Source of the DNA: an uncultured cyanobacterium
GTDB lineage: Bacteria; Cyanobacteriota; Cyanobacteriia; Cyanobacteriales; Microcystaceae
Assembly (NCBI GenBank): GCA_903869185.1
Contig: CAIPYC010000130.1
Location: 1 to 51,625, forward strand
Length of the DNA: 51,625 bases
Reading direction: 5' to 3'
Positions 1-51,625 of this stretch are shown piece after piece. Every line of letters begins with the position of its first letter. Position 1 is the stretch's first letter. A program made the translations under genes and the position numbers. The notes under the pieces are model-generated. The model was not told where the DNA came from. It did no database searches and worked only from the letters and a program-made list of their open reading frames with translations.

Positions 1-60
1 AGAGGGTTTTCAATTTGTCTCGTAATAGGTTAAGTTGGTTCATTATATCTAAGGGTTTGT

Positions 61-261
61 TTGATGTCTAATAACTTTCTATCAAACCCTTTTCCTGTAA
101 TCTTTGCAACTCTTTTCTACATTTTTTGTCCCGTACTGAGGGTAATCAGTTTTCCTTGGGCAATATTGGTTTCTTATTTGACTTATTCTTGGATTGAACA
201 GCCTGGAATTCATAAAGGCAAAAGGTTAATTCAATTTCATGAAAAAGTGAAATCTAAATAA
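61..261 (+). pseudogene. C-terminal remnant of a membrane acyltransferase (acyltransferase-3 type), probably frameshifted
   Basis: The 66-codon reading frame ends in a hydrophobic helix followed by SYLTYSWIEQPG and a basic tail. This resembles the C-terminus of OafA/YrhL-type acyltransferase-3 proteins, where a last helix precedes an (I/L)E(Q/R)P motif. Upstream, a different frame is open from the window edge to a TAA at about 54-56 and reads like the segment just before (RNRLSWFIISKG), so the gene looks frameshifted around position 55. Only the tail lies in the window. The TTG at 61 and ATG at 64 are not convincing real starts. If it is a real short gene instead, it would be a small one- or two-helix membrane protein. 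The family call is by motif resemblance only. Confidence 0.45.
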
Positions 262-322
262 CCTTGGCAGAAAACATTAGAGAATTATCCTACAAACCAA
301 TAGAAAGAATGTTGGCTATGTC

Positions 323-820
323 TTAAATACCAATTACATACTTGCGCCACTGATGTTCGGAATCGCTTTTAGTCTGTTTTACTAGTTCAAAATAGAGGCT
401 ACTATGTGGCTTACGTGGTTGAGAGAGCAACGGCATATTGGCTTCTCTGGGGGTACGGTTTCCCTTATGTACATTACAGCGAACACAAGCTGTTACTAAA
501 TTTTCCCAACTATCCCCCCCAGAGCGTGATTTCGGCACAATATGATCCAAAGTCAGATCTTCTCCTCTATGGTTGCAATATTGGCAGGTATGACGATCTC
601 TTTCCAAAACATTACGTCGGGTCAGCGGAATTTCTTTATAGGGGATCTGGACATAATGCCGGAGCCTGATTACGGTAGGGAGCGGAAAACCAGCACAGAG
701 AATCTGTCCGTTGTGCTCAAGTTGTTCAGCTTTTCCTTTGAGAAGCAGTACTACCGCCCTGCGCCAACTGGTAATATTGAGAGGTTCATAGGAGGCATTG
801 AGAACTAGAACCTTAGCCAT
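323..820 (-). CDS. HNH endonuclease
   Basis: This 165-residue protein belongs to the conserved cyanobacterial HNH nuclease family. The N-terminal region begins MAKVLVLNASYEPLN. The nuclease core has two CxxC-type zinc-binding pairs, CQYC and CVRC, flanking the catalytic LDHIVPKSRSGG segment and the closing N-V-H-K-G-N. The ATG at 820 is preferred because homologues start at MAKVL; a GTG at 829 would add three residues. The expected activity is metal-dependent DNA cleavage, but the biological role of this family in cyanobacteria is not settled. It is convergent with the acyltransferase remnant and divergent from katG. A run of seven G residues (C at 514-520 on the plus strand) lies inside the coding region. 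Confidence 0.9.
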   Translation of the reverse strand: MAKVLVLNASYEPLNITSWRRAVVLLLKGKAEQLEHNGQILCAGFPLPTVIRLRHYVQIPYKEIPLTRRNVLERDRHTCQYCNHRGEDLTLDHIVPKSRSGGDSWENLVTACVRCNVHKGNRTPREANMPLLSQPRKPHSSLYFELVKQTKSDSEHQWRKYVIGI

Positions 821-890
821 AGAGATCACAAATCTGGATCATTTTAATCAAAATGGTAACATACCTTATAAGAAAAATATAAGAAATAAA

Positions 891-927
891 TTAGTTAAAC
901 TAATCGTAAGATTCTTTTACGTAAAAG
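891..927. promoter_or_regulatory. Two palindromes upstream of katG, candidate operator
   Basis: Two inverted repeats lie in the 194-base spacer between the HNH gene and katG. One is TTAGTTAAACTAA at 891-903 (6-bp arms around one central base). The other is CTTTTACGTAAAAG at 914-927, a perfect 14-bp palindrome. Their centres are about 24 bp apart. They are about 90 bp upstream of the katG start, which is a suitable place for a repressor or activator. I could not match them to a known Fur, PerR or NtcA box. Confidence 0.4.
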
Positions 928-975
928 GGTAGTAATTGAATCTGTTTAGCTTTAGCTATAAACAGTAATAATTAA

Positions 976-3210
<2,235 letters not shown>

Positions 3211-3373
3211 GAAAGCATCTAAAATCAACTGAATATTCCTGGTAGTCAATTGTTTCGAGCCTCATTTGCTTTTGTAGAACCATCTCTTCTGCTGATTCAA
3301 TATAGTGCTCGAGCTTTTGGCTCATTTCATACTGTAGAACTCACGTTTCTCAGTGTCAGTTTTCCATATTGCA

Positions 3374-3408
3374 AGCCCTGCAGAATAACACTATGCAGAT
3401 CTAGGGCT
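3374..3408 (-). repeat. Inverted repeat at the secA stop codon
   Basis: AGCCC/GGGCT arms enclose a second pair CTGCA/TGCAG, and the structure overlaps the secA stop codon (3407-3409). On the minus strand there is no clear T-run after it, so it is at best a weak terminator for secA or a 3' end stabiliser. Confidence 0.25.
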
Positions 3409-6199
3409 ATGTTTGGGGCTCAAACTTGAAGAGAGAATAAACTACATTGCGCCGAATATCTATCATCATCTCCAAGAACATCTGATAGCCCTCTTGTTTA
3501 TATTCGATCAAAGGATCAAGCTGAGCATAGCCTCTTAGTCCAATAGATTCCTTGAGTGCTTCCATCGCCTGAAGATGCTCTTTCCATAAAGTGTCTATCT
3601 GGTTGAGGATAAAATATCTTTCCGCATCTCGCATCAACCCTGGTCTGACACCCTCGATTTCCACTTCTTTTTTCTCGTAGGCTTGGCGTACTTCTTCATG
3701 TAGGAAGTTTTTGATTTCACTGACCTGCATATCCTGTACATCCTCAACAGTGAGCCCTTCCAAAAGATAGACGAATTCTTTGGATTTATTGAGCATACCA
3801 TCGAGGTTCCATTCATCTGAAGGTAGATCAGGATTAATATAGGCATCTACTATTTCATCCATGGTCTTTTCAGCATATTGCAGGACTTGTTCTTTGAGAT
3901 CTAGTCCTTCTAAGACCCGACGACGTTCGGTATAGATAGCTTTGCGCTGATTATTCATGACTTCGTCATACTCAAAAACCTGCTTACGCGTGTCATAGTA
4001 GAAAGTTTCTACTTTCTTTTGCGCGCCTTCAAGCGAACGAGTCAACATTTTGGATTCAATAGGCATGTCTTCTTCTACTCGGAAGGCATTCATTAGACCG
4101 GCTACCCTATCTCCCCCGAAGATTCTCAGGAGATTATCCTCTAGACTCAAAAAGAATTTGGTAGACCCTGGATCTCCTTGTCGAGCGGCCCTTCCCCTGA
4201 GTTGGTTATCAATCCTTCTGGATTCATGGCGTTCGGTTCCGATTACATGCAGTCCACCTAAAGCAACGACATTGTCATGTTCGCGATCTGTAAAGGACTC
4301 GTATTCGCTGCGAATCAACTTATAAACCTCACGCAGTTTAATGATCACAGGATCTTCAGTGGGAGCTTTTTCAGCAGCGATTGCTATTTTTTCATCTGCC
4401 TCCAATTCCGAAAGACTCTGAAATCCATATTGCTCAACAGCAAATTTGACTGAATCCTTGAGCATCTGTTCAGCCTTGGAAGAAAGGTCGGTTGGAAAGA
4501 GCCCATCAGATGTTGCACGCCAATTCTTGCCTTTGGATTTATCTCCCCCAAATCCTTTCACCCGTTCTTTCTTACTGACTGCAGAGACAGCATAGGGACT
4601 ATCGCCTTCAGGCTGAACTATTTGGGGCATAAAATATTCTCGAATTTTCAGGCGGGACATATAGTCAGCATTACCGCCAAGGATAATATCTGTACCTCTT
4701 CCAGCCATGTTAGTAGCAATGGTTACTGTTCCCTTTCTACCGGCCTGGGCTACGATCTCCGATTCTCTTTCTACGTTTTCTGGCTTGGCATTGAGAATAT
4801 TATGGGGAATTTTCTTTTGTACTAAGTAATGGGAAAGAACTTCCGATTTTTCTACACTGGTGGTACCAACTAGAATTGGACGACCTTGCTGATATAAGGT
4901 TTCGCATTCATCAGCAATAGCTTGCCATTTGGCTTTTTCGTTTTTATAAACTACATCAGATAAATCTCCTCTACTAGATGGACGATTAGTCGGGATAATT
5001 GTCACTTGTAGATTGTAGACTTTCTCTAGTTCGGTTTCTTCGGTCTTGGCAGTTCCAGTCATCCCGCCGAGTTTAGGATAGAGCAAGAAGAAATTTTGAT
5101 AGGTGATAGTGGCCAGAGTCTGGGTTTCCTTTTGAACCTCTACTCTTTCTTTAGCCTCTATTGCCTGGTGTAGTCCATCACTCCAGCGGCGTCCTGGCAT
5201 TACCCTACCTGTAAATTCATCGACAATAACCACCTCGCCACCACGCACAATGTAGTTTACATCTTTAATGTAAAGTTCTTTAGCTTTGATAGCATTAAAA
5301 ACATAGTGAGCCCAAGGGTTATCCGTTTCATAGAGATCACCTACGCCCAAAAGCTTTTCAGCGTTTTTGAAACCCTCATCTGTCATTAGGACATTACGGG
5401 CTTTTTCATCCACCTCATAGTCTTTGCCATCTCCTTCTGTAACCTGTTTGGTGAGTTGATTGGCAATTTCAGCGGCCGCTGTGTATTTTTCGCTAGAATC
5501 GTCAACCTGTCCTGAAATGATCAGAGGAGTTCTGGCTTCATCTATCAAGACTGAATCTACTTCATCAATGATGCAGTAATTAAATGGCCTTTGCACCACC
5601 TCAGCCATAGAGGTAGACATATTATCTCTAAGATAGTCAAAACCGAGTTCGCTATTAGTAGTATAAGTGATGTCACAGCCATAGTTCTTCTTGCGTTCTG
5701 ATGGACTCATACCTTGTTGAATCAGACCGACAGAAAGACCCAGAAACTTGTGCACTTGACCCATCCATTCAGCATCGCGTCTGGCTAAATAATCGTTAAC
5801 CGTAACCACATGAACCCCCAGTCCAGTGAGTCCATTAAGATAAGCCGGTAGAGTTGAGACTAGGGTTTTCCCCTCTCCAGTTTTCATCTCAGCAATCTGC
5901 CCTTTATGCAGAACAATACCGCCCAACATCTGTACATCAAAATGACGCATGCCCAATACTCGCTTGCCAGCTTCTCTGACAATAGCAAAAGCTTCAGGTA
6001 ATATATCCTCTAAAATCTCTTCTCTTTCTTTTGCACTGCGTACTCCTTCTAATCTTTGCCTAAAAGCCGCAGTTTTTGCTTTTAGATCTTCATCTGAGAA
6101 AGTCTGTATTTCTTCTTCTAGAAGGTTTATCTCAGTAACTGTGGGCTGCAGTTTTTTTACTTTTCGCAGATTAGGATCGCCCAGCAATGTTTTTAACAT
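3407..6199 (-). CDS. secA: Preprotein translocase ATPase SecA
   Basis: SecA is the motor that pushes unfolded preproteins through SecYEG; in cyanobacteria it serves both plasma and thylakoid membranes. The 930 residues show the expected order: Walker A GEGKT at 108-112, DEVD box at 212-215, preprotein-binding region, second helicase domain with the [17 protein letters not shown] segment, then helical wing/scaffold domains. Between the NADYM segment and the HVIGTERHE segment there is a long insertion (roughly 100 residues), which is typical of cyanobacterial and plastid SecA. The C-terminal zinc-binding tail of proteobacterial SecA is absent, also as expected here. Motif VI reads [11 protein letters not shown]. 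It lies 94 bases downstream of the cytochrome c gene on the same strand. Confidence 0.98.
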
Positions 6200-6293
6200 A
6201 TTTTCTCTAGAGCCTTGTTGAGCTATTATCTATCTTTATTTTATTTATAGTTACCTTGGATTTTAACATTTTTGGACTCCAGTATCAGGAACC

Positions 6294-6767
6294 TCATTGC
6301 CACTGGTTGCTCAGATCGCGAAAATCAAAACTGTTGGCACTTGGATGACAAATAATACATGTTTTGAGGGTGAGAGGTTCAGGAAGGGGTATTGCAGGAT
6401 GAAGTGCCTTAAAATAACGAGATTCATCCAAATGTTGTGGTACTTGCTCATCTTGATTGAGAGGACGAGAATAATACTTCATATACTGCCAAATCAATAT
6501 CTGATTCAAGCTAACCAGATTGACAGAGGTTCCATAGTGATTCTGCGGTTTTTCCAGAATCTTGCGCCAGGTTTCTGTAGGCATCACCTCGGGGGGGATA
6601 GCAATATGACAACTTGAACAAGATTCCAAATAGGTTTCTCGTCCTGCCTGAAAACGTTCGGGAATCGGTTCTAAAGACCAGGCAGAAAGTTGCCAGCCTG
6701 CCACTAAACAGAAAAAAATTATCGCTAAGATAGATAGAATGTTTATTTTTTTTAAGCTGCTTAACAT
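6294..6767 (-). CDS. Secreted or membrane-anchored diheme cytochrome c
   Basis: This 157-residue protein has a hydrophobic N-terminal segment (about residues 10-28) that acts as a signal peptide or anchor. Two CxxCH heme c sites follow, at 50-54 (CSSCH) and 137-141 (CIICH). It resembles the dihaem cytochrome c (DHC) family found in cyanobacteria. It should be located in the lumen or periplasm and transfer electrons, but the partner is unknown. It starts only 7 bases after the moxR stop, so it is the third gene of a ribF-moxR-cytochrome operon. A run of seven C/G lies at 6591-6597 inside the gene. The heme sites make the cytochrome call firm; the family name is less certain. Confidence 0.88.
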   Translation of the reverse strand: MLSSLKKINILSILAIIFFCLVAGWQLSAWSLEPIPERFQAGRETYLESCSSCHIAIPPEVMPTETWRKILEKPQNHYGTSVNLVSLNQILIWQYMKYYSRPLNQDEQVPQHLDESRYFKALHPAIPLPEPLTLKTCIICHPSANSFDFRDLSNQWQ

Positions 6768-6774
6768 AATTGAA

Positions 6775-7698
6775 CTAATTGAAATCCTTGGTATCTAAAG
6801 TGACAGAATTGAGAAGTCGTTCGACAATCTTCCTGCTGGATTTACCGGTAACTGGAATCAGGCGATGGGAGAGAACATATGGCGCCATGAACTTAATATC
6901 ATCAGGAATAGTATAATTTCTGCCAGAGATATATGCCCAAGATTGGGCAGCTCTTTGAAGAGCCAAACTTCCCCTCGGACTAAGTCCTAGCACAATCTCT
7001 TGATCCTCTCTGCTGCTCTGGGCTAAGGCAACAATATATCCGCGCAGTTCTGGAAGTACTTTGACCTCTCTAGATGCCATCTGGAGTCTCAAGAGATCTT
7101 CTAAGGATAGACTAGAAGACGAATTTTCATGTTTATCTTGTTTTGATTGTTGTTCGAGCATTTTAATTTCTTCCTGCCTATTAGGATAACCCAGGCTCAG
7201 TGAGAGAGTAAACCTGTCCATCTGAGCTTCAGGCAGAGGAAATGTGCCCTGATATTCAAAAGGATTTTGAGTGGCAATTACCAGGAACGGCTGAGGTACT
7301 CCCCTGGTTTGTCCATCGATAGTGATTTGCTGCTCCTCCATTACTTCGAGTAGGGCCGATTGGGTGCGTGGAGTTGCTCTGTTGATTTCATCAGCTAAGA
7401 GAATATTGGTAAAAGCTGGACCGGGCAGAAACTCAAATTTACCAAATCCAGGATTCCAGACATTGGTGCCTGTGATATCAGATGGCAGCAGATCACTAGT
7501 GCATTGAATACGTTGAAAATTCCCACCAATCGAGCGGGCAATTGATTTAGCCAATAAAGTCTTTCCTACTCCCGGTACATCTTCAAGAAGAACATGTCCT
7601 CCACTTAAAAAAGCGCTCAGAACCAGTCTTATTTCCTGTTCCTTGCCAACTATAATAAGATTTATATTGTTAATTAGAGTTGTCAGTAGATCACGCAT
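6775..7698 (-). CDS. MoxR-family AAA+ ATPase
   Basis: MoxR ATPases are chaperone-like AAA+ proteins that help assemble or activate metalloenzymes and membrane complexes, often together with von Willebrand factor A (VWA) domain partners. The 307 residues show Walker A GVGKT at 43-47, Walker B LLADEINRA with D103/E104, sensor 1 in IATQNP, and the C-terminal lid domain with GLSPRGSLAL. The ATG is preceded by AAGGAAT, which overlaps the end of the ribF region 10 bases upstream. No VWA protein lies next to it in this window. The next gene is a diheme cytochrome c, so a role in cytochrome or membrane complex maturation is possible, but that is inference. Confidence 0.93.
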   Translation of the reverse strand: MRDLLTTLINNINLIIVGKEQEIRLVLSAFLSGGHVLLEDVPGVGKTLLAKSIARSIGGNFQRIQCTSDLLPSDITGTNVWNPGFGKFEFLPGPAFTNILLADEINRATPRTQSALLEVMEEQQITIDGQTRGVPQPFLVIATQNPFEYQGTFPLPEAQMDRFTLSLSLGYPNRQEEIKMLEQQSKQDKHENSSSSLSLEDLLRLQMASREVKVLPELRGYIVALAQSSREDQEIVLGLSPRGSLALQRAAQSWAYISGRNYTIPDDIKFMAPYVLSHRLIPVTGKSSRKIVERLLNSVTLDTKDFN

Positions 7699-7708
7699 TA
7701 CAAATTCC

Positions 7709-8620
7709 TTAAATTAAAAACGCTGCAGTTTTCATCAGCTCCTTAGCTTTCTGGCAGTCTTTGGTAATTTGATCCCTGAGTTCTATTAATGAATCAAAGC
7801 GCATTTCTGCTCGCAGAAAGTTCTCTAGGCTAATTGTCAAGCTCTGACCATAGATATCCTCGTTCCAATCAAATATATGGACTTCAATGCTTTCTTTCTT
7901 GCCCTCAAGGGTAGGTCTAATGCCAATATTTACCACTCCATAGCACTGTTTATTTCCAATTTGGAGTTTAACTGAATAAACACCATAGCGAGGTAGAAGT
8001 TTTTCTGGAGGGATTTCTAGATTAGCAGTAGGATAGCCGAGCGATTTACCAATATGCTCACCATGGATCACCCTGCCACTCAAGCTATAATTTCTGCCCA
8101 ACATATCATTGGCAAGCTTAATTTCCCCGATATCTAAATAGTGGCGAATCTGAGAACTACTGATCCGCTCAGCTTGTTTTTTTAGCTTGCTAACCAAGAC
8201 TTGGATTCCTAATGATGAGCCTATTTTTTGCAGATCCTTGGCTTTTCCTTGCCTCTGGTGTCCAAAACAAAAATCTTCTCCCACACTGATAAAGCGGGCA
8301 TCAAAATTGTTAACAAGAATTTTTTTTACGAACTCTATTGCGCTTAAATTAGCTAATTGAGCATCAAAGGGAAGTGTAATGACTTGAACGACTCCCAGTT
8401 CCTTAAAACGAGCAATCTTTTCAGCCTGGGGTGTCAATAACTTGTGTTTTTGACCACTAAAAAATTCCCTCGGATGTGGCTCAAAAGTTATCACTGTTGG
8501 ACAGCAGCCAGGATAATTGAGTATGGGAGTCAAGACATCCTGATGTCCCAAATGTATTCCATCGAAGTTACCAAGCGCGATTGCTGTCGGTGTAATCAAC
8601 TGGACATCTGAGTACTGCAC
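7709..8620 (-). CDS. ribF: Bifunctional riboflavin kinase / FAD synthetase
   Basis: This enzyme phosphorylates riboflavin to FMN and adenylates FMN to FAD. The N-terminal nucleotidyltransferase domain has the GNFDGIHLGHQ motif near residues 17-27 and ISSSQIRHYL near 153-162. The C-terminal riboflavin kinase domain carries GYPTANLEIP and the GVVNIGIRPT segment. The length of 303 residues is normal. The start is a GTG at 8620; no in-frame ATG exists near the N-terminus. It is the first gene of the ribF-moxR-cytochrome c unit and is divergent from the DUF423 gene. Confidence 0.96.
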   Translation of the reverse strand: MQYSDVQLITPTAIALGNFDGIHLGHQDVLTPILNYPGCCPTVITFEPHPREFFSGQKHKLLTPQAEKIARFKELGVVQVITLPFDAQLANLSAIEFVKKILVNNFDARFISVGEDFCFGHQRQGKAKDLQKIGSSLGIQVLVSKLKKQAERISSSQIRHYLDIGEIKLANDMLGRNYSLSGRVIHGEHIGKSLGYPTANLEIPPEKLLPRYGVYSVKLQIGNKQCYGVVNIGIRPTLEGKKESIEVHIFDWNEDIYGQSLTISLENFLRAEMRFDSLIELRDQITKDCQKAKELMKTAAFLI

Positions 8621-8746
8621 GAGTGTTGATAAATATTAATTAAAGTTATTAATAGCCATAATAACCCCTCAAGAACCATACTTAGGATAGGATTGGTTGT
8701 GAATCCTTCTTTAATAGTTTCTTACAATCTTTTTAGGCGAGAATAT

Positions 8747-9133
8747 GTGGAAAAAGTATTTTTGAATTTAGGCTGTCTCTTGGCAGCTACAGCGATCATG
8801 GGTGGAGCCTTTGGTTCTCATGCTCTTAAAGCAAGGCTTACACTGGAGTATCTCGGTATCTGGGAAACCGCCCTGAGATATCAGATGTATCATGCACTGG
8901 CTCTGATTGTTATAGGATTGTTGTCAGAAAAACCCAACATACCAACTATGGGATTAATGACTGCTGGCTACACTATTTTCTTGGGTACAATCTTATTTTC
9001 TGGAAGTCTCTATATTTTGAGTTTAAGCCAAATAAAGATTTTAGGGATTATCACTCCGATAGGAGGGCTGGCTTTGATCATTGGTTGGCTAACTCTTGCT
9101 GTTACAATCTCTCTAGCAAGAACATCAAAATGA
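8747..9133 (+). CDS. DUF423 family membrane protein
   Basis: This small integral membrane protein of about 128 residues has four hydrophobic segments and the family signature GGAFGSHALKARL near the N-terminus. The function of the family is unknown. The open frame extends upstream to TTG 8693 and GTG 8699. I prefer GTG 8747 because homologues start a few residues before the first helix and because AGGCGAG lies about 9 bases upstream. A strong hairpin follows the stop codon directly. Confidence 0.85.
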   Translation: MEKVFLNLGCLLAATAIMGGAFGSHALKARLTLEYLGIWETALRYQMYHALALIVIGLLSEKPNIPTMGLMTAGYTIFLGTILFSGSLYILSLSQIKILGIITPIGGLALIIGWLTLAVTISLARTSK

Positions 9134-9135
9134 TG

Positions 9136-10352
<1,217 letters not shown>

Positions 10353-10363
10353 TAAAAAAAAGT

Positions 10364-10398
10364 AAAACAGGTGGCAAGATCTAACCATCTGTTTTTTT
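10364..10398 (+). terminator. Intrinsic terminator between sqdB and sqdX
   Basis: The arms AAACAGGTGG (10365-10374) and CCATCTGTTT (10385-10394) make a 10-bp stem including one G-U pair. A run of seven T (10392-10398) closes the structure. This is a textbook Rho-independent terminator placed 12 bases after the sqdB stop and 25 bases before sqdX. Confidence 0.8.
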
Positions 10399-10423
10399 AG
10401 AATGATATTTTCATGAAATCTGC

Positions 10424-11560
10424 ATGCGAGTTGCTATCTTCACAGAAACTTTTCTGCCCAAAATCGATGGTATTGTTACCCGTCTTCGCCATACAGTAGA
10501 ACATCTCCAGAGAAATGGAGAGCAAGTTCTTCTTTTTTGTCCAGACAGTGGAATCAAAGAGTACAAAGGCGCCAAAATTCAGGGTGTTTCGGCTTTACCT
10601 CTTCCTCTCTATCCAGAACTTAAATTGGCAGTACCTAGACCTACGCTGCGTAGGCACATAGAAGATTTTCAACCGGATCTTATTCATGTGATCAATCCAG
10701 CTGTCTTGGGCTTAGGTGGTATATATTACGCCAAGACTCTCGGTATTCCACTAGTTGCGTCCTATCATACTCATTTACCTCAATATCTTCAGCATTATGG
10801 AGTAGGAGCTCTAGAGGGGCTGTTATGGGAATTGCTGAAGCTGGCTCATAATCAAGCTCAGCTCAATCTCTGTACTTCTAGTGCTATGGTGAAAGAACTC
10901 AGCGCTCATGGTATAGAAAATGTAAATCTCTGGCAAAAGGGAGTAGATACCGAAATGTTTCATCCCCAGCTAAAGAATAAAGGTATGCGAGAGCGTCTCT
11001 CTCGGGGGGATCCTCATAATCCTCTTTTAATCTATGTTGGACGGGTATCTGCAGAAAAACAGATTGAAGATATTAAGCCTATTCTTGAGGCTATTCCCAA
11101 CGCTAATCTGGCCATTGTTGGCAATGGACCTCATCGGACTAGTCTAGAGGAGTATTTTGCTGGGACCAGAACGCATTTTGTTGGCTATCTTGAGGGTTTA
11201 GAATTAGCTTCAGCTTATGCCTGCGCTGATACTTTTATCTTTCCTTCCCAGAGTGAAACCCTAGGACTTGTGTTGTTGGAGGCGATGGCTTCAGGCTGTC
11301 CTGTAGTGGCGGTAAATTCAGGTGGTATTCCTGATATTGTCAGCGATGGATTCAATGGTTTTCTCTTTAGTCCCAATGATCCTAAATCAGCGATTGAAGC
11401 CTGTCGAAAAATCCTGAATTTGAGCGAAAGCCAGAAGGAATTGCTCAGAACCCAAGCTAGAGAAGAAGCGGAAAAATGGAGCTGGGCAGCGGCAACTATT
11501 CAGCTCAAGACCTATTACCAATCTGTCTTAGAAACTAATTACCTTAGTTCGGTTGCTTGA
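10424..11560 (+). CDS. sqdX: SQDG synthase, family 4 glycosyltransferase
   Basis: SqdX transfers sulfoquinovose from UDP-sulfoquinovose to diacylglycerol, the last step of sulfolipid synthesis at the membrane. The 378 residues have the GT-B fold of GT4 enzymes: N-terminal acceptor domain starting [16 protein letters not shown], then [12 protein letters not shown], and the C-terminal donor-binding region with [23 protein letters not shown] (E-x7-E). No clear ribosome binding site is seen before the ATG. The 3' end overlaps lipA on the opposite strand by 22 bases. Confidence 0.95.
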
Positions 11561-12438
11561 TGGCTCTTATCTCTAGGATATTTCTGCATCAGTTGCTTGA
11601 CTTGTTCGGCATGATAAGAACTGCGGGTTAACGGAGTAGAAACAACTTGTAAAAAACCAATCGATTCACCATATTCGCGCCAAGAATTAAACTGGGCGAG
11701 ACTGATAAATTCTTCAACCTTGAGGTGCTTAGAAGTAGGCTGTAAGTACTGACCTATTGTGACTATATCACAGTTGACATTGCGCAGATCTTCTAAAACA
11801 GCCTTAACCTCATCGCTGGTCTCTCCCAGTCCTACCATGATCCCGGATTTAGTATAGAGCCAGGGAGCTTGATCTTTAGTTCTTTTTAAAAGTTCTAGCG
11901 ATCTTTGATAGTCTCCCTGTGGACGAACGCGTCGATAAAGCCTAGGTACAGTTTCGCTGTTATGGTTGAGAACTTCTGGATCTGCTTGCAAAATTTTATT
12001 TAGAGCAGACCAATTAGCACAGAGATCTGGTATTAGTACTTCAATGGTAGTATCAGGACTTTTTTCTCTAACCACTTCAATACACCTAACAAATTGACTG
12101 GCACCTCCATCGACAAGATCATCTCGATTTACCGAAGTAATCACAACGTGCTGCAACTTCATACGCAAGACTGCCTCGGCTAGACGAACTGGTTCAGAGG
12201 GATCTAATGGTTGTGGTTTCTTCTCAAAATCTATATCACAGTAGGGGCAAGCCCTTGTACAAGCAGGTCCCATAATTAAGAATGTGGCAGTAAGAGCTTG
12301 GAAGCATTCGCCGATGTTGGGACAAGATGCCTCCTCACATACAGTATTCAAATTGAGATCCCGCAGGATTTCCTTGACAGTTCCCACTTTTTGTAATTGG
12401 GGGGCCTTGACTCTCAACCAATCGGGTTTTACGTTCAT
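11539..12438 (-). CDS. lipA: Lipoyl synthase
   Basis: LipA is a radical SAM enzyme that inserts two sulfur atoms into octanoyl groups on lipoyl domains, here probably serving pyruvate dehydrogenase and the glycine cleavage system. Two iron-sulfur sites are present: the auxiliary Cx4Cx5C ([12 protein letters not shown]) and the radical SAM Cx3Cx2C (CTRACPYC). The closing SSYHAEQV supplies the conserved serine. The ATG at 12438 is preferred ([13 protein letters not shown] matches family starts; GGTGA lies upstream), and an ATG at 12453 would add five residues. Cyanobacteria often carry two lipA copies; which one this is cannot be decided here. The 3' end overlaps sqdX. Confidence 0.95.
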
Positions 12439-12484
12439 CGTTTTAATCACCATTTAAAGTGTTTTTGAGCAAAAACCATGGCGG

Positions 12485-13924
12485 TTAGGATACTATAGCC
12501 ATTCCTTTTTGATATAGCTGCCTTGCATAGTCTGTCCAGGTTCCCTGTCCCCAATAGCGAAAACAACTAGTTTGCACCAGAAGATTGTAAAGAAGGGCTT
12601 GCTCATATTGTGGATTTTTTTTATCCACATTGTCAAATTTATGGTGAAACTGTGCGCTTAATTGATTCATTGGTTCTAAAACATTTTCATAGCCCTTAAC
12701 CCAGCTTAAATTGTTAGTCCAGGATGCTCCATCTACATGAAAGCTGGGATCGTTCTGCCGCAATTGGGCGATTACTGACTCAACAGCCTCTGGGCTGGAA
12801 TGCTCTGGAGAGATTTTTTGCCATATCTTATGCTGCCCTCTGGCCTGGCAAATTGGATAGTCAGCAGGATCAACTCCAGCTTGTCTCAAAAGTTCTAGAT
12901 ATTCGCTTCCATTGATTCCAACTACACCATTTTGTTCAATGCCATTGCCCCTAATTTCTTGCCAAAGTGGAAGGAAATCTCGCGGGTAATCGTTCATCAT
13001 CACACCACCATTTTCGCCATCAGCTATCTGAGATACAAGAGGTGGTATGTCAATAGTCCCTATTTTTTGCCTACCCATTCCTTTGGCCTCATGATAGGGC
13101 TGATTCTGGGCAACCAGTTTGGTATCGGAACCCTGCGTTTTAATCAATACTGTAATGGAGATCTCTTCGCCTCGACTATTGTAGGCTCTCAAGCGATTTG
13201 GTAAATATTTATCGCTCTGAAGTATTTGCGAACCATCCAATCTTTCTACTGTATGCTCTTGTACTAACAGCCAACTGTAACCACATTCCCGGAGAGCTTT
13301 GATAAATTCATACAATGTATCGGGGTGATTGGGTAGATGCATTTCTGGTGGCGAAAAACCACGTACCCGGCAGAGCGCACTTAGTCCGAAAATTGAAACA
13401 AATTGATGTTGCCAGGCTCTGATATGAAGTTTGATATCGGGAATAGGAGTAGAAGGTAATACTGCATGACTCCACATTGTGCCTAGCCATTCCACATGGG
13501 GAAAATAGCGAGGATTAATGGTGATATTTCTCAACTTTTCCAGAATATCTTCCTTGCCCATCTGTTCCAAGCCCCAAAGCAGATTGCCAGAGTAATCCAG
13601 CATGATCCTGGGATTTGCTCCAGATTCAACTAATTTTGGGATAAATTCACCCATGCGACCATAACACCAGGCAAAAACTCCGGCGTTGTGATTGTCCCCA
13701 TCATGGGGATGCTCAAACATATACTGGAGATTGCTGATCAGCCGCCCTCCCTCGGCTGGTATGGTAGGCTGATGCATATGCAGAGCGCAGGCGAAACCAG
13801 ACTGGATTTTCTCTAGGCTCAGGTTCGAACTGCACAATTGTCCCTTCTGACTCATTGCTTCGTCAATCATTTGGTCATCACCACAAATACTGGGCAGTAC
13901 CTGTGTTGTAGTCTGAAGATTCAT
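12485..13924 (-). CDS. Glycoside hydrolase family 57 protein
   Basis: This 479-residue protein has GH57 hallmarks: HMHQP at 49-53 (motif 1), the WSHAVLP region near 151-157, and GFSPPEMHLPNHP with E194 as the likely catalytic nucleophile. GH57 enzymes act on alpha-glucans (amylase, 4-alpha-glucanotransferase or branching activities); the substrate of this cyanobacterial subgroup is not known to me. The N-terminal 45 residues before the catalytic barrel look unstructured. It lies 13 bases downstream of the DUF3386 gene and about 46 bases upstream of lipA, so co-transcription is likely. A role in glycogen turnover is inference. Confidence 0.85.
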   Translation of the reverse strand: MNLQTTTQVLPSICGDDQMIDEAMSQKGQLCSSNLSLEKIQSGFACALHMHQPTIPAEGGRLISNLQYMFEHPHDGDNHNAGVFAWCYGRMGEFIPKLVESGANPRIMLDYSGNLLWGLEQMGKEDILEKLRNITINPRYFPHVEWLGTMWSHAVLPSTPIPDIKLHIRAWQHQFVSIFGLSALCRVRGFSPPEMHLPNHPDTLYEFIKALRECGYSWLLVQEHTVERLDGSQILQSDKYLPNRLRAYNSRGEEISITVLIKTQGSDTKLVAQNQPYHEAKGMGRQKIGTIDIPPLVSQIADGENGGVMMNDYPRDFLPLWQEIRGNGIEQNGVVGINGSEYLELLRQAGVDPADYPICQARGQHKIWQKISPEHSSPEAVESVIAQLRQNDPSFHVDGASWTNNLSWVKGYENVLEPMNQLSAQFHHKFDNVDKKNPQYEQALLYNLLVQTSCFRYWGQGTWTDYARQLYQKGMAIVS

Positions 13925-13937
13925 TATTATTTATCTA

Positions 13938-14588
13938 TTAGGCTGAAAGCAGATTAATATTGCTAAATTGGAAAACACTATCGCGAGTTTTACCTTGATC
14001 GTCGATGCTGTTGATTATTTGTCGCGAAGGAATATAGTATTTACCTATTTTTTCGTAGCTGTCAATATGCTGGCGATTAGCCTTGACATTGCCCGTAGTA
14101 GCATCCCTAAATACAGCTTTATACACAGTAGGCAGATAGCCATCTTCTGTCTGCAATGTCTCTATGGTATCGATTGTAAAAGATAGTCCTCCCATCTGGC
14201 GGCTAACCTGGCTGATGATATCGCCCCTGACGCGGTAGTTTGAGCCCATCGACTCTCCAGTGACGAAAATTTCTACAGATCCGCTACCATCAATCTCACC
14301 TAGACTAAAAATATTTTTGCCATGGGCTTGGGAGAAATTTGAATGCTTGCGATGAGTTACTATGTCCCAGAGATGTTTATTAACAAATTCAGCTAATTGA
14401 CTATCCTCAGCTCCTTCGACTCTAGATTGAAGTTCAGCGCTTACAACTACATTTACCTTACAGGTAGTCTGATCATCTTGGAATAAGAGATCCGCGGTAT
14501 AACCTGGGAAAAATTCATCCCAAGTATAACGGTTCTCATAAGCCCTTTGAAAAATTGTTTGAGCGGTTTCGCTTATCGATGTAGACAT
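13938..14588 (-). CDS. DUF3386 family protein
   Basis: This 216-residue soluble protein belongs to the cyanobacterial/plant DUF3386 family, recognised from the overall pattern (ENRYTWDEFFPGYTAD near the start, FTIDTIETLQTEDGYLPTVY in the second half). The sequence looks like a beta-rich fold with alternating polar and hydrophobic residues. The ATG at 14588 (MSTSISETAQ) is preferred over an upstream ATG at 14633. It follows the small ribbon-helix-helix-like gene by 59 bases and precedes the GH57 gene by 13 bases. Its function is unknown. Confidence 0.8.
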   Translation of the reverse strand: MSTSISETAQTIFQRAYENRYTWDEFFPGYTADLLFQDDQTTCKVNVVVSAELQSRVEGAEDSQLAEFVNKHLWDIVTHRKHSNFSQAHGKNIFSLGEIDGSGSVEIFVTGESMGSNYRVRGDIISQVSRQMGGLSFTIDTIETLQTEDGYLPTVYKAVFRDATTGNVKANRQHIDSYEKIGKYYIPSRQIINSIDDQGKTRDSVFQFSNINLLSA

Positions 14589-14647
14589 ATTTTTATGACA
14601 TTGACGAAGAATTATATATCTTCGACTATACATCCTGGCGATCTTCT

Positions 14648-14875
14648 TTAGTCATTCCATTCTCCTTTAGGAGGAACATAAGGGTTACGTCCGAAAGTAC
14701 GAGATAATTCGCTATCTTGATCTCGTCCGCCTTTAAGCCATTGCCTGATAGCTACTTCGACAACTTTACCGGGATCGTTGGTGAGATGCCGAAGCTGCTC
14801 TAATAAATCTGAGTCAATATATATGGATAATTTTTCTTTTTCGCCTTTTCTCTCTGACGTCTCGCTCTCGTCCAT
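14648..14875 (-). CDS. Small ribbon-helix-helix-like protein
   Basis: This 75-residue protein has a charged N-terminus, then KLSIYIDSDLLEQLRHL and VVEVAIRQWLKGG. That pattern, a short beta strand followed by two helices, fits a CopG/Arc-type ribbon-helix-helix DNA-binding fold. The last 25 residues (TFGRNPYVPPKGEW) look extended. It could be a small autoregulator of the operon running through DUF3386, GH57 and lipA, or a solitary antitoxin-like protein; no toxin gene lies beside it. It is divergent from the DUF3593 gene. Confidence 0.65.
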   Translation of the reverse strand: MDESETSERKGEKEKLSIYIDSDLLEQLRHLTNDPGKVVEVAIRQWLKGGRDQDSELSRTFGRNPYVPPKGEWND

Positions 14876-14980
14876 AAACTTTATTTACCTCTTTTTTATG
14901 TAATCTTATCGGTTGTCAAGTATTTATGTCATTAACTATGGTTTTTGGGCTATTCTGGTAAAAATCAGAAAAAACAAAAT

Positions 14981-15286
14981 ATGGCTTTAGATATATTTTC
15001 TTCCAATAACCTATTTGCACTTTCTCTTTTGCCTTACCTAGGTTTCTTGTGGTTTCTCACACGTTCTAAACAAGCTCCTCGATTATCCCTGCTTGGTTTT
15101 TATATTTTACTGGTTTTTGTTGGAGTAACAATACCTGCCGGGATATATGCCCAGAATCATTACCATAATAATCTTGCCAATGTGGATTGGCTTCATGGAT
15201 CTGCCGAATCTTTACTGACTTTTTCCAATATTTTAGTTGTTTTAGGCTTTGCTAAGGCTATCAGGAAAAAAAACACTTCTGTTTAA
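14981..15286 (+). CDS. DUF3593 family membrane protein
   Basis: This 101-residue membrane protein of the cyanobacterial/plastid DUF3593 family has three predicted helices. The conserved pieces are LPYLGFLWFLTRSKQAPRL, GVTIPAGIYAQNHY and NVDWLHGSAESLLT. Start ATG 14981 (MALDIFSSNNL) is chosen over the upstream start at 14945, which would add 12 residues with no family similarity. Its 3' end overlaps the phosphatase gene on the other strand by 26 bases. Its function is unknown; occurrence in plastid-bearing lineages suggests a thylakoid-related role, which is inference. Confidence 0.82.
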   Translation: MALDIFSSNNLFALSLLPYLGFLWFLTRSKQAPRLSLLGFYILLVFVGVTIPAGIYAQNHYHNNLANVDWLHGSAESLLTFSNILVVLGFAKAIRKKNTSV

Positions 15287-15923
15287 AACTTTCCAGGATA
15301 TCAAAAAAGTCGTTCCAAACCAGATAAGACTTTTCCTCGCTTTCAAGGTAAGTTATCAATCTGTCGCGGGCAAAAACAAAATCTGCGCTAAGGGACATAT
15401 TGATATCAGTTACGGAATCTCCTATGGCTATGGTCTCCTGAGCAACATATTGCTTCATCACTTCCGACTTGGCTACCAATTCGGTCCCCTCTTCAAAAGC
15501 TGAATAGACTTTCAGGTATTGCTCATCGGTCTCCACCTCTAAGGCATATATATCAGTAACTAAATTTGTCAGGCCATTTACTTCGAGCACTTTTTCAATC
15601 ATACCCCGTAGCCCACCAGAGACAATAATAAAAGGAATATTTTGTTTTTGCAGAAAGCTTAAAAATTCAGCCAATCCTTCACGAATAGGTTGTTGCGCTG
15701 AGTATTCCAAAATCTCGCAATAGCTACTTGAGGGAATCGATTCAACGAGTCTTCGGACACCTTCACGCAAACTGAGATGGCGACTGTACATCTGCGGCAT
15801 GAGCTTGGCAGAGAGCGCTGGAGAAAAATGACTGAGCATGCCAGAGAATGTCTCAACCGCTGTAATTGTACCATCAAAGTCACAAAAAACCACCTGATTG
15901 TGCAGAGGTGTTGTTGTCTCCAT
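15261..15923 (-). CDS. HAD-family phosphatase, MtnX-like
   Basis: This 220-residue HAD phosphatase has the nucleophile motif FCDFDGTIT (D15, D17), motif II IVSGG, and motif III GDSVTDINMS. It resembles the cyanobacterial MtnX-type enzymes (2-hydroxy-3-keto-5-methylthiopentenyl-1-phosphate phosphatase of methionine salvage). The ATG at 15923 is chosen because the upstream extension to 15998 would overlap the sodB terminator and encode an unlikely hydrophobic stretch. No other methionine salvage gene is in the window, so the substrate is uncertain. Confidence 0.75.
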   Translation of the reverse strand: METTTPLHNQVVFCDFDGTITAVETFSGMLSHFSPALSAKLMPQMYSRHLSLREGVRRLVESIPSSSYCEILEYSAQQPIREGLAEFLSFLQKQNIPFIIVSGGLRGMIEKVLEVNGLTNLVTDIYALEVETDEQYLKVYSAFEEGTELVAKSEVMKQYVAQETIAIGDSVTDINMSLSADFVFARDRLITYLESEEKSYLVWNDFFDILESFKQKCFFS

Positions 15924-15931
15924 AAGAATAA

Positions 15932-15971
15932 ATATAAAAAAAATAGCAGGCGGAACTATCTCCAACCTGCC
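15932..15971 (-). terminator. Intrinsic terminator of sodB
   Basis: On the minus strand, GCAGG-TT-GGA-loop-TCC-G-CCTGC is followed by TATTTTTTT. The structure begins 8 bases after the sodB stop codon, so it probably ends the sodB transcript and separates it from the phosphatase gene downstream. Confidence 0.7.
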
Positions 15972-15978
15972 AAGAATA

Positions 15979-16584
15979 CTATTTTTGGGCTGCAGCAAGA
16001 TTCTCTTTTACAAAATCCCAGTTAATCAGTTTCTCAACAAAAGTATCAATGTAAGAAGGTCTTTTGTTTTGATAATCCAGATAATAAGCATGTTCCCAAA
16101 CATCCATGGTCAGCAAGGGAATCTGACCAGCTGTCAAGGGGTTGTCAGCATTGCCGGTCTTGGTAACCTTGAGTGTTCCCTTGTCTAAAACCAGCCAGGC
16201 CCATCCACTGCCAAACTGAGTGGCACCGGCTTTTTTAAACTCATCAACGAAAGCAGCAAAGCTTCCGAAGTCTGCATCGATTTTCGCAGCCAAAGCATCA
16301 GTTGGAATTCCACCACCATGGGGCTTGATGCCTTTCCAATAAAAAGTATGGTTCCAAGCTTGGGCAGCATTATTAAATATGCCAGCTTTGCTAGGATCTC
16401 CGGCAACAGACTTGATCACATCTTCCAATGTTTTTTTGTCTAGCTCTGTATCTTTGACCGCTGCATTGAAATTATTGACATAAGCCGCGTGATGCTTATC
16501 GTGGTGAAACTCTAGCGTTTCTTTAGAAATGTAGGGCGCGAGTGTCTCGTAACCAAAGGGAAGAGGAGGAAGCTCGTATGACAT
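15979..16584 (-). CDS. sodB: Iron superoxide dismutase
   Basis: FeSOD converts superoxide to hydrogen peroxide and oxygen in the cytosol, protecting labile iron-sulfur enzymes. The 201 residues contain the metal ligands in HHDKHHAAYV, NHTFYW and DVWEHAYYLDY. The AQAWNHTFYW segment, with its active-site Gln, and the GSGWAWLV segment point to the iron type. The ATG at 16584 (MSYELPPLPFGYE) is preceded by AAGGA at a suitable distance; the extension to 16632 is not needed. A terminator follows directly. KatG, about 13 kb away, would remove the peroxide produced. Confidence 0.97.
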   Translation of the reverse strand: MSYELPPLPFGYETLAPYISKETLEFHHDKHHAAYVNNFNAAVKDTELDKKTLEDVIKSVAGDPSKAGIFNNAAQAWNHTFYWKGIKPHGGGIPTDALAAKIDADFGSFAAFVDEFKKAGATQFGSGWAWLVLDKGTLKVTKTGNADNPLTAGQIPLLTMDVWEHAYYLDYQNKRPSYIDTFVEKLINWDFVKENLAAAQK

Positions 16585-17250
16585 ATGTGTTTTATTCCTT
16601 TGAGATGTTGTATTAAGTTTTATTACCAGCACACAGTTTTAATTCTAACCCAATGCGCGTGCAGCTTAATTTTGTCTTTTTTATAACAAAGTAGCCTTAC
16701 ACTATTACCGCCTTTTAGTCAATACACATTTAATATTCTGAACAATATAGTCGAAAAAGGGCAAATATTTTGATAATTGAACGAGGTAAAAGCAGGATGT
16801 CTTCATGGGCAGCTAGGGTGTATGTACTTTTTTTAAAAAACAATATTAAAATCGCTTATCGAAATATGAGAGAAGATTTATGCGTTCAAACCCGAAAAAT
16901 CTGATAAAGAAAATGCCCTAACTTTATCCTGATAGGGAATGTAAATACTTACTTAAATATTTGTTCTATAAAAGTACCAGTTGGTGAGTAAATTAATCTT
17001 AATAAGTAAAAACTATAGTTCGACCACTAAAATAGCTTATTTATAAGCAGAAGTCAACTCATTGGAAGAAATAGCACATTTACATAAAAGGCTACACATA
17101 AACTAGAATAAATCCTGTTGATAAATCTGTTTAATTTTGCGCGGTTTCAGATAAATCAAGCACACCTGTGAGGAGTATCGAGTGGTTTCAGTAGATATTT
17201 ACCTAATAAAAAATCTATTGAACTGCACAAAAAAACAAACAAAGGAGCTT
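16585..17250. other. Gene-free region between sodB and the RlpA-like gene
   Basis: This is the only large non-coding stretch in the window, AT-rich. I see no tRNA or rRNA. It must contain the sodB promoter (minus strand) and the promoter of the RlpA-like gene. A 35-codon plus-strand frame (ATG 16798 to TGA at about 16905) has no recognisable similarity. Small hairpins are present (CCCTA/TAGGG around 16915-16940; GCTTAT/ATAAGC around 17034-17048). A small RNA or decayed gene is possible, but nothing here proves one. Confidence 0.4.
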
Positions 17251-17757
17251 ATGGATAATAGACTTTCACTCATGACATTAATCGCTTGCACAAGCATGTT
17301 AACTGTCTTTAATCTCAATGGAGCACGTAGTGAAGAGATAAAGGGCACAGACTTGCAGCAAGCCAAGGAAGGGATAGTTGAACTTGATCCTTCCCAGAAC
17401 AATGTTGAGCAGAAGACTGGTTTTCCCGAAGAAATTTCTAAACCGTCTCTTAAGGTTCAGTCCGTTAAATTGACCAAGAGGGGTATTGCATCTTGGTACG
17501 GACCTGGTTTTCATGGACGGCTGACAGCCAATGGAGAGAGATTCAATTCCAATAACTATACTGCTGCACACAAAACACTACCTTTTGGCACTAAGGTAAG
17601 GGTGACAAATATTGGCAACGGACGTTCAGTCATGGTTAGAATTAATGATCGTGGTCCCTTTATTCGAGGGAGAGAAATAGATCTTTCGGCTCAAGCAGCC
17701 AGAGTTCTGGATATTTCCGGAATAGCTCCGGTTAAACTGGAAGTTATTAGCTTCTAG
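17251..17757 (+). CDS. RlpA-like septal ring lytic transglycosylase family protein
   Basis: This 168-residue exported protein has a signal-peptide-like N-terminus (about residues 1-27) and a C-terminal double-psi beta-barrel: RGIASWYGPGFHGRLTANGE, AAHKTLPFGTKVRVTN, VMVRINDRGPF and REIDLS. RlpA proteins cleave or bind naked glycan strands of peptidoglycan at the septum. The SPOR domain of E. coli RlpA is absent. Two starts are possible. GTG 17182 has a perfect AGGAG 6 bases before it, and ATG 17251 also has AAGGAG just upstream. I prefer 17251 because it puts the hydrophobic signal segment at the N-terminus. Confidence 0.88.
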   Translation: MDNRLSLMTLIACTSMLTVFNLNGARSEEIKGTDLQQAKEGIVELDPSQNNVEQKTGFPEEISKPSLKVQSVKLTKRGIASWYGPGFHGRLTANGERFNSNNYTAAHKTLPFGTKVRVTNIGNGRSVMVRINDRGPFIRGREIDLSAQAARVLDISGIAPVKLEVISF

Positions 17758-17780
17758 AAATATTTCGGCGGAGATTGGTA

Positions 17781-19304
17781 ATGAGGGTTTTAAAGACAGT
17801 TTTAGGACTTAAGGCTGCTCTGCAAGAACATCAAAAACAAAAAGTGGGGCTGGTTCCCACAATGGGGGCTCTCCACTACGGTCATCTTTCCTTAATTGAA
17901 AGAGCTAAATCTCAAAACGATATAGTAGTAGTCAGTATCTTTGTAAATCCACTTCAATTTGGCCAAGGTGAGGATTACCAAAGATACCCCCGTAATATCG
18001 ATCAAGATATTTCCCTTTGCCATGGCTCTGGCGTAGATATACTTTTTGTTCCCTCAGTTGAGCAAATGGTTATCCAAAGCCAGCAAATGCATTATACAGT
18101 GGTTCCACCTGAACATTTGATAGCAAATCTATGTGGACCTTTTCGCCCGGGTCATTTTGCTGGTGTTGCAACTATTGTTTGTAAATTATTTAACATTGTT
18201 GAGCCTGATACAGCCTATTTCGGCGAAAAAGATTTTCAGCAACTGGTCATCCTCAAAAAGATGGTTGAAGATCTCAATTTGCCCGTATTTATCAAAGGAT
18301 GTCCAACAATTCACGAGCCTAGTGGACTGGCCATGAGCTCCCGTAATATCTACCTAAGTGCCAAAGAAAAAGAAGAAGCAATTGGTATCAATGCATCATT
18401 GACTCATGCCAAACGCGCTTTTGACAGTGGGCAGAGATTATCTTCTTCTTTGCTTGCGCTTGTTAAAGTTTCTCTTCAAGAGAAATCTCCCAACTTCAAG
18501 TTGCAATATTTGGAATTGGTAGATCCAAATAACTTGGCACAACTAGAAAAAATAGAAGATGCCGGGGTAATAGCAATTGCTGGCTATCTGGGTAAAACCC
18601 GTTTAATTGATAATATTATTTTCAATAGCCAACTTCCAATTGTCACTATAGACGGACCGGCCGGGGCTGGTAAATCTACTGTTACCAAGAAACTAGCAGG
18701 TGAGCTTGGTTTACTATACCTAGATACTGGAGCCATGTACCGCGCCGCCACATGGTTACTCAAATCTCAAGATATTTCCCTTGAAGATAACATAGCCATT
18801 GCTGAGGCCATCTCGAGCATAGAATTAGAGCTATTGCCATCAGATTCGAGTAAATACTCATGCGAAGTATATCTTAATCGAGAAAGAGTCACAGAAGAAA
18901 TTCGCTCCTTGGAGATCACCTCACTGGTTTCACAGGTCGCAGCCATTGACTCTGTAAGAGCCAAACTAGTTGAGTTACAAAAAGATATTGGCAAAAAAGG
19001 AGGCTTGATTGCTGAAGGTAGGGATATGGGTACAGTAGTCTTTCCTCAAGCTGGACTCAAAATATTTTTGACAGCTTCTGTTAACGAAAGGGCTAACCGT
19101 CGATTCAAAGATCTGCAAAACCAGGGAATCGAAAAGACAAATCTTGAAGAATTAACCCAAGAGATTGCCAAAAGAGATCATCAAGATAGCATCAGAAAAA
19201 ATTCTCCCCTGCGCAAAGCTGATGATGCAATTGAGATAATCACAGATGGGCTTACTCTTGAAGAAGTATGCCAGAAGATCGCCAAGCTCTATTTTGGAAA
19301 ATAA
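17781..19304 (+). CDS. panC/cmk: Fused pantothenate synthetase / cytidylate kinase
   Basis: This is a 507-residue two-enzyme fusion known from cyanobacteria. The N-terminal part (about 1-285) is PanC, which joins pantoate and beta-alanine using ATP: VPTMGALHYGHLSL, FVNPLQFG, and GPFRPGHFAGVATIV. The C-terminal part (about 290-507) is cytidylate kinase, phosphorylating CMP and dCMP: P-loop DGPAGAGKST, then LDTGAMYRAAT, EGRDMGTVVFP and RDHQDSIRKNSPL. The ATG at 17781 has GGAG 7 bases upstream; TTG 17775 is an alternative. It lies 23 bases after the RlpA-like gene, so they may be co-transcribed. Confidence 0.97.
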   Translation: MRVLKTVLGLKAALQEHQKQKVGLVPTMGALHYGHLSLIERAKSQNDIVVVSIFVNPLQFGQGEDYQRYPRNIDQDISLCHGSGVDILFVPSVEQMVIQSQQMHYTVVPPEHLIANLCGPFRPGHFAGVATIVCKLFNIVEPDTAYFGEKDFQQLVILKKMVEDLNLPVFIKGCPTIHEPSGLAMSSRNIYLSAKEKEEAIGINASLTHAKRAFDSGQRLSSSLLALVKVSLQEKSPNFKLQYLELVDPNNLAQLEKIEDAGVIAIAGYLGKTRLIDNIIFNSQLPIVTIDGPAGAGKSTVTKKLAGELGLLYLDTGAMYRAATWLLKSQDISLEDNIAIAEAISSIELELLPSDSSKYSCEVYLNRERVTEEIRSLEITSLVSQVAAIDSVRAKLVELQKDIGKKGGLIAEGRDMGTVVFPQAGLKIFLTASVNERANRRFKDLQNQGIEKTNLEELTQEIAKRDHQDSIRKNSPLRKADDAIEIITDGLTLEEVCQKIAKLYFGK

Positions 19305-19313
19305 AAAATACAA

Positions 19314-19336
19314 AAAGGGGAAATCTCTCCCCCTTT
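19314..19336 (-). terminator. Terminator between panC/cmk and rpsD
   Basis: The arms AAAGGGG (19314-19320) and CCCCTTT (19330-19336) pair across a 9-base loop. On the minus strand the stem is followed by a T-run, so it should end rpsD. On the plus strand the T-run is short, so it may also partly serve panC/cmk. Confidence 0.75.
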
Positions 19337-19346
19337 AATGTAGGGA

Positions 19347-19958
19347 TTAAGCCTGACGAGAATAATATTCAACTACCAGCAGTTCGTTAACCTGAAGTGC
19401 TACCCACTCCCTTTCGACAACTCCATTGACCTTGCCAGTGAGTGTACCTTTATCGAATTCTAAATGACTCGGCAAATTTGCCAGTCCCTTCCATTCAAGA
19501 TTAGCTTCCACTAAGCGACGGGATCCCTCCCGTTCTCTTACCTTGATCATGTCGCCTGGACGACATTGATAGCTAGGAATATCTACAACACGTCCATTAA
19601 CAGTGATATGTCCATGATTTACCAACTGTCTGGCCGCAGGAACAGTACCTGCCATACCCAAACGGAAGACAGTGTTGTCTAAACGCATTTCCAGTAGCTG
19701 CAAAAGAACCAGTCCGGTAGAACCACTAGCGCTGCGAGCACGACGAACATAGCGCAGAAGTTGCTTTTCAGATACTCCATAGTTAAAACGCAGCTTTTGC
19801 TTCTCTTTTAGGCGAACAGCATATTCTGAGCTCTTTTTCCTTGCCTTTCCATGTTGTCCTGGTGGATCGGTACGACGTCGTAAACCTTTACGACTTAAGC
19901 CTGGTAATTCTCCTAATCTACGGACTATGCGCAGACGAGGACCTCTATAACGAGCCAT
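19347..19958 (-). CDS. rpsD: 30S ribosomal protein S4
   Basis: S4 binds 16S rRNA early in small-subunit assembly and helps form the mRNA entry site. The 203 residues begin [16 protein letters not shown] and contain the S4 RNA-binding domain ([41 protein letters not shown]). As in most cyanobacteria it is a single gene outside the large ribosomal protein cluster. The segment [21 protein letters not shown] is typical of cyanobacterial and plastid S4. Confidence 0.99.
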
Positions 19959-20011
19959 ATAACTTTTTTTCTCCTTGATGCTGAGTACTTAAAATTTACC
20001 CAAAATAACCA

Positions 20012-20725
20012 TTATACTGGATTAATTCGAACTATAAGCAGAGAGAAATAAGAAAGCTTAAGATCTCTAGAGTTTTCTAGATCTCTATAGACTTTTTCTT
20101 CTGCCTGGCTCGCTCTCTCGACTATATAACTATTCTTTAAGAGATTATAGAATTTTAGGATCTGCCAAACCTGAGAATAAACCGAACTGACTTTGAGTAG
20201 TATTAGTGTATCCGCATGCCGTAGGTATTCTTCAAGCTGATCGAGATTATATAAAGCAGGCAAGACCACCAGTCTCTGTTGTCTTTGAGCTAGTGGAATC
20301 CCCAAGCTGGCTGCGGCAGATAGGGGAGATATAACTCCAGGGACAGCTTTTACTAAAGACTCTGGATGCAAATCTAGAAGTTTTTGGGACAAGTAGATAA
20401 AAGTACCATAAAAATTCACATCTCCCTCACATGCGAAGGCAACGTCTTGACCTACTGATAAATAACTCCAGACTGATTCAGCAGCTTTGTGCCATGCTTT
20501 ATCCAGGATTGATTCATCTTGTACATAAGGAAAACTCAGAGGCAAGAGTGTCTGATGCTGAGATAACCAAGGCTGGATTATTACTTGTGCTACTCCAGGC
20601 TTATCGTCTCTACCGGAGGGAAAAGCGATCACTTTGGTGCTCTGTAACAGTCTGACCCCTTTGACTGTTATCAGATCTGGATCTCCTGGACCTACACTGA
20701 TTCCGTATAAAATACCAATGGTCAC
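20012..20725 (-). CDS. cobI: Precorrin-2 C20-methyltransferase
   Basis: CobI/CbiL uses S-adenosylmethionine to methylate C-20 of precorrin-2 (or the cobalt form) in cobalamin synthesis. The 237 residues show the class III methyltransferase signature GISVGPGDPDLITVKGVRLL near the N-terminus, ACEGDVNFYGTFIYL around residue 97-111, and AVPGVISPLSAAASLGIPLA. No other cob gene is beside it, as is common in cyanobacteria where the pathway is scattered. It is divergent from the hydrolase gene with only 20 bases between starts. Confidence 0.94.
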   Translation of the reverse strand: MTIGILYGISVGPGDPDLITVKGVRLLQSTKVIAFPSGRDDKPGVAQVIIQPWLSQHQTLLPLSFPYVQDESILDKAWHKAAESVWSYLSVGQDVAFACEGDVNFYGTFIYLSQKLLDLHPESLVKAVPGVISPLSAAASLGIPLAQRQQRLVVLPALYNLDQLEEYLRHADTLILLKVSSVYSQVWQILKFYNLLKNSYIVERASQAEEKVYRDLENSRDLKLSYFSLLIVRINPV

Positions 20726-20745
20726 TAGTTCTTTAAAAAATTAAT

Positions 20746-21438
20746 ATGCCACGTCCTACTGTTATTGTACCCGGTTACTTCGCAGAAGCTATTGAATATT
20801 CTCACCTAGAGAGTTTTCTCCAAGACAATGATATTCCAACCTTAACAGTTTCTCTAACCAAGTGGGACTGGCTACCTACTGTCGGTGGACGATCCATGGT
20901 GCCAATCTTGCGAAAAATTGATATTGCAGTTGAAAGTCTCCTGCGGCAATATCCCAAATCTCCAATCAATATTATTGGGCATTCAGCAGGGGGGTGGATT
21001 AGCAGGATTTATCTGGGAGATCAACCCTATAACGTACATGGTGAGAATGAGGATGTGGTTTGGTTCAAAAACCATCATATTCATAGCCTGATTACCTTGG
21101 GCACCCCTCACCGCAGCGGCGAGTATTGGACAAAGAAAAATCTAAATTTCGTCAATGACAATTATCCTGGCGCTTTCCATCCCAATATCAACTATATTTG
21201 TATAGCCGGTAAACTGATTTATGGCGAGCCCAACTTCAGTAAATGGCTATCTTATAATAGCTATAAGCTAACTTGTGGAAAAGGCTCAAGCTGGGGAGAT
21301 GGAATTACACCAATCGAATCTGCTCATCTTTTAGGAGCCAACAACATAGTCCTCGAAGGAGTTGGACATTCACCAAGCAGCAAAAACCCTTGGTATGGCT
21401 CACCGCAAATCGCCAAACAATGGCTAAAGTATCTCTGA
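20746..21438 (+). CDS. Alpha/beta hydrolase, lipase/esterase-like
   Basis: This 230-residue alpha/beta hydrolase has the nucleophile elbow GHSAGG near residue 78-83, an N-terminal VIVPGYF oxyanion-type segment, a probable acidic residue in the GDGITPIESA region, and the closing histidine in EGVGHSPSSK. The LGTPHRSGEYW segment resembles PGAP1- and triacylglycerol lipase-like proteins. Homologues occur in cyanobacteria and plants. No signal peptide is visible, so a cytoplasmic or thylakoid-facing lipid esterase is likely. The substrate is unknown. Confidence 0.82.
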   Translation: MPRPTVIVPGYFAEAIEYSHLESFLQDNDIPTLTVSLTKWDWLPTVGGRSMVPILRKIDIAVESLLRQYPKSPINIIGHSAGGWISRIYLGDQPYNVHGENEDVVWFKNHHIHSLITLGTPHRSGEYWTKKNLNFVNDNYPGAFHPNINYICIAGKLIYGEPNFSKWLSYNSYKLTCGKGSSWGDGITPIESAHLLGANNIVLEGVGHSPSSKNPWYGSPQIAKQWLKYL

Positions 21439-21456
21439 TGTCGCCACATCAAGAGA

Positions 21457-21472
21457 GTTGTTCATAAACAAC
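21457..21472 (+). terminator. Short hairpin after the hydrolase gene
   Basis: GTTGTT-CATA-AACAAC forms a 6-bp stem with a four-base loop 18 bases after the stop codon. There is no clear T-run, so it is only a weak terminator candidate. Confidence 0.3.
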
Positions 21473-21493
21473 AATTCACATTATTTGCATTCA

Positions 21494-21522
21494 TTTACAA
21501 TAACTTTATAATAAGTTACAAT
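21494..21522 (+). promoter_or_regulatory. Candidate promoter of the EamA transporter gene
   Basis: TTTACA (21494-21499) and TACAAT (21517-21522) are separated by 17 bases, matching sigma-70 type -35 and -10 elements. The octamer TTACAATA occurs twice, at 21495 and 21516, exactly two helical turns apart. A GGAGGA ribosome binding site follows before the ATG at 21547. Confidence 0.55.
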
Positions 21523-21546
21523 AGATAAAAGTGGAGGAAATCCGCG

Positions 21547-22554
21547 ATGAATCTAACTTGGCAAAGAACAAAATCACTGACTTTTCTTGTTGCTCCTTTT
21601 TTTCTTTGGGGTACATCGATGGTTGCGATGAAAGCCGTGATAGGCGATAGCAGTCCCCTATTTATGGCTGGCTTTAGGTTGGTGCCTGCTGGGATTTTGC
21701 TCCTCATTGTTACTTTGTGGCAAAAAAGACAACAACCCAATGATCTTCGGGCTTGGCTCTGGATAGTTCTGTTTGCCCTAGTCGATGGCACCATGTTTCA
21801 GGGTTTTTTGGCAGAAGGACTCAATCGCACGGATGCGGGTTTAGGCTCAGTTATCATAGATTCTCAGCCTTTGGCAGTTGCACTGATGTCAAGCTGGCTT
21901 TTTGGTGAAGTCATCGGACTATGGGGCATATTAGGGCTGAGTCTAGGAATTGTGGGAATCAGTATAATTGGCTTACCTGAACAATGGCTAGATAGCCTTT
22001 GGCAAAGAAACTGGGCTGATCTTGTACCTAGCTGGTCAGGCTTTTTTGGAAGCGGGGAGATGTTGATGTTGTTTGCCTCTCTCTCTATGGCTGTCGGAAC
22101 TATTTTGATTCGCTATGTATGCCTTCACAGCGATCCTGTAGTTGCTACGGGTTGGCATATGATAATCGGTGGTATTCCTCTTTTTGTCTCTTCGGCCTAT
22201 TTGGAAAATGAACAATGGGTTAATATCACTAAGCAGGGTTGGCTGTCCTTGGGATATTCGGCTATATTTGGTAGTGCTATTGCCTATGGACTGTTTTTCT
22301 ACCTAGCCTCTTTGGGCAATCTGACCAGTTTGAGTTCACTGACTTTTTTAACTCCTGTGTTTGCTCTAAGCTTTGGCAATTTCTTTCTCTCTGAATATCT
22401 CACCACCCTACAATGGTGTGGAGTTAGCCTCACTATAGTGAGTATCTATTTGATTAATCAAAGAGAAAATATGAACAGACAAATTGTCAGCTTTTATAGT
22501 TTTTTCGCCAAGTTAATAAACCTTCAGAAGCAATCAGTGGATTCAAACTTCTAG
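21547..22554 (+). CDS. EamA/DMT-superfamily transporter
   Basis: This 335-residue membrane protein has ten predicted helices arranged as two EamA repeats. The first repeat includes FFLWGTSMVAMK and the RLVPAGILL region; the second includes SLSMAVGTILIRYV and a TFLTPVFALSFG segment before the last helices. The drug/metabolite transporter superfamily exports small metabolites or amino acids across the plasma membrane; the substrate cannot be told from sequence. The start is supported by GGAGGA 9 bases upstream. The 30-residue C-terminal tail is polar and probably cytoplasmic. Confidence 0.92.
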   Translation: MNLTWQRTKSLTFLVAPFFLWGTSMVAMKAVIGDSSPLFMAGFRLVPAGILLLIVTLWQKRQQPNDLRAWLWIVLFALVDGTMFQGFLAEGLNRTDAGLGSVIIDSQPLAVALMSSWLFGEVIGLWGILGLSLGIVGISIIGLPEQWLDSLWQRNWADLVPSWSGFFGSGEMLMLFASLSMAVGTILIRYVCLHSDPVVATGWHMIIGGIPLFVSSAYLENEQWVNITKQGWLSLGYSAIFGSAIAYGLFFYLASLGNLTSLSSLTFLTPVFALSFGNFFLSEYLTTLQWCGVSLTIVSIYLINQRENMNRQIVSFYSFFAKLINLQKQSVDSNF

Positions 22555-22604
22555 CTAGATTAATAAAAAATGTTTGTTATAATCTAGTTATGAGTTACTG
22601 ACAT

Positions 22605-22633
22605 TTGACAAAGATCATTAATTTAACTATCAA
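22605..22633 (+). promoter_or_regulatory. Candidate promoter of the 109-residue protein gene
   Basis: TTGACA (22605-22610) is a perfect -35 hexamer, followed 17 bases later by TATCAA (22628-22633), a 4 of 6 match to the -10. A separate TATAAT lies at 22578-22583 without a good -35. The gene starts at 22714 with GGGAG upstream. Confidence 0.5.
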
Positions 22634-22713
22634 ATCCGAGATTGAACCTTTTTAAGTAAAAACAACACTATTTAAATAGGAGATATCCTAAGAGTGAATA
22701 GGGAGAAAACCTA

Positions 22714-23043
22714 ATGATTGAATTTGAATTAGTCGGAGACCTTAGTCTTAGAGAATTACTAGATAGATCTCTATGGAATCTGGGCGGTGATGTAATAATA
22801 GAAAACAATCTAGATAGATCTTACCAAGAACTCAACTGCGAAAAAATAAGTACTGAATGTGGAGATAGGTTTATTATTTATGCCTACGATTGGGAAAATC
22901 GCGCATATTTGTTAGGTATTTTTAGAAAATGGAACAATACAGGGAACCTAAAATATCTAACACAACAGGATAATCATTTAATAATCCAAGGTCGCGCAGT
23001 TCAAGTTTCTATTGAAGATGGACTAATCATTGAGGGACTTTAG
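22714..23043 (+). CDS. Hypothetical protein, 109 residues
   Basis: I do not recognise the family. The protein is acidic and soluble, with no signal peptide or membrane segment. A predicted helix (LSLRELLDRSLWNLG) is followed by alternating strand-like segments (DRFIIYAYDWENRAYLLGIF, HLIIQGRAVQVSIEDGLIIEG), suggesting a small alpha+beta fold. The short motif LDRS occurs twice, near residues 15 and 35. Gene status is supported by a GGGAG ribosome binding site 9 bases before the ATG, a good upstream promoter, and codon use like its neighbours. It stands between a transporter gene and a secreted small protein gene. Confidence 0.7.
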   Translation: MIEFELVGDLSLRELLDRSLWNLGGDVIIENNLDRSYQELNCEKISTECGDRFIIYAYDWENRAYLLGIFRKWNNTGNLKYLTQQDNHLIIQGRAVQVSIEDGLIIEGL

Positions 23044-23103
23044 CAACTAAACCATACAATAGAAAATTATCTCGATATTTCTCCTTGGTGGTCCTTACTT
23101 TTT

Positions 23104-23427
23104 ATGTCAAATCGCAACAAGCATCTTTTTTTGTTAGGTTCACTTCTACCTGGATTACTTTTACTGCTTTTAGGATCTTCCTGGGCAGGTAGTCCAACCT
23201 CGTTTGAGCAATACAAAGGTGAATGCCTCAGGCATACCAATACAAGGGGGTTGTCTACTACTGATGGCGAGAAACTCTGCAACTGCACTATTGCCAAATT
23301 CCGCGCCAATTATGATGCCAGTCAGTTTGGGGCAATTTTACTCAAAGCCAAAGCCAATAAGAAGATTCAGGCAACCTTTAAATCTGTTGGCGAGTCCTGT
23401 TACGATGAGATTCTATACGATGGTTGA
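23104..23427 (+). CDS. Small exported cysteine-containing protein
   Basis: This 107-residue protein has a clear signal peptide (basic start, long leucine-rich core, SSWA cleavage site near residue 28). The mature part of about 80 residues contains four cysteines: GEC, KLC, NC and ESC, which could form two disulfides or bind a metal or heme (no CxxCH). The helix-rich mature domain resembles short conserved cyanobacterial periplasmic proteins, but I cannot name the family. It lies 60 bases after the 109-residue protein and is convergent with the beta-CASP gene. Confidence 0.7.
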   Translation: MSNRNKHLFLLGSLLPGLLLLLLGSSWAGSPTSFEQYKGECLRHTNTRGLSTTDGEKLCNCTIAKFRANYDASQFGAILLKAKANKKIQATFKSVGESCYDEILYDG

Positions 23428-23448
23428 ACTGATTTATAGAATTGCTAA

Positions 23449-25044
23449 CTATTCTTGTAAGATTGTTATTGTTTCAAAGACAGGACAACATCCTTCTGGA
23501 GTTACCTTAAAATCATAGAGTGGGGATTTAGTATTCCAGCACTTTTGTCCGCGGTAGTGGCGGCAATTACGACAACAGTCTATATCTTCAGTTCTTTTAT
23601 TGTTTTCGTTATTGTGCAAGATTAATTCTCTTTCTGGCAGTCCCCTAATAACTAGTTCGTCACCCTGCCATCTGGCTTCCACAATACCTGTACCAGAGAA
23701 AACAGACCAGCGGGTATCATTACTGATTAGATTTGGCAAAGAAATTACAATTGAACTGCCAAATTCATTGAGTTCTCCTTCATAAAGATTAAAGGTAGAT
23801 AAGACCGGCTGGACAAATTTTTCACCGATGGGCAAATCCACTTGATGGAGTCTAGATGGCACATGAAGCTGATAGCGGTTTTGCAATTCTTCTAGGGCGG
23901 CTAAATCTTTTAGATAGTTGGCAGGTCCATGAATCAAGATTACATGTTGAGGACGCAAATTATGAATCAATTGAGTGGTATTGCGTCCATCGCTATGTTC
24001 AGCTAAAAGATATTGAACACAATGTAGATCTGTAAATATCTGTGCAAGATTTTTCTTATGTTCGGGTATTAAAACTAACCAGGATTGATCACAATATTGA
24101 AGTATTGTTGATGGATCATCACATAGCAATATATAGGGTGAATTGTTAGGCTGGTTTTCTGGACTGATGCGGTGCATTTTGGGAAAAACTCGCTCATCCC
24201 AAAATAGGGGTTGATGCTTGGCGAAATTTTGAACAGCTATTGGAAATTGTGGCAAAAGTTGCAAATAAATATCACAGGCCACCGCTAGTTGACCAGTTAC
24301 CCAGATGTCAAGTTGCCTACCAGTGAATTGATGATGTGAACGCAGCAGTTTGAGAATTTCCTGTCCTAGCCCTAATGTGTCTACCAGAAATGCAATATTT
24401 TGCCCTATACAGAGAGAATTATGTATTAATTCCATAAGGGTTTTTTCCTGTTGACGTCTGTGAGGATGACGATTGGTACCGTAGGTTCCCTCGAGGATCA
24501 AAATGTCGGGATTAAGTCCGCGCAATGGTTCGATCGACAATCCTTCTACCAACTGAAAACTGGATAGACAAAAGTCCCCTGTATAAAAAATTCTATAAGA
24601 GCGCCCCTTAGTTTGATAGGTTAATAAAAAAGATGCTGCCCCGGGGATATGACCAGCAGGGAAAAGCTCTACTGTTAGATTTTCTAAAACCTTTACTGGC
24701 GAGCGCCAAGGAATTTCGTGGCAAAATCTATTGATTGTCTCATAGGTTATGGCTGGCCAAAGAAGAGTAAGAAGATAGGCTGTAACTCCGCTGGCAAATA
24801 TGGGAACATCTGGCCATATTTGATGAAATGACAAAAGTCCTCCAGCGTGATCTCTATGTGCATGACTACAGAGAACAAGATCAACTGCTGGATTTTTGCA
24901 TAAATCACTGAGATCATCGAGTCCACAATCAATTAGGACACTGTATTCCCCAATTTCCAGAAGTAAGGCAACTCCTTCATCATCTTGCCCAGTACCATAT
25001 GGCATACAGGAGAAGCTGACTTCTTGGTTAGACCAGCGTCTCAT
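23449..25044 (-). CDS. Metallo-beta-lactamase / beta-CASP nuclease-like protein with Cys-rich tail
   Basis: This 531-residue protein has the metallo-beta-lactamase zinc motifs HAHRDH (H61, H63, D65, H66), H132 in PAGHIPGAAS, and D157 in YTGDF. Beta-CASP motifs follow: E185 in LILEGTYG, the AEHSDGRNT segment, and the histidine of VILIHGPANYL. This combination is typical of RNA-processing exo/endonucleases (RNase J/CPSF73 type). The last 45 residues carry C490, C491, C494, C502, C519 and C520, a probable extra metal site not found in classical RNase J. The gene is the last of the pdhB-secD-secF series. RNA cleavage is inferred from family; the substrate is unknown. Confidence 0.88.
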   Translation of the reverse strand: MRRWSNQEVSFSCMPYGTGQDDEGVALLLEIGEYSVLIDCGLDDLSDLCKNPAVDLVLCSHAHRDHAGGLLSFHQIWPDVPIFASGVTAYLLTLLWPAITYETINRFCHEIPWRSPVKVLENLTVELFPAGHIPGAASFLLTYQTKGRSYRIFYTGDFCLSSFQLVEGLSIEPLRGLNPDILILEGTYGTNRHPHRRQQEKTLMELIHNSLCIGQNIAFLVDTLGLGQEILKLLRSHHQFTGRQLDIWVTGQLAVACDIYLQLLPQFPIAVQNFAKHQPLFWDERVFPKMHRISPENQPNNSPYILLCDDPSTILQYCDQSWLVLIPEHKKNLAQIFTDLHCVQYLLAEHSDGRNTTQLIHNLRPQHVILIHGPANYLKDLAALEELQNRYQLHVPSRLHQVDLPIGEKFVQPVLSTFNLYEGELNEFGSSIVISLPNLISNDTRWSVFSGTGIVEARWQGDELVIRGLPERELILHNNENNKRTEDIDCCRNCRHYRGQKCWNTKSPLYDFKVTPEGCCPVFETITILQE

Positions 25045-25060
25045 TGATTCTCAAAAGTAT

Positions 25061-25183
25061 CTAGTGTGCTGTCCCATTGCCATGGTAGTCATCGGAATCA
25101 TAGAAACCGTTTTTGGTAGCAAAGAAAAGCGAAGAAACAATAAAAAAACCACCTAAGATTAACATGATCAATTTGACATCCAT
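25061..25183 (-). CDS. 40-residue single-helix membrane protein
   Basis: This short gene starts at ATG 25183 and ends at TAG 25061. The protein begins MDVKLIMLILGGFF, continues through one membrane helix, then has a polar C-terminus rich in Asp, Gly and His (NGFYDSDDYHGNGTAH). GGAG lies about 11 bases before the ATG. It sits 48 bases after secF and 16 bases before the beta-CASP gene on the same strand, filling what would otherwise be an empty spacer. I recognise the general look of small thylakoid subunits (for example of photosystem, cytochrome b6f or NDH-1 complexes) but cannot assign it. Confidence 0.72.
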   Translation of the reverse strand: MDVKLIMLILGGFFIVSSLFFATKNGFYDSDDYHGNGTAH

Positions 25184-25231
25184 AATTGAGACTGCTCCGG
25201 TTTCTTTTGCTCTTATATTCTAGGACATATT

Positions 25232-26170
25232 CTAACTTTTCTTAAGCGTTAAGGAATTCTTTTCATTTCTCTTGCGCCACCAGCCAAAGAGAGTGCTAGC
25301 AATGAAAATACTAGAATAACCACCCGAGACAAAACCAATGATCAGTGCTAGAGCAAAAAGCTTGAGTGTTTCCCCGCCAAATAGAAAAATAGCCAGCAGG
25401 GTTAACAAAACGGTCATAATAGTATTTATAGAACGCCCTAAAGTCTGATTCACTGAATCATCAATTATTTTATCTATTGGGTAATCAGGAAATTTCTGAA
25501 GATTTTCCCTGATCCGATCATAAATCACCACAGTGTCATGAACAGAAAAACCAATTATGGTCAGTAATGCTACTAGAAACAGGCTATCCACCTCTACTCC
25601 AGTTAAAAGCCCCAGAATAGCAAAAACACTTATTGTTATCATCACGTCGTGAAGTAAGGCAATTACAGCAATAACAGCATAGTCAAATTCAAAACGTAGG
25701 CTCAGATATACAACAATGGCAAAGAAGGAAACTATTAAAGCTATGATGCCGGAATTGAGTAGATCTTTTCCTACAGTGGGTCCGACTGAGTCAATCTGAG
25801 TTTGTTTTTGGTCAAATTTCCCAATTTTTTCTTCTAATGATTGTTGTAAGTTAATTCTTTGTTGGGGATCGAGTGATTTGGTCCTAATAGAAAGTCCATG
25901 TTCTCCAATAATTTGGATACTGCTATCGCCCAGATTTTGAGATTTCAACAATTCTCTAATAGCTTCAACAGAGATAGGATTTTTACAGTTATTTTCAATA
26001 GAACAATCCAACTCTAGCTGTAATCTGGTACCACCAATGAAATCCAGCGCAGGCCTCAAAGGCGAGCCTATCTGGGAAAAACTTAGCAGCATAGCCAAAA
26101 TACCCGCTATTGTAATGACAATAGAAACACTCCACCAGAAACGTTCATGTTTAACGACACTGAGGGTCAT
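25232..26170 (-). CDS. secF: Protein translocase subunit SecF
   Basis: SecF works with SecD to pull exported proteins across the membrane using the proton gradient. The 312 residues have a first helix, a periplasmic P1-type domain starting at DFIGGTRLQLEL, then five helices with the RND motifs DSVGPTVGKDLLNSGIIALIV, ALLHDVMITISVFAILG, FSVHDTVVIYDRIREN and NQTLGRSINTIMT. The length is normal. It begins 12 bases after secD stops, so the two are translated from one mRNA. Confidence 0.97.
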   Translation of the reverse strand: MTLSVVKHERFWWSVSIVITIAGILAMLLSFSQIGSPLRPALDFIGGTRLQLELDCSIENNCKNPISVEAIRELLKSQNLGDSSIQIIGEHGLSIRTKSLDPQQRINLQQSLEEKIGKFDQKQTQIDSVGPTVGKDLLNSGIIALIVSFFAIVVYLSLRFEFDYAVIAVIALLHDVMITISVFAILGLLTGVEVDSLFLVALLTIIGFSVHDTVVIYDRIRENLQKFPDYPIDKIIDDSVNQTLGRSINTIMTVLLTLLAIFLFGGETLKLFALALIIGFVSGGYSSIFIASTLFGWWRKRNEKNSLTLKKS

Positions 26171-26182
26171 GACTGTTTTCTC

Positions 26183-27586
26183 CTATTTGACAGTAGCTGG
26201 TAGATTAGGGCAGAAAAGTTCGGGTTTTTGTCGAAGCTTGGGAATTCCCAAAACCAGGAGCATTAGAAATGTACGGGTACATGTCACAGCCGTAAACATA
26301 CTGATCAATACCCCTATGCTCAAAGTAACAGCAAAACCTTTTACTAGCCCAGAACCAAACCAGAACATTGAAGCACAGGCAATCAATGTCGTCACAGTAC
26401 TATCCAAAATAGTGGTAAAGGCTCGGAAAAAGCCACTTTCTACTGCACGATATAGGCTTTTATTCGCCCTGAGCTCTTCTCTAGTCCTCTCAAAGATAAG
26501 TACATTAGCGTCTACTGCCATACCAATGCTCAGAATATAGCCGGCAATACCAGGTAGGGTCATGGTCACACCAACCAGGCAGAAAGCAGCAAAAGTCAAC
26601 AAGGCATAGATCACCAAGGAGACATCTGCTACCAATCCAGGAAGGCGATAGTATACACCTATAAAAACCAGAACCAAAGACAACCCAGCCATAGCGGCAT
26701 AAATACTGCGCTTAATACTATCCTGCCCGAGAGTAGCTCCTATAGTACGGTTTTCAACTACGGCAACAGGAAAAGGCAAAGATCCTCCTCGCAGCTGAAT
26801 TGCCAGATCCTGGGCTTGTTCTATTTTAAAATCTCCAGTGATGATTGCCATTCCACCAGTGATACCGGTTTGAGCAAACTTGACCTCTACAGTAGGAGCG
26901 CTGATCAATTTGTTGTCTAAGAAAATACCAATACTGCGACCAGTTCCAGCCAACAACTTAGTTAGCTCAGCAAACTCTTGTCCTCCTATTTCATCAAAGC
27001 GAAGAGCAACAGACCAAAGATTATTGCCTCTTTCTGGAGCTTCAGGGCGAGCGTCTTTTAGATTTTTTCCAGTGATTACTGGACGATCAAAAAGTTTACT
27101 GATTGCTTCTTCTGATGTGAGAAGAGATTTCTGCAACCGGGCCAATTCCTCTGGTTTATTTTCTTTTCTTACACTGGCTATTTGCTCCTCCAAGGCTTTT
27201 TGGTTGCTATATTCTGCTCGGAATTGGCTTTGTGTGTCTATCTTTTGAGCCCGAAATTCCAAAAGAGCAGTACCACCTAAGATTTTCTCTGCCTCTTGCG
27301 GATCAGTTACTCCAGGTAGCTGCACCAGGATCCGGTTACCTCCTACAGTTTGAATGATAGGTTCAGCCACACCTAGCCCATTGATCCGATTTTCAATTAC
27401 CTTTTTAACTGCATTGAGATCTTGTGTTGTGATCTGCCCAGAGTTATTAGGATTTTTGATCTCGACTGTCAACTGGGCACCGCCGCGCAAATCAAGTCCC
27501 AACTGCAAGGGCAGTCTTTGAATAATCGTAAGAGCAGCAGCGACCAGGAGAACTATAAATATTAGGATCAATTTTTGCTTTTGCAT
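26183..27586 (-). CDS. secD: Protein translocase subunit SecD
   Basis: SecD is the larger partner of SecF in the export motor. The 467 residues include an N-terminal helix, GLDLRGGAQLTVEI, a periplasmic domain that holds the peptide-binding head (residues roughly 60-280), and five C-terminal helices with GATLGQDSIKRSIYAA, GMAVDANVLIFERTREELR and FRAFTTILDSTVTTLIA. It is shorter than E. coli SecD, as in other cyanobacteria. It lies 37 bases downstream of pdhB. Confidence 0.97.
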   Translation of the reverse strand: MQKQKLILIFIVLLVAAALTIIQRLPLQLGLDLRGGAQLTVEIKNPNNSGQITTQDLNAVKKVIENRINGLGVAEPIIQTVGGNRILVQLPGVTDPQEAEKILGGTALLEFRAQKIDTQSQFRAEYSNQKALEEQIASVRKENKPEELARLQKSLLTSEEAISKLFDRPVITGKNLKDARPEAPERGNNLWSVALRFDEIGGQEFAELTKLLAGTGRSIGIFLDNKLISAPTVEVKFAQTGITGGMAIITGDFKIEQAQDLAIQLRGGSLPFPVAVVENRTIGATLGQDSIKRSIYAAMAGLSLVLVFIGVYYRLPGLVADVSLVIYALLTFAAFCLVGVTMTLPGIAGYILSIGMAVDANVLIFERTREELRANKSLYRAVESGFFRAFTTILDSTVTTLIACASMFWFGSGLVKGFAVTLSIGVLISMFTAVTCTRTFLMLLVLGIPKLRQKPELFCPNLPATVK

Positions 27587-27623
27587 AATGCCTCACGAAT
27601 AACAGAAAACTTACCCAATTTTT

Positions 27624-28598
27624 TTAGCCTACTATATGTTTAACAGATTCAACAATCTGAGCTGGTTGAACAATTGTCAGTTTTTCTAAACCACCATTGT
27701 AAGGAGTGGGAATATCTTGTGAAGAGAGCCGAACTACGGGAGCATCCAGCTCATCGAATATCTGTTCGTTAATCAAGGCAACCAATTCAGCGCCAATTCC
27801 CCCAGTTTTCATGCATTCCTCAACGATGATCACACGGTGGGTCTTGGTAATGGACTTGACAATGGTTTCCATATCAAATGGCTTGAGCGAGAGAAGATCG
27901 ATAATTTCGGGATCGTAGCCTTCTGCTTCGAGTTGTTTGGCCGCTTGCACACAATGATGTCTCATGCGTGAGTAAGTTAAAAGAGTCACATCTTTGCCAG
28001 GACGAACTAATTCAGCGCGATCCAACGGCAACACATACTCTTCATCGGGAATATCTTCTTTCAAGTTGTAAAGCAAGACATGCTCAAAAAACAGGACGGG
28101 ATTTTCGTCTCTAATTGCTGCCTTGAGAAGACCTTTAGCATTGTAGGGAGTAGAGCAGGCCACAATTTTCAACCCTGGAACAGCGTGAAAATATGCTTCT
28201 AGTCTTTGGGAATGCTCTGCGCCCAATTGCCTGCCAACTCCACCAGGGCCTCTAATAACTACAGGAATTTTAAAATTGCCGCCAGAAGTATATCGCAACA
28301 TTCCGGCATTATTGGCAATCTGGTTAAAAGCCAACAGCAAAAAGCCCATATTCATTCCTTCGATGATGGGTCTTAGACCAGTCATTGCTGCGCCTATGGC
28401 CATACCTGTAAAACTATTTTCAGCAATGGGAGTGTCTAAAATTCTCAGATCACCATATTTTTTGCAGAGATCCTTGGTGACTTTGTAAGATCCGCCGTAA
28501 TGCCCAACATCCTCTCCCAATACGAATACTCGTTCATCTCGGGACATCTCTTCGTCAGTAGCTTGTCGTAGTGCGTTAAATAATAAAGTTTCTGCCAT
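27624..28598 (-). CDS. pdhB: Pyruvate dehydrogenase E1 component, beta subunit
   Basis: PdhB with PdhA forms the thiamine-diphosphate-dependent E1 enzyme that decarboxylates pyruvate and feeds acetyl-CoA synthesis. The 324 residues begin [18 protein letters not shown] and carry [44 protein letters not shown], and the C-terminal transketolase domain ([16 protein letters not shown]). The first gene of a pdhB-secD-secF run, with pdhA elsewhere as is common in cyanobacteria. lipA in this window would supply the lipoyl cofactor for the E2 subunit. Confidence 0.97.
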
Positions 28599-28715
28599 TT
28601 GCTGCTCTAAAATGCGCCTAAAAGTATAATCATCCTACCATTCTAAGGGTTCAAGATAGATCTTGGCTTTTAGGAGATCTTACAAATAGATATTTTTACC
28701 TGGTTTTTTGTAGGC

Positions 28716-28721
28716 TATAAT
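28716..28721 (+). promoter_or_regulatory. Candidate -10 element of the Hlip gene
   Basis: A perfect TATAAT preceded by GGC lies 44 bases before the Hlip start codon. No clear -35 is seen 17 bases upstream, only a T-rich stretch. A TTACAAA half-site at about 28680 recalls the HLR1 element of high-light genes, but the second half is missing. Confidence 0.35.
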
Positions 28722-28764
28722 AACTTTAATAAACTTTTGTAAACTATTTTTAAGAGTCACTATT

Positions 28765-28935
28765 ATGCCTACCCCCCAGCCTACAAAATCGCCCAAGATA
28801 GAAGAGCCTAAATTCGGTTTCAATACTTATGCAGAGCGTCTCAATGGAAGAGCGGCCATGGTCGGGTTTGTTTTAACGCTCTTGATTGAGTATTTTACCA
28901 AGCAGGGGCTATTGGCTTGGTTGGGACTACAGTAA
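28765..28935 (+). CDS. High-light-inducible one-helix protein (Hlip/SCP)
   Basis: This 56-residue protein has a proline-rich start and the chlorophyll-binding helix signature NTYAERLNGRAAMVGFVLTL, followed by a hydrophobic end. The ExxNGRxAMxG pattern, with the Glu-Asn and Arg of the LHC-type helix, is diagnostic. Hlips bind chlorophyll and carotenoid and protect newly made chlorophyll proteins under light stress. It is upstream of the DUF3146 gene by only 4 bases, so the two are probably co-transcribed. Synechocystis has several such genes; I do not assign one name. Confidence 0.93.
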   Translation: MPTPQPTKSPKIEEPKFGFNTYAERLNGRAAMVGFVLTLLIEYFTKQGLLAWLGLQ

Positions 28936-28939
28936 GGGG

Positions 28940-29197
28940 TTGGCTGATTTTGCCCAAACAACCGTTCATGTTCAGGTAACCTATCAGTCCTGGCAGGAAG
29001 CCATACTTTCAGGAGAGGTCACAGCCTCTTCTTATACGTGGTGGTTCAAATGGAGCTTCATGCAGGGTCATTTGTCTGTGTATCCTTCTCTGGGGCGGGC
29101 TCTAATATTTGAACCCCTCAATCGTTTTCTGGAGCGTTCTGACTATCAGCTTGAACCTGGTGGAACATATCAATTTACTGTAAGGGGAAAATTTTAA
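28940..29197 (+). CDS. DUF3146 family protein (probable)
   Basis: This protein of about 85 residues shows a compact beta-rich pattern: [53 protein letters not shown] and [12 protein letters not shown]. It matches what I remember of the cyanobacterial DUF3146 family, whose function is unknown. The start is unresolved. TTG 28940 gives the expected length but sits directly after GTAAGGGG, while the open frame reaches back to 28886 inside the Hlip gene. Its end overlaps the pyrB 3' end by 4 bases on opposite strands. Confidence 0.68.
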
Positions 29198-30174
29198 TGT
29201 TTCAACGTTCCAATGAGATAGAGAAGAGCCATTCTAATGGCCACCCCATTGGTAACTTGATCGCTAATCAGGCTCAATGAGCTATCATCCACCAGTTCTG
29301 AAGAAATTTCCACCCCCCTGTTGACAGGGCCAGGATGGAGAACCTTGGCTCCCTTTTTACAATGAGCAAGACTCTCCCTCGTGATACCAAATTGCTGATG
29401 ATATTCGCGCAGGCTGGGGATAAGCTGCTCACCCATGCGCTCTTTTTGAAGTCGCAGCGTCATCACAAAATCAGCATCAGCCAAGGCGTTGGCAAGTTCT
29501 CTATGTATTGTTATTTTACCTGGTACGAACTGGCTAAATAGTTCGGGAAGCAAAGTGGGGGGACCTGCTAAGTGAATGTCACATCCTGCTTTGGTGAGGC
29601 TCCAAATATTAGATCTGGCAACCCTAGAGTGGAGAATATCCCCAACAATGGCTATTTTTTTGCCGGACAACAACCCGATTCTGGGAGTTTCTGAATCAAG
29701 CAGATTGCAAAGAGTAAAAAGATCCAGAAGAGCCTGTGAGGGATGTTCATGCTGGCCATCTCCTGCATTTAGAACTGAAACCCCATTCCCCAGTCTGTCC
29801 ATTTCAGCTGCAATTGCCTGAGGAACACCCGCATGTTGGTGACGAATGACCATAATATCGGTTCCCATTGCCAGATAGGTCATGGCAGTATCTAGAATTG
29901 TTTCTCCTTTGCTCAAAGATGAAGTGCTCGGTGAAAAATTGAGAGTATCAGCAGAAAGTCTTTTGGCCGCCAATTCAAAACTGCTTCTGGTTCTAGTCGA
30001 GGATTCAAAAAAAAGATTGGTAATCACCTGACCTTGGAGCGCGGGTACTTTTTTGGTGGCTCTTGATAGGACTTCTCGAAAACTAGATGCTGTCTCGAGC
30101 AATATATCATATTCAAATTCTTGCCAATCGACTAGCCCTAATATATGGCTTCTGTTCCACTTGTTCTCATTCAT
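29194..30174 (-). CDS. pyrB: Aspartate carbamoyltransferase catalytic subunit
   Basis: PyrB joins carbamoyl phosphate and aspartate in the second step of pyrimidine synthesis. The 326 residues contain the carbamoyl phosphate site [13 protein letters not shown], the mobile loop with [22 protein letters not shown], and the aspartate domain ending [10 protein letters not shown]. The ATG at 30174 is chosen because it removes overlap with the upstream regulator gene, whose stop is 7 bases away; the frame extends to 30228. The carbamoyl phosphate comes from CarAB, and carA lies at 48 kb. Confidence 0.97.
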
Positions 30175-30181
30175 ATGTTCT

Positions 30182-31147
30182 TTATAGTCCCAATTCCCTT
30201 TTGAGGAGATCAATTGAGATTTGATCAATATAATTTTTGCTGGAAATCAACTCTGGCATCCAGATTAAATGCTCTCTAAGAGCTGAGATAGTGTTTTTTA
30301 CCAAAGGATAGCTAACGGGATCTGCGATGATCATATGAGCAGATCTCACTAAGGAATGCAATCTCGACCGGTCACTGGTTTGCGCAGTCATTACCAACAG
30401 CTCATCGCCTCGCAAGCTATGTACCAGCATCTCTGCAGTTCTAAGTATTCCAGTGCTTAGACTGACGATGCCCAACCGTTTATCATTGGGTAGATTTTTG
30501 ATAATAGTTAATTCGGCTTGAAAGTTATAAATATCAATTGGGATCACCCTAATATTTTTTGTAAGAGCAATTGTTTCAACCTCTGGAATAAAATATCTAT
30601 TGGTAACTACTGTGGCAGAGATATTTTTTTGAAGAATATCCTCCAACTCTTCAATAGGAACCAATTCCAAAGGAATAGCCAGAAAATGCTCTAGGTTTTC
30701 TAAAATTAATTCTCCCACACCAAGATCGCTCTGCGGGGCAGCTACGAATACCTTGACACCGCAACGAATACGCCAATCAATTTCCGCTAAAAACAATTCC
30801 CTGATTTGTGAAAGGGAAAGATTCTGCTTGATTAAACTATCTAGGGTTTTTTGGATTAGCTCATTGGCTGCTGGATATTCCTGTAATATAGGCGAAAGAT
30901 TTTTTCCCTGTGGTTTAACATAGATTCCTGATCCGATCAGTGATTCCACCAAACCGTCATCCTCTAGTTGCTTATAAACCTTGCTGATAGTATTACGATG
31001 GAGTCCAGTTAATGAGCCTAACTGCCTAGTACTAGGTAAACGGTGACCAGGTGGATACTGCCTGGTGGCAATAGCAAAGCGGAGCTGGTTAAACAACTGG
31101 ACTGAGGGGGAAATGTCGCTATCAGGTTGGATACGAAACTGTAACAT
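30182..31147 (-). CDS. GntR-family transcriptional regulator
   Basis: This 321-residue regulator has an N-terminal winged helix of the GntR type: [28 protein letters not shown], then [20 protein letters not shown] and the wing GSGIYV. The large C-terminal part (about 240 residues) has no aminotransferase lysine motif and resembles a ligand-binding domain conserved in cyanobacterial members. The ATG at 31147 ([11 protein letters not shown]) fits family starts. It ends 7 bases before pyrB, so the two may be co-transcribed. It could control pyrB or itself, which is inference. Confidence 0.88.
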
Positions 31148-31235
31148 TGAAGAGAAATCGATCAAGTCTATTGTCTTTTATTTTGCTACATAGGGCAGAG
31201 TAAAATCAAAATATATTATTTAGATAATTCTTTAC

Positions 31236-31955
31236 ATGACAAAAATTACAACCCAAACAATACAAATATTCAATGGAGAGACTGCGATAGATGCCTATCT
31301 AGCTACAACAGATATACCAAAGTCTTCTTGGGGGATAGTGGTTGTTCAGGAAATATTTGGAGTCAATGATCATATTCAGGATGTAACCAGACGTTTTGCC
31401 GAGCAAGGTTATGCCGCCATTGCTCCTGCTATTTATCAACGAAGCGCTCCCGGTTTTCAGGTTGGCTATGATGCTGAGGGTATGCAATTGGGTGTTCAGT
31501 ATAAAGAGCAAACCACAGCAGAACAATTGCTAGGGGATATTCACTCTGCTGTTGATTATTTAAAAACCTTACCCTACGTAAAAAAAATAGGAATCATTGG
31601 TTTTTGTTTTGGCGGATTGGTAGCCTATTTGAGTGCTAGTCTCAACTCGATTGATGCTACTGCTTCATTTTATGGAGCAAAGATAGTTTCCTTTAGGCCT
31701 GGTGGCGGTGAACCTACTATTGCAGTAACCCCCCAAATTAAAGGCAAGGTCTATGCTTTCTTTGGCACTGAAGATCCTTCAATTCCACCTGAGCATGTTG
31801 ATCAGATTGAGGCAGCTTTAATCAAACAAAATCCTACTAATCGTGTTTTTCGCTATCTAGAAGCAGAACATGGTTTTTTTTGTGACCAAAGATCCTGTTA
31901 CAACAAGAAGGCAGCAGAAGATGCCTGGTTAAATGTACTGACTCTATTTTCTTAA
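31236..31955 (+). CDS. Dienelactone hydrolase family protein
   Basis: This 239-residue alpha/beta hydrolase has the dienelactone hydrolase triad: C124 in GFCFGG, D180 in FGTEDPSIP and H212 in EAEHGFFCD, plus the conserved E39 near the active site. Dienelactone hydrolases open lactones in aromatic breakdown, but in cyanobacteria the natural substrate is unknown and no such pathway is visible here. It begins a plus-strand unit with tldD (16-base gap) and a ClC channel (23-base gap). Confidence 0.9.
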   Translation: MTKITTQTIQIFNGETAIDAYLATTDIPKSSWGIVVVQEIFGVNDHIQDVTRRFAEQGYAAIAPAIYQRSAPGFQVGYDAEGMQLGVQYKEQTTAEQLLGDIHSAVDYLKTLPYVKKIGIIGFCFGGLVAYLSASLNSIDATASFYGAKIVSFRPGGGEPTIAVTPQIKGKVYAFFGTEDPSIPPEHVDQIEAALIKQNPTNRVFRYLEAEHGFFCDQRSCYNKKAAEDAWLNVLTLFS

Positions 31956-31971
31956 ATACAACCCTAGATTT

Positions 31972-33381
31972 ATGGCTATATCTGAATATCAAAATCTCTT
32001 GTCAGAACTAATCAGACGTTACAAAAATAAGGTAGATTTTCTCTCGATCAGATTAGAACAGGCAGAGGGAACTAATATTGTTTTGCGCTCTGACAAAATT
32101 GAAACTCTCAGCGAAGGAATATCTTTAGGAGGACAGGTTCGAACTTGTCATCGTGGCGGCTGGGGTTTTGCTACCTTCAATCGTCTTTCTGGCCTAGCCG
32201 AGTTCATTGAACAAGCTATCACAGCTGCTAAATTGGTAGGAGAGGAAGAAACCATATTGGCTCAGGTGGATCCTGTGGAAGGGTCTTATCATATGCCTCA
32301 TTTCGGAAGCGATCCAAGTCAGATAACTTTAAATCAAAAAAAGGCTCTCTGTGATCATTACAATGGTATCTTGCGTGATCAAAACTCCGGCAACATCACA
32401 AGTACTAGCGTTAGTTATAGTGATATCACTCACCATGTCCTGCTGGCTACTACTGAGGGAACTTTTCTGGAACAGTCCTGGTTTGATCTGGAAATGCGCT
32501 TTTGTGCTATAGCCAGAAAAGGGGATCTTGTTCAAACCGGCAGAGAAACAACTGGTTCGCGCCGATCTTACCAGGACCTTCTGAATCTGGATGAACAGGT
32601 TGCTGGAGCAGCTAAAAGAGCTTCATATGCCCTGTCTCTACCTCCTATTCAAGGTGGTACTTATACAGTGGTGATCGACCCGATCTTGACTGGATTGTTT
32701 GTCCATGAGGCTTTTGGCCATCTCTCAGAAGCTGATATGCTCTTCGAAAATCCGGATTTGCTAGAAGTGATGAGTATGAACAGAAGATTTGGCCCTGAAA
32801 ATCTACAGATTTTTGATGGCGCTGCTCCGGAGGGACATCGGGGAAGTTTTTTATTTGACGATGAAGGTACTCCTGCTTCTACTACCCAACTCCTGCAAGA
32901 TGGCGTATTGGTTGGCCGACTGCATTCACGTGAAACAGCCGGCAAACTGGCAGAAAAGCCCACTGGTAATGCTCGATGTTTAAATTATCACTATCCTCCA
33001 ATTGTCCGAATGACCAATACATGGATTGAAAGAGGCAATACACCGGTTAAGGATCTCCGCAGTGGGATTGAACAGGGAGTCTATGCACGCAACTGGTCAG
33101 GCGGAATGACCAACGGAGAGATGTTTACCTTTACCGCAGGGGAAGCTTGGATGATTCAAAATGGAGAATTAACCGAACCGGTCAGAGATGTAACTCTCTC
33201 TGGAAATGTGTTTAAGACCCTAGGTAATATTGAAGCTATTGGAGATGATTTCTACTGGGATGAATCTGGTGGCTGTGGTAAAGGGGGACAAAACGGATTG
33301 CCAGTTGGCTGTGGCGGACCTAGCCTTCGAATTAGAGATGTTGTAGTTGGCGGGGAAGCTGGTGAAGATATTGATCAATAA
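31972..33381 (+). CDS. tldD: TldD metalloprotease
   Basis: TldD forms a heterodimeric zinc protease with TldE/PmbA that removes leader peptides from small modified peptides and can degrade unfolded peptides. The 469 residues carry the metal motif HEAFGH at 245-250, followed by SEADM, and the C-terminal cysteine- and glycine-rich segment GGCGKGGQNGLPVGCGGPSLRI. The length is normal. The TldE partner gene is not in the window, although it often lies next to tldD in cyanobacteria. Confidence 0.94.
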   Translation: MAISEYQNLLSELIRRYKNKVDFLSIRLEQAEGTNIVLRSDKIETLSEGISLGGQVRTCHRGGWGFATFNRLSGLAEFIEQAITAAKLVGEEETILAQVDPVEGSYHMPHFGSDPSQITLNQKKALCDHYNGILRDQNSGNITSTSVSYSDITHHVLLATTEGTFLEQSWFDLEMRFCAIARKGDLVQTGRETTGSRRSYQDLLNLDEQVAGAAKRASYALSLPPIQGGTYTVVIDPILTGLFVHEAFGHLSEADMLFENPDLLEVMSMNRRFGPENLQIFDGAAPEGHRGSFLFDDEGTPASTTQLLQDGVLVGRLHSRETAGKLAEKPTGNARCLNYHYPPIVRMTNTWIERGNTPVKDLRSGIEQGVYARNWSGGMTNGEMFTFTAGEAWMIQNGELTEPVRDVTLSGNVFKTLGNIEAIGDDFYWDESGGCGKGGQNGLPVGCGGPSLRIRDVVVGGEAGEDIDQ

Positions 33382-33404
33382 AATATTTTACAGTTAGATA
33401 CATT

Positions 33405-34679
33405 GTGAAGGATAGGCATGCCCCAATCTCAGCAAAATTACTCATTTTTTATGCGGCTTCTATAGGAATTTTAGTTGGCTTGGTTTCTGTAATTTACTAC
33501 TACCTATTAAAGTCGGGAACAAATACCGTTTGGCAGAGATTATCCGACAACGATAGACTGAGTCACTATGCCTGGATAATAACCACATTGGGAGGCTTCT
33601 TGGTTGGTTTGACAGTAAGATATCTTGGCGCATCTGAGGGGATGGGTGAAGTAATAGAGGAGATTCATGAGAAAGGATATCTAGATCATAAAAAGATTCC
33701 AGGAATGTTGGCAGCTTCCCTAATTTCTTTAATTGCCGGCAGTAGCGTAGGGCCAGAAGCCCCCTTAGTCGATATCAATGGCAGCATTGGCAGCTTGATA
33801 GGAAGGCAATTGGGTTTAAATAAGGAACAACTGAGGATCTTAACTTTTTGCGGTATTTCTGCAGCATTAGGAGCTTTTTTTGGTTCTCCTTTGGGTAGTG
33901 CCATGTTTGCCCTAGAAATACCACATCGTTTCGGTCTGGAATATTATGAAGCCTTTATACCAGTGGTTGTCTCAGCAATAGTAGGTTTTTTTGTTTTTCG
34001 TTTTTCCACAGGACTCACCATAGGCGGACAGTACAAAAATCCATATCACTATCATTCCACTAAGTTGTTATATAGTCGAGATATTATCTATGCAATATTT
34101 ATAGGTATGATATGTGCGGCAGTTGCAATTCTGTTTTTAGCAATCTTTCGTTTAACTGGCCGCATTATATCTCCCTTAAAGAAAAAAAATCCCATCCTAC
34201 TAAATACCCTAGGGGGTTTAGGGCTTGGGATAGCTGCTTTTTTTGTACCCCTTTCGCTATTTTTTGGCGAAGAGCAGATTCAGACAATCCTCGATCAAGG
34301 CACCCAGATGGGTTTAAAGTCTCTTTTGGTATTGTTATTGATCAAGATCTTGACGATCAGCTTAAGCGTTTATAGTGGTTTTCGAGGTGGCTTTATTTTT
34401 CCTGTTTTTTTTATAGGTATAACCTTAGGCACAATTATAGCCATACTCTTTCCAGCTATTCCTCCCACACTTGCGCTGATTTGCTCAACGGCTGCGCTGG
34501 CAGCAGCGCTTATCAAAACACCGGTGAGCATGATAATAATTGTCAGCGTCATTTCAGGACAGAGTATCATCCCCTTTATAACAGTTTCAGTCTTCACCAG
34601 TCTGCTTTTAACCATTCCGGTGGGTATGATTACAACACAAAAACCACGTCCTAAAATAGAAAATACCGCTGGGCCATAG
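33405..34679 (+). CDS. ClC-family chloride channel/transporter
   Basis: This 424-residue membrane protein has about ten to twelve hydrophobic segments. The ClC selectivity motif GSSVGPEAP contains the gating glutamate E118, and the second signature [18 protein letters not shown] is near residue 325. Having the gating glutamate is compatible with either a chloride channel or a chloride/proton exchanger. No CBS domains follow. The GTG start is at 33405. The last 29 bases overlap the 3' end of ureC on the other strand. Confidence 0.93.
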
Positions 34680-36360
34680 GTAAAACGGACATCGGCTGGC
34701 AAGTTAACAGAATTCCATCAGCTTTGACTTGATAGGTTTCTGGATCTACTTCAATTTCTGGCAGAGCGTCATTGAGCTTGAGGTCTTTTTTGCTGAGCTG
34801 GCGGGTGCCCTGGACAGGTAAAGTAGTTTTAGTCAACCTTAGCCTTTTTGGTATATCTTTCTCTAGAGATGCTTTGGAAAGAAAGAGAATAGATGTATTT
34901 TCTATAGCCTTACCAAAGCTTGCAAACATGGGTCTGCCATAAACGGGCTCAGGTGTTGGTATGCTTGCGTTTGGATCGCCCATCTGAGCCCAGGCTATCA
35001 TTCCTCCCTTGAGTACTTTTTCTGGCTTAACCCCAAAGAAAGCGGGTTTCCAGAGAACCAGATCGGCCAGTTTACCTACTTCAACTGATCCGACATATTC
35101 AGCAATGCCATGGGTGATGGCAGGATTGATAGTATATTTGGAGATATAGCGCTTAGCTCGGTGATTATCATTGCGTGAGGAATCTTCAGGTAAAGCTCCT
35201 CTTTGTACTTTCATTTTGTGGGCGCTTTGCCAGCTGCGCAATATAACTTCCCCGATTCTACCCATCGCTTGTGAATCGGAAGAGATCATACTAAATGCAC
35301 CAAGATCATGCAGTATATCTTCGGCGGCAATGGTCTCAGCACGGATTCTGGATTCTGCAAATGCCACATCTTCAGGAATAAAAGGATCCAGATGATGGCA
35401 GACCATCAACATATCCAAATGCTCTTCTAAAGTATTAACTGTATATGGCCTAGTTGGATTGGTAGAAGATGGTAAGACATTAGATTGGCCGCAAACCCTG
35501 ATGATATCGGGCGCATGCCCTCCGCCAGCTCCTTCAGTATGGTAAGTGTGGATGGTGCGATCTTTAAAAGCTTTTATGGTAGATTCGACAAAACCGGCTT
35601 CATTGAGCGTATCAGTATGGATGGCTACTTGGACATCATATTGATCTGCCACAGAAAGACATTGATCGATAGCACTAGGCGTAGTCCCCCAATCTTCATG
35701 CAATTTGAGTCCAATAGCTCCTGCTTCAATCTGTTCAACTAGGGCTTGGGGTTGGCTACTATTGCCTTTACCTAAAAAGCCAATATTCATCGGGAAAGCC
35801 TGAGCCGACTCAAGCATACGATAAATATTCCAGGGGCCCGGCGTACATGTCGTAGAAGTAGTTCCAGCGGTTGGACCGGTTCCACCGCCGATCATAGTGG
35901 TGATGCCAGAGGCAAGGGCTACTTCAATTTGCTGAGGGCAAATGAAATGTACATGGGTATCAATCGCCCCGGCTGTGATGATATGACCCTCTCCGGCAAT
36001 GATTTCAGTACCAGGACCAATGATAATATCAACCCCAGGCTGGGTATGAGGGTTACCGGCTTTACCAATAGCCGATATCAGTCCATCTTTAATAGCAATA
36101 TCGGCTTTGACTATTCCCCACCAATCGAGGATTAAAGCATTGGTGATCACTAGATCTACCGCGCCGGCAGCATTAGAAATAGGTGATTGTCCCATGCCAT
36201 CCCTGATGACTTTACCGCCGCCAAATTTTACCTCATCTCCATAGACAGTATGGTCTTGCTCTACCTCTATGATCAATTCTGTATCTGCCAAACGCAGGCG
36301 ATCTCCGACTGTTGGACCATATATCCCTGCATAGGCTTGGCGATCGATAAAATTACTCAT
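34651..36360 (-). CDS. ureC: Urease alpha subunit
   Basis: UreC holds the di-nickel site that splits urea into ammonia and carbon dioxide. The 569 residues have the metal ligands H136 and H138 (DTHVHF), carbamylated K219 ([11 protein letters not shown]), H248, H274 and D362. The mobile flap residues lie in CHHLD (C321 to H323). All key residues are present, so the enzyme should be active if the accessory proteins UreDEFG, absent here, are encoded elsewhere. It follows ureB by 3 bases. The 3' end overlaps the ClC gene by 29 bases. Confidence 0.99.
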
Positions 36361-36363
36361 CGT

Positions 36364-36675
36364 TTAATCCTCTAAATGTCCATTGACTAGATTGTTAAAT
36401 CCGTAGATTTCCCTGCTTCCGGCTAAAGCCACCAATTGGACTTTTTTCTCATCGCCTGGTTCAAAACGTAGGGAAAAACCGGCAGGTATATCTAGGCGCA
36501 TCCCTTTTGAAAGTTCTCGCTCAAAAATCAAATCACTATTGACTTCATAAAAGTGAAAATGGGAACCAACTTGAATGGGACGATCTCCTCTATTTGCTAT
36601 CGTCAATGTTACTGTGGTCCGCCCAGCATTGAGTTCAATCTGACCGCTTTCGGGGAAAATTTCTCCAGGAATCAT
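36364..36675 (-). CDS. ureB: Urease beta subunit
   Basis: UreB is a structural subunit of the urease (UreABC)3 complex. The 103 residues contain the family hallmarks [32 protein letters not shown] and the [13 protein letters not shown] segment. The length is normal for a separate beta subunit. It lies 10 bases after ureA and 3 bases before ureC, and is certainly co-transcribed with both. Confidence 0.98.
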
Positions 36676-36685
36676 AAGAATAATT

Positions 36686-36988
36686 TTATTTAATAGGATT
36701 GTGTACAGTCACAAGTTTGGTACCATCGGGAAAAGTAGCTTCTACCTGGACTTCATAGAGCATTTCGGCTATACCATCCATTACATCTTCACGCTTGAGT
36801 AAATTAGCCCCAGAGCTCATTAATTCGGACACAGCCTGTCCTTCTCGGGCACCTTCTAATATAGCAGCAGAAATATAGGCCACTGATTCAGGATAATTCA
36901 ATTTTAATCCTTTGTTCTTGCGGCGCTCTGCCAAAAGGGCTGCGGTAAAAATTAGCAGTTTATCCTTTTCTTGGGGACTAAGATGCAT
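36686..36988 (-). CDS. ureA: Urease gamma subunit
   Basis: UreA is the smallest structural subunit of urease. The 100 residues begin [23 protein letters not shown] and contain [22 protein letters not shown] and the closing [20 protein letters not shown]. It is the first gene of ureABC. The 267-base spacer to gltS is divergent and must hold both promoters; I did not find a perfect GTA-N8-TAC NtcA site in it. Confidence 0.98.
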
Positions 36989-37255
36989 CTGTCAACTCCT
37001 TTAAATATCTATAAATTTTACTATCTCTGTCTTGATAGTTCAAAAGGACTGCTGACAAAAGTACTCTTACTATAAGAAAACCTTTATATTTTGAAGTGCA
37101 AAGACAGATAAGTATTAGAGATATGTTTTATGATATTGGAATTGGCGTATTTTCAGACGAAATCTTCAGAACGTGGCGAATAGCATAGTTCTCCCTTGAA
37201 AATCTATTCGTTCTTGATATGCCTCCCCTTAAGCATCATGGAATATAACTTTAGT

Positions 37256-40200
37256 ATGGATAACGAGCTTTATAACCAAGATCAAACCCCCTTTATGGGT
37301 CAGCGTTGGCTAGTAGAAGAAAGGGATGCCTGTGGAGTAGGGTTTATAGCATCGATCAAAGGGGAGAGAACCCACAATATCATTCTAAAAACTTTATCAG
37401 CCCTAGGATGTTTAGAACATCGCGGTGGTTGCAGCGCTGACAATGATTCAGGTGATGGCGCTGGCATTATGACTGGACTACCACATCAAATGTTTGCACA
37501 GTGGTTTGCTGAGCAAGGTTTAGTTCAGCCTGAGCCAGAATCCTACGGTGTGGGAATGGTCTTTTTACCACAAGATCCTATCAGAAGAGCTCAAGAGAAA
37601 AACCACATCGAGCAAATCGCAGCGAAAAAAAGATTTAAGGTTGTAGGTTGGCGGGATGTTCCTGTCAATTCCTATGTTTTGGGTAGACAGGCCAGCGAAA
37701 ATCAGCCCCATATTGCTCAGATATTTGTTCAACCGAGTGAGGACTTAGACGCAGAGCAGCTTGATCGTCTCCTTTATATTATCCGTTCGGAAATAGGCAA
37801 AAGACTGGCTGATGATTTTTATATATGTTCTTTTTCTTGCCGTACTATAGTCTATAAGGGTATGGTGCGTAGTAAGATTTTGGGTGAATTCTATCTCGAT
37901 CTTCAAAATTCTCAGTATAAAAGCTCATTTGCTGTCTATCATCGTCGCTTTAGCACAAATACTATGCCTAAATGGCCTCTGGCTCAACCCATGAGACTTC
38001 TGGGGCACAATGGCGAAATCAATACATTGCTAGGCAATATCAACTGGATGAGCGCAAGAGAGCACAATTTAGAATTGGATGGCTGGAACAAAGAGGATTT
38101 GCAGGCTTTAACTCCCATAGTCAATACCGCTAATAGTGATTCTTTTAATCTCGATAGTACTATGGAATTATTGGTGCGCATAGGACATAGCCCTTTGAAA
38201 GCAGCAATGATCCTAGTTCCTGAAGCCTATGACAAGCAACCAGATCTCAAAGACCATAGAGAGATAGTGGATTTTTATGATTTCTATAGCGCAATACAAG
38301 AGCCCTGGGATGGTCCGGCCCTGTTGGTTTTTAGCGATGGAAGTACTGTAGGGGCATGCCTAGATCGCAATGGACTCAGACCGGCTCGCTATACAATCAC
38401 TGCGGATGACTATCTCCTAGTCTCCTCTGAAGCCGGTGTTGTGGATCTTGATGAAGCAAGTATCCTCGAAAAAGGACGCTTAGGTCCAGGACAGATGATT
38501 GCAGTTGACTTAAATGCTCAGATTATTCTGAAAAATTGGCAAATCAAGGAAAAGATCGCAGTTGAGCATCCCTATGGCCAATGGGTGAAAAATTTACACA
38601 AGGCAATCAATCCTTCTAGCTTTAGTTCTGATTCTCTGTTGTCCAATACCGATGATTTACTGAAATATCAAACTGCTTTTGGCTATACAGCAGAGGATAT
38701 TGATATGGTCATTCAGCCTATGGCCTGGCAGGGGAAAGAACCTATCTTCTGTATGGGAGACGATATTCCACTGGCAATACTATCGCAAAAACCTCACTTA
38801 CTCTACGACTATTTCAAGCAACGGTTTGCCCAGGTAACCAATCCTGCTATAGATCCCCTGCGTGAAAGTCTAGTCATGTCACTCAATATCTTCTTGGGTG
38901 AGCGGGGCAATCTACTTAATCCCGTCCAATCCAAAGTATCTCTGCTGAAACTATCTAGCCCTCTGCTCAATGAAGCCGAACTGACTGAGATCAAGCAATC
39001 CGGTTTTTCTTGCATAGAACTTTCCACTTTCTTTGCGATCGCTGATGGTCCCAATAGTTTGGCTTCTGCCTTGCAAAGCCTTCAAATCCAAGCCAAAGCA
39101 GCAGTAAACTCTGGAGCAAAAGTGTTGATTCTTAGCGATCGCTGCCAAGGTCAATATATAGACGACAAGAATGCATATATTCCGCCATTACTAGCCATCG
39201 GTACCGTACATCAGTATTTAATTCATGAAGGACTGAGGTTAAAAGTTTCTCTAATTGCCGATACAGCTCAATGTTGGAGTACTCATCATTATGCCTGCTT
39301 AATTGGCTATGGAGCTTCTGCTATATGTCCTTATTTGGCATTGGAATCTATTAAGCAGATTTGGGCAGATAGTAGAACCCAAAATCTGATGCAAAATGGC
39401 AAACTTGAGAATATAGGGCTAGAAGTAGCTCTAAATCGCTACCGCAAAGCAGTAGAAGCAGGTCTACTCAAAATTCTTTCAAAAATGGGGATTTCGCTGC
39501 TTACTTCTTACCACGGCGCCCAAATATTTGAAGCTATTGGACTGGGTAGGGAACTTATAGAGATTGCCTTTAGTGGAACTACCTCAAGAGTTGGTGGTCT
39601 TACCATTGATGAGCTAGCCCACGAGATCGTTACTTTCCACTCTAAAGCATATCCTGAGCTGAGTCAGAAGAAGCTAGAAAACTACGGTTTTGTCAACTAT
39701 CGCAATGGTGGTGAATATCATATGAATTCACCGGAGATGGCCAGATATCTGCACAAGGCGGTATCTGCGTATAAAGATGGTTCGGGCTATGACCACTATG
39801 AATTCTATCGTCAATATCTTGAAGGAAGACCTAGTACTGCCTTAAGAGATCTGTTGGAGTTTAGCAGTGACTCCCAAGCCATTGATTTGGATCAAGTGCA
39901 GCCAGTAGAAGAGATCATTAAGTTGTTCTGCACTGGTGGCATGTCTCTAGGCGCTCTCTCTCGCGAAGCTCACGAGACTCTGGCAATTGCGATGAATCGC
40001 ATAGGTGGCAAGTCCAATTCCGGTGAAGGAGGTGAAGATCCTCAGCGCTACCATACTCTAGATGATGTGGACTCTCAAGGCAAGAGCATCACCTTCCCTC
40101 ATCTCAACGGTTTACGTAATGGAGATAGTGCGCGTTCGGCTATTAAACAGGTTGCTTCTGGCCGTTTTGGAGTCACTCCAGAATATCTGATGAGCGCCGA

Positions 40201-41866
40201 TCAGATCGAAATCAAACTAGCCCAAGGAGCTAAGCCAGGTGAAGGCGGACAACTTCCTGGTAAGAAGGTTAGCCCCTATATTGCCATGTTGCGCCGTTCT
40301 AAGCCTGGAGTGGATTTGATCTCACCTCCCCCCCACCACGATATCTATTCAATTGAAGATTTAGCGCAGTTGATCTTTGATCTCCATCAGATTAATCCTG
40401 CTGCCAAGGTTAGTGTTAAGTTGGTGGCCGAAATTGGCATAGGTACTATTGCGGCAGGTGTAGCTAAAGCCAACGCTGATGTTATCCAGATTTCCGGGCA
40501 TGATGGTGGAACTGGCGCATCTCCTATAAGCTCTATCAAGCATGCCGGTGCGCCTTGGGAGCTGGGACTCACTGAAGTACATAGTGTACTTCTAAAAAAT
40601 GGTCTTAGAGACCGGGTCATTTTACGAGCTGATGGTGGCTTAAAAACCGGATGGGATGTTGTTATGGCGGCGCTGATGGGAGCTCAAGAGTTTGGCTTTG
40701 GTTCTATCTCCATGATCGCCGAAGGCTGCATTATGGCTAGGGTATGCCATACTAATGGCTGTCCAGTAGGAGTAGCAACCCAGCAAGAGAGCTTACGTCT
40801 TCGCTTTAAGGGAATTCCTGAAAATGTGGTGAATTTCTTTTATTTTGTGGCTCAAGAAGTGCGCTCTATCTTGGCTCGACTTGGTTATCGCAGCTTAAAA
40901 GAACTCATCGGCAGAAGTGACCTTCTCAAAATGAGAGAGAATGTTCAACTGACCAAAACCGCTGCTCTTGATCTTGATTGCCTAATCAAGCTACCCTCAG
41001 TCAAACAGGATCGCACTTGGCTAGAACCTTTTCCAGTTCATGAAAATGGACCAGTTCTAGATGATCAGATTCTTGCTGATCCAGCTATTATAGAAGCCAT
41101 CGAAAAACAGGGAATAGTCAATAAAGAGTATCGTATTGTCAATACCGATCGCACGGTCGGCACTCGTCTAGCAGGCGTACTTGCCAAAAAATATGGCAAT
41201 AATGGTTTTTCCGGTGAGATCACTCTCAAATTCAATGGTTCTGCCGGTCAAAGTTTTGGCGCATTCAGCTTACCTGGGATTAAATTAGTTCTTGAAGGTG
41301 AGGCCAATGACTATGTTGGCAAAGGTCTTCATGGTGGTGAAATCATTATAATCCCACCGAAAGAAGCTATCTATGAGGCTTCTGAAAATGTGATCATTGG
41401 TAATACATGTCTCTATGGTGCAACTGGTGGGGTGCTTTATGCCAACGGAAGGGCTGGCGAACGCTTTGCAGTACGGAACTCTCTGGCTAAAGCTGTTATT
41501 GAAGGATCTGGGGATCACTGCTGTGAATATATGACTGGTGGAGTAGTAGTAGTTTTGGGCTCAGTTGGACGCAATGTCGGAGCTGGGATGACTGGAGGTA
41601 TAGCCTATTTTCTCGATGAGCAAAACAATTTTCCAGAAAAAATAAATGCTGAAATTATTAAAATTCAGCGCGTTAATGCCCCGTTTGGAATTGCTCAATT
41701 GAAGGAATTGATTAGCAATCATGTTGAGCGTACAGGCAGTCCAAAGGGCCGTCTGATTCTCGAGAAATTTAACGATTATCTCCCTCTTTTTTGGCAGGCA
41801 GTCCCGCCTTCAGAAGCTGGTTCCCCTGAAGCCAATGCCAGTGATAAAACCCTAACTTCGGTCTAA
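37256..41866 (+). CDS. gltS: Ferredoxin-dependent glutamate synthase
   Basis: Fd-GOGAT makes two glutamates from glutamine and 2-oxoglutarate using photosynthetic ferredoxin as electron donor. The N-terminal glutaminase domain has its catalytic cysteine in ERDACGVGF (C26 before processing of the propeptide) and the CLEHRGG segment. The synthase domain binds FMN and a 3Fe-4S cluster through Cx5Cx4C in [12 protein letters not shown]. The C-terminal glutamate synthase beta-helix domain (TGGVVVVLG) follows. The 1536 residues match cyanobacterial enzymes. ATG 37256 is chosen by comparison with family starts; ATG 37238 and TTG 37196 are alternatives. The two closely spaced HIP1 octamers lie inside this gene. 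Confidence 0.98.
39035..39142. repeat. Two HIP1 octamers exactly 100 bases apart in gltS
   Basis: GCGATCGC occurs at 39035-39042 and 39135-39142. This highly iterated palindrome is a cyanobacterial genome signature. One more copy lies at 44860-44867 in the nuclease gene. Confidence 0.85.
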
Positions 41867-41892
41867 ATTTTGCGAGGATTGTAGATTTTATC

Positions 41893-42546
41893 TTAACTAC
41901 CGAGAATATTGATAGCTCTAGAGGCAACTACAACTATATTAACTAGGGAAATAGTACTCTGGAGCATCATTAGCATTTTGGCCCTGATACTCAAGGGCAT
42001 AACATCAGTTGGACTAAAGGCTGAAGCGCTGGTGAAGGAGAGAAAGAGATAATCGGCAAAGATCGGATTCCAATCTTTATATTCCGCAATAGTGTTTTGA
42101 GGAAAAAGTAGGTCTGGCTTGAGTGAATTTTTGTTATTGTGGGATTCAGGCCCACCTCTATCCATTTGCCAATATAGCAAGGAAAAAGCAAGTACATTTA
42201 TAACCCAGACTCCAACACTCGATGCGAGCAATTCTTCCCCACTAACTTGATTGGCATGTACCGTCATTAATCTTACCAGATAGGTCAAAGCGCTCATGTT
42301 GCCAATTTCAGAAAACACAAAGAACATCAGGATAATTCTCCTTTCGGCAATTCGCCAGATGAGTTTGCCACCACTGAGGGGGACTGCGACTATGCAGATA
42401 ATCACTTCAATTACGAAAGGATTAACGAGCCAAGCCGGAAAAATCCTGATGCGTTCGGGCAAAATGATCAACAAGATAGAGGTCAATACAATTGCTAGTA
42501 ATACTGGCCAGCGTGGTTCAATGCGTTTATTCTGTTTTAGATTCAC
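41893..42546 (-). CDS. Conserved multi-helix membrane protein, DUF1345-like
   Basis: This 217-residue membrane protein has five predicted helices. The C-terminal segment DYLFLSFTSASAFSPTDVMPLS, followed by RAKMLMMLQSTISL, recalls the pore region of two-helix potassium channels and the DUF1345-type family. No TVGYG selectivity sequence is present, so ion transport is not shown. The 26-base gap to gltS is convergent. The start ATG at 42546 has no obvious ribosome binding site. Confidence 0.65.
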   Translation of the reverse strand: MNLKQNKRIEPRWPVLLAIVLTSILLIILPERIRIFPAWLVNPFVIEVIICIVAVPLSGGKLIWRIAERRIILMFFVFSEIGNMSALTYLVRLMTVHANQVSGEELLASSVGVWVINVLAFSLLYWQMDRGGPESHNNKNSLKPDLLFPQNTIAEYKDWNPIFADYLFLSFTSASAFSPTDVMPLSIRAKMLMMLQSTISLVNIVVVASRAINILGS

Positions 42547-42667
42547 TGTCTCGATTTTCAGTATAAATAACTAAATTCATTCTGCTAGTATCTTAAATCA
42601 AGTCTTTGTTGTTATGTAGCCCGAGGTACAATTGATAACACTGATAGATTATGCCCAAACCCTTAAT

Positions 42668-44485
42668 ATGTCCAGCAAAGACACTCAACTAGAAAAACAG
42701 ATCACATTGCCCAAAACCAGCGAGTCAGAAAAACTCAAAAAAATACGCCACACTACCTCGCACATAATGGCCATGGCGGTTCAAAAGCTTTTTCCCAAAG
42801 CGCAAGTAACCATTGGTCCTTGGACTGAAACAGGTTTTTACTATGATTTTGATCTTCATGAGCCATTAAGCGAAAAGGATCTCAAAACGATCAAAAAAGA
42901 AATGATCAAGATCATCAACCAAAAACTTCCCCTAGTTCGCGAAGAGGTTACCAGGGAGCAAGCAGCCGAAAGAATCAAATCTATCAATGAACCATATAAG
43001 TTGGAAATACTTGATAGTATCCAAGAACCCATCACCATTTATCATTTAGGAGAAAAATGGTGGGATCTCTGCGCCGGCCCACATTTAGAAAATACTGCAG
43101 AAATTGATCCTAAAGCTATAGAGCTCGAATCAGTAGCCGGCGCTTACTGGAGAGGCGATTCCCAAAGAGCTCAATTACAGCGAATCTATGGTACTGCCTG
43201 GGAAAATGAGCAGCAACTGCTTGAATATCAACGTCGCAAGGAAGAAGCAATTAGAAGGGATCATCGCAAGATCGGCAAAGATTTAGGTCTTTTTGTTTTC
43301 AGCGATATAGTAGGTCCTGGTCTGCCCCTATGGACTCCCAAGGGAACCATATTGCGTTTTCTTTTAGAGGATTTTCTTAAGCGTGAGCAGATTAAAAGAG
43401 GTTATCTGCCGGTCACCACCCCCCATATTGCCAGGGTAGATCTTTTCAAAGCTTCTGGACATTGGCAAAAGTACAAAGAGGATATGTTCCCCTTGATGTC
43501 TGATGATCCCGAATCGGCTCTCCGGGAAGATGGTTTCGTGCTCAAGCCCATGAATTGTCCTTTTCATATTCAGATCTATAAAAGTGAACTGCGCTCTTAC
43601 CGTGAATTGCCAATGAGACTGGCAGAATTTGGTACGGTTTATCGCTATGAACAATCAGGAGAATTGGGCGGACTTACTAGAGTAAGAGGATTTACTGTGG
43701 ATGATTCACATCTGTTTGTCAGCCCTGAGCAGCTAGATGATGAATTTCTCAAAGTTGTAGATTTGATTCTCTCAGTCTTTAAAGCTTTAGGACTTGCCAA
43801 TTTCAAAGCAAGATTGAGCTTTCGCCAAGCTGGTTCTGATAAATATATTGGCTCGGATGAGATTTGGGAAAAAGCCGAAAATGCAATTCGTAAAGCCGTC
43901 AAGGCCATGGATATGGAATACTTTGAAGCTCCGGGCGAGGCAGCTTTTTATGGACCCAAGCTAGATTTTATTTTCCAAGATGCTCTAGAGCGTGAATGGC
44001 AACTTGGTACAGTGCAAGTGGATTACAATCTTCCAGAACGTTTTGATCTTGAATATATCACCAGCGAAGGCAGCAGAGAAAGGCCGGTTATGATACACCG
44101 TGCGCCCTTTGGTTCGTTAGAGCGATTAATTGGAATATTGATTGAGGAGTATGTTGGAGATTTCCCTTTCTGGTTAGCGCCAATTCAGGTTAGATTGCTT
44201 CCGGTCAATGAAGAGCATTTGCAATATGCCCAAAAGATTGCAGATTCTATGCAATCACAAGGTATTAGGGTAGAAGTAGATAGCAGTGGTGAAAGACTGC
44301 CCAAGAAAATCCGCAACGCCGAGTTGCAAAAAATCCCTGTCATGGCAATTGTAGGATCTAAAGAAATTGAATCAGAATCTCTCAGCATCAGGACCCGTAT
44401 GGAAGGAGATCTGGGACTACTTAAAAGTGAAGAGGTGCTCCTAAGAATGAAACAGGCGGTTGAAAACTACAGTGCAGCAATATAA
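42668..44485 (+). CDS. thrS: Threonyl-tRNA synthetase (without TGS domain)
   Basis: ThrS charges tRNA-Thr with threonine. The 605 residues start directly in the editing domain (HTTSHIMA with the HxxxH motif, and CAGPH), then the class II catalytic core: the zinc cysteine in MNCPFHI, motif 2 around GLTRVRGFTVDDSHLF, and motif 3 HRAPFGSLERLIGIL. The anticodon-binding domain closes the protein. The N-terminal TGS domain of E. coli ThrS is missing, which is normal for cyanobacteria. The ATG at 42668 fits homologues; a TTG at 42632 has GAGG upstream and would add 12 residues. The nuclease gene begins inside its last codons. Confidence 0.97.
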   Translation: MSSKDTQLEKQITLPKTSESEKLKKIRHTTSHIMAMAVQKLFPKAQVTIGPWTETGFYYDFDLHEPLSEKDLKTIKKEMIKIINQKLPLVREEVTREQAAERIKSINEPYKLEILDSIQEPITIYHLGEKWWDLCAGPHLENTAEIDPKAIELESVAGAYWRGDSQRAQLQRIYGTAWENEQQLLEYQRRKEEAIRRDHRKIGKDLGLFVFSDIVGPGLPLWTPKGTILRFLLEDFLKREQIKRGYLPVTTPHIARVDLFKASGHWQKYKEDMFPLMSDDPESALREDGFVLKPMNCPFHIQIYKSELRSYRELPMRLAEFGTVYRYEQSGELGGLTRVRGFTVDDSHLFVSPEQLDDEFLKVVDLILSVFKALGLANFKARLSFRQAGSDKYIGSDEIWEKAENAIRKAVKAMDMEYFEAPGEAAFYGPKLDFIFQDALEREWQLGTVQVDYNLPERFDLEYITSEGSRERPVMIHRAPFGSLERLIGILIEEYVGDFPFWLAPIQVRLLPVNEEHLQYAQKIADSMQSQGIRVEVDSSGERLPKKIRNAELQKIPVMAIVGSKEIESESLSIRTRMEGDLGLLKSEEVLLRMKQAVENYSAAI

Positions 44486-45374
44486 GAAATTTATCCAGGT
44501 TGCTCTAGTTACCCTATCATTGGTTTTACTACTAACTTGGCCAAGTTATTCCTTGGTTTCCAGTAGTCCTGAGATGCTTTTGGGTAATCCTTCTGGGGCT
44601 ATCACCAGCTTGGGCTCTGTAGATAATTATCTGATGATCAAGCCGCAATATGCCCTATCTTATAATGCGCATAAATCTCTCCCTAACTGGGTTAGCTGGG
44701 AGCTTAACAAATCCTGGTTAGGTAAATTTGATCGCTGTAGAGGAGGAAGCCGCAAGGATCGTTTCAGTATTGATGGCGATCTGCCAGTTGCGATTTCCCC
44801 TGTTTTGCCTACTGATTACCGTGGTAGTGGTTTTGATCGCGGTCATATGATTCCCTCAGGCGATCGCAGTAATTCTCGTATCGACAATTGTGCGACTTTT
44901 GCAATGACCAATATCATCCCCCAAACTCGTGATATCAACCGAGGTCCCTGGGAAACCCTGGAAAAATATGCCCGCAAGTTAGCAAAAAAAGGCAACCAGC
45001 TTTATATCATAGCTGGCGGTGTTAGTACTGGCGGAGAAAATGCCCAAGGTAAAAAAATACTTTCTTTTGCTGGTTATGATTCAGCATTGGATATCACAGT
45101 ACCGGCAATCTGTTGGAAGATAATTTTAGTTTTGGAACGACCTGGTTTAGGACTTAAAGATATTAACTCTCAGACTAGAGTGATTGCTGTGGCGATGAAG
45201 CAGGAGATGGGAACATTGGATAACTATTGGGATAATAAGGATCAAAACGGTAAGTTTCGCTATATAACCACAGTTAGAGAAATCGAACGCCTCACAGGCT
45301 ATGATTTTTTCAGCAATTTACCCAAGCCCTTGCAGAAAATCCTAGAATCAAAAGTTGATTCTGGCCAAGACTAG
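44460..45374 (+). CDS. Exported DNA/RNA non-specific endonuclease (NUC1 type)
   Basis: This protein of about 304 residues has an N-terminal signal peptide (hydrophobic stretch at about 12-27) and a DNA/RNA non-specific endonuclease domain. The catalytic DRGH is at 126-129 (H129 as general base), followed by a magnesium-binding asparagine in the NIIPQTRDINRGPWE segment. Such enzymes degrade extracellular nucleic acids for nutrient use or defence. The start is uncertain: TTG 44460 or GTG 44472, both within the end of thrS in another frame. One HIP1 site lies inside (44860). Confidence 0.93.
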   Translation: MKTTVQQYKKFIQVALVTLSLVLLLTWPSYSLVSSSPEMLLGNPSGAITSLGSVDNYLMIKPQYALSYNAHKSLPNWVSWELNKSWLGKFDRCRGGSRKDRFSIDGDLPVAISPVLPTDYRGSGFDRGHMIPSGDRSNSRIDNCATFAMTNIIPQTRDINRGPWETLEKYARKLAKKGNQLYIIAGGVSTGGENAQGKKILSFAGYDSALDITVPAICWKIILVLERPGLGLKDINSQTRVIAVAMKQEMGTLDNYWDNKDQNGKFRYITTVREIERLTGYDFFSNLPKPLQKILESKVDSGQD

Positions 45375-45460
45375 CTATTTTTTTAACTCTCTCATCGAAA
45401 ATATCAATATTGAGCAACAATGAAGAAGATTCTGTTTTGTTAAATTTTGAGGAATTTAGT

Positions 45461-45973
45461 ATGAGTACTTTAATTGCAATTGCTTACGACGATCAATTTA
45501 AAGCCGAAGAAGTTCGCCTGACTTTGCGCAAACTCCAGGTGGAGCACTTGATTGAACTTGAAGATGCCGCGGTTGTCGTAAAAAACGGAGATGGTAAGAT
45601 CCAACTAAAGCAGGCTATTGATTTGACCAAAACAGGCGCAGCCAGTGGTGGTTTTTGGGGATTACTAATTGGTATTCTCTTTCTCAATCCACTATTAGGG
45701 GCCGCTGTAGGGGCTGCAGCCGGAGGAATTTCTGGAGCACTTACAGATATTGGCGTAGATGATAACTTCATGCGTGAATTGGGAGAAAATCTGCCTACAT
45801 CTAGTTCTGCTCTTTTTGTTCTAATTAGGGAAGTAACACCTGATAAGGTCTTGGCCGAAATCGCCCCATTTGGTGGTAAGGTTCTCAAAACCTCACTATC
45901 TAAAGATGATGAGACCAAACTACAGGAAGTCCTCTCTCGACATGGCTTACTAACTGATAAACCTGTTGTTTAG
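45461..45973 (+). CDS. DUF1269 family membrane-associated protein
   Basis: This 170-residue protein has a soluble N-terminal half (MSTLIAIAYDDQFKAEEVRL, then a beta strand/helix pattern). A glycine-rich hydrophobic stretch follows (GGFWGLLIGILFLNPLLGAA, then AGGISGAL), typical of DUF1269 proteins and probably membrane-inserting. The C-terminal part returns to an alpha/beta pattern. ATG 45461 has GAGG 8 bases upstream and is preferred over the upstream start at 45410. Its function is unknown; relatives are often stress-induced. Confidence 0.85.
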   Translation: MSTLIAIAYDDQFKAEEVRLTLRKLQVEHLIELEDAAVVVKNGDGKIQLKQAIDLTKTGAASGGFWGLLIGILFLNPLLGAAVGAAAGGISGALTDIGVDDNFMRELGENLPTSSSALFVLIREVTPDKVLAEIAPFGGKVLKTSLSKDDETKLQEVLSRHGLLTDKPVV

Positions 45974-45996
45974 CCCCAAGTAGATGCGCTGAAGTT

Positions 45997-46725
45997 CTAA
46001 CACTTAATCTCATTTAGATGTTCAATTTGTACATCAGCACCATTGAGATTAGGTGTAGGAACAGATTCGCGCCAGGAGATTCCTATTGCACCAGCGGAAT
46101 TCGCTCTTTTGGCCATTTGGATGTCCATTTGTGAATCACCAATCATGATTGTCTTTTCACAGGCAACCTGTAATTTTTCACAGACCAGATGAAAACAGGC
46201 AGGATCAGGTTTAAAGTAGCCCTGATCAGATCCTTGGTATACTTCAATGAACTCTTTGAGTTGATATTTTTCCAGAAAATTTTCAATACCCTCTCTGGTG
46301 GCAGAAGAAAGGATTGCCAATTTTAAACCAGACTGATGCAGGGTCACAATCACTTCATAACAGCCAGGAAAAATAGCTGTTCTTCTTTCTAAAACATGAT
46401 CTACTGCTTTGAAGGCTTCTTGAACCAATAGTTTCGATTCTAGCCAACTGTTGCCCATTTCCATAACATGAGCTGCAATTGCAATTTCATTTTCCAATCG
46501 ACTGCCTACTGCCATCAATCCAGCTGGATTAAGTCCATTTTCTTCCATACCCAAAGAACGTAAAATTGGTTCTTTAAGACCGGGGATTTTATAGTCCAGC
46601 CAATGAGCGACCTTATTGGCCAATTCATTGAGAAATATGCTGGAATCCTCCAATGTACCATCCTTGTCAAAAATGATTGCTTGGATATCAAGAAATTTTT
46701 TATCCCTACAGTATATGGTAGACAA
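45997..46725 (-). CDS. HAD-superfamily hydrolase, phosphoglycolate phosphatase-like
   Basis: This 242-residue HAD phosphatase has the nucleophile motif FDKDGTLEDS (D20, D22), motif II LAILSSATREG, the lysine in YFKPDPACF and motif III GDSQMDIQMA. The helical cap between motifs I and II places it in subfamily I with phosphoglycolate-type phosphatases; the substrate is unknown. The start codon appears to be TTG 46725, directly abutting the stop codon of the DUF3172 gene, so translation is probably coupled. Confidence 0.87.
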   Translation of the reverse strand: MSTIYCRDKKFLDIQAIIFDKDGTLEDSSIFLNELANKVAHWLDYKIPGLKEPILRSLGMEENGLNPAGLMAVGSRLENEIAIAAHVMEMGNSWLESKLLVQEAFKAVDHVLERRTAIFPGCYEVIVTLHQSGLKLAILSSATREGIENFLEKYQLKEFIEVYQGSDQGYFKPDPACFHLVCEKLQVACEKTIMIGDSQMDIQMAKRANSAGAIGISWRESVPTPNLNGADVQIEHLNEIKC

Positions 46726-47283
46726 TTAAAAACCCTCAGTTTGTGGACGAGGCCCAACCGAACCAGGCTGATTGAGGAATAGATTTCCAGCTGCCTCATT
46801 TTGGTAAATACAATCTATCTTGGGTTTGGCCTCTAGTGGACCAGTAAAGCCAAATGTATTCATTCTGTTTTTACATTCATTTACCTGTTCTGAGGTAACC
46901 AATTTCTGTTGTTCTAAAAGCGCCCAATTATTGCGACGCAATACACAACCTGGCTCCATCAATGGTTGAGTAACATAGACATTAAAGGGATTAAAAGTTA
47001 CAAAAACCCTAAGATCAGTTACTATTGCGCTTGCTCCGTACTGTATGCATAGTTCTGCGTTGGGAGCGCTGCGGTCGATTACTTCTCTAGAAGCAACATT
47101 CTCTCTATCAAAACTGGCAGTAGAGCTAAAACCTATACCTACTCCCACGCCCAAGATAAACACACCACCTACAAGAGCTATCTTGGTATAGTCAAACTTA
47201 TTATTACCTGGAGATTTACTTGAAGAAGAGGAACTGTAGCGTTCTTGTGGGTAATCGTAATCATTCCTGGGTTTGCGTTTCAT
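46726..47283 (-). CDS. DUF3172 family membrane protein
   Basis: This 185-residue protein belongs to the cyanobacterial/plant DUF3172 family. It has a basic, serine-rich cytoplasmic start (ERYSSSSSSKSPGNN), one membrane helix (about residues 33-54) and an extracytoplasmic domain with conserved cysteines (ELCIQYG, GCVLRR, NECKNRM, IDCIYQ) and a proline-rich end. Its function is unknown. The stop codon is immediately followed by the start of the HAD phosphatase gene. Confidence 0.85.
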   Translation of the reverse strand: MKRKPRNDYDYPQERYSSSSSSKSPGNNKFDYTKIALVGGVFILGVGVGIGFSSTASFDRENVASREVIDRSAPNAELCIQYGASAIVTDLRVFVTFNPFNVYVTQPLMEPGCVLRRNNWALLEQQKLVTSEQVNECKNRMNTFGFTGPLEAKPKIDCIYQNEAAGNLFLNQPGSVGPRPQTEGF

Positions 47284-47352
47284 TTTGGATTTTCTTATTG
47301 AGCAATCGAGAAAGCCTGTTGCAATATTATTATATATTTCTCTTCAATTTAA

Positions 47353-48006
47353 TTAAGTCAGTGAGTATATTTGCCCATCAACTAACAACCTAGTGATACC
47401 CTTAGCTTTGAGATAGCCAGATGTTTTGTGAAAAATATTGCCATCGGGTACTTTAATTACACGCTGAGATCTGTTGGAAAAACGCTTGGCGACTTTGTGG
47501 TTGTCAAAAATCGGTAAAGTTTTCTGTTGAAATTCCTGACTCGACATTTTACCAAGCTGAGCAAATTCTCTCAGTGGGCGAGTAATCAATTCGGCAGAAC
47601 GATCGATTACCAAATAACAAGTCTGAGGAAAAGCTGCTTGGGTGATAGGCAATACATTTAAATTAATATTATCTGTTAGCGATGGTATAGAAAGATCATC
47701 TTCTTCCTCATTTTCATTTTCATCCTCCTCCTGTTCATTATCAAAGTCGTCTAGTTCGTCAACTGGATAGACTTCCAGGATATTGTCTTGGATTAATTCA
47801 TTTTGCTCAGATTTGGTTGATTTATTTGCTCTTTTCTTATTTTGAATCAGCTGATCGTATTCTGTCGCACTCAAGTTAGCCTTGAGAAGGCGAGTGACTG
47901 TAGAAATGCTAACATCGAACCGCTGGGCCAAAATGGAACTGCTCAGATCAGTTTCTCGATAGATCTGCACAATTTCATTTTTTATTTCATCAGATAATTT
48001 TTTCAT
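47353..48006 (-). CDS. Helix-turn-helix protein with acidic linker
   Basis: This 217-residue protein has an N-terminal helix-turn-helix (SSSILAQRFDVSISTVTRLLK, about residues 22-42) like those of recombinases and transposases. An acidic linker follows, with residues 83-104 almost all Asp, Glu or Asn. The C-terminal domain of about 90 residues (CYLVIDRSAELITRPL, KVAKRFSNRSQRVIKVPDG) is conserved in cyanobacterial homologues as far as I recall, but unnamed. No transposase catalytic residues are seen, so a DNA-binding regulator is more likely. It is divergent from carA. Confidence 0.75.
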   Translation of the reverse strand: MKKLSDEIKNEIVQIYRETDLSSSILAQRFDVSISTVTRLLKANLSATEYDQLIQNKKRANKSTKSEQNELIQDNILEVYPVDELDDFDNEQEEDENENEEEDDLSIPSLTDNINLNVLPITQAAFPQTCYLVIDRSAELITRPLREFAQLGKMSSQEFQQKTLPIFDNHKVAKRFSNRSQRVIKVPDGNIFHKTSGYLKAKGITRLLVDGQIYSLT

Positions 48007-48155
48007 AAGGCTCTGCCACCTCTGATTGTAAGGATACCTAGTGGTAAGCCACCTAACTGATTGATATGCCTATTAAAATTTAAAAGGCTAGCATACTCAG
48101 CGTATCGTTTAGTATTAAAGCTATTGACTTATTCTACCTTGAAAATTCTGCAGAT

Positions 48156-49322
48156 ATGGCAATTACTCATGGTCAACCCGCCTTATTAATGCTTGCCGAC
48201 GGAAGTACCTACCGAGGATGGTCGTTTGGCGCACATACGACAACAATTGGGGAAGTTGTTTTCAATACTGGAATGACAGGTTATCAGGAAGTTATCACAG
48301 ATCCTAGTTACCATGGACAGATTGTCTTGTTTACCTATCCTGAATTAGGAAATACTGGAATCAACACAGAAGATGATGAATCCAGAGAACCTCATGTTAA
48401 AGGTGTCATTGCTCGCTCGATTGCCAAACGTCCAAGTAATTGGCGCTCTACTGAGTCCTTACAGGATTATCTTTATGAAAAGAAAATTCCTGCTATTTAC
48501 GGCATTGATACAAGATCAATTACAAAAAAAATTCGCTCCATTGGGGCTATCAATGGTGCTATTTCAACGGAAATAACGAACCCGGATGAGCTACTGCGTT
48601 TGATTCTAGAAGCCCCCAGCATGTCAGGTCTCAATTTAGTCAAGATGGTGACTACGGACAAAGTTTACCAATGGTCATCATCAACCGATTTGCAATGGGA
48701 ATTCTCACCTGAAACTGTAGATGAGCAGGACGGGCTATTGACAGTTGTTGCAATTGACTTTGGCATTAAACGGAATATACTTCGCCGCCTAGCTAGCTAT
48801 GGTTGTCGAATCATTGTCGTTCCAGCATCTACCAATGCTGAAGATATCCTTAAATACGAGCCAGATGGTATATTTCTCTCCAATGGACCAGGAGATCCTT
48901 CTGCTGTATTGGATGGGATAGAAACTACCCAGGAACTTCTAAAGACAGGAAAACCAACCTTTGGCATATGTATGGGTCATCAAATTCTAGGACTATCTTT
49001 GGGGGCAAAAACGTTTAAGTTGAAATTTGGTCATCGTGGTCTCAATCAACCCGCTGGTAATCCAGATTCTGATTCACCCACCAAACAAATAGAAATTACT
49101 AGCCAAAACCATGGTTTTGCAATTGCCCAAGATTCATTATCCGAGCAAGTAGAGATAACTCACTTTAATCTCAACGATCAAACTGTTGCCGGTCTCAAAC
49201 ATAAAGAACTTCCATTTTTCTCTGTACAGTATCATCCAGAGTCCAGTCCGGGTCCACATGATGCCGATTATTTATTTGGAGAATTTGTTAAGATGATGCG
49301 CCAACATCGCTCTGACAATTAA
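48156..49322 (+). CDS. carA: Carbamoyl-phosphate synthase small subunit
   Basis: CarA is the glutaminase subunit that supplies ammonia to CarB for carbamoyl phosphate, used in pyrimidine and arginine synthesis. The 388 residues have the N-terminal domain with [21 protein letters not shown] and the class I amidotransferase domain with C272 (GICMGHQ), H360 and E362 ([10 protein letters not shown]) as catalytic triad. It has the usual length and stands alone, with carB elsewhere. A bidirectional terminator lies after it. Confidence 0.98.
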
Positions 49323-49328
49323 AATGAT

Positions 49329-49356
49329 AACCCCCTGATCGAAAAACCAGGGGGTT
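49329..49356. terminator. Hairpin terminator shared by carA and psaB
   Basis: AACCCCCTG (49329-49337) pairs perfectly with CAGGGGGTT (49348-49356) across a 10-base loop. It lies between convergent carA and psaB. T-runs are weak on both sides (TTATCATTTT after it on the minus strand), but the 9-bp GC-rich stem is strong. Confidence 0.75.
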
Positions 49357-49391
49357 AAATATATAGACTTTATCTACAAGATGATAGATCC

Positions 49392-51608
49392 TTAGCCAAA
49401 CTTGCCAGAAGTAGAGGCAATCAGGAAGGCGGCATAAGTAAAGATATAGCCTACGGTAAAGTGAGCAAGACCGACAACACGAGCTTGAACAATAGAAAGG
49501 GCAACAGGCTTATCTTTCCAACGAACCAGATTCGCCAGAGGAGTACGTTCATGAGCCCAGACAATTGTTTCAATCAACTCTTGCCAGTAACCACGCCATG
49601 AGATGAGGAACATGAATCCGGTCGCCCAAACCAAGTGTCCAAACAAGAACATCCAGGCCCAGACAGATAGATTGTTAACTCCATAAGGATTGTAGCCATT
49701 GATCAACTGAGCGGAATTAGCCCAGAGATAATCACGGAACCAACCCATCAAATAGGTAGAATTTTCGTTAAATTGGGCTACATTGCCTTGCCACACACCC
49801 AGGTGTTTCCAATGCCAATAGAAGGTCAACCAGCCTAGGGTGTTGAGCATCCAGAACATAGCCAGATAGAAGGAATCCCAAGCAGAGATATCACAAGTAC
49901 CGCCACGACCTGGTCCATCACAAGGGAAGGAATAACCAAAATCTTTTTTATCGGGCATTAATTTGGAACCACGAGCATCTAGAGCACCTTTGACAAGAAT
50001 CAAAGTGGTAGTGTGCAGACCAAGAGCAATGGCATGGTGTACTAGGAAGTCACCAGGGCCAATTGTCAGAAAAAGAGAGTTAGTGCCACTATTGATAGCA
50101 GACAACCAACCAGGAAGCCATACAGCGCCAGCAGTAGAAGCTATGCTATCAGAATTGGACAAGAGAGTATCAAATCCGTAAAGGGCTTTTCCTGAAGCTG
50201 CCTGAACAAACTGGGCAAAGACAGGTTCAATGAGGATTTGTTTTTCAGGAGTACCGAAAGCGACTACTACGTCGTTATGGACATAAAGCCCTAGGGTATG
50301 AAAACCCAAGAACAGAGAGACCCAACTTAGATGAGAAATAATGGCCTCTTTATGCTCAAGCATACGTGCTAGAACATTGTCCTTATTAGCCTCTGGATCG
50401 TAGTCACGAACGAAGAATATCGCACCATGAGCAAAAGCACCTACCATCAAGAATCCAGCTATGTACTGGTGATGAGTGTAGAGAGCGGCTTGGGTAGTGT
50501 AGTCCTTAGCAATAAAGGCATACGAAGGTAGAGCATACATGTGCTGAGCTACCAGAGAAGTAACTACACCAAGAGAGGCCAAGGCCAATCCCAACTGGAA
50601 GTGCAGGGAGTTATTGATAGTGTCATAAAGACCCCTGTGTCCAGCACCGAGAGCACCACCGAAGGGAGTACCTTTGGGAGGGTTGTGAGCATTGAGAATC
50701 TCTTTGATACTGTGACCTATTCCCCAATTAGTACGATACATGTGACCAGCAATAATAAAGATCACAGCAATCGCTAAATGGTGATGAGCAATATCAGTCA
50801 ACCACAGAGCTTCTGTTTGAGGATGGAAACCACCAAGGAATGTCAATATAGCTGTTCCAGCTCCTTGAGAAGTGCCAAAGAGATGTCCAGCGGTGTCTGG
50901 GTCTTGGGCATAGGCTCCCCAGTTCAAACTCCAGAATGGAGCCAAACCTAATGGGTGGGGAGGGGTGGAAAGAAAGTTATCCCAACCTACATGCTGACCA
51001 CGCGCTTCGGGAATAGCTACATGAACCAAGTGACCTGTCCAGGCTAGGGAACTTACACCAAACAATCCGGCCAAGTGATGATTGAGACGAGATTCAGCAT
51101 TTTTGAACCAAGCCAGACTAGGACGGAATTTGGGTTGTAAATGGAGCCAGCCGGCAAACAGGAACAAGGAAGCGAGAATTAAAAGAAATACAGCTCCTTG
51201 AAAGAGATCCTGGTTAGTTCTCAAACCAATGGTGTAGAACCAGTGATAAACCCCAGAATAGGCTATATTAACTGGGTTGGATGCACCAGCTTGGGTAAAA
51301 GCATCTACTGCTCCTTTGCCAAACTGGGGATCCCATATCGCATGAGCGATTGGACGAACATTCAATGGATCTTTGATCCATTGTTCAAAATTACCTTGCC
51401 AAGCCACGTGAAATATGGTGCCGGAAGTCCACAGGAAAATGATGGCTAGATGACCAAAATGAGAGGCAAAAATCTTTTGATAGAGATTTTCCTCAGTCAT
51501 TCCATCATGAGACTCAAAGTCATGGGCTGTGGCAATCCCGTACCATATTCTTCTGGTTGTGGGATCTTGTGCTAGATCCTGGCTAAATTTTGGAAATTTA
51601 GTTGCCAT
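49392..51608 (-). CDS. psaB: Photosystem I P700 chlorophyll a apoprotein A2
   Basis: PsaB pairs with PsaA to form the photosystem I core in thylakoids, binding P700, the electron chain cofactors and much of the antenna chlorophyll. The 738 residues have eleven membrane helices. The two cysteines in [12 protein letters not shown] ligate the shared 4Fe-4S cluster FX, and many conserved His residues are present. The sequence is complete from [16 protein letters not shown] to STSGKFG. psaA is expected just upstream, beyond the window edge. Confidence 0.99.
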
Positions 51609-51625
51609 AGCTGTTTAGGAAATTC

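Follow-up and report, generated by a model that had tools for sequence, protein, structure and literature searches.

A 40-residue reading frame beside secF in a cyanobacterial contig is ndhP, with counterparts in marine cyanophages

In the window, as we call the whole 51,625-nt stretch of cyanobacterial DNA analysed here, a short reading frame lies between secF and a gene for a beta-CASP protein. Is this frame a gene, and if so, to what does its product belong? We found that it is ndhP, an ordinary and already known gene, and what is gained for the window is the correct name for a gene missed by the Pfam and NCBIfam models used. The copies of this gene carried by viruses, rather than the copy in the window, are the part that deserves specialist attention.

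The reading frame and its identity

A complete open reading frame (ORF) of 40 codons plus a stop occupies positions 25183-25061 on the minus strand, with an ATG start at 25183-25181 and its stop codon at 25063-25061. The product is MDVKLIMLILGGFFIVSSLFFATKNGFYDSDDYHGNGTAH. An earlier note on this DNA had claimed a complete short frame between secF and the beta-CASP gene without giving its strand, and such a frame is present. In the direction of reading, the order is secD (27586-26183), secF (26170-25232), ndhP and the beta-CASP gene (25044-23449), with gaps of 48 nt between secF and ndhP and 16 nt between ndhP and the beta-CASP gene. The features are as follows:

25061..25183, minus strand: ndhP, encoding the 40-residue NDH-1L subunit P (PDB homology, conservation and frame constraint)
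25118..25174, minus strand: predicted single transmembrane segment, residues about 4-22 (hydropathy and alignment with solved NdhP; boundaries set by eye)
25064..25117, minus strand: polar tail at the C terminus, formed by residues 23-40 (holds 10 of the alignment's 13 invariant columns)
25195..25198, minus strand: GGAG resembling a weak Shine-Dalgarno site, 11 nt from the ATG (upstream sequence)
25232..26170, minus strand: secF, the upstream neighbour (Pfam and NCBIfam searches; in this position only in the window's genus)
26183..27586, minus strand: secD (Pfam and NCBIfam searches)
23449..25044, minus strand: gene with a beta-CASP/metallo-beta-lactamase fold, conserved downstream of ndhP (family searches and synteny)

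The product, with a calculated mass of 4.44 kDa, contains a single hydrophobic stretch (Kyte-Doolittle mean over 19 residues reaching 2.35) followed by a polar tail rich in Asp, Tyr, Gly and His, in agreement with the single helix and polar tail described earlier. The ribosome binding site that had also been described was borne out in part: the GGAG is there, but it is weak and has an 11-nt spacer. Among the 112 distinct loci compared below, any of six Shine-Dalgarno cores was found within 20 nt of the start in 49. Scans of positions 24900-25400 returned two promoter-like sites (shuffle mean 1.0) and one terminator-like site on the plus strand (0.3 in shuffles), and neither result was used. 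Elsewhere in the window, at 28765-28935 on the plus strand, a 56-residue ORF contains AERLNGRAAMVGFV, a motif that makes it a putative high-light-inducible (Hli) protein.

A phmmer search of PDB sequences matched the 40-mer to the NdhP chains 6khi_P (E = 1.2e-11) and 6hum_P (E = 1.1e-10), with residues 2-40 aligned and the next matches at E of about 1. A profile built from 38 sequences, among them the window's protein, improved the 6khi_P match to 6.7e-23. An NCBIfam search of the 40-mer returned no family and a Pfam search returned two unrelated names, both below threshold; thus, the name NdhP rests on the PDB sequences and on conservation. The remark that genes of this size are often missed holds insofar as neither Pfam nor NCBIfam offered a usable model, but NdhP itself is well studied. 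Several ndhD- and ndhF-like genes are present in the window's genome. Two of these, ndhF (C15:3395-5365) and ndhD (C15:5477-6943), are adjacent on contig C15 and have NdhF1 (1015.5 bits) and NdhD1 (860.6 bits) of NDH-1L as their best matches, and both partners of NdhP are therefore encoded in this genome.

We regard it as close to certain that the ORF is ndhP, encoding a single-span subunit that stabilizes the NdhD1/NdhF1 module in the distal part of the thylakoid complex NDH-1L, the photosynthetic complex I of cyanobacteria. The suggestion in the earlier note of a small subunit of a thylakoid complex was accordingly right, and the subunit can be named. The gene and its homology are observed, as are the ndhD1 and ndhF1 genes of this genome, the constraint on the frame and its near-universality in the class (below), while the position in the complex and the stabilizing role come from published work on other cyanobacteria. 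In T. elongatus, NdhP sits in the NdhD1/NdhF1 distal unit and was detected only in NDH-1L, which was not detectable after deletion of ndhP (PMC4131877). Two further reports describe contacts of NdhP with lipids and carotene as well as with the subunits NdhD and NdhF (PMC6992706, PMC7021789). By analogy, we infer the same role in the window's organism: NdhP, together with a carotenoid and lipids at the interface, would pack against NdhD1 and NdhF1 and would hold their module on NDH-1L, which could then serve both cyclic and respiratory flow by carrying electrons from ferredoxin to plastoquinone. A 2025 genome study counts NdhP as one of the subunits gained by the complex at the stage of the first photosynthetic cyanobacteria (PMC12038448).

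Conservation, selection and neighbouring genes

The earlier note had proposed looking for counterparts in cyanobacterial genomes and for protein-like constraint, and both were found. A search of near relatives returned ndhP in all 39 genomes, the window's own included, with one match each (over residues 14-40 only in genome G032). In a draw from the class, 114 of 116 genomes had a match (G451 had two); the two without one are G419, assembled in about 380 contigs, and G433, in about 1230. A phylum-wide draw gave a match in 185 of 386 genomes. Identities are given for 20 of the phylum-wide misses, with a further 181 not itemized: 19 of the 20 come from outside the class, and the other, G085, belongs to the same order and is listed as 99% complete. 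A nearer NdhP query against G085 gave a chance-level E of 1.27, and a DNA search with 3 kb around the congeneric gene gave nothing convincing, an empty answer that is uninformative for a DNA search of this kind. G254, a congener of G085, does have an ndhP match.

Thirteen of the 40 columns are invariant in the 38-row alignment (G032 left out), and 10 of these fall in the tail. Removal of seven duplicates from 119 loci left the 112 distinct loci, a sample that leans towards close relatives since 73 of them were drawn from the best 80 of at least 549 matches. The stop follows residue 40 in all 112 and the start is ATG in 110. Median pS/pN in the ndhP frame was 0.85/0.15 (6216 pairs). In a six-frame control this was the strongest signal; the best other frame, antisense, gave 0.61/0.23 and in the other four pN exceeded pS. 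Selection therefore fits the ndhP frame best, and its conservation goes beyond chance.

The downstream neighbour has metallo-beta-lactamase and RMMBL matches and a Cys-rich C-terminal tail. In 89 of the 112 loci its first matched stretch is on the ndhP strand and fewer than 600 nt downstream of that gene, and in two it is further downstream. The remaining 21 loci showed no such match; the downstream DNA available was limited to 70 nt in one of them and to 1500 nt in four. At E of 0.001 or better, a beta-CASP match was found in 87 of the 116 class genomes (in one, G188, very weak): 69 have it on the ndhP strand and fewer than 700 nt downstream of that gene, 17 have it at another place, and one has no ndhP match. 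This frequent pairing is what would favour a reading in which the small protein is a functional partner of the beta-CASP protein and not of NDH-1. We consider that reading highly improbable, because ndhP is present without any beta-CASP match in genomes G008 and G016, and the two genes lie apart in G018, G024 and G031. In the Epithemia turgida endosymbiont (loci L004 and L046; genome G021), moreover, the downstream beta-CASP match is broken by several stops and ndhP is open, which argues that the neighbour decays while ndhP stays. The neighbourhood is thus common but separable. One locus comes from a record titled Candidatus Gracilibacteria SU_1_2; it holds a typical cyanobacterial ndhP and beta-CASP gene, and the contig or bin is therefore probably mislabelled.

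Small single-span subunits are common in photosystem and cytochrome b6f complexes, and the protein could on that count be an NdhP-like subunit of one of these. We give this almost no credence, since the alignment with solved NdhP runs end to end, the tail is invariant in many columns, and no photosystem or b6f chain was found among the eight (phmmer) or nine (profile) PDB matches up to E of 10. The SecDF accessory protein that the earlier note had offered as its other option, a peptide read with secDF and aiding protein export, has in its favour the 48-nt spacing on the same strand and an order shared by both congeneric genomes, but this proposal too is negligible in our estimate and was rejected as unsupported, since secF is upstream in only three of the 112 distinct loci (the window and the two congeners) and the sequence matches a subunit of NDH-1L. 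With a beta-CASP pairing that is separable and a secF linkage local to one genus, neither neighbour explains the small protein, and we retain its identification as NdhP of NDH-1L.

NdhP in marine cyanophages

The window's 40-mer also matched phrog_2173, a viral family annotated as 'unknown function' (E = 7.2e-11), and this family was matched by all 38 cyanobacterial NdhPs of the alignment. A profile of 13 viral copies matched PDB NdhP at 1.2e-13, ahead of chance matches ('Cake', 'Scone'), and a profile-profile comparison of viral with cyanobacterial NdhP gave a probability of 99.3 and an E of 3.7e-20. By sequence, then, phrog_2173 is NdhP. It differs from the cyanobacterial protein in a short insertion before the tyrosines, carried by 47 of 99 viral copies.

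A tblastn search with the window's protein (E up to 10) found 373 of 50,697 phage records, three of which are Bacillus phages and probably chance matches. The S-WAM2 copy as query found 371 phage records, and the S-SSM5 copy, a frame of 43 residues, found 387 (E up to 0.001), named Synechococcus (329), Cyanophage (46), Prochlorococcus (10) and Marine (2). For scale, a T4-like terminase search returned 1007 records, 462 of them named Synechococcus, Cyanophage or Prochlorococcus; these may not be the same records as those with ndhP and many isolates are near-identical, so that 'most T4-like cyanophages' is an estimate.

Surroundings were compared over 99 viral loci: 19 annotated regions and 80 contigs, the latter being the most similar among at least 373. 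Within 2.5 kb of viral ndhP, tblastn found gnd at 53 loci, zwf at 44, petE at 36 and ptoX at 27, followed by NAD synthetase (19), terminase gp17 (14), talC (14), ndhI (12), petF (8), nrdB (2), psbD (1) and CP12 (1), counts that were made with query proteins from five of the same loci, on non-independent loci with frequent short contigs, and that have no random-position baseline. At least one of zwf, gnd, ptoX, petE, petF, ndhI, talC, psbD and CP12 was present at 83 of the 99. The arrangements gnd-ndhP-zwf and ndhP-ndhI recur. In P-TIM40, a hypothetical ORF matching NdhP shares 4 nt with the start of ndhI, a positional link between the viral gene and NDH-1.

Annotation of the gene is uneven. 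Among the 19 annotated regions, hand-picked for variety, 12 have no in-frame gene, five carry a hypothetical or predicted protein in that frame and two name NdhP; P-TIM68 and S-SCSM2R are the phage records that already do so. In part of the 12, an out-of-frame CDS covers the place. The 99 loci yielded 77 distinct stretches, the rest being identical or too short, and pN/pS in the ndhP frame was 0.37 for the 35 with the insertion and 0.45 for the 42 without it. The next best frame, antisense, gave 0.60 and 0.65, respectively, and the other four were above 1. In part of the phages the +1 frame over ndhP carries an annotation, either as a hypothetical protein or as the beginning of zwf. This frame is free of stops in 32 of the 35 sequences with the insertion, a point against reading it as an annotation error, and is interrupted by stops in all 42 without. 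Its pN/pS in the insertion sequences is 1.19, as opposed to 0.37 for ndhP, and we think on this basis that the annotated starts are placed too far upstream.

Two types of tail occur. CAHDVKR, or nearly so, was found in seven of 20 chosen cell genomes (19 of family f31 and one of f33) and at 30 of the 99 viral loci; GNGTAH, or nearly so, was found in 13 and at 66, respectively, and three viral loci fit neither. That both types are common to cells and viruses suggests more than one capture from hosts, although 40 residues are too short for proof.

Viral ndhP is known in principle, and mentions of it in the literature seen are brief. Metagenomes have shown ndhP in cyanophages, according to the part consulted of a 2023 review of 153 cyanophage genomes, where NADH dehydrogenase subunit I is recorded in one genome and no count for ndhP was found (PMC10452541). 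Earlier metagenomic studies had suggested ndhI, ndhD and ndhP, as related in PMC3877843, and in PMC8066212 ndhP appears once, in the reference list. From the sequence comparisons above we put forward, as an evenly balanced reading, that phrog_2173 is a largely unrecognised viral NdhP which most T4-like marine cyanophages carry in an electron-routing cassette and which sustains the NDH-1L of the host. The cassette would be gnd-ndhP-zwf with petE, ptoX or petF, and in some phages ndhP-ndhI. During infection, viral NdhP would replace or supplement the host subunit and NDH-1L would stay assembled. Reductant from a phage-driven oxidative pentose phosphate pathway and from photosystem I could then enter the plastoquinone pool, which would be drained through phage PtoX and plastocyanin with a yield of ATP. 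If confirmed, NDH-1L would be a general target of marine cyanophages, and the sugar-oxidation and electron-transport genes of these phages would be joined in one testable pathway.

Comparison with known systems

One likeness is to NDF6/PnsB4 of the plant chloroplast NDH, where the end of the helix and the tail show weak similarity (E = 0.0054 with cyanobacterial profile A1). Viral profile A2 reached E = 2.2e-4 in the same comparison, in which chance matches to the designed 'Cake' and 'Scone' proteins scored better, so that this value calls for caution. The plant proteins differ in having longer PDB chains (83-161 residues), and the match ends at NdhP residue 37. This similarity is already in print, in the introduction of PMC4131877. 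In Synechocystis, sml0013 (NdhP) is an NDH-1 subunit gene according to a literature title. A further comparison is with Thermosynechococcus NdhP (chain P of 6KHI and 6HUM), from which the window's protein differs by ordinary substitutions and by the two to four extra N-terminal residues of the PDB chains, and with which it shares its length, its single hydrophobic span and the tail NGFYD-D-YHGN.
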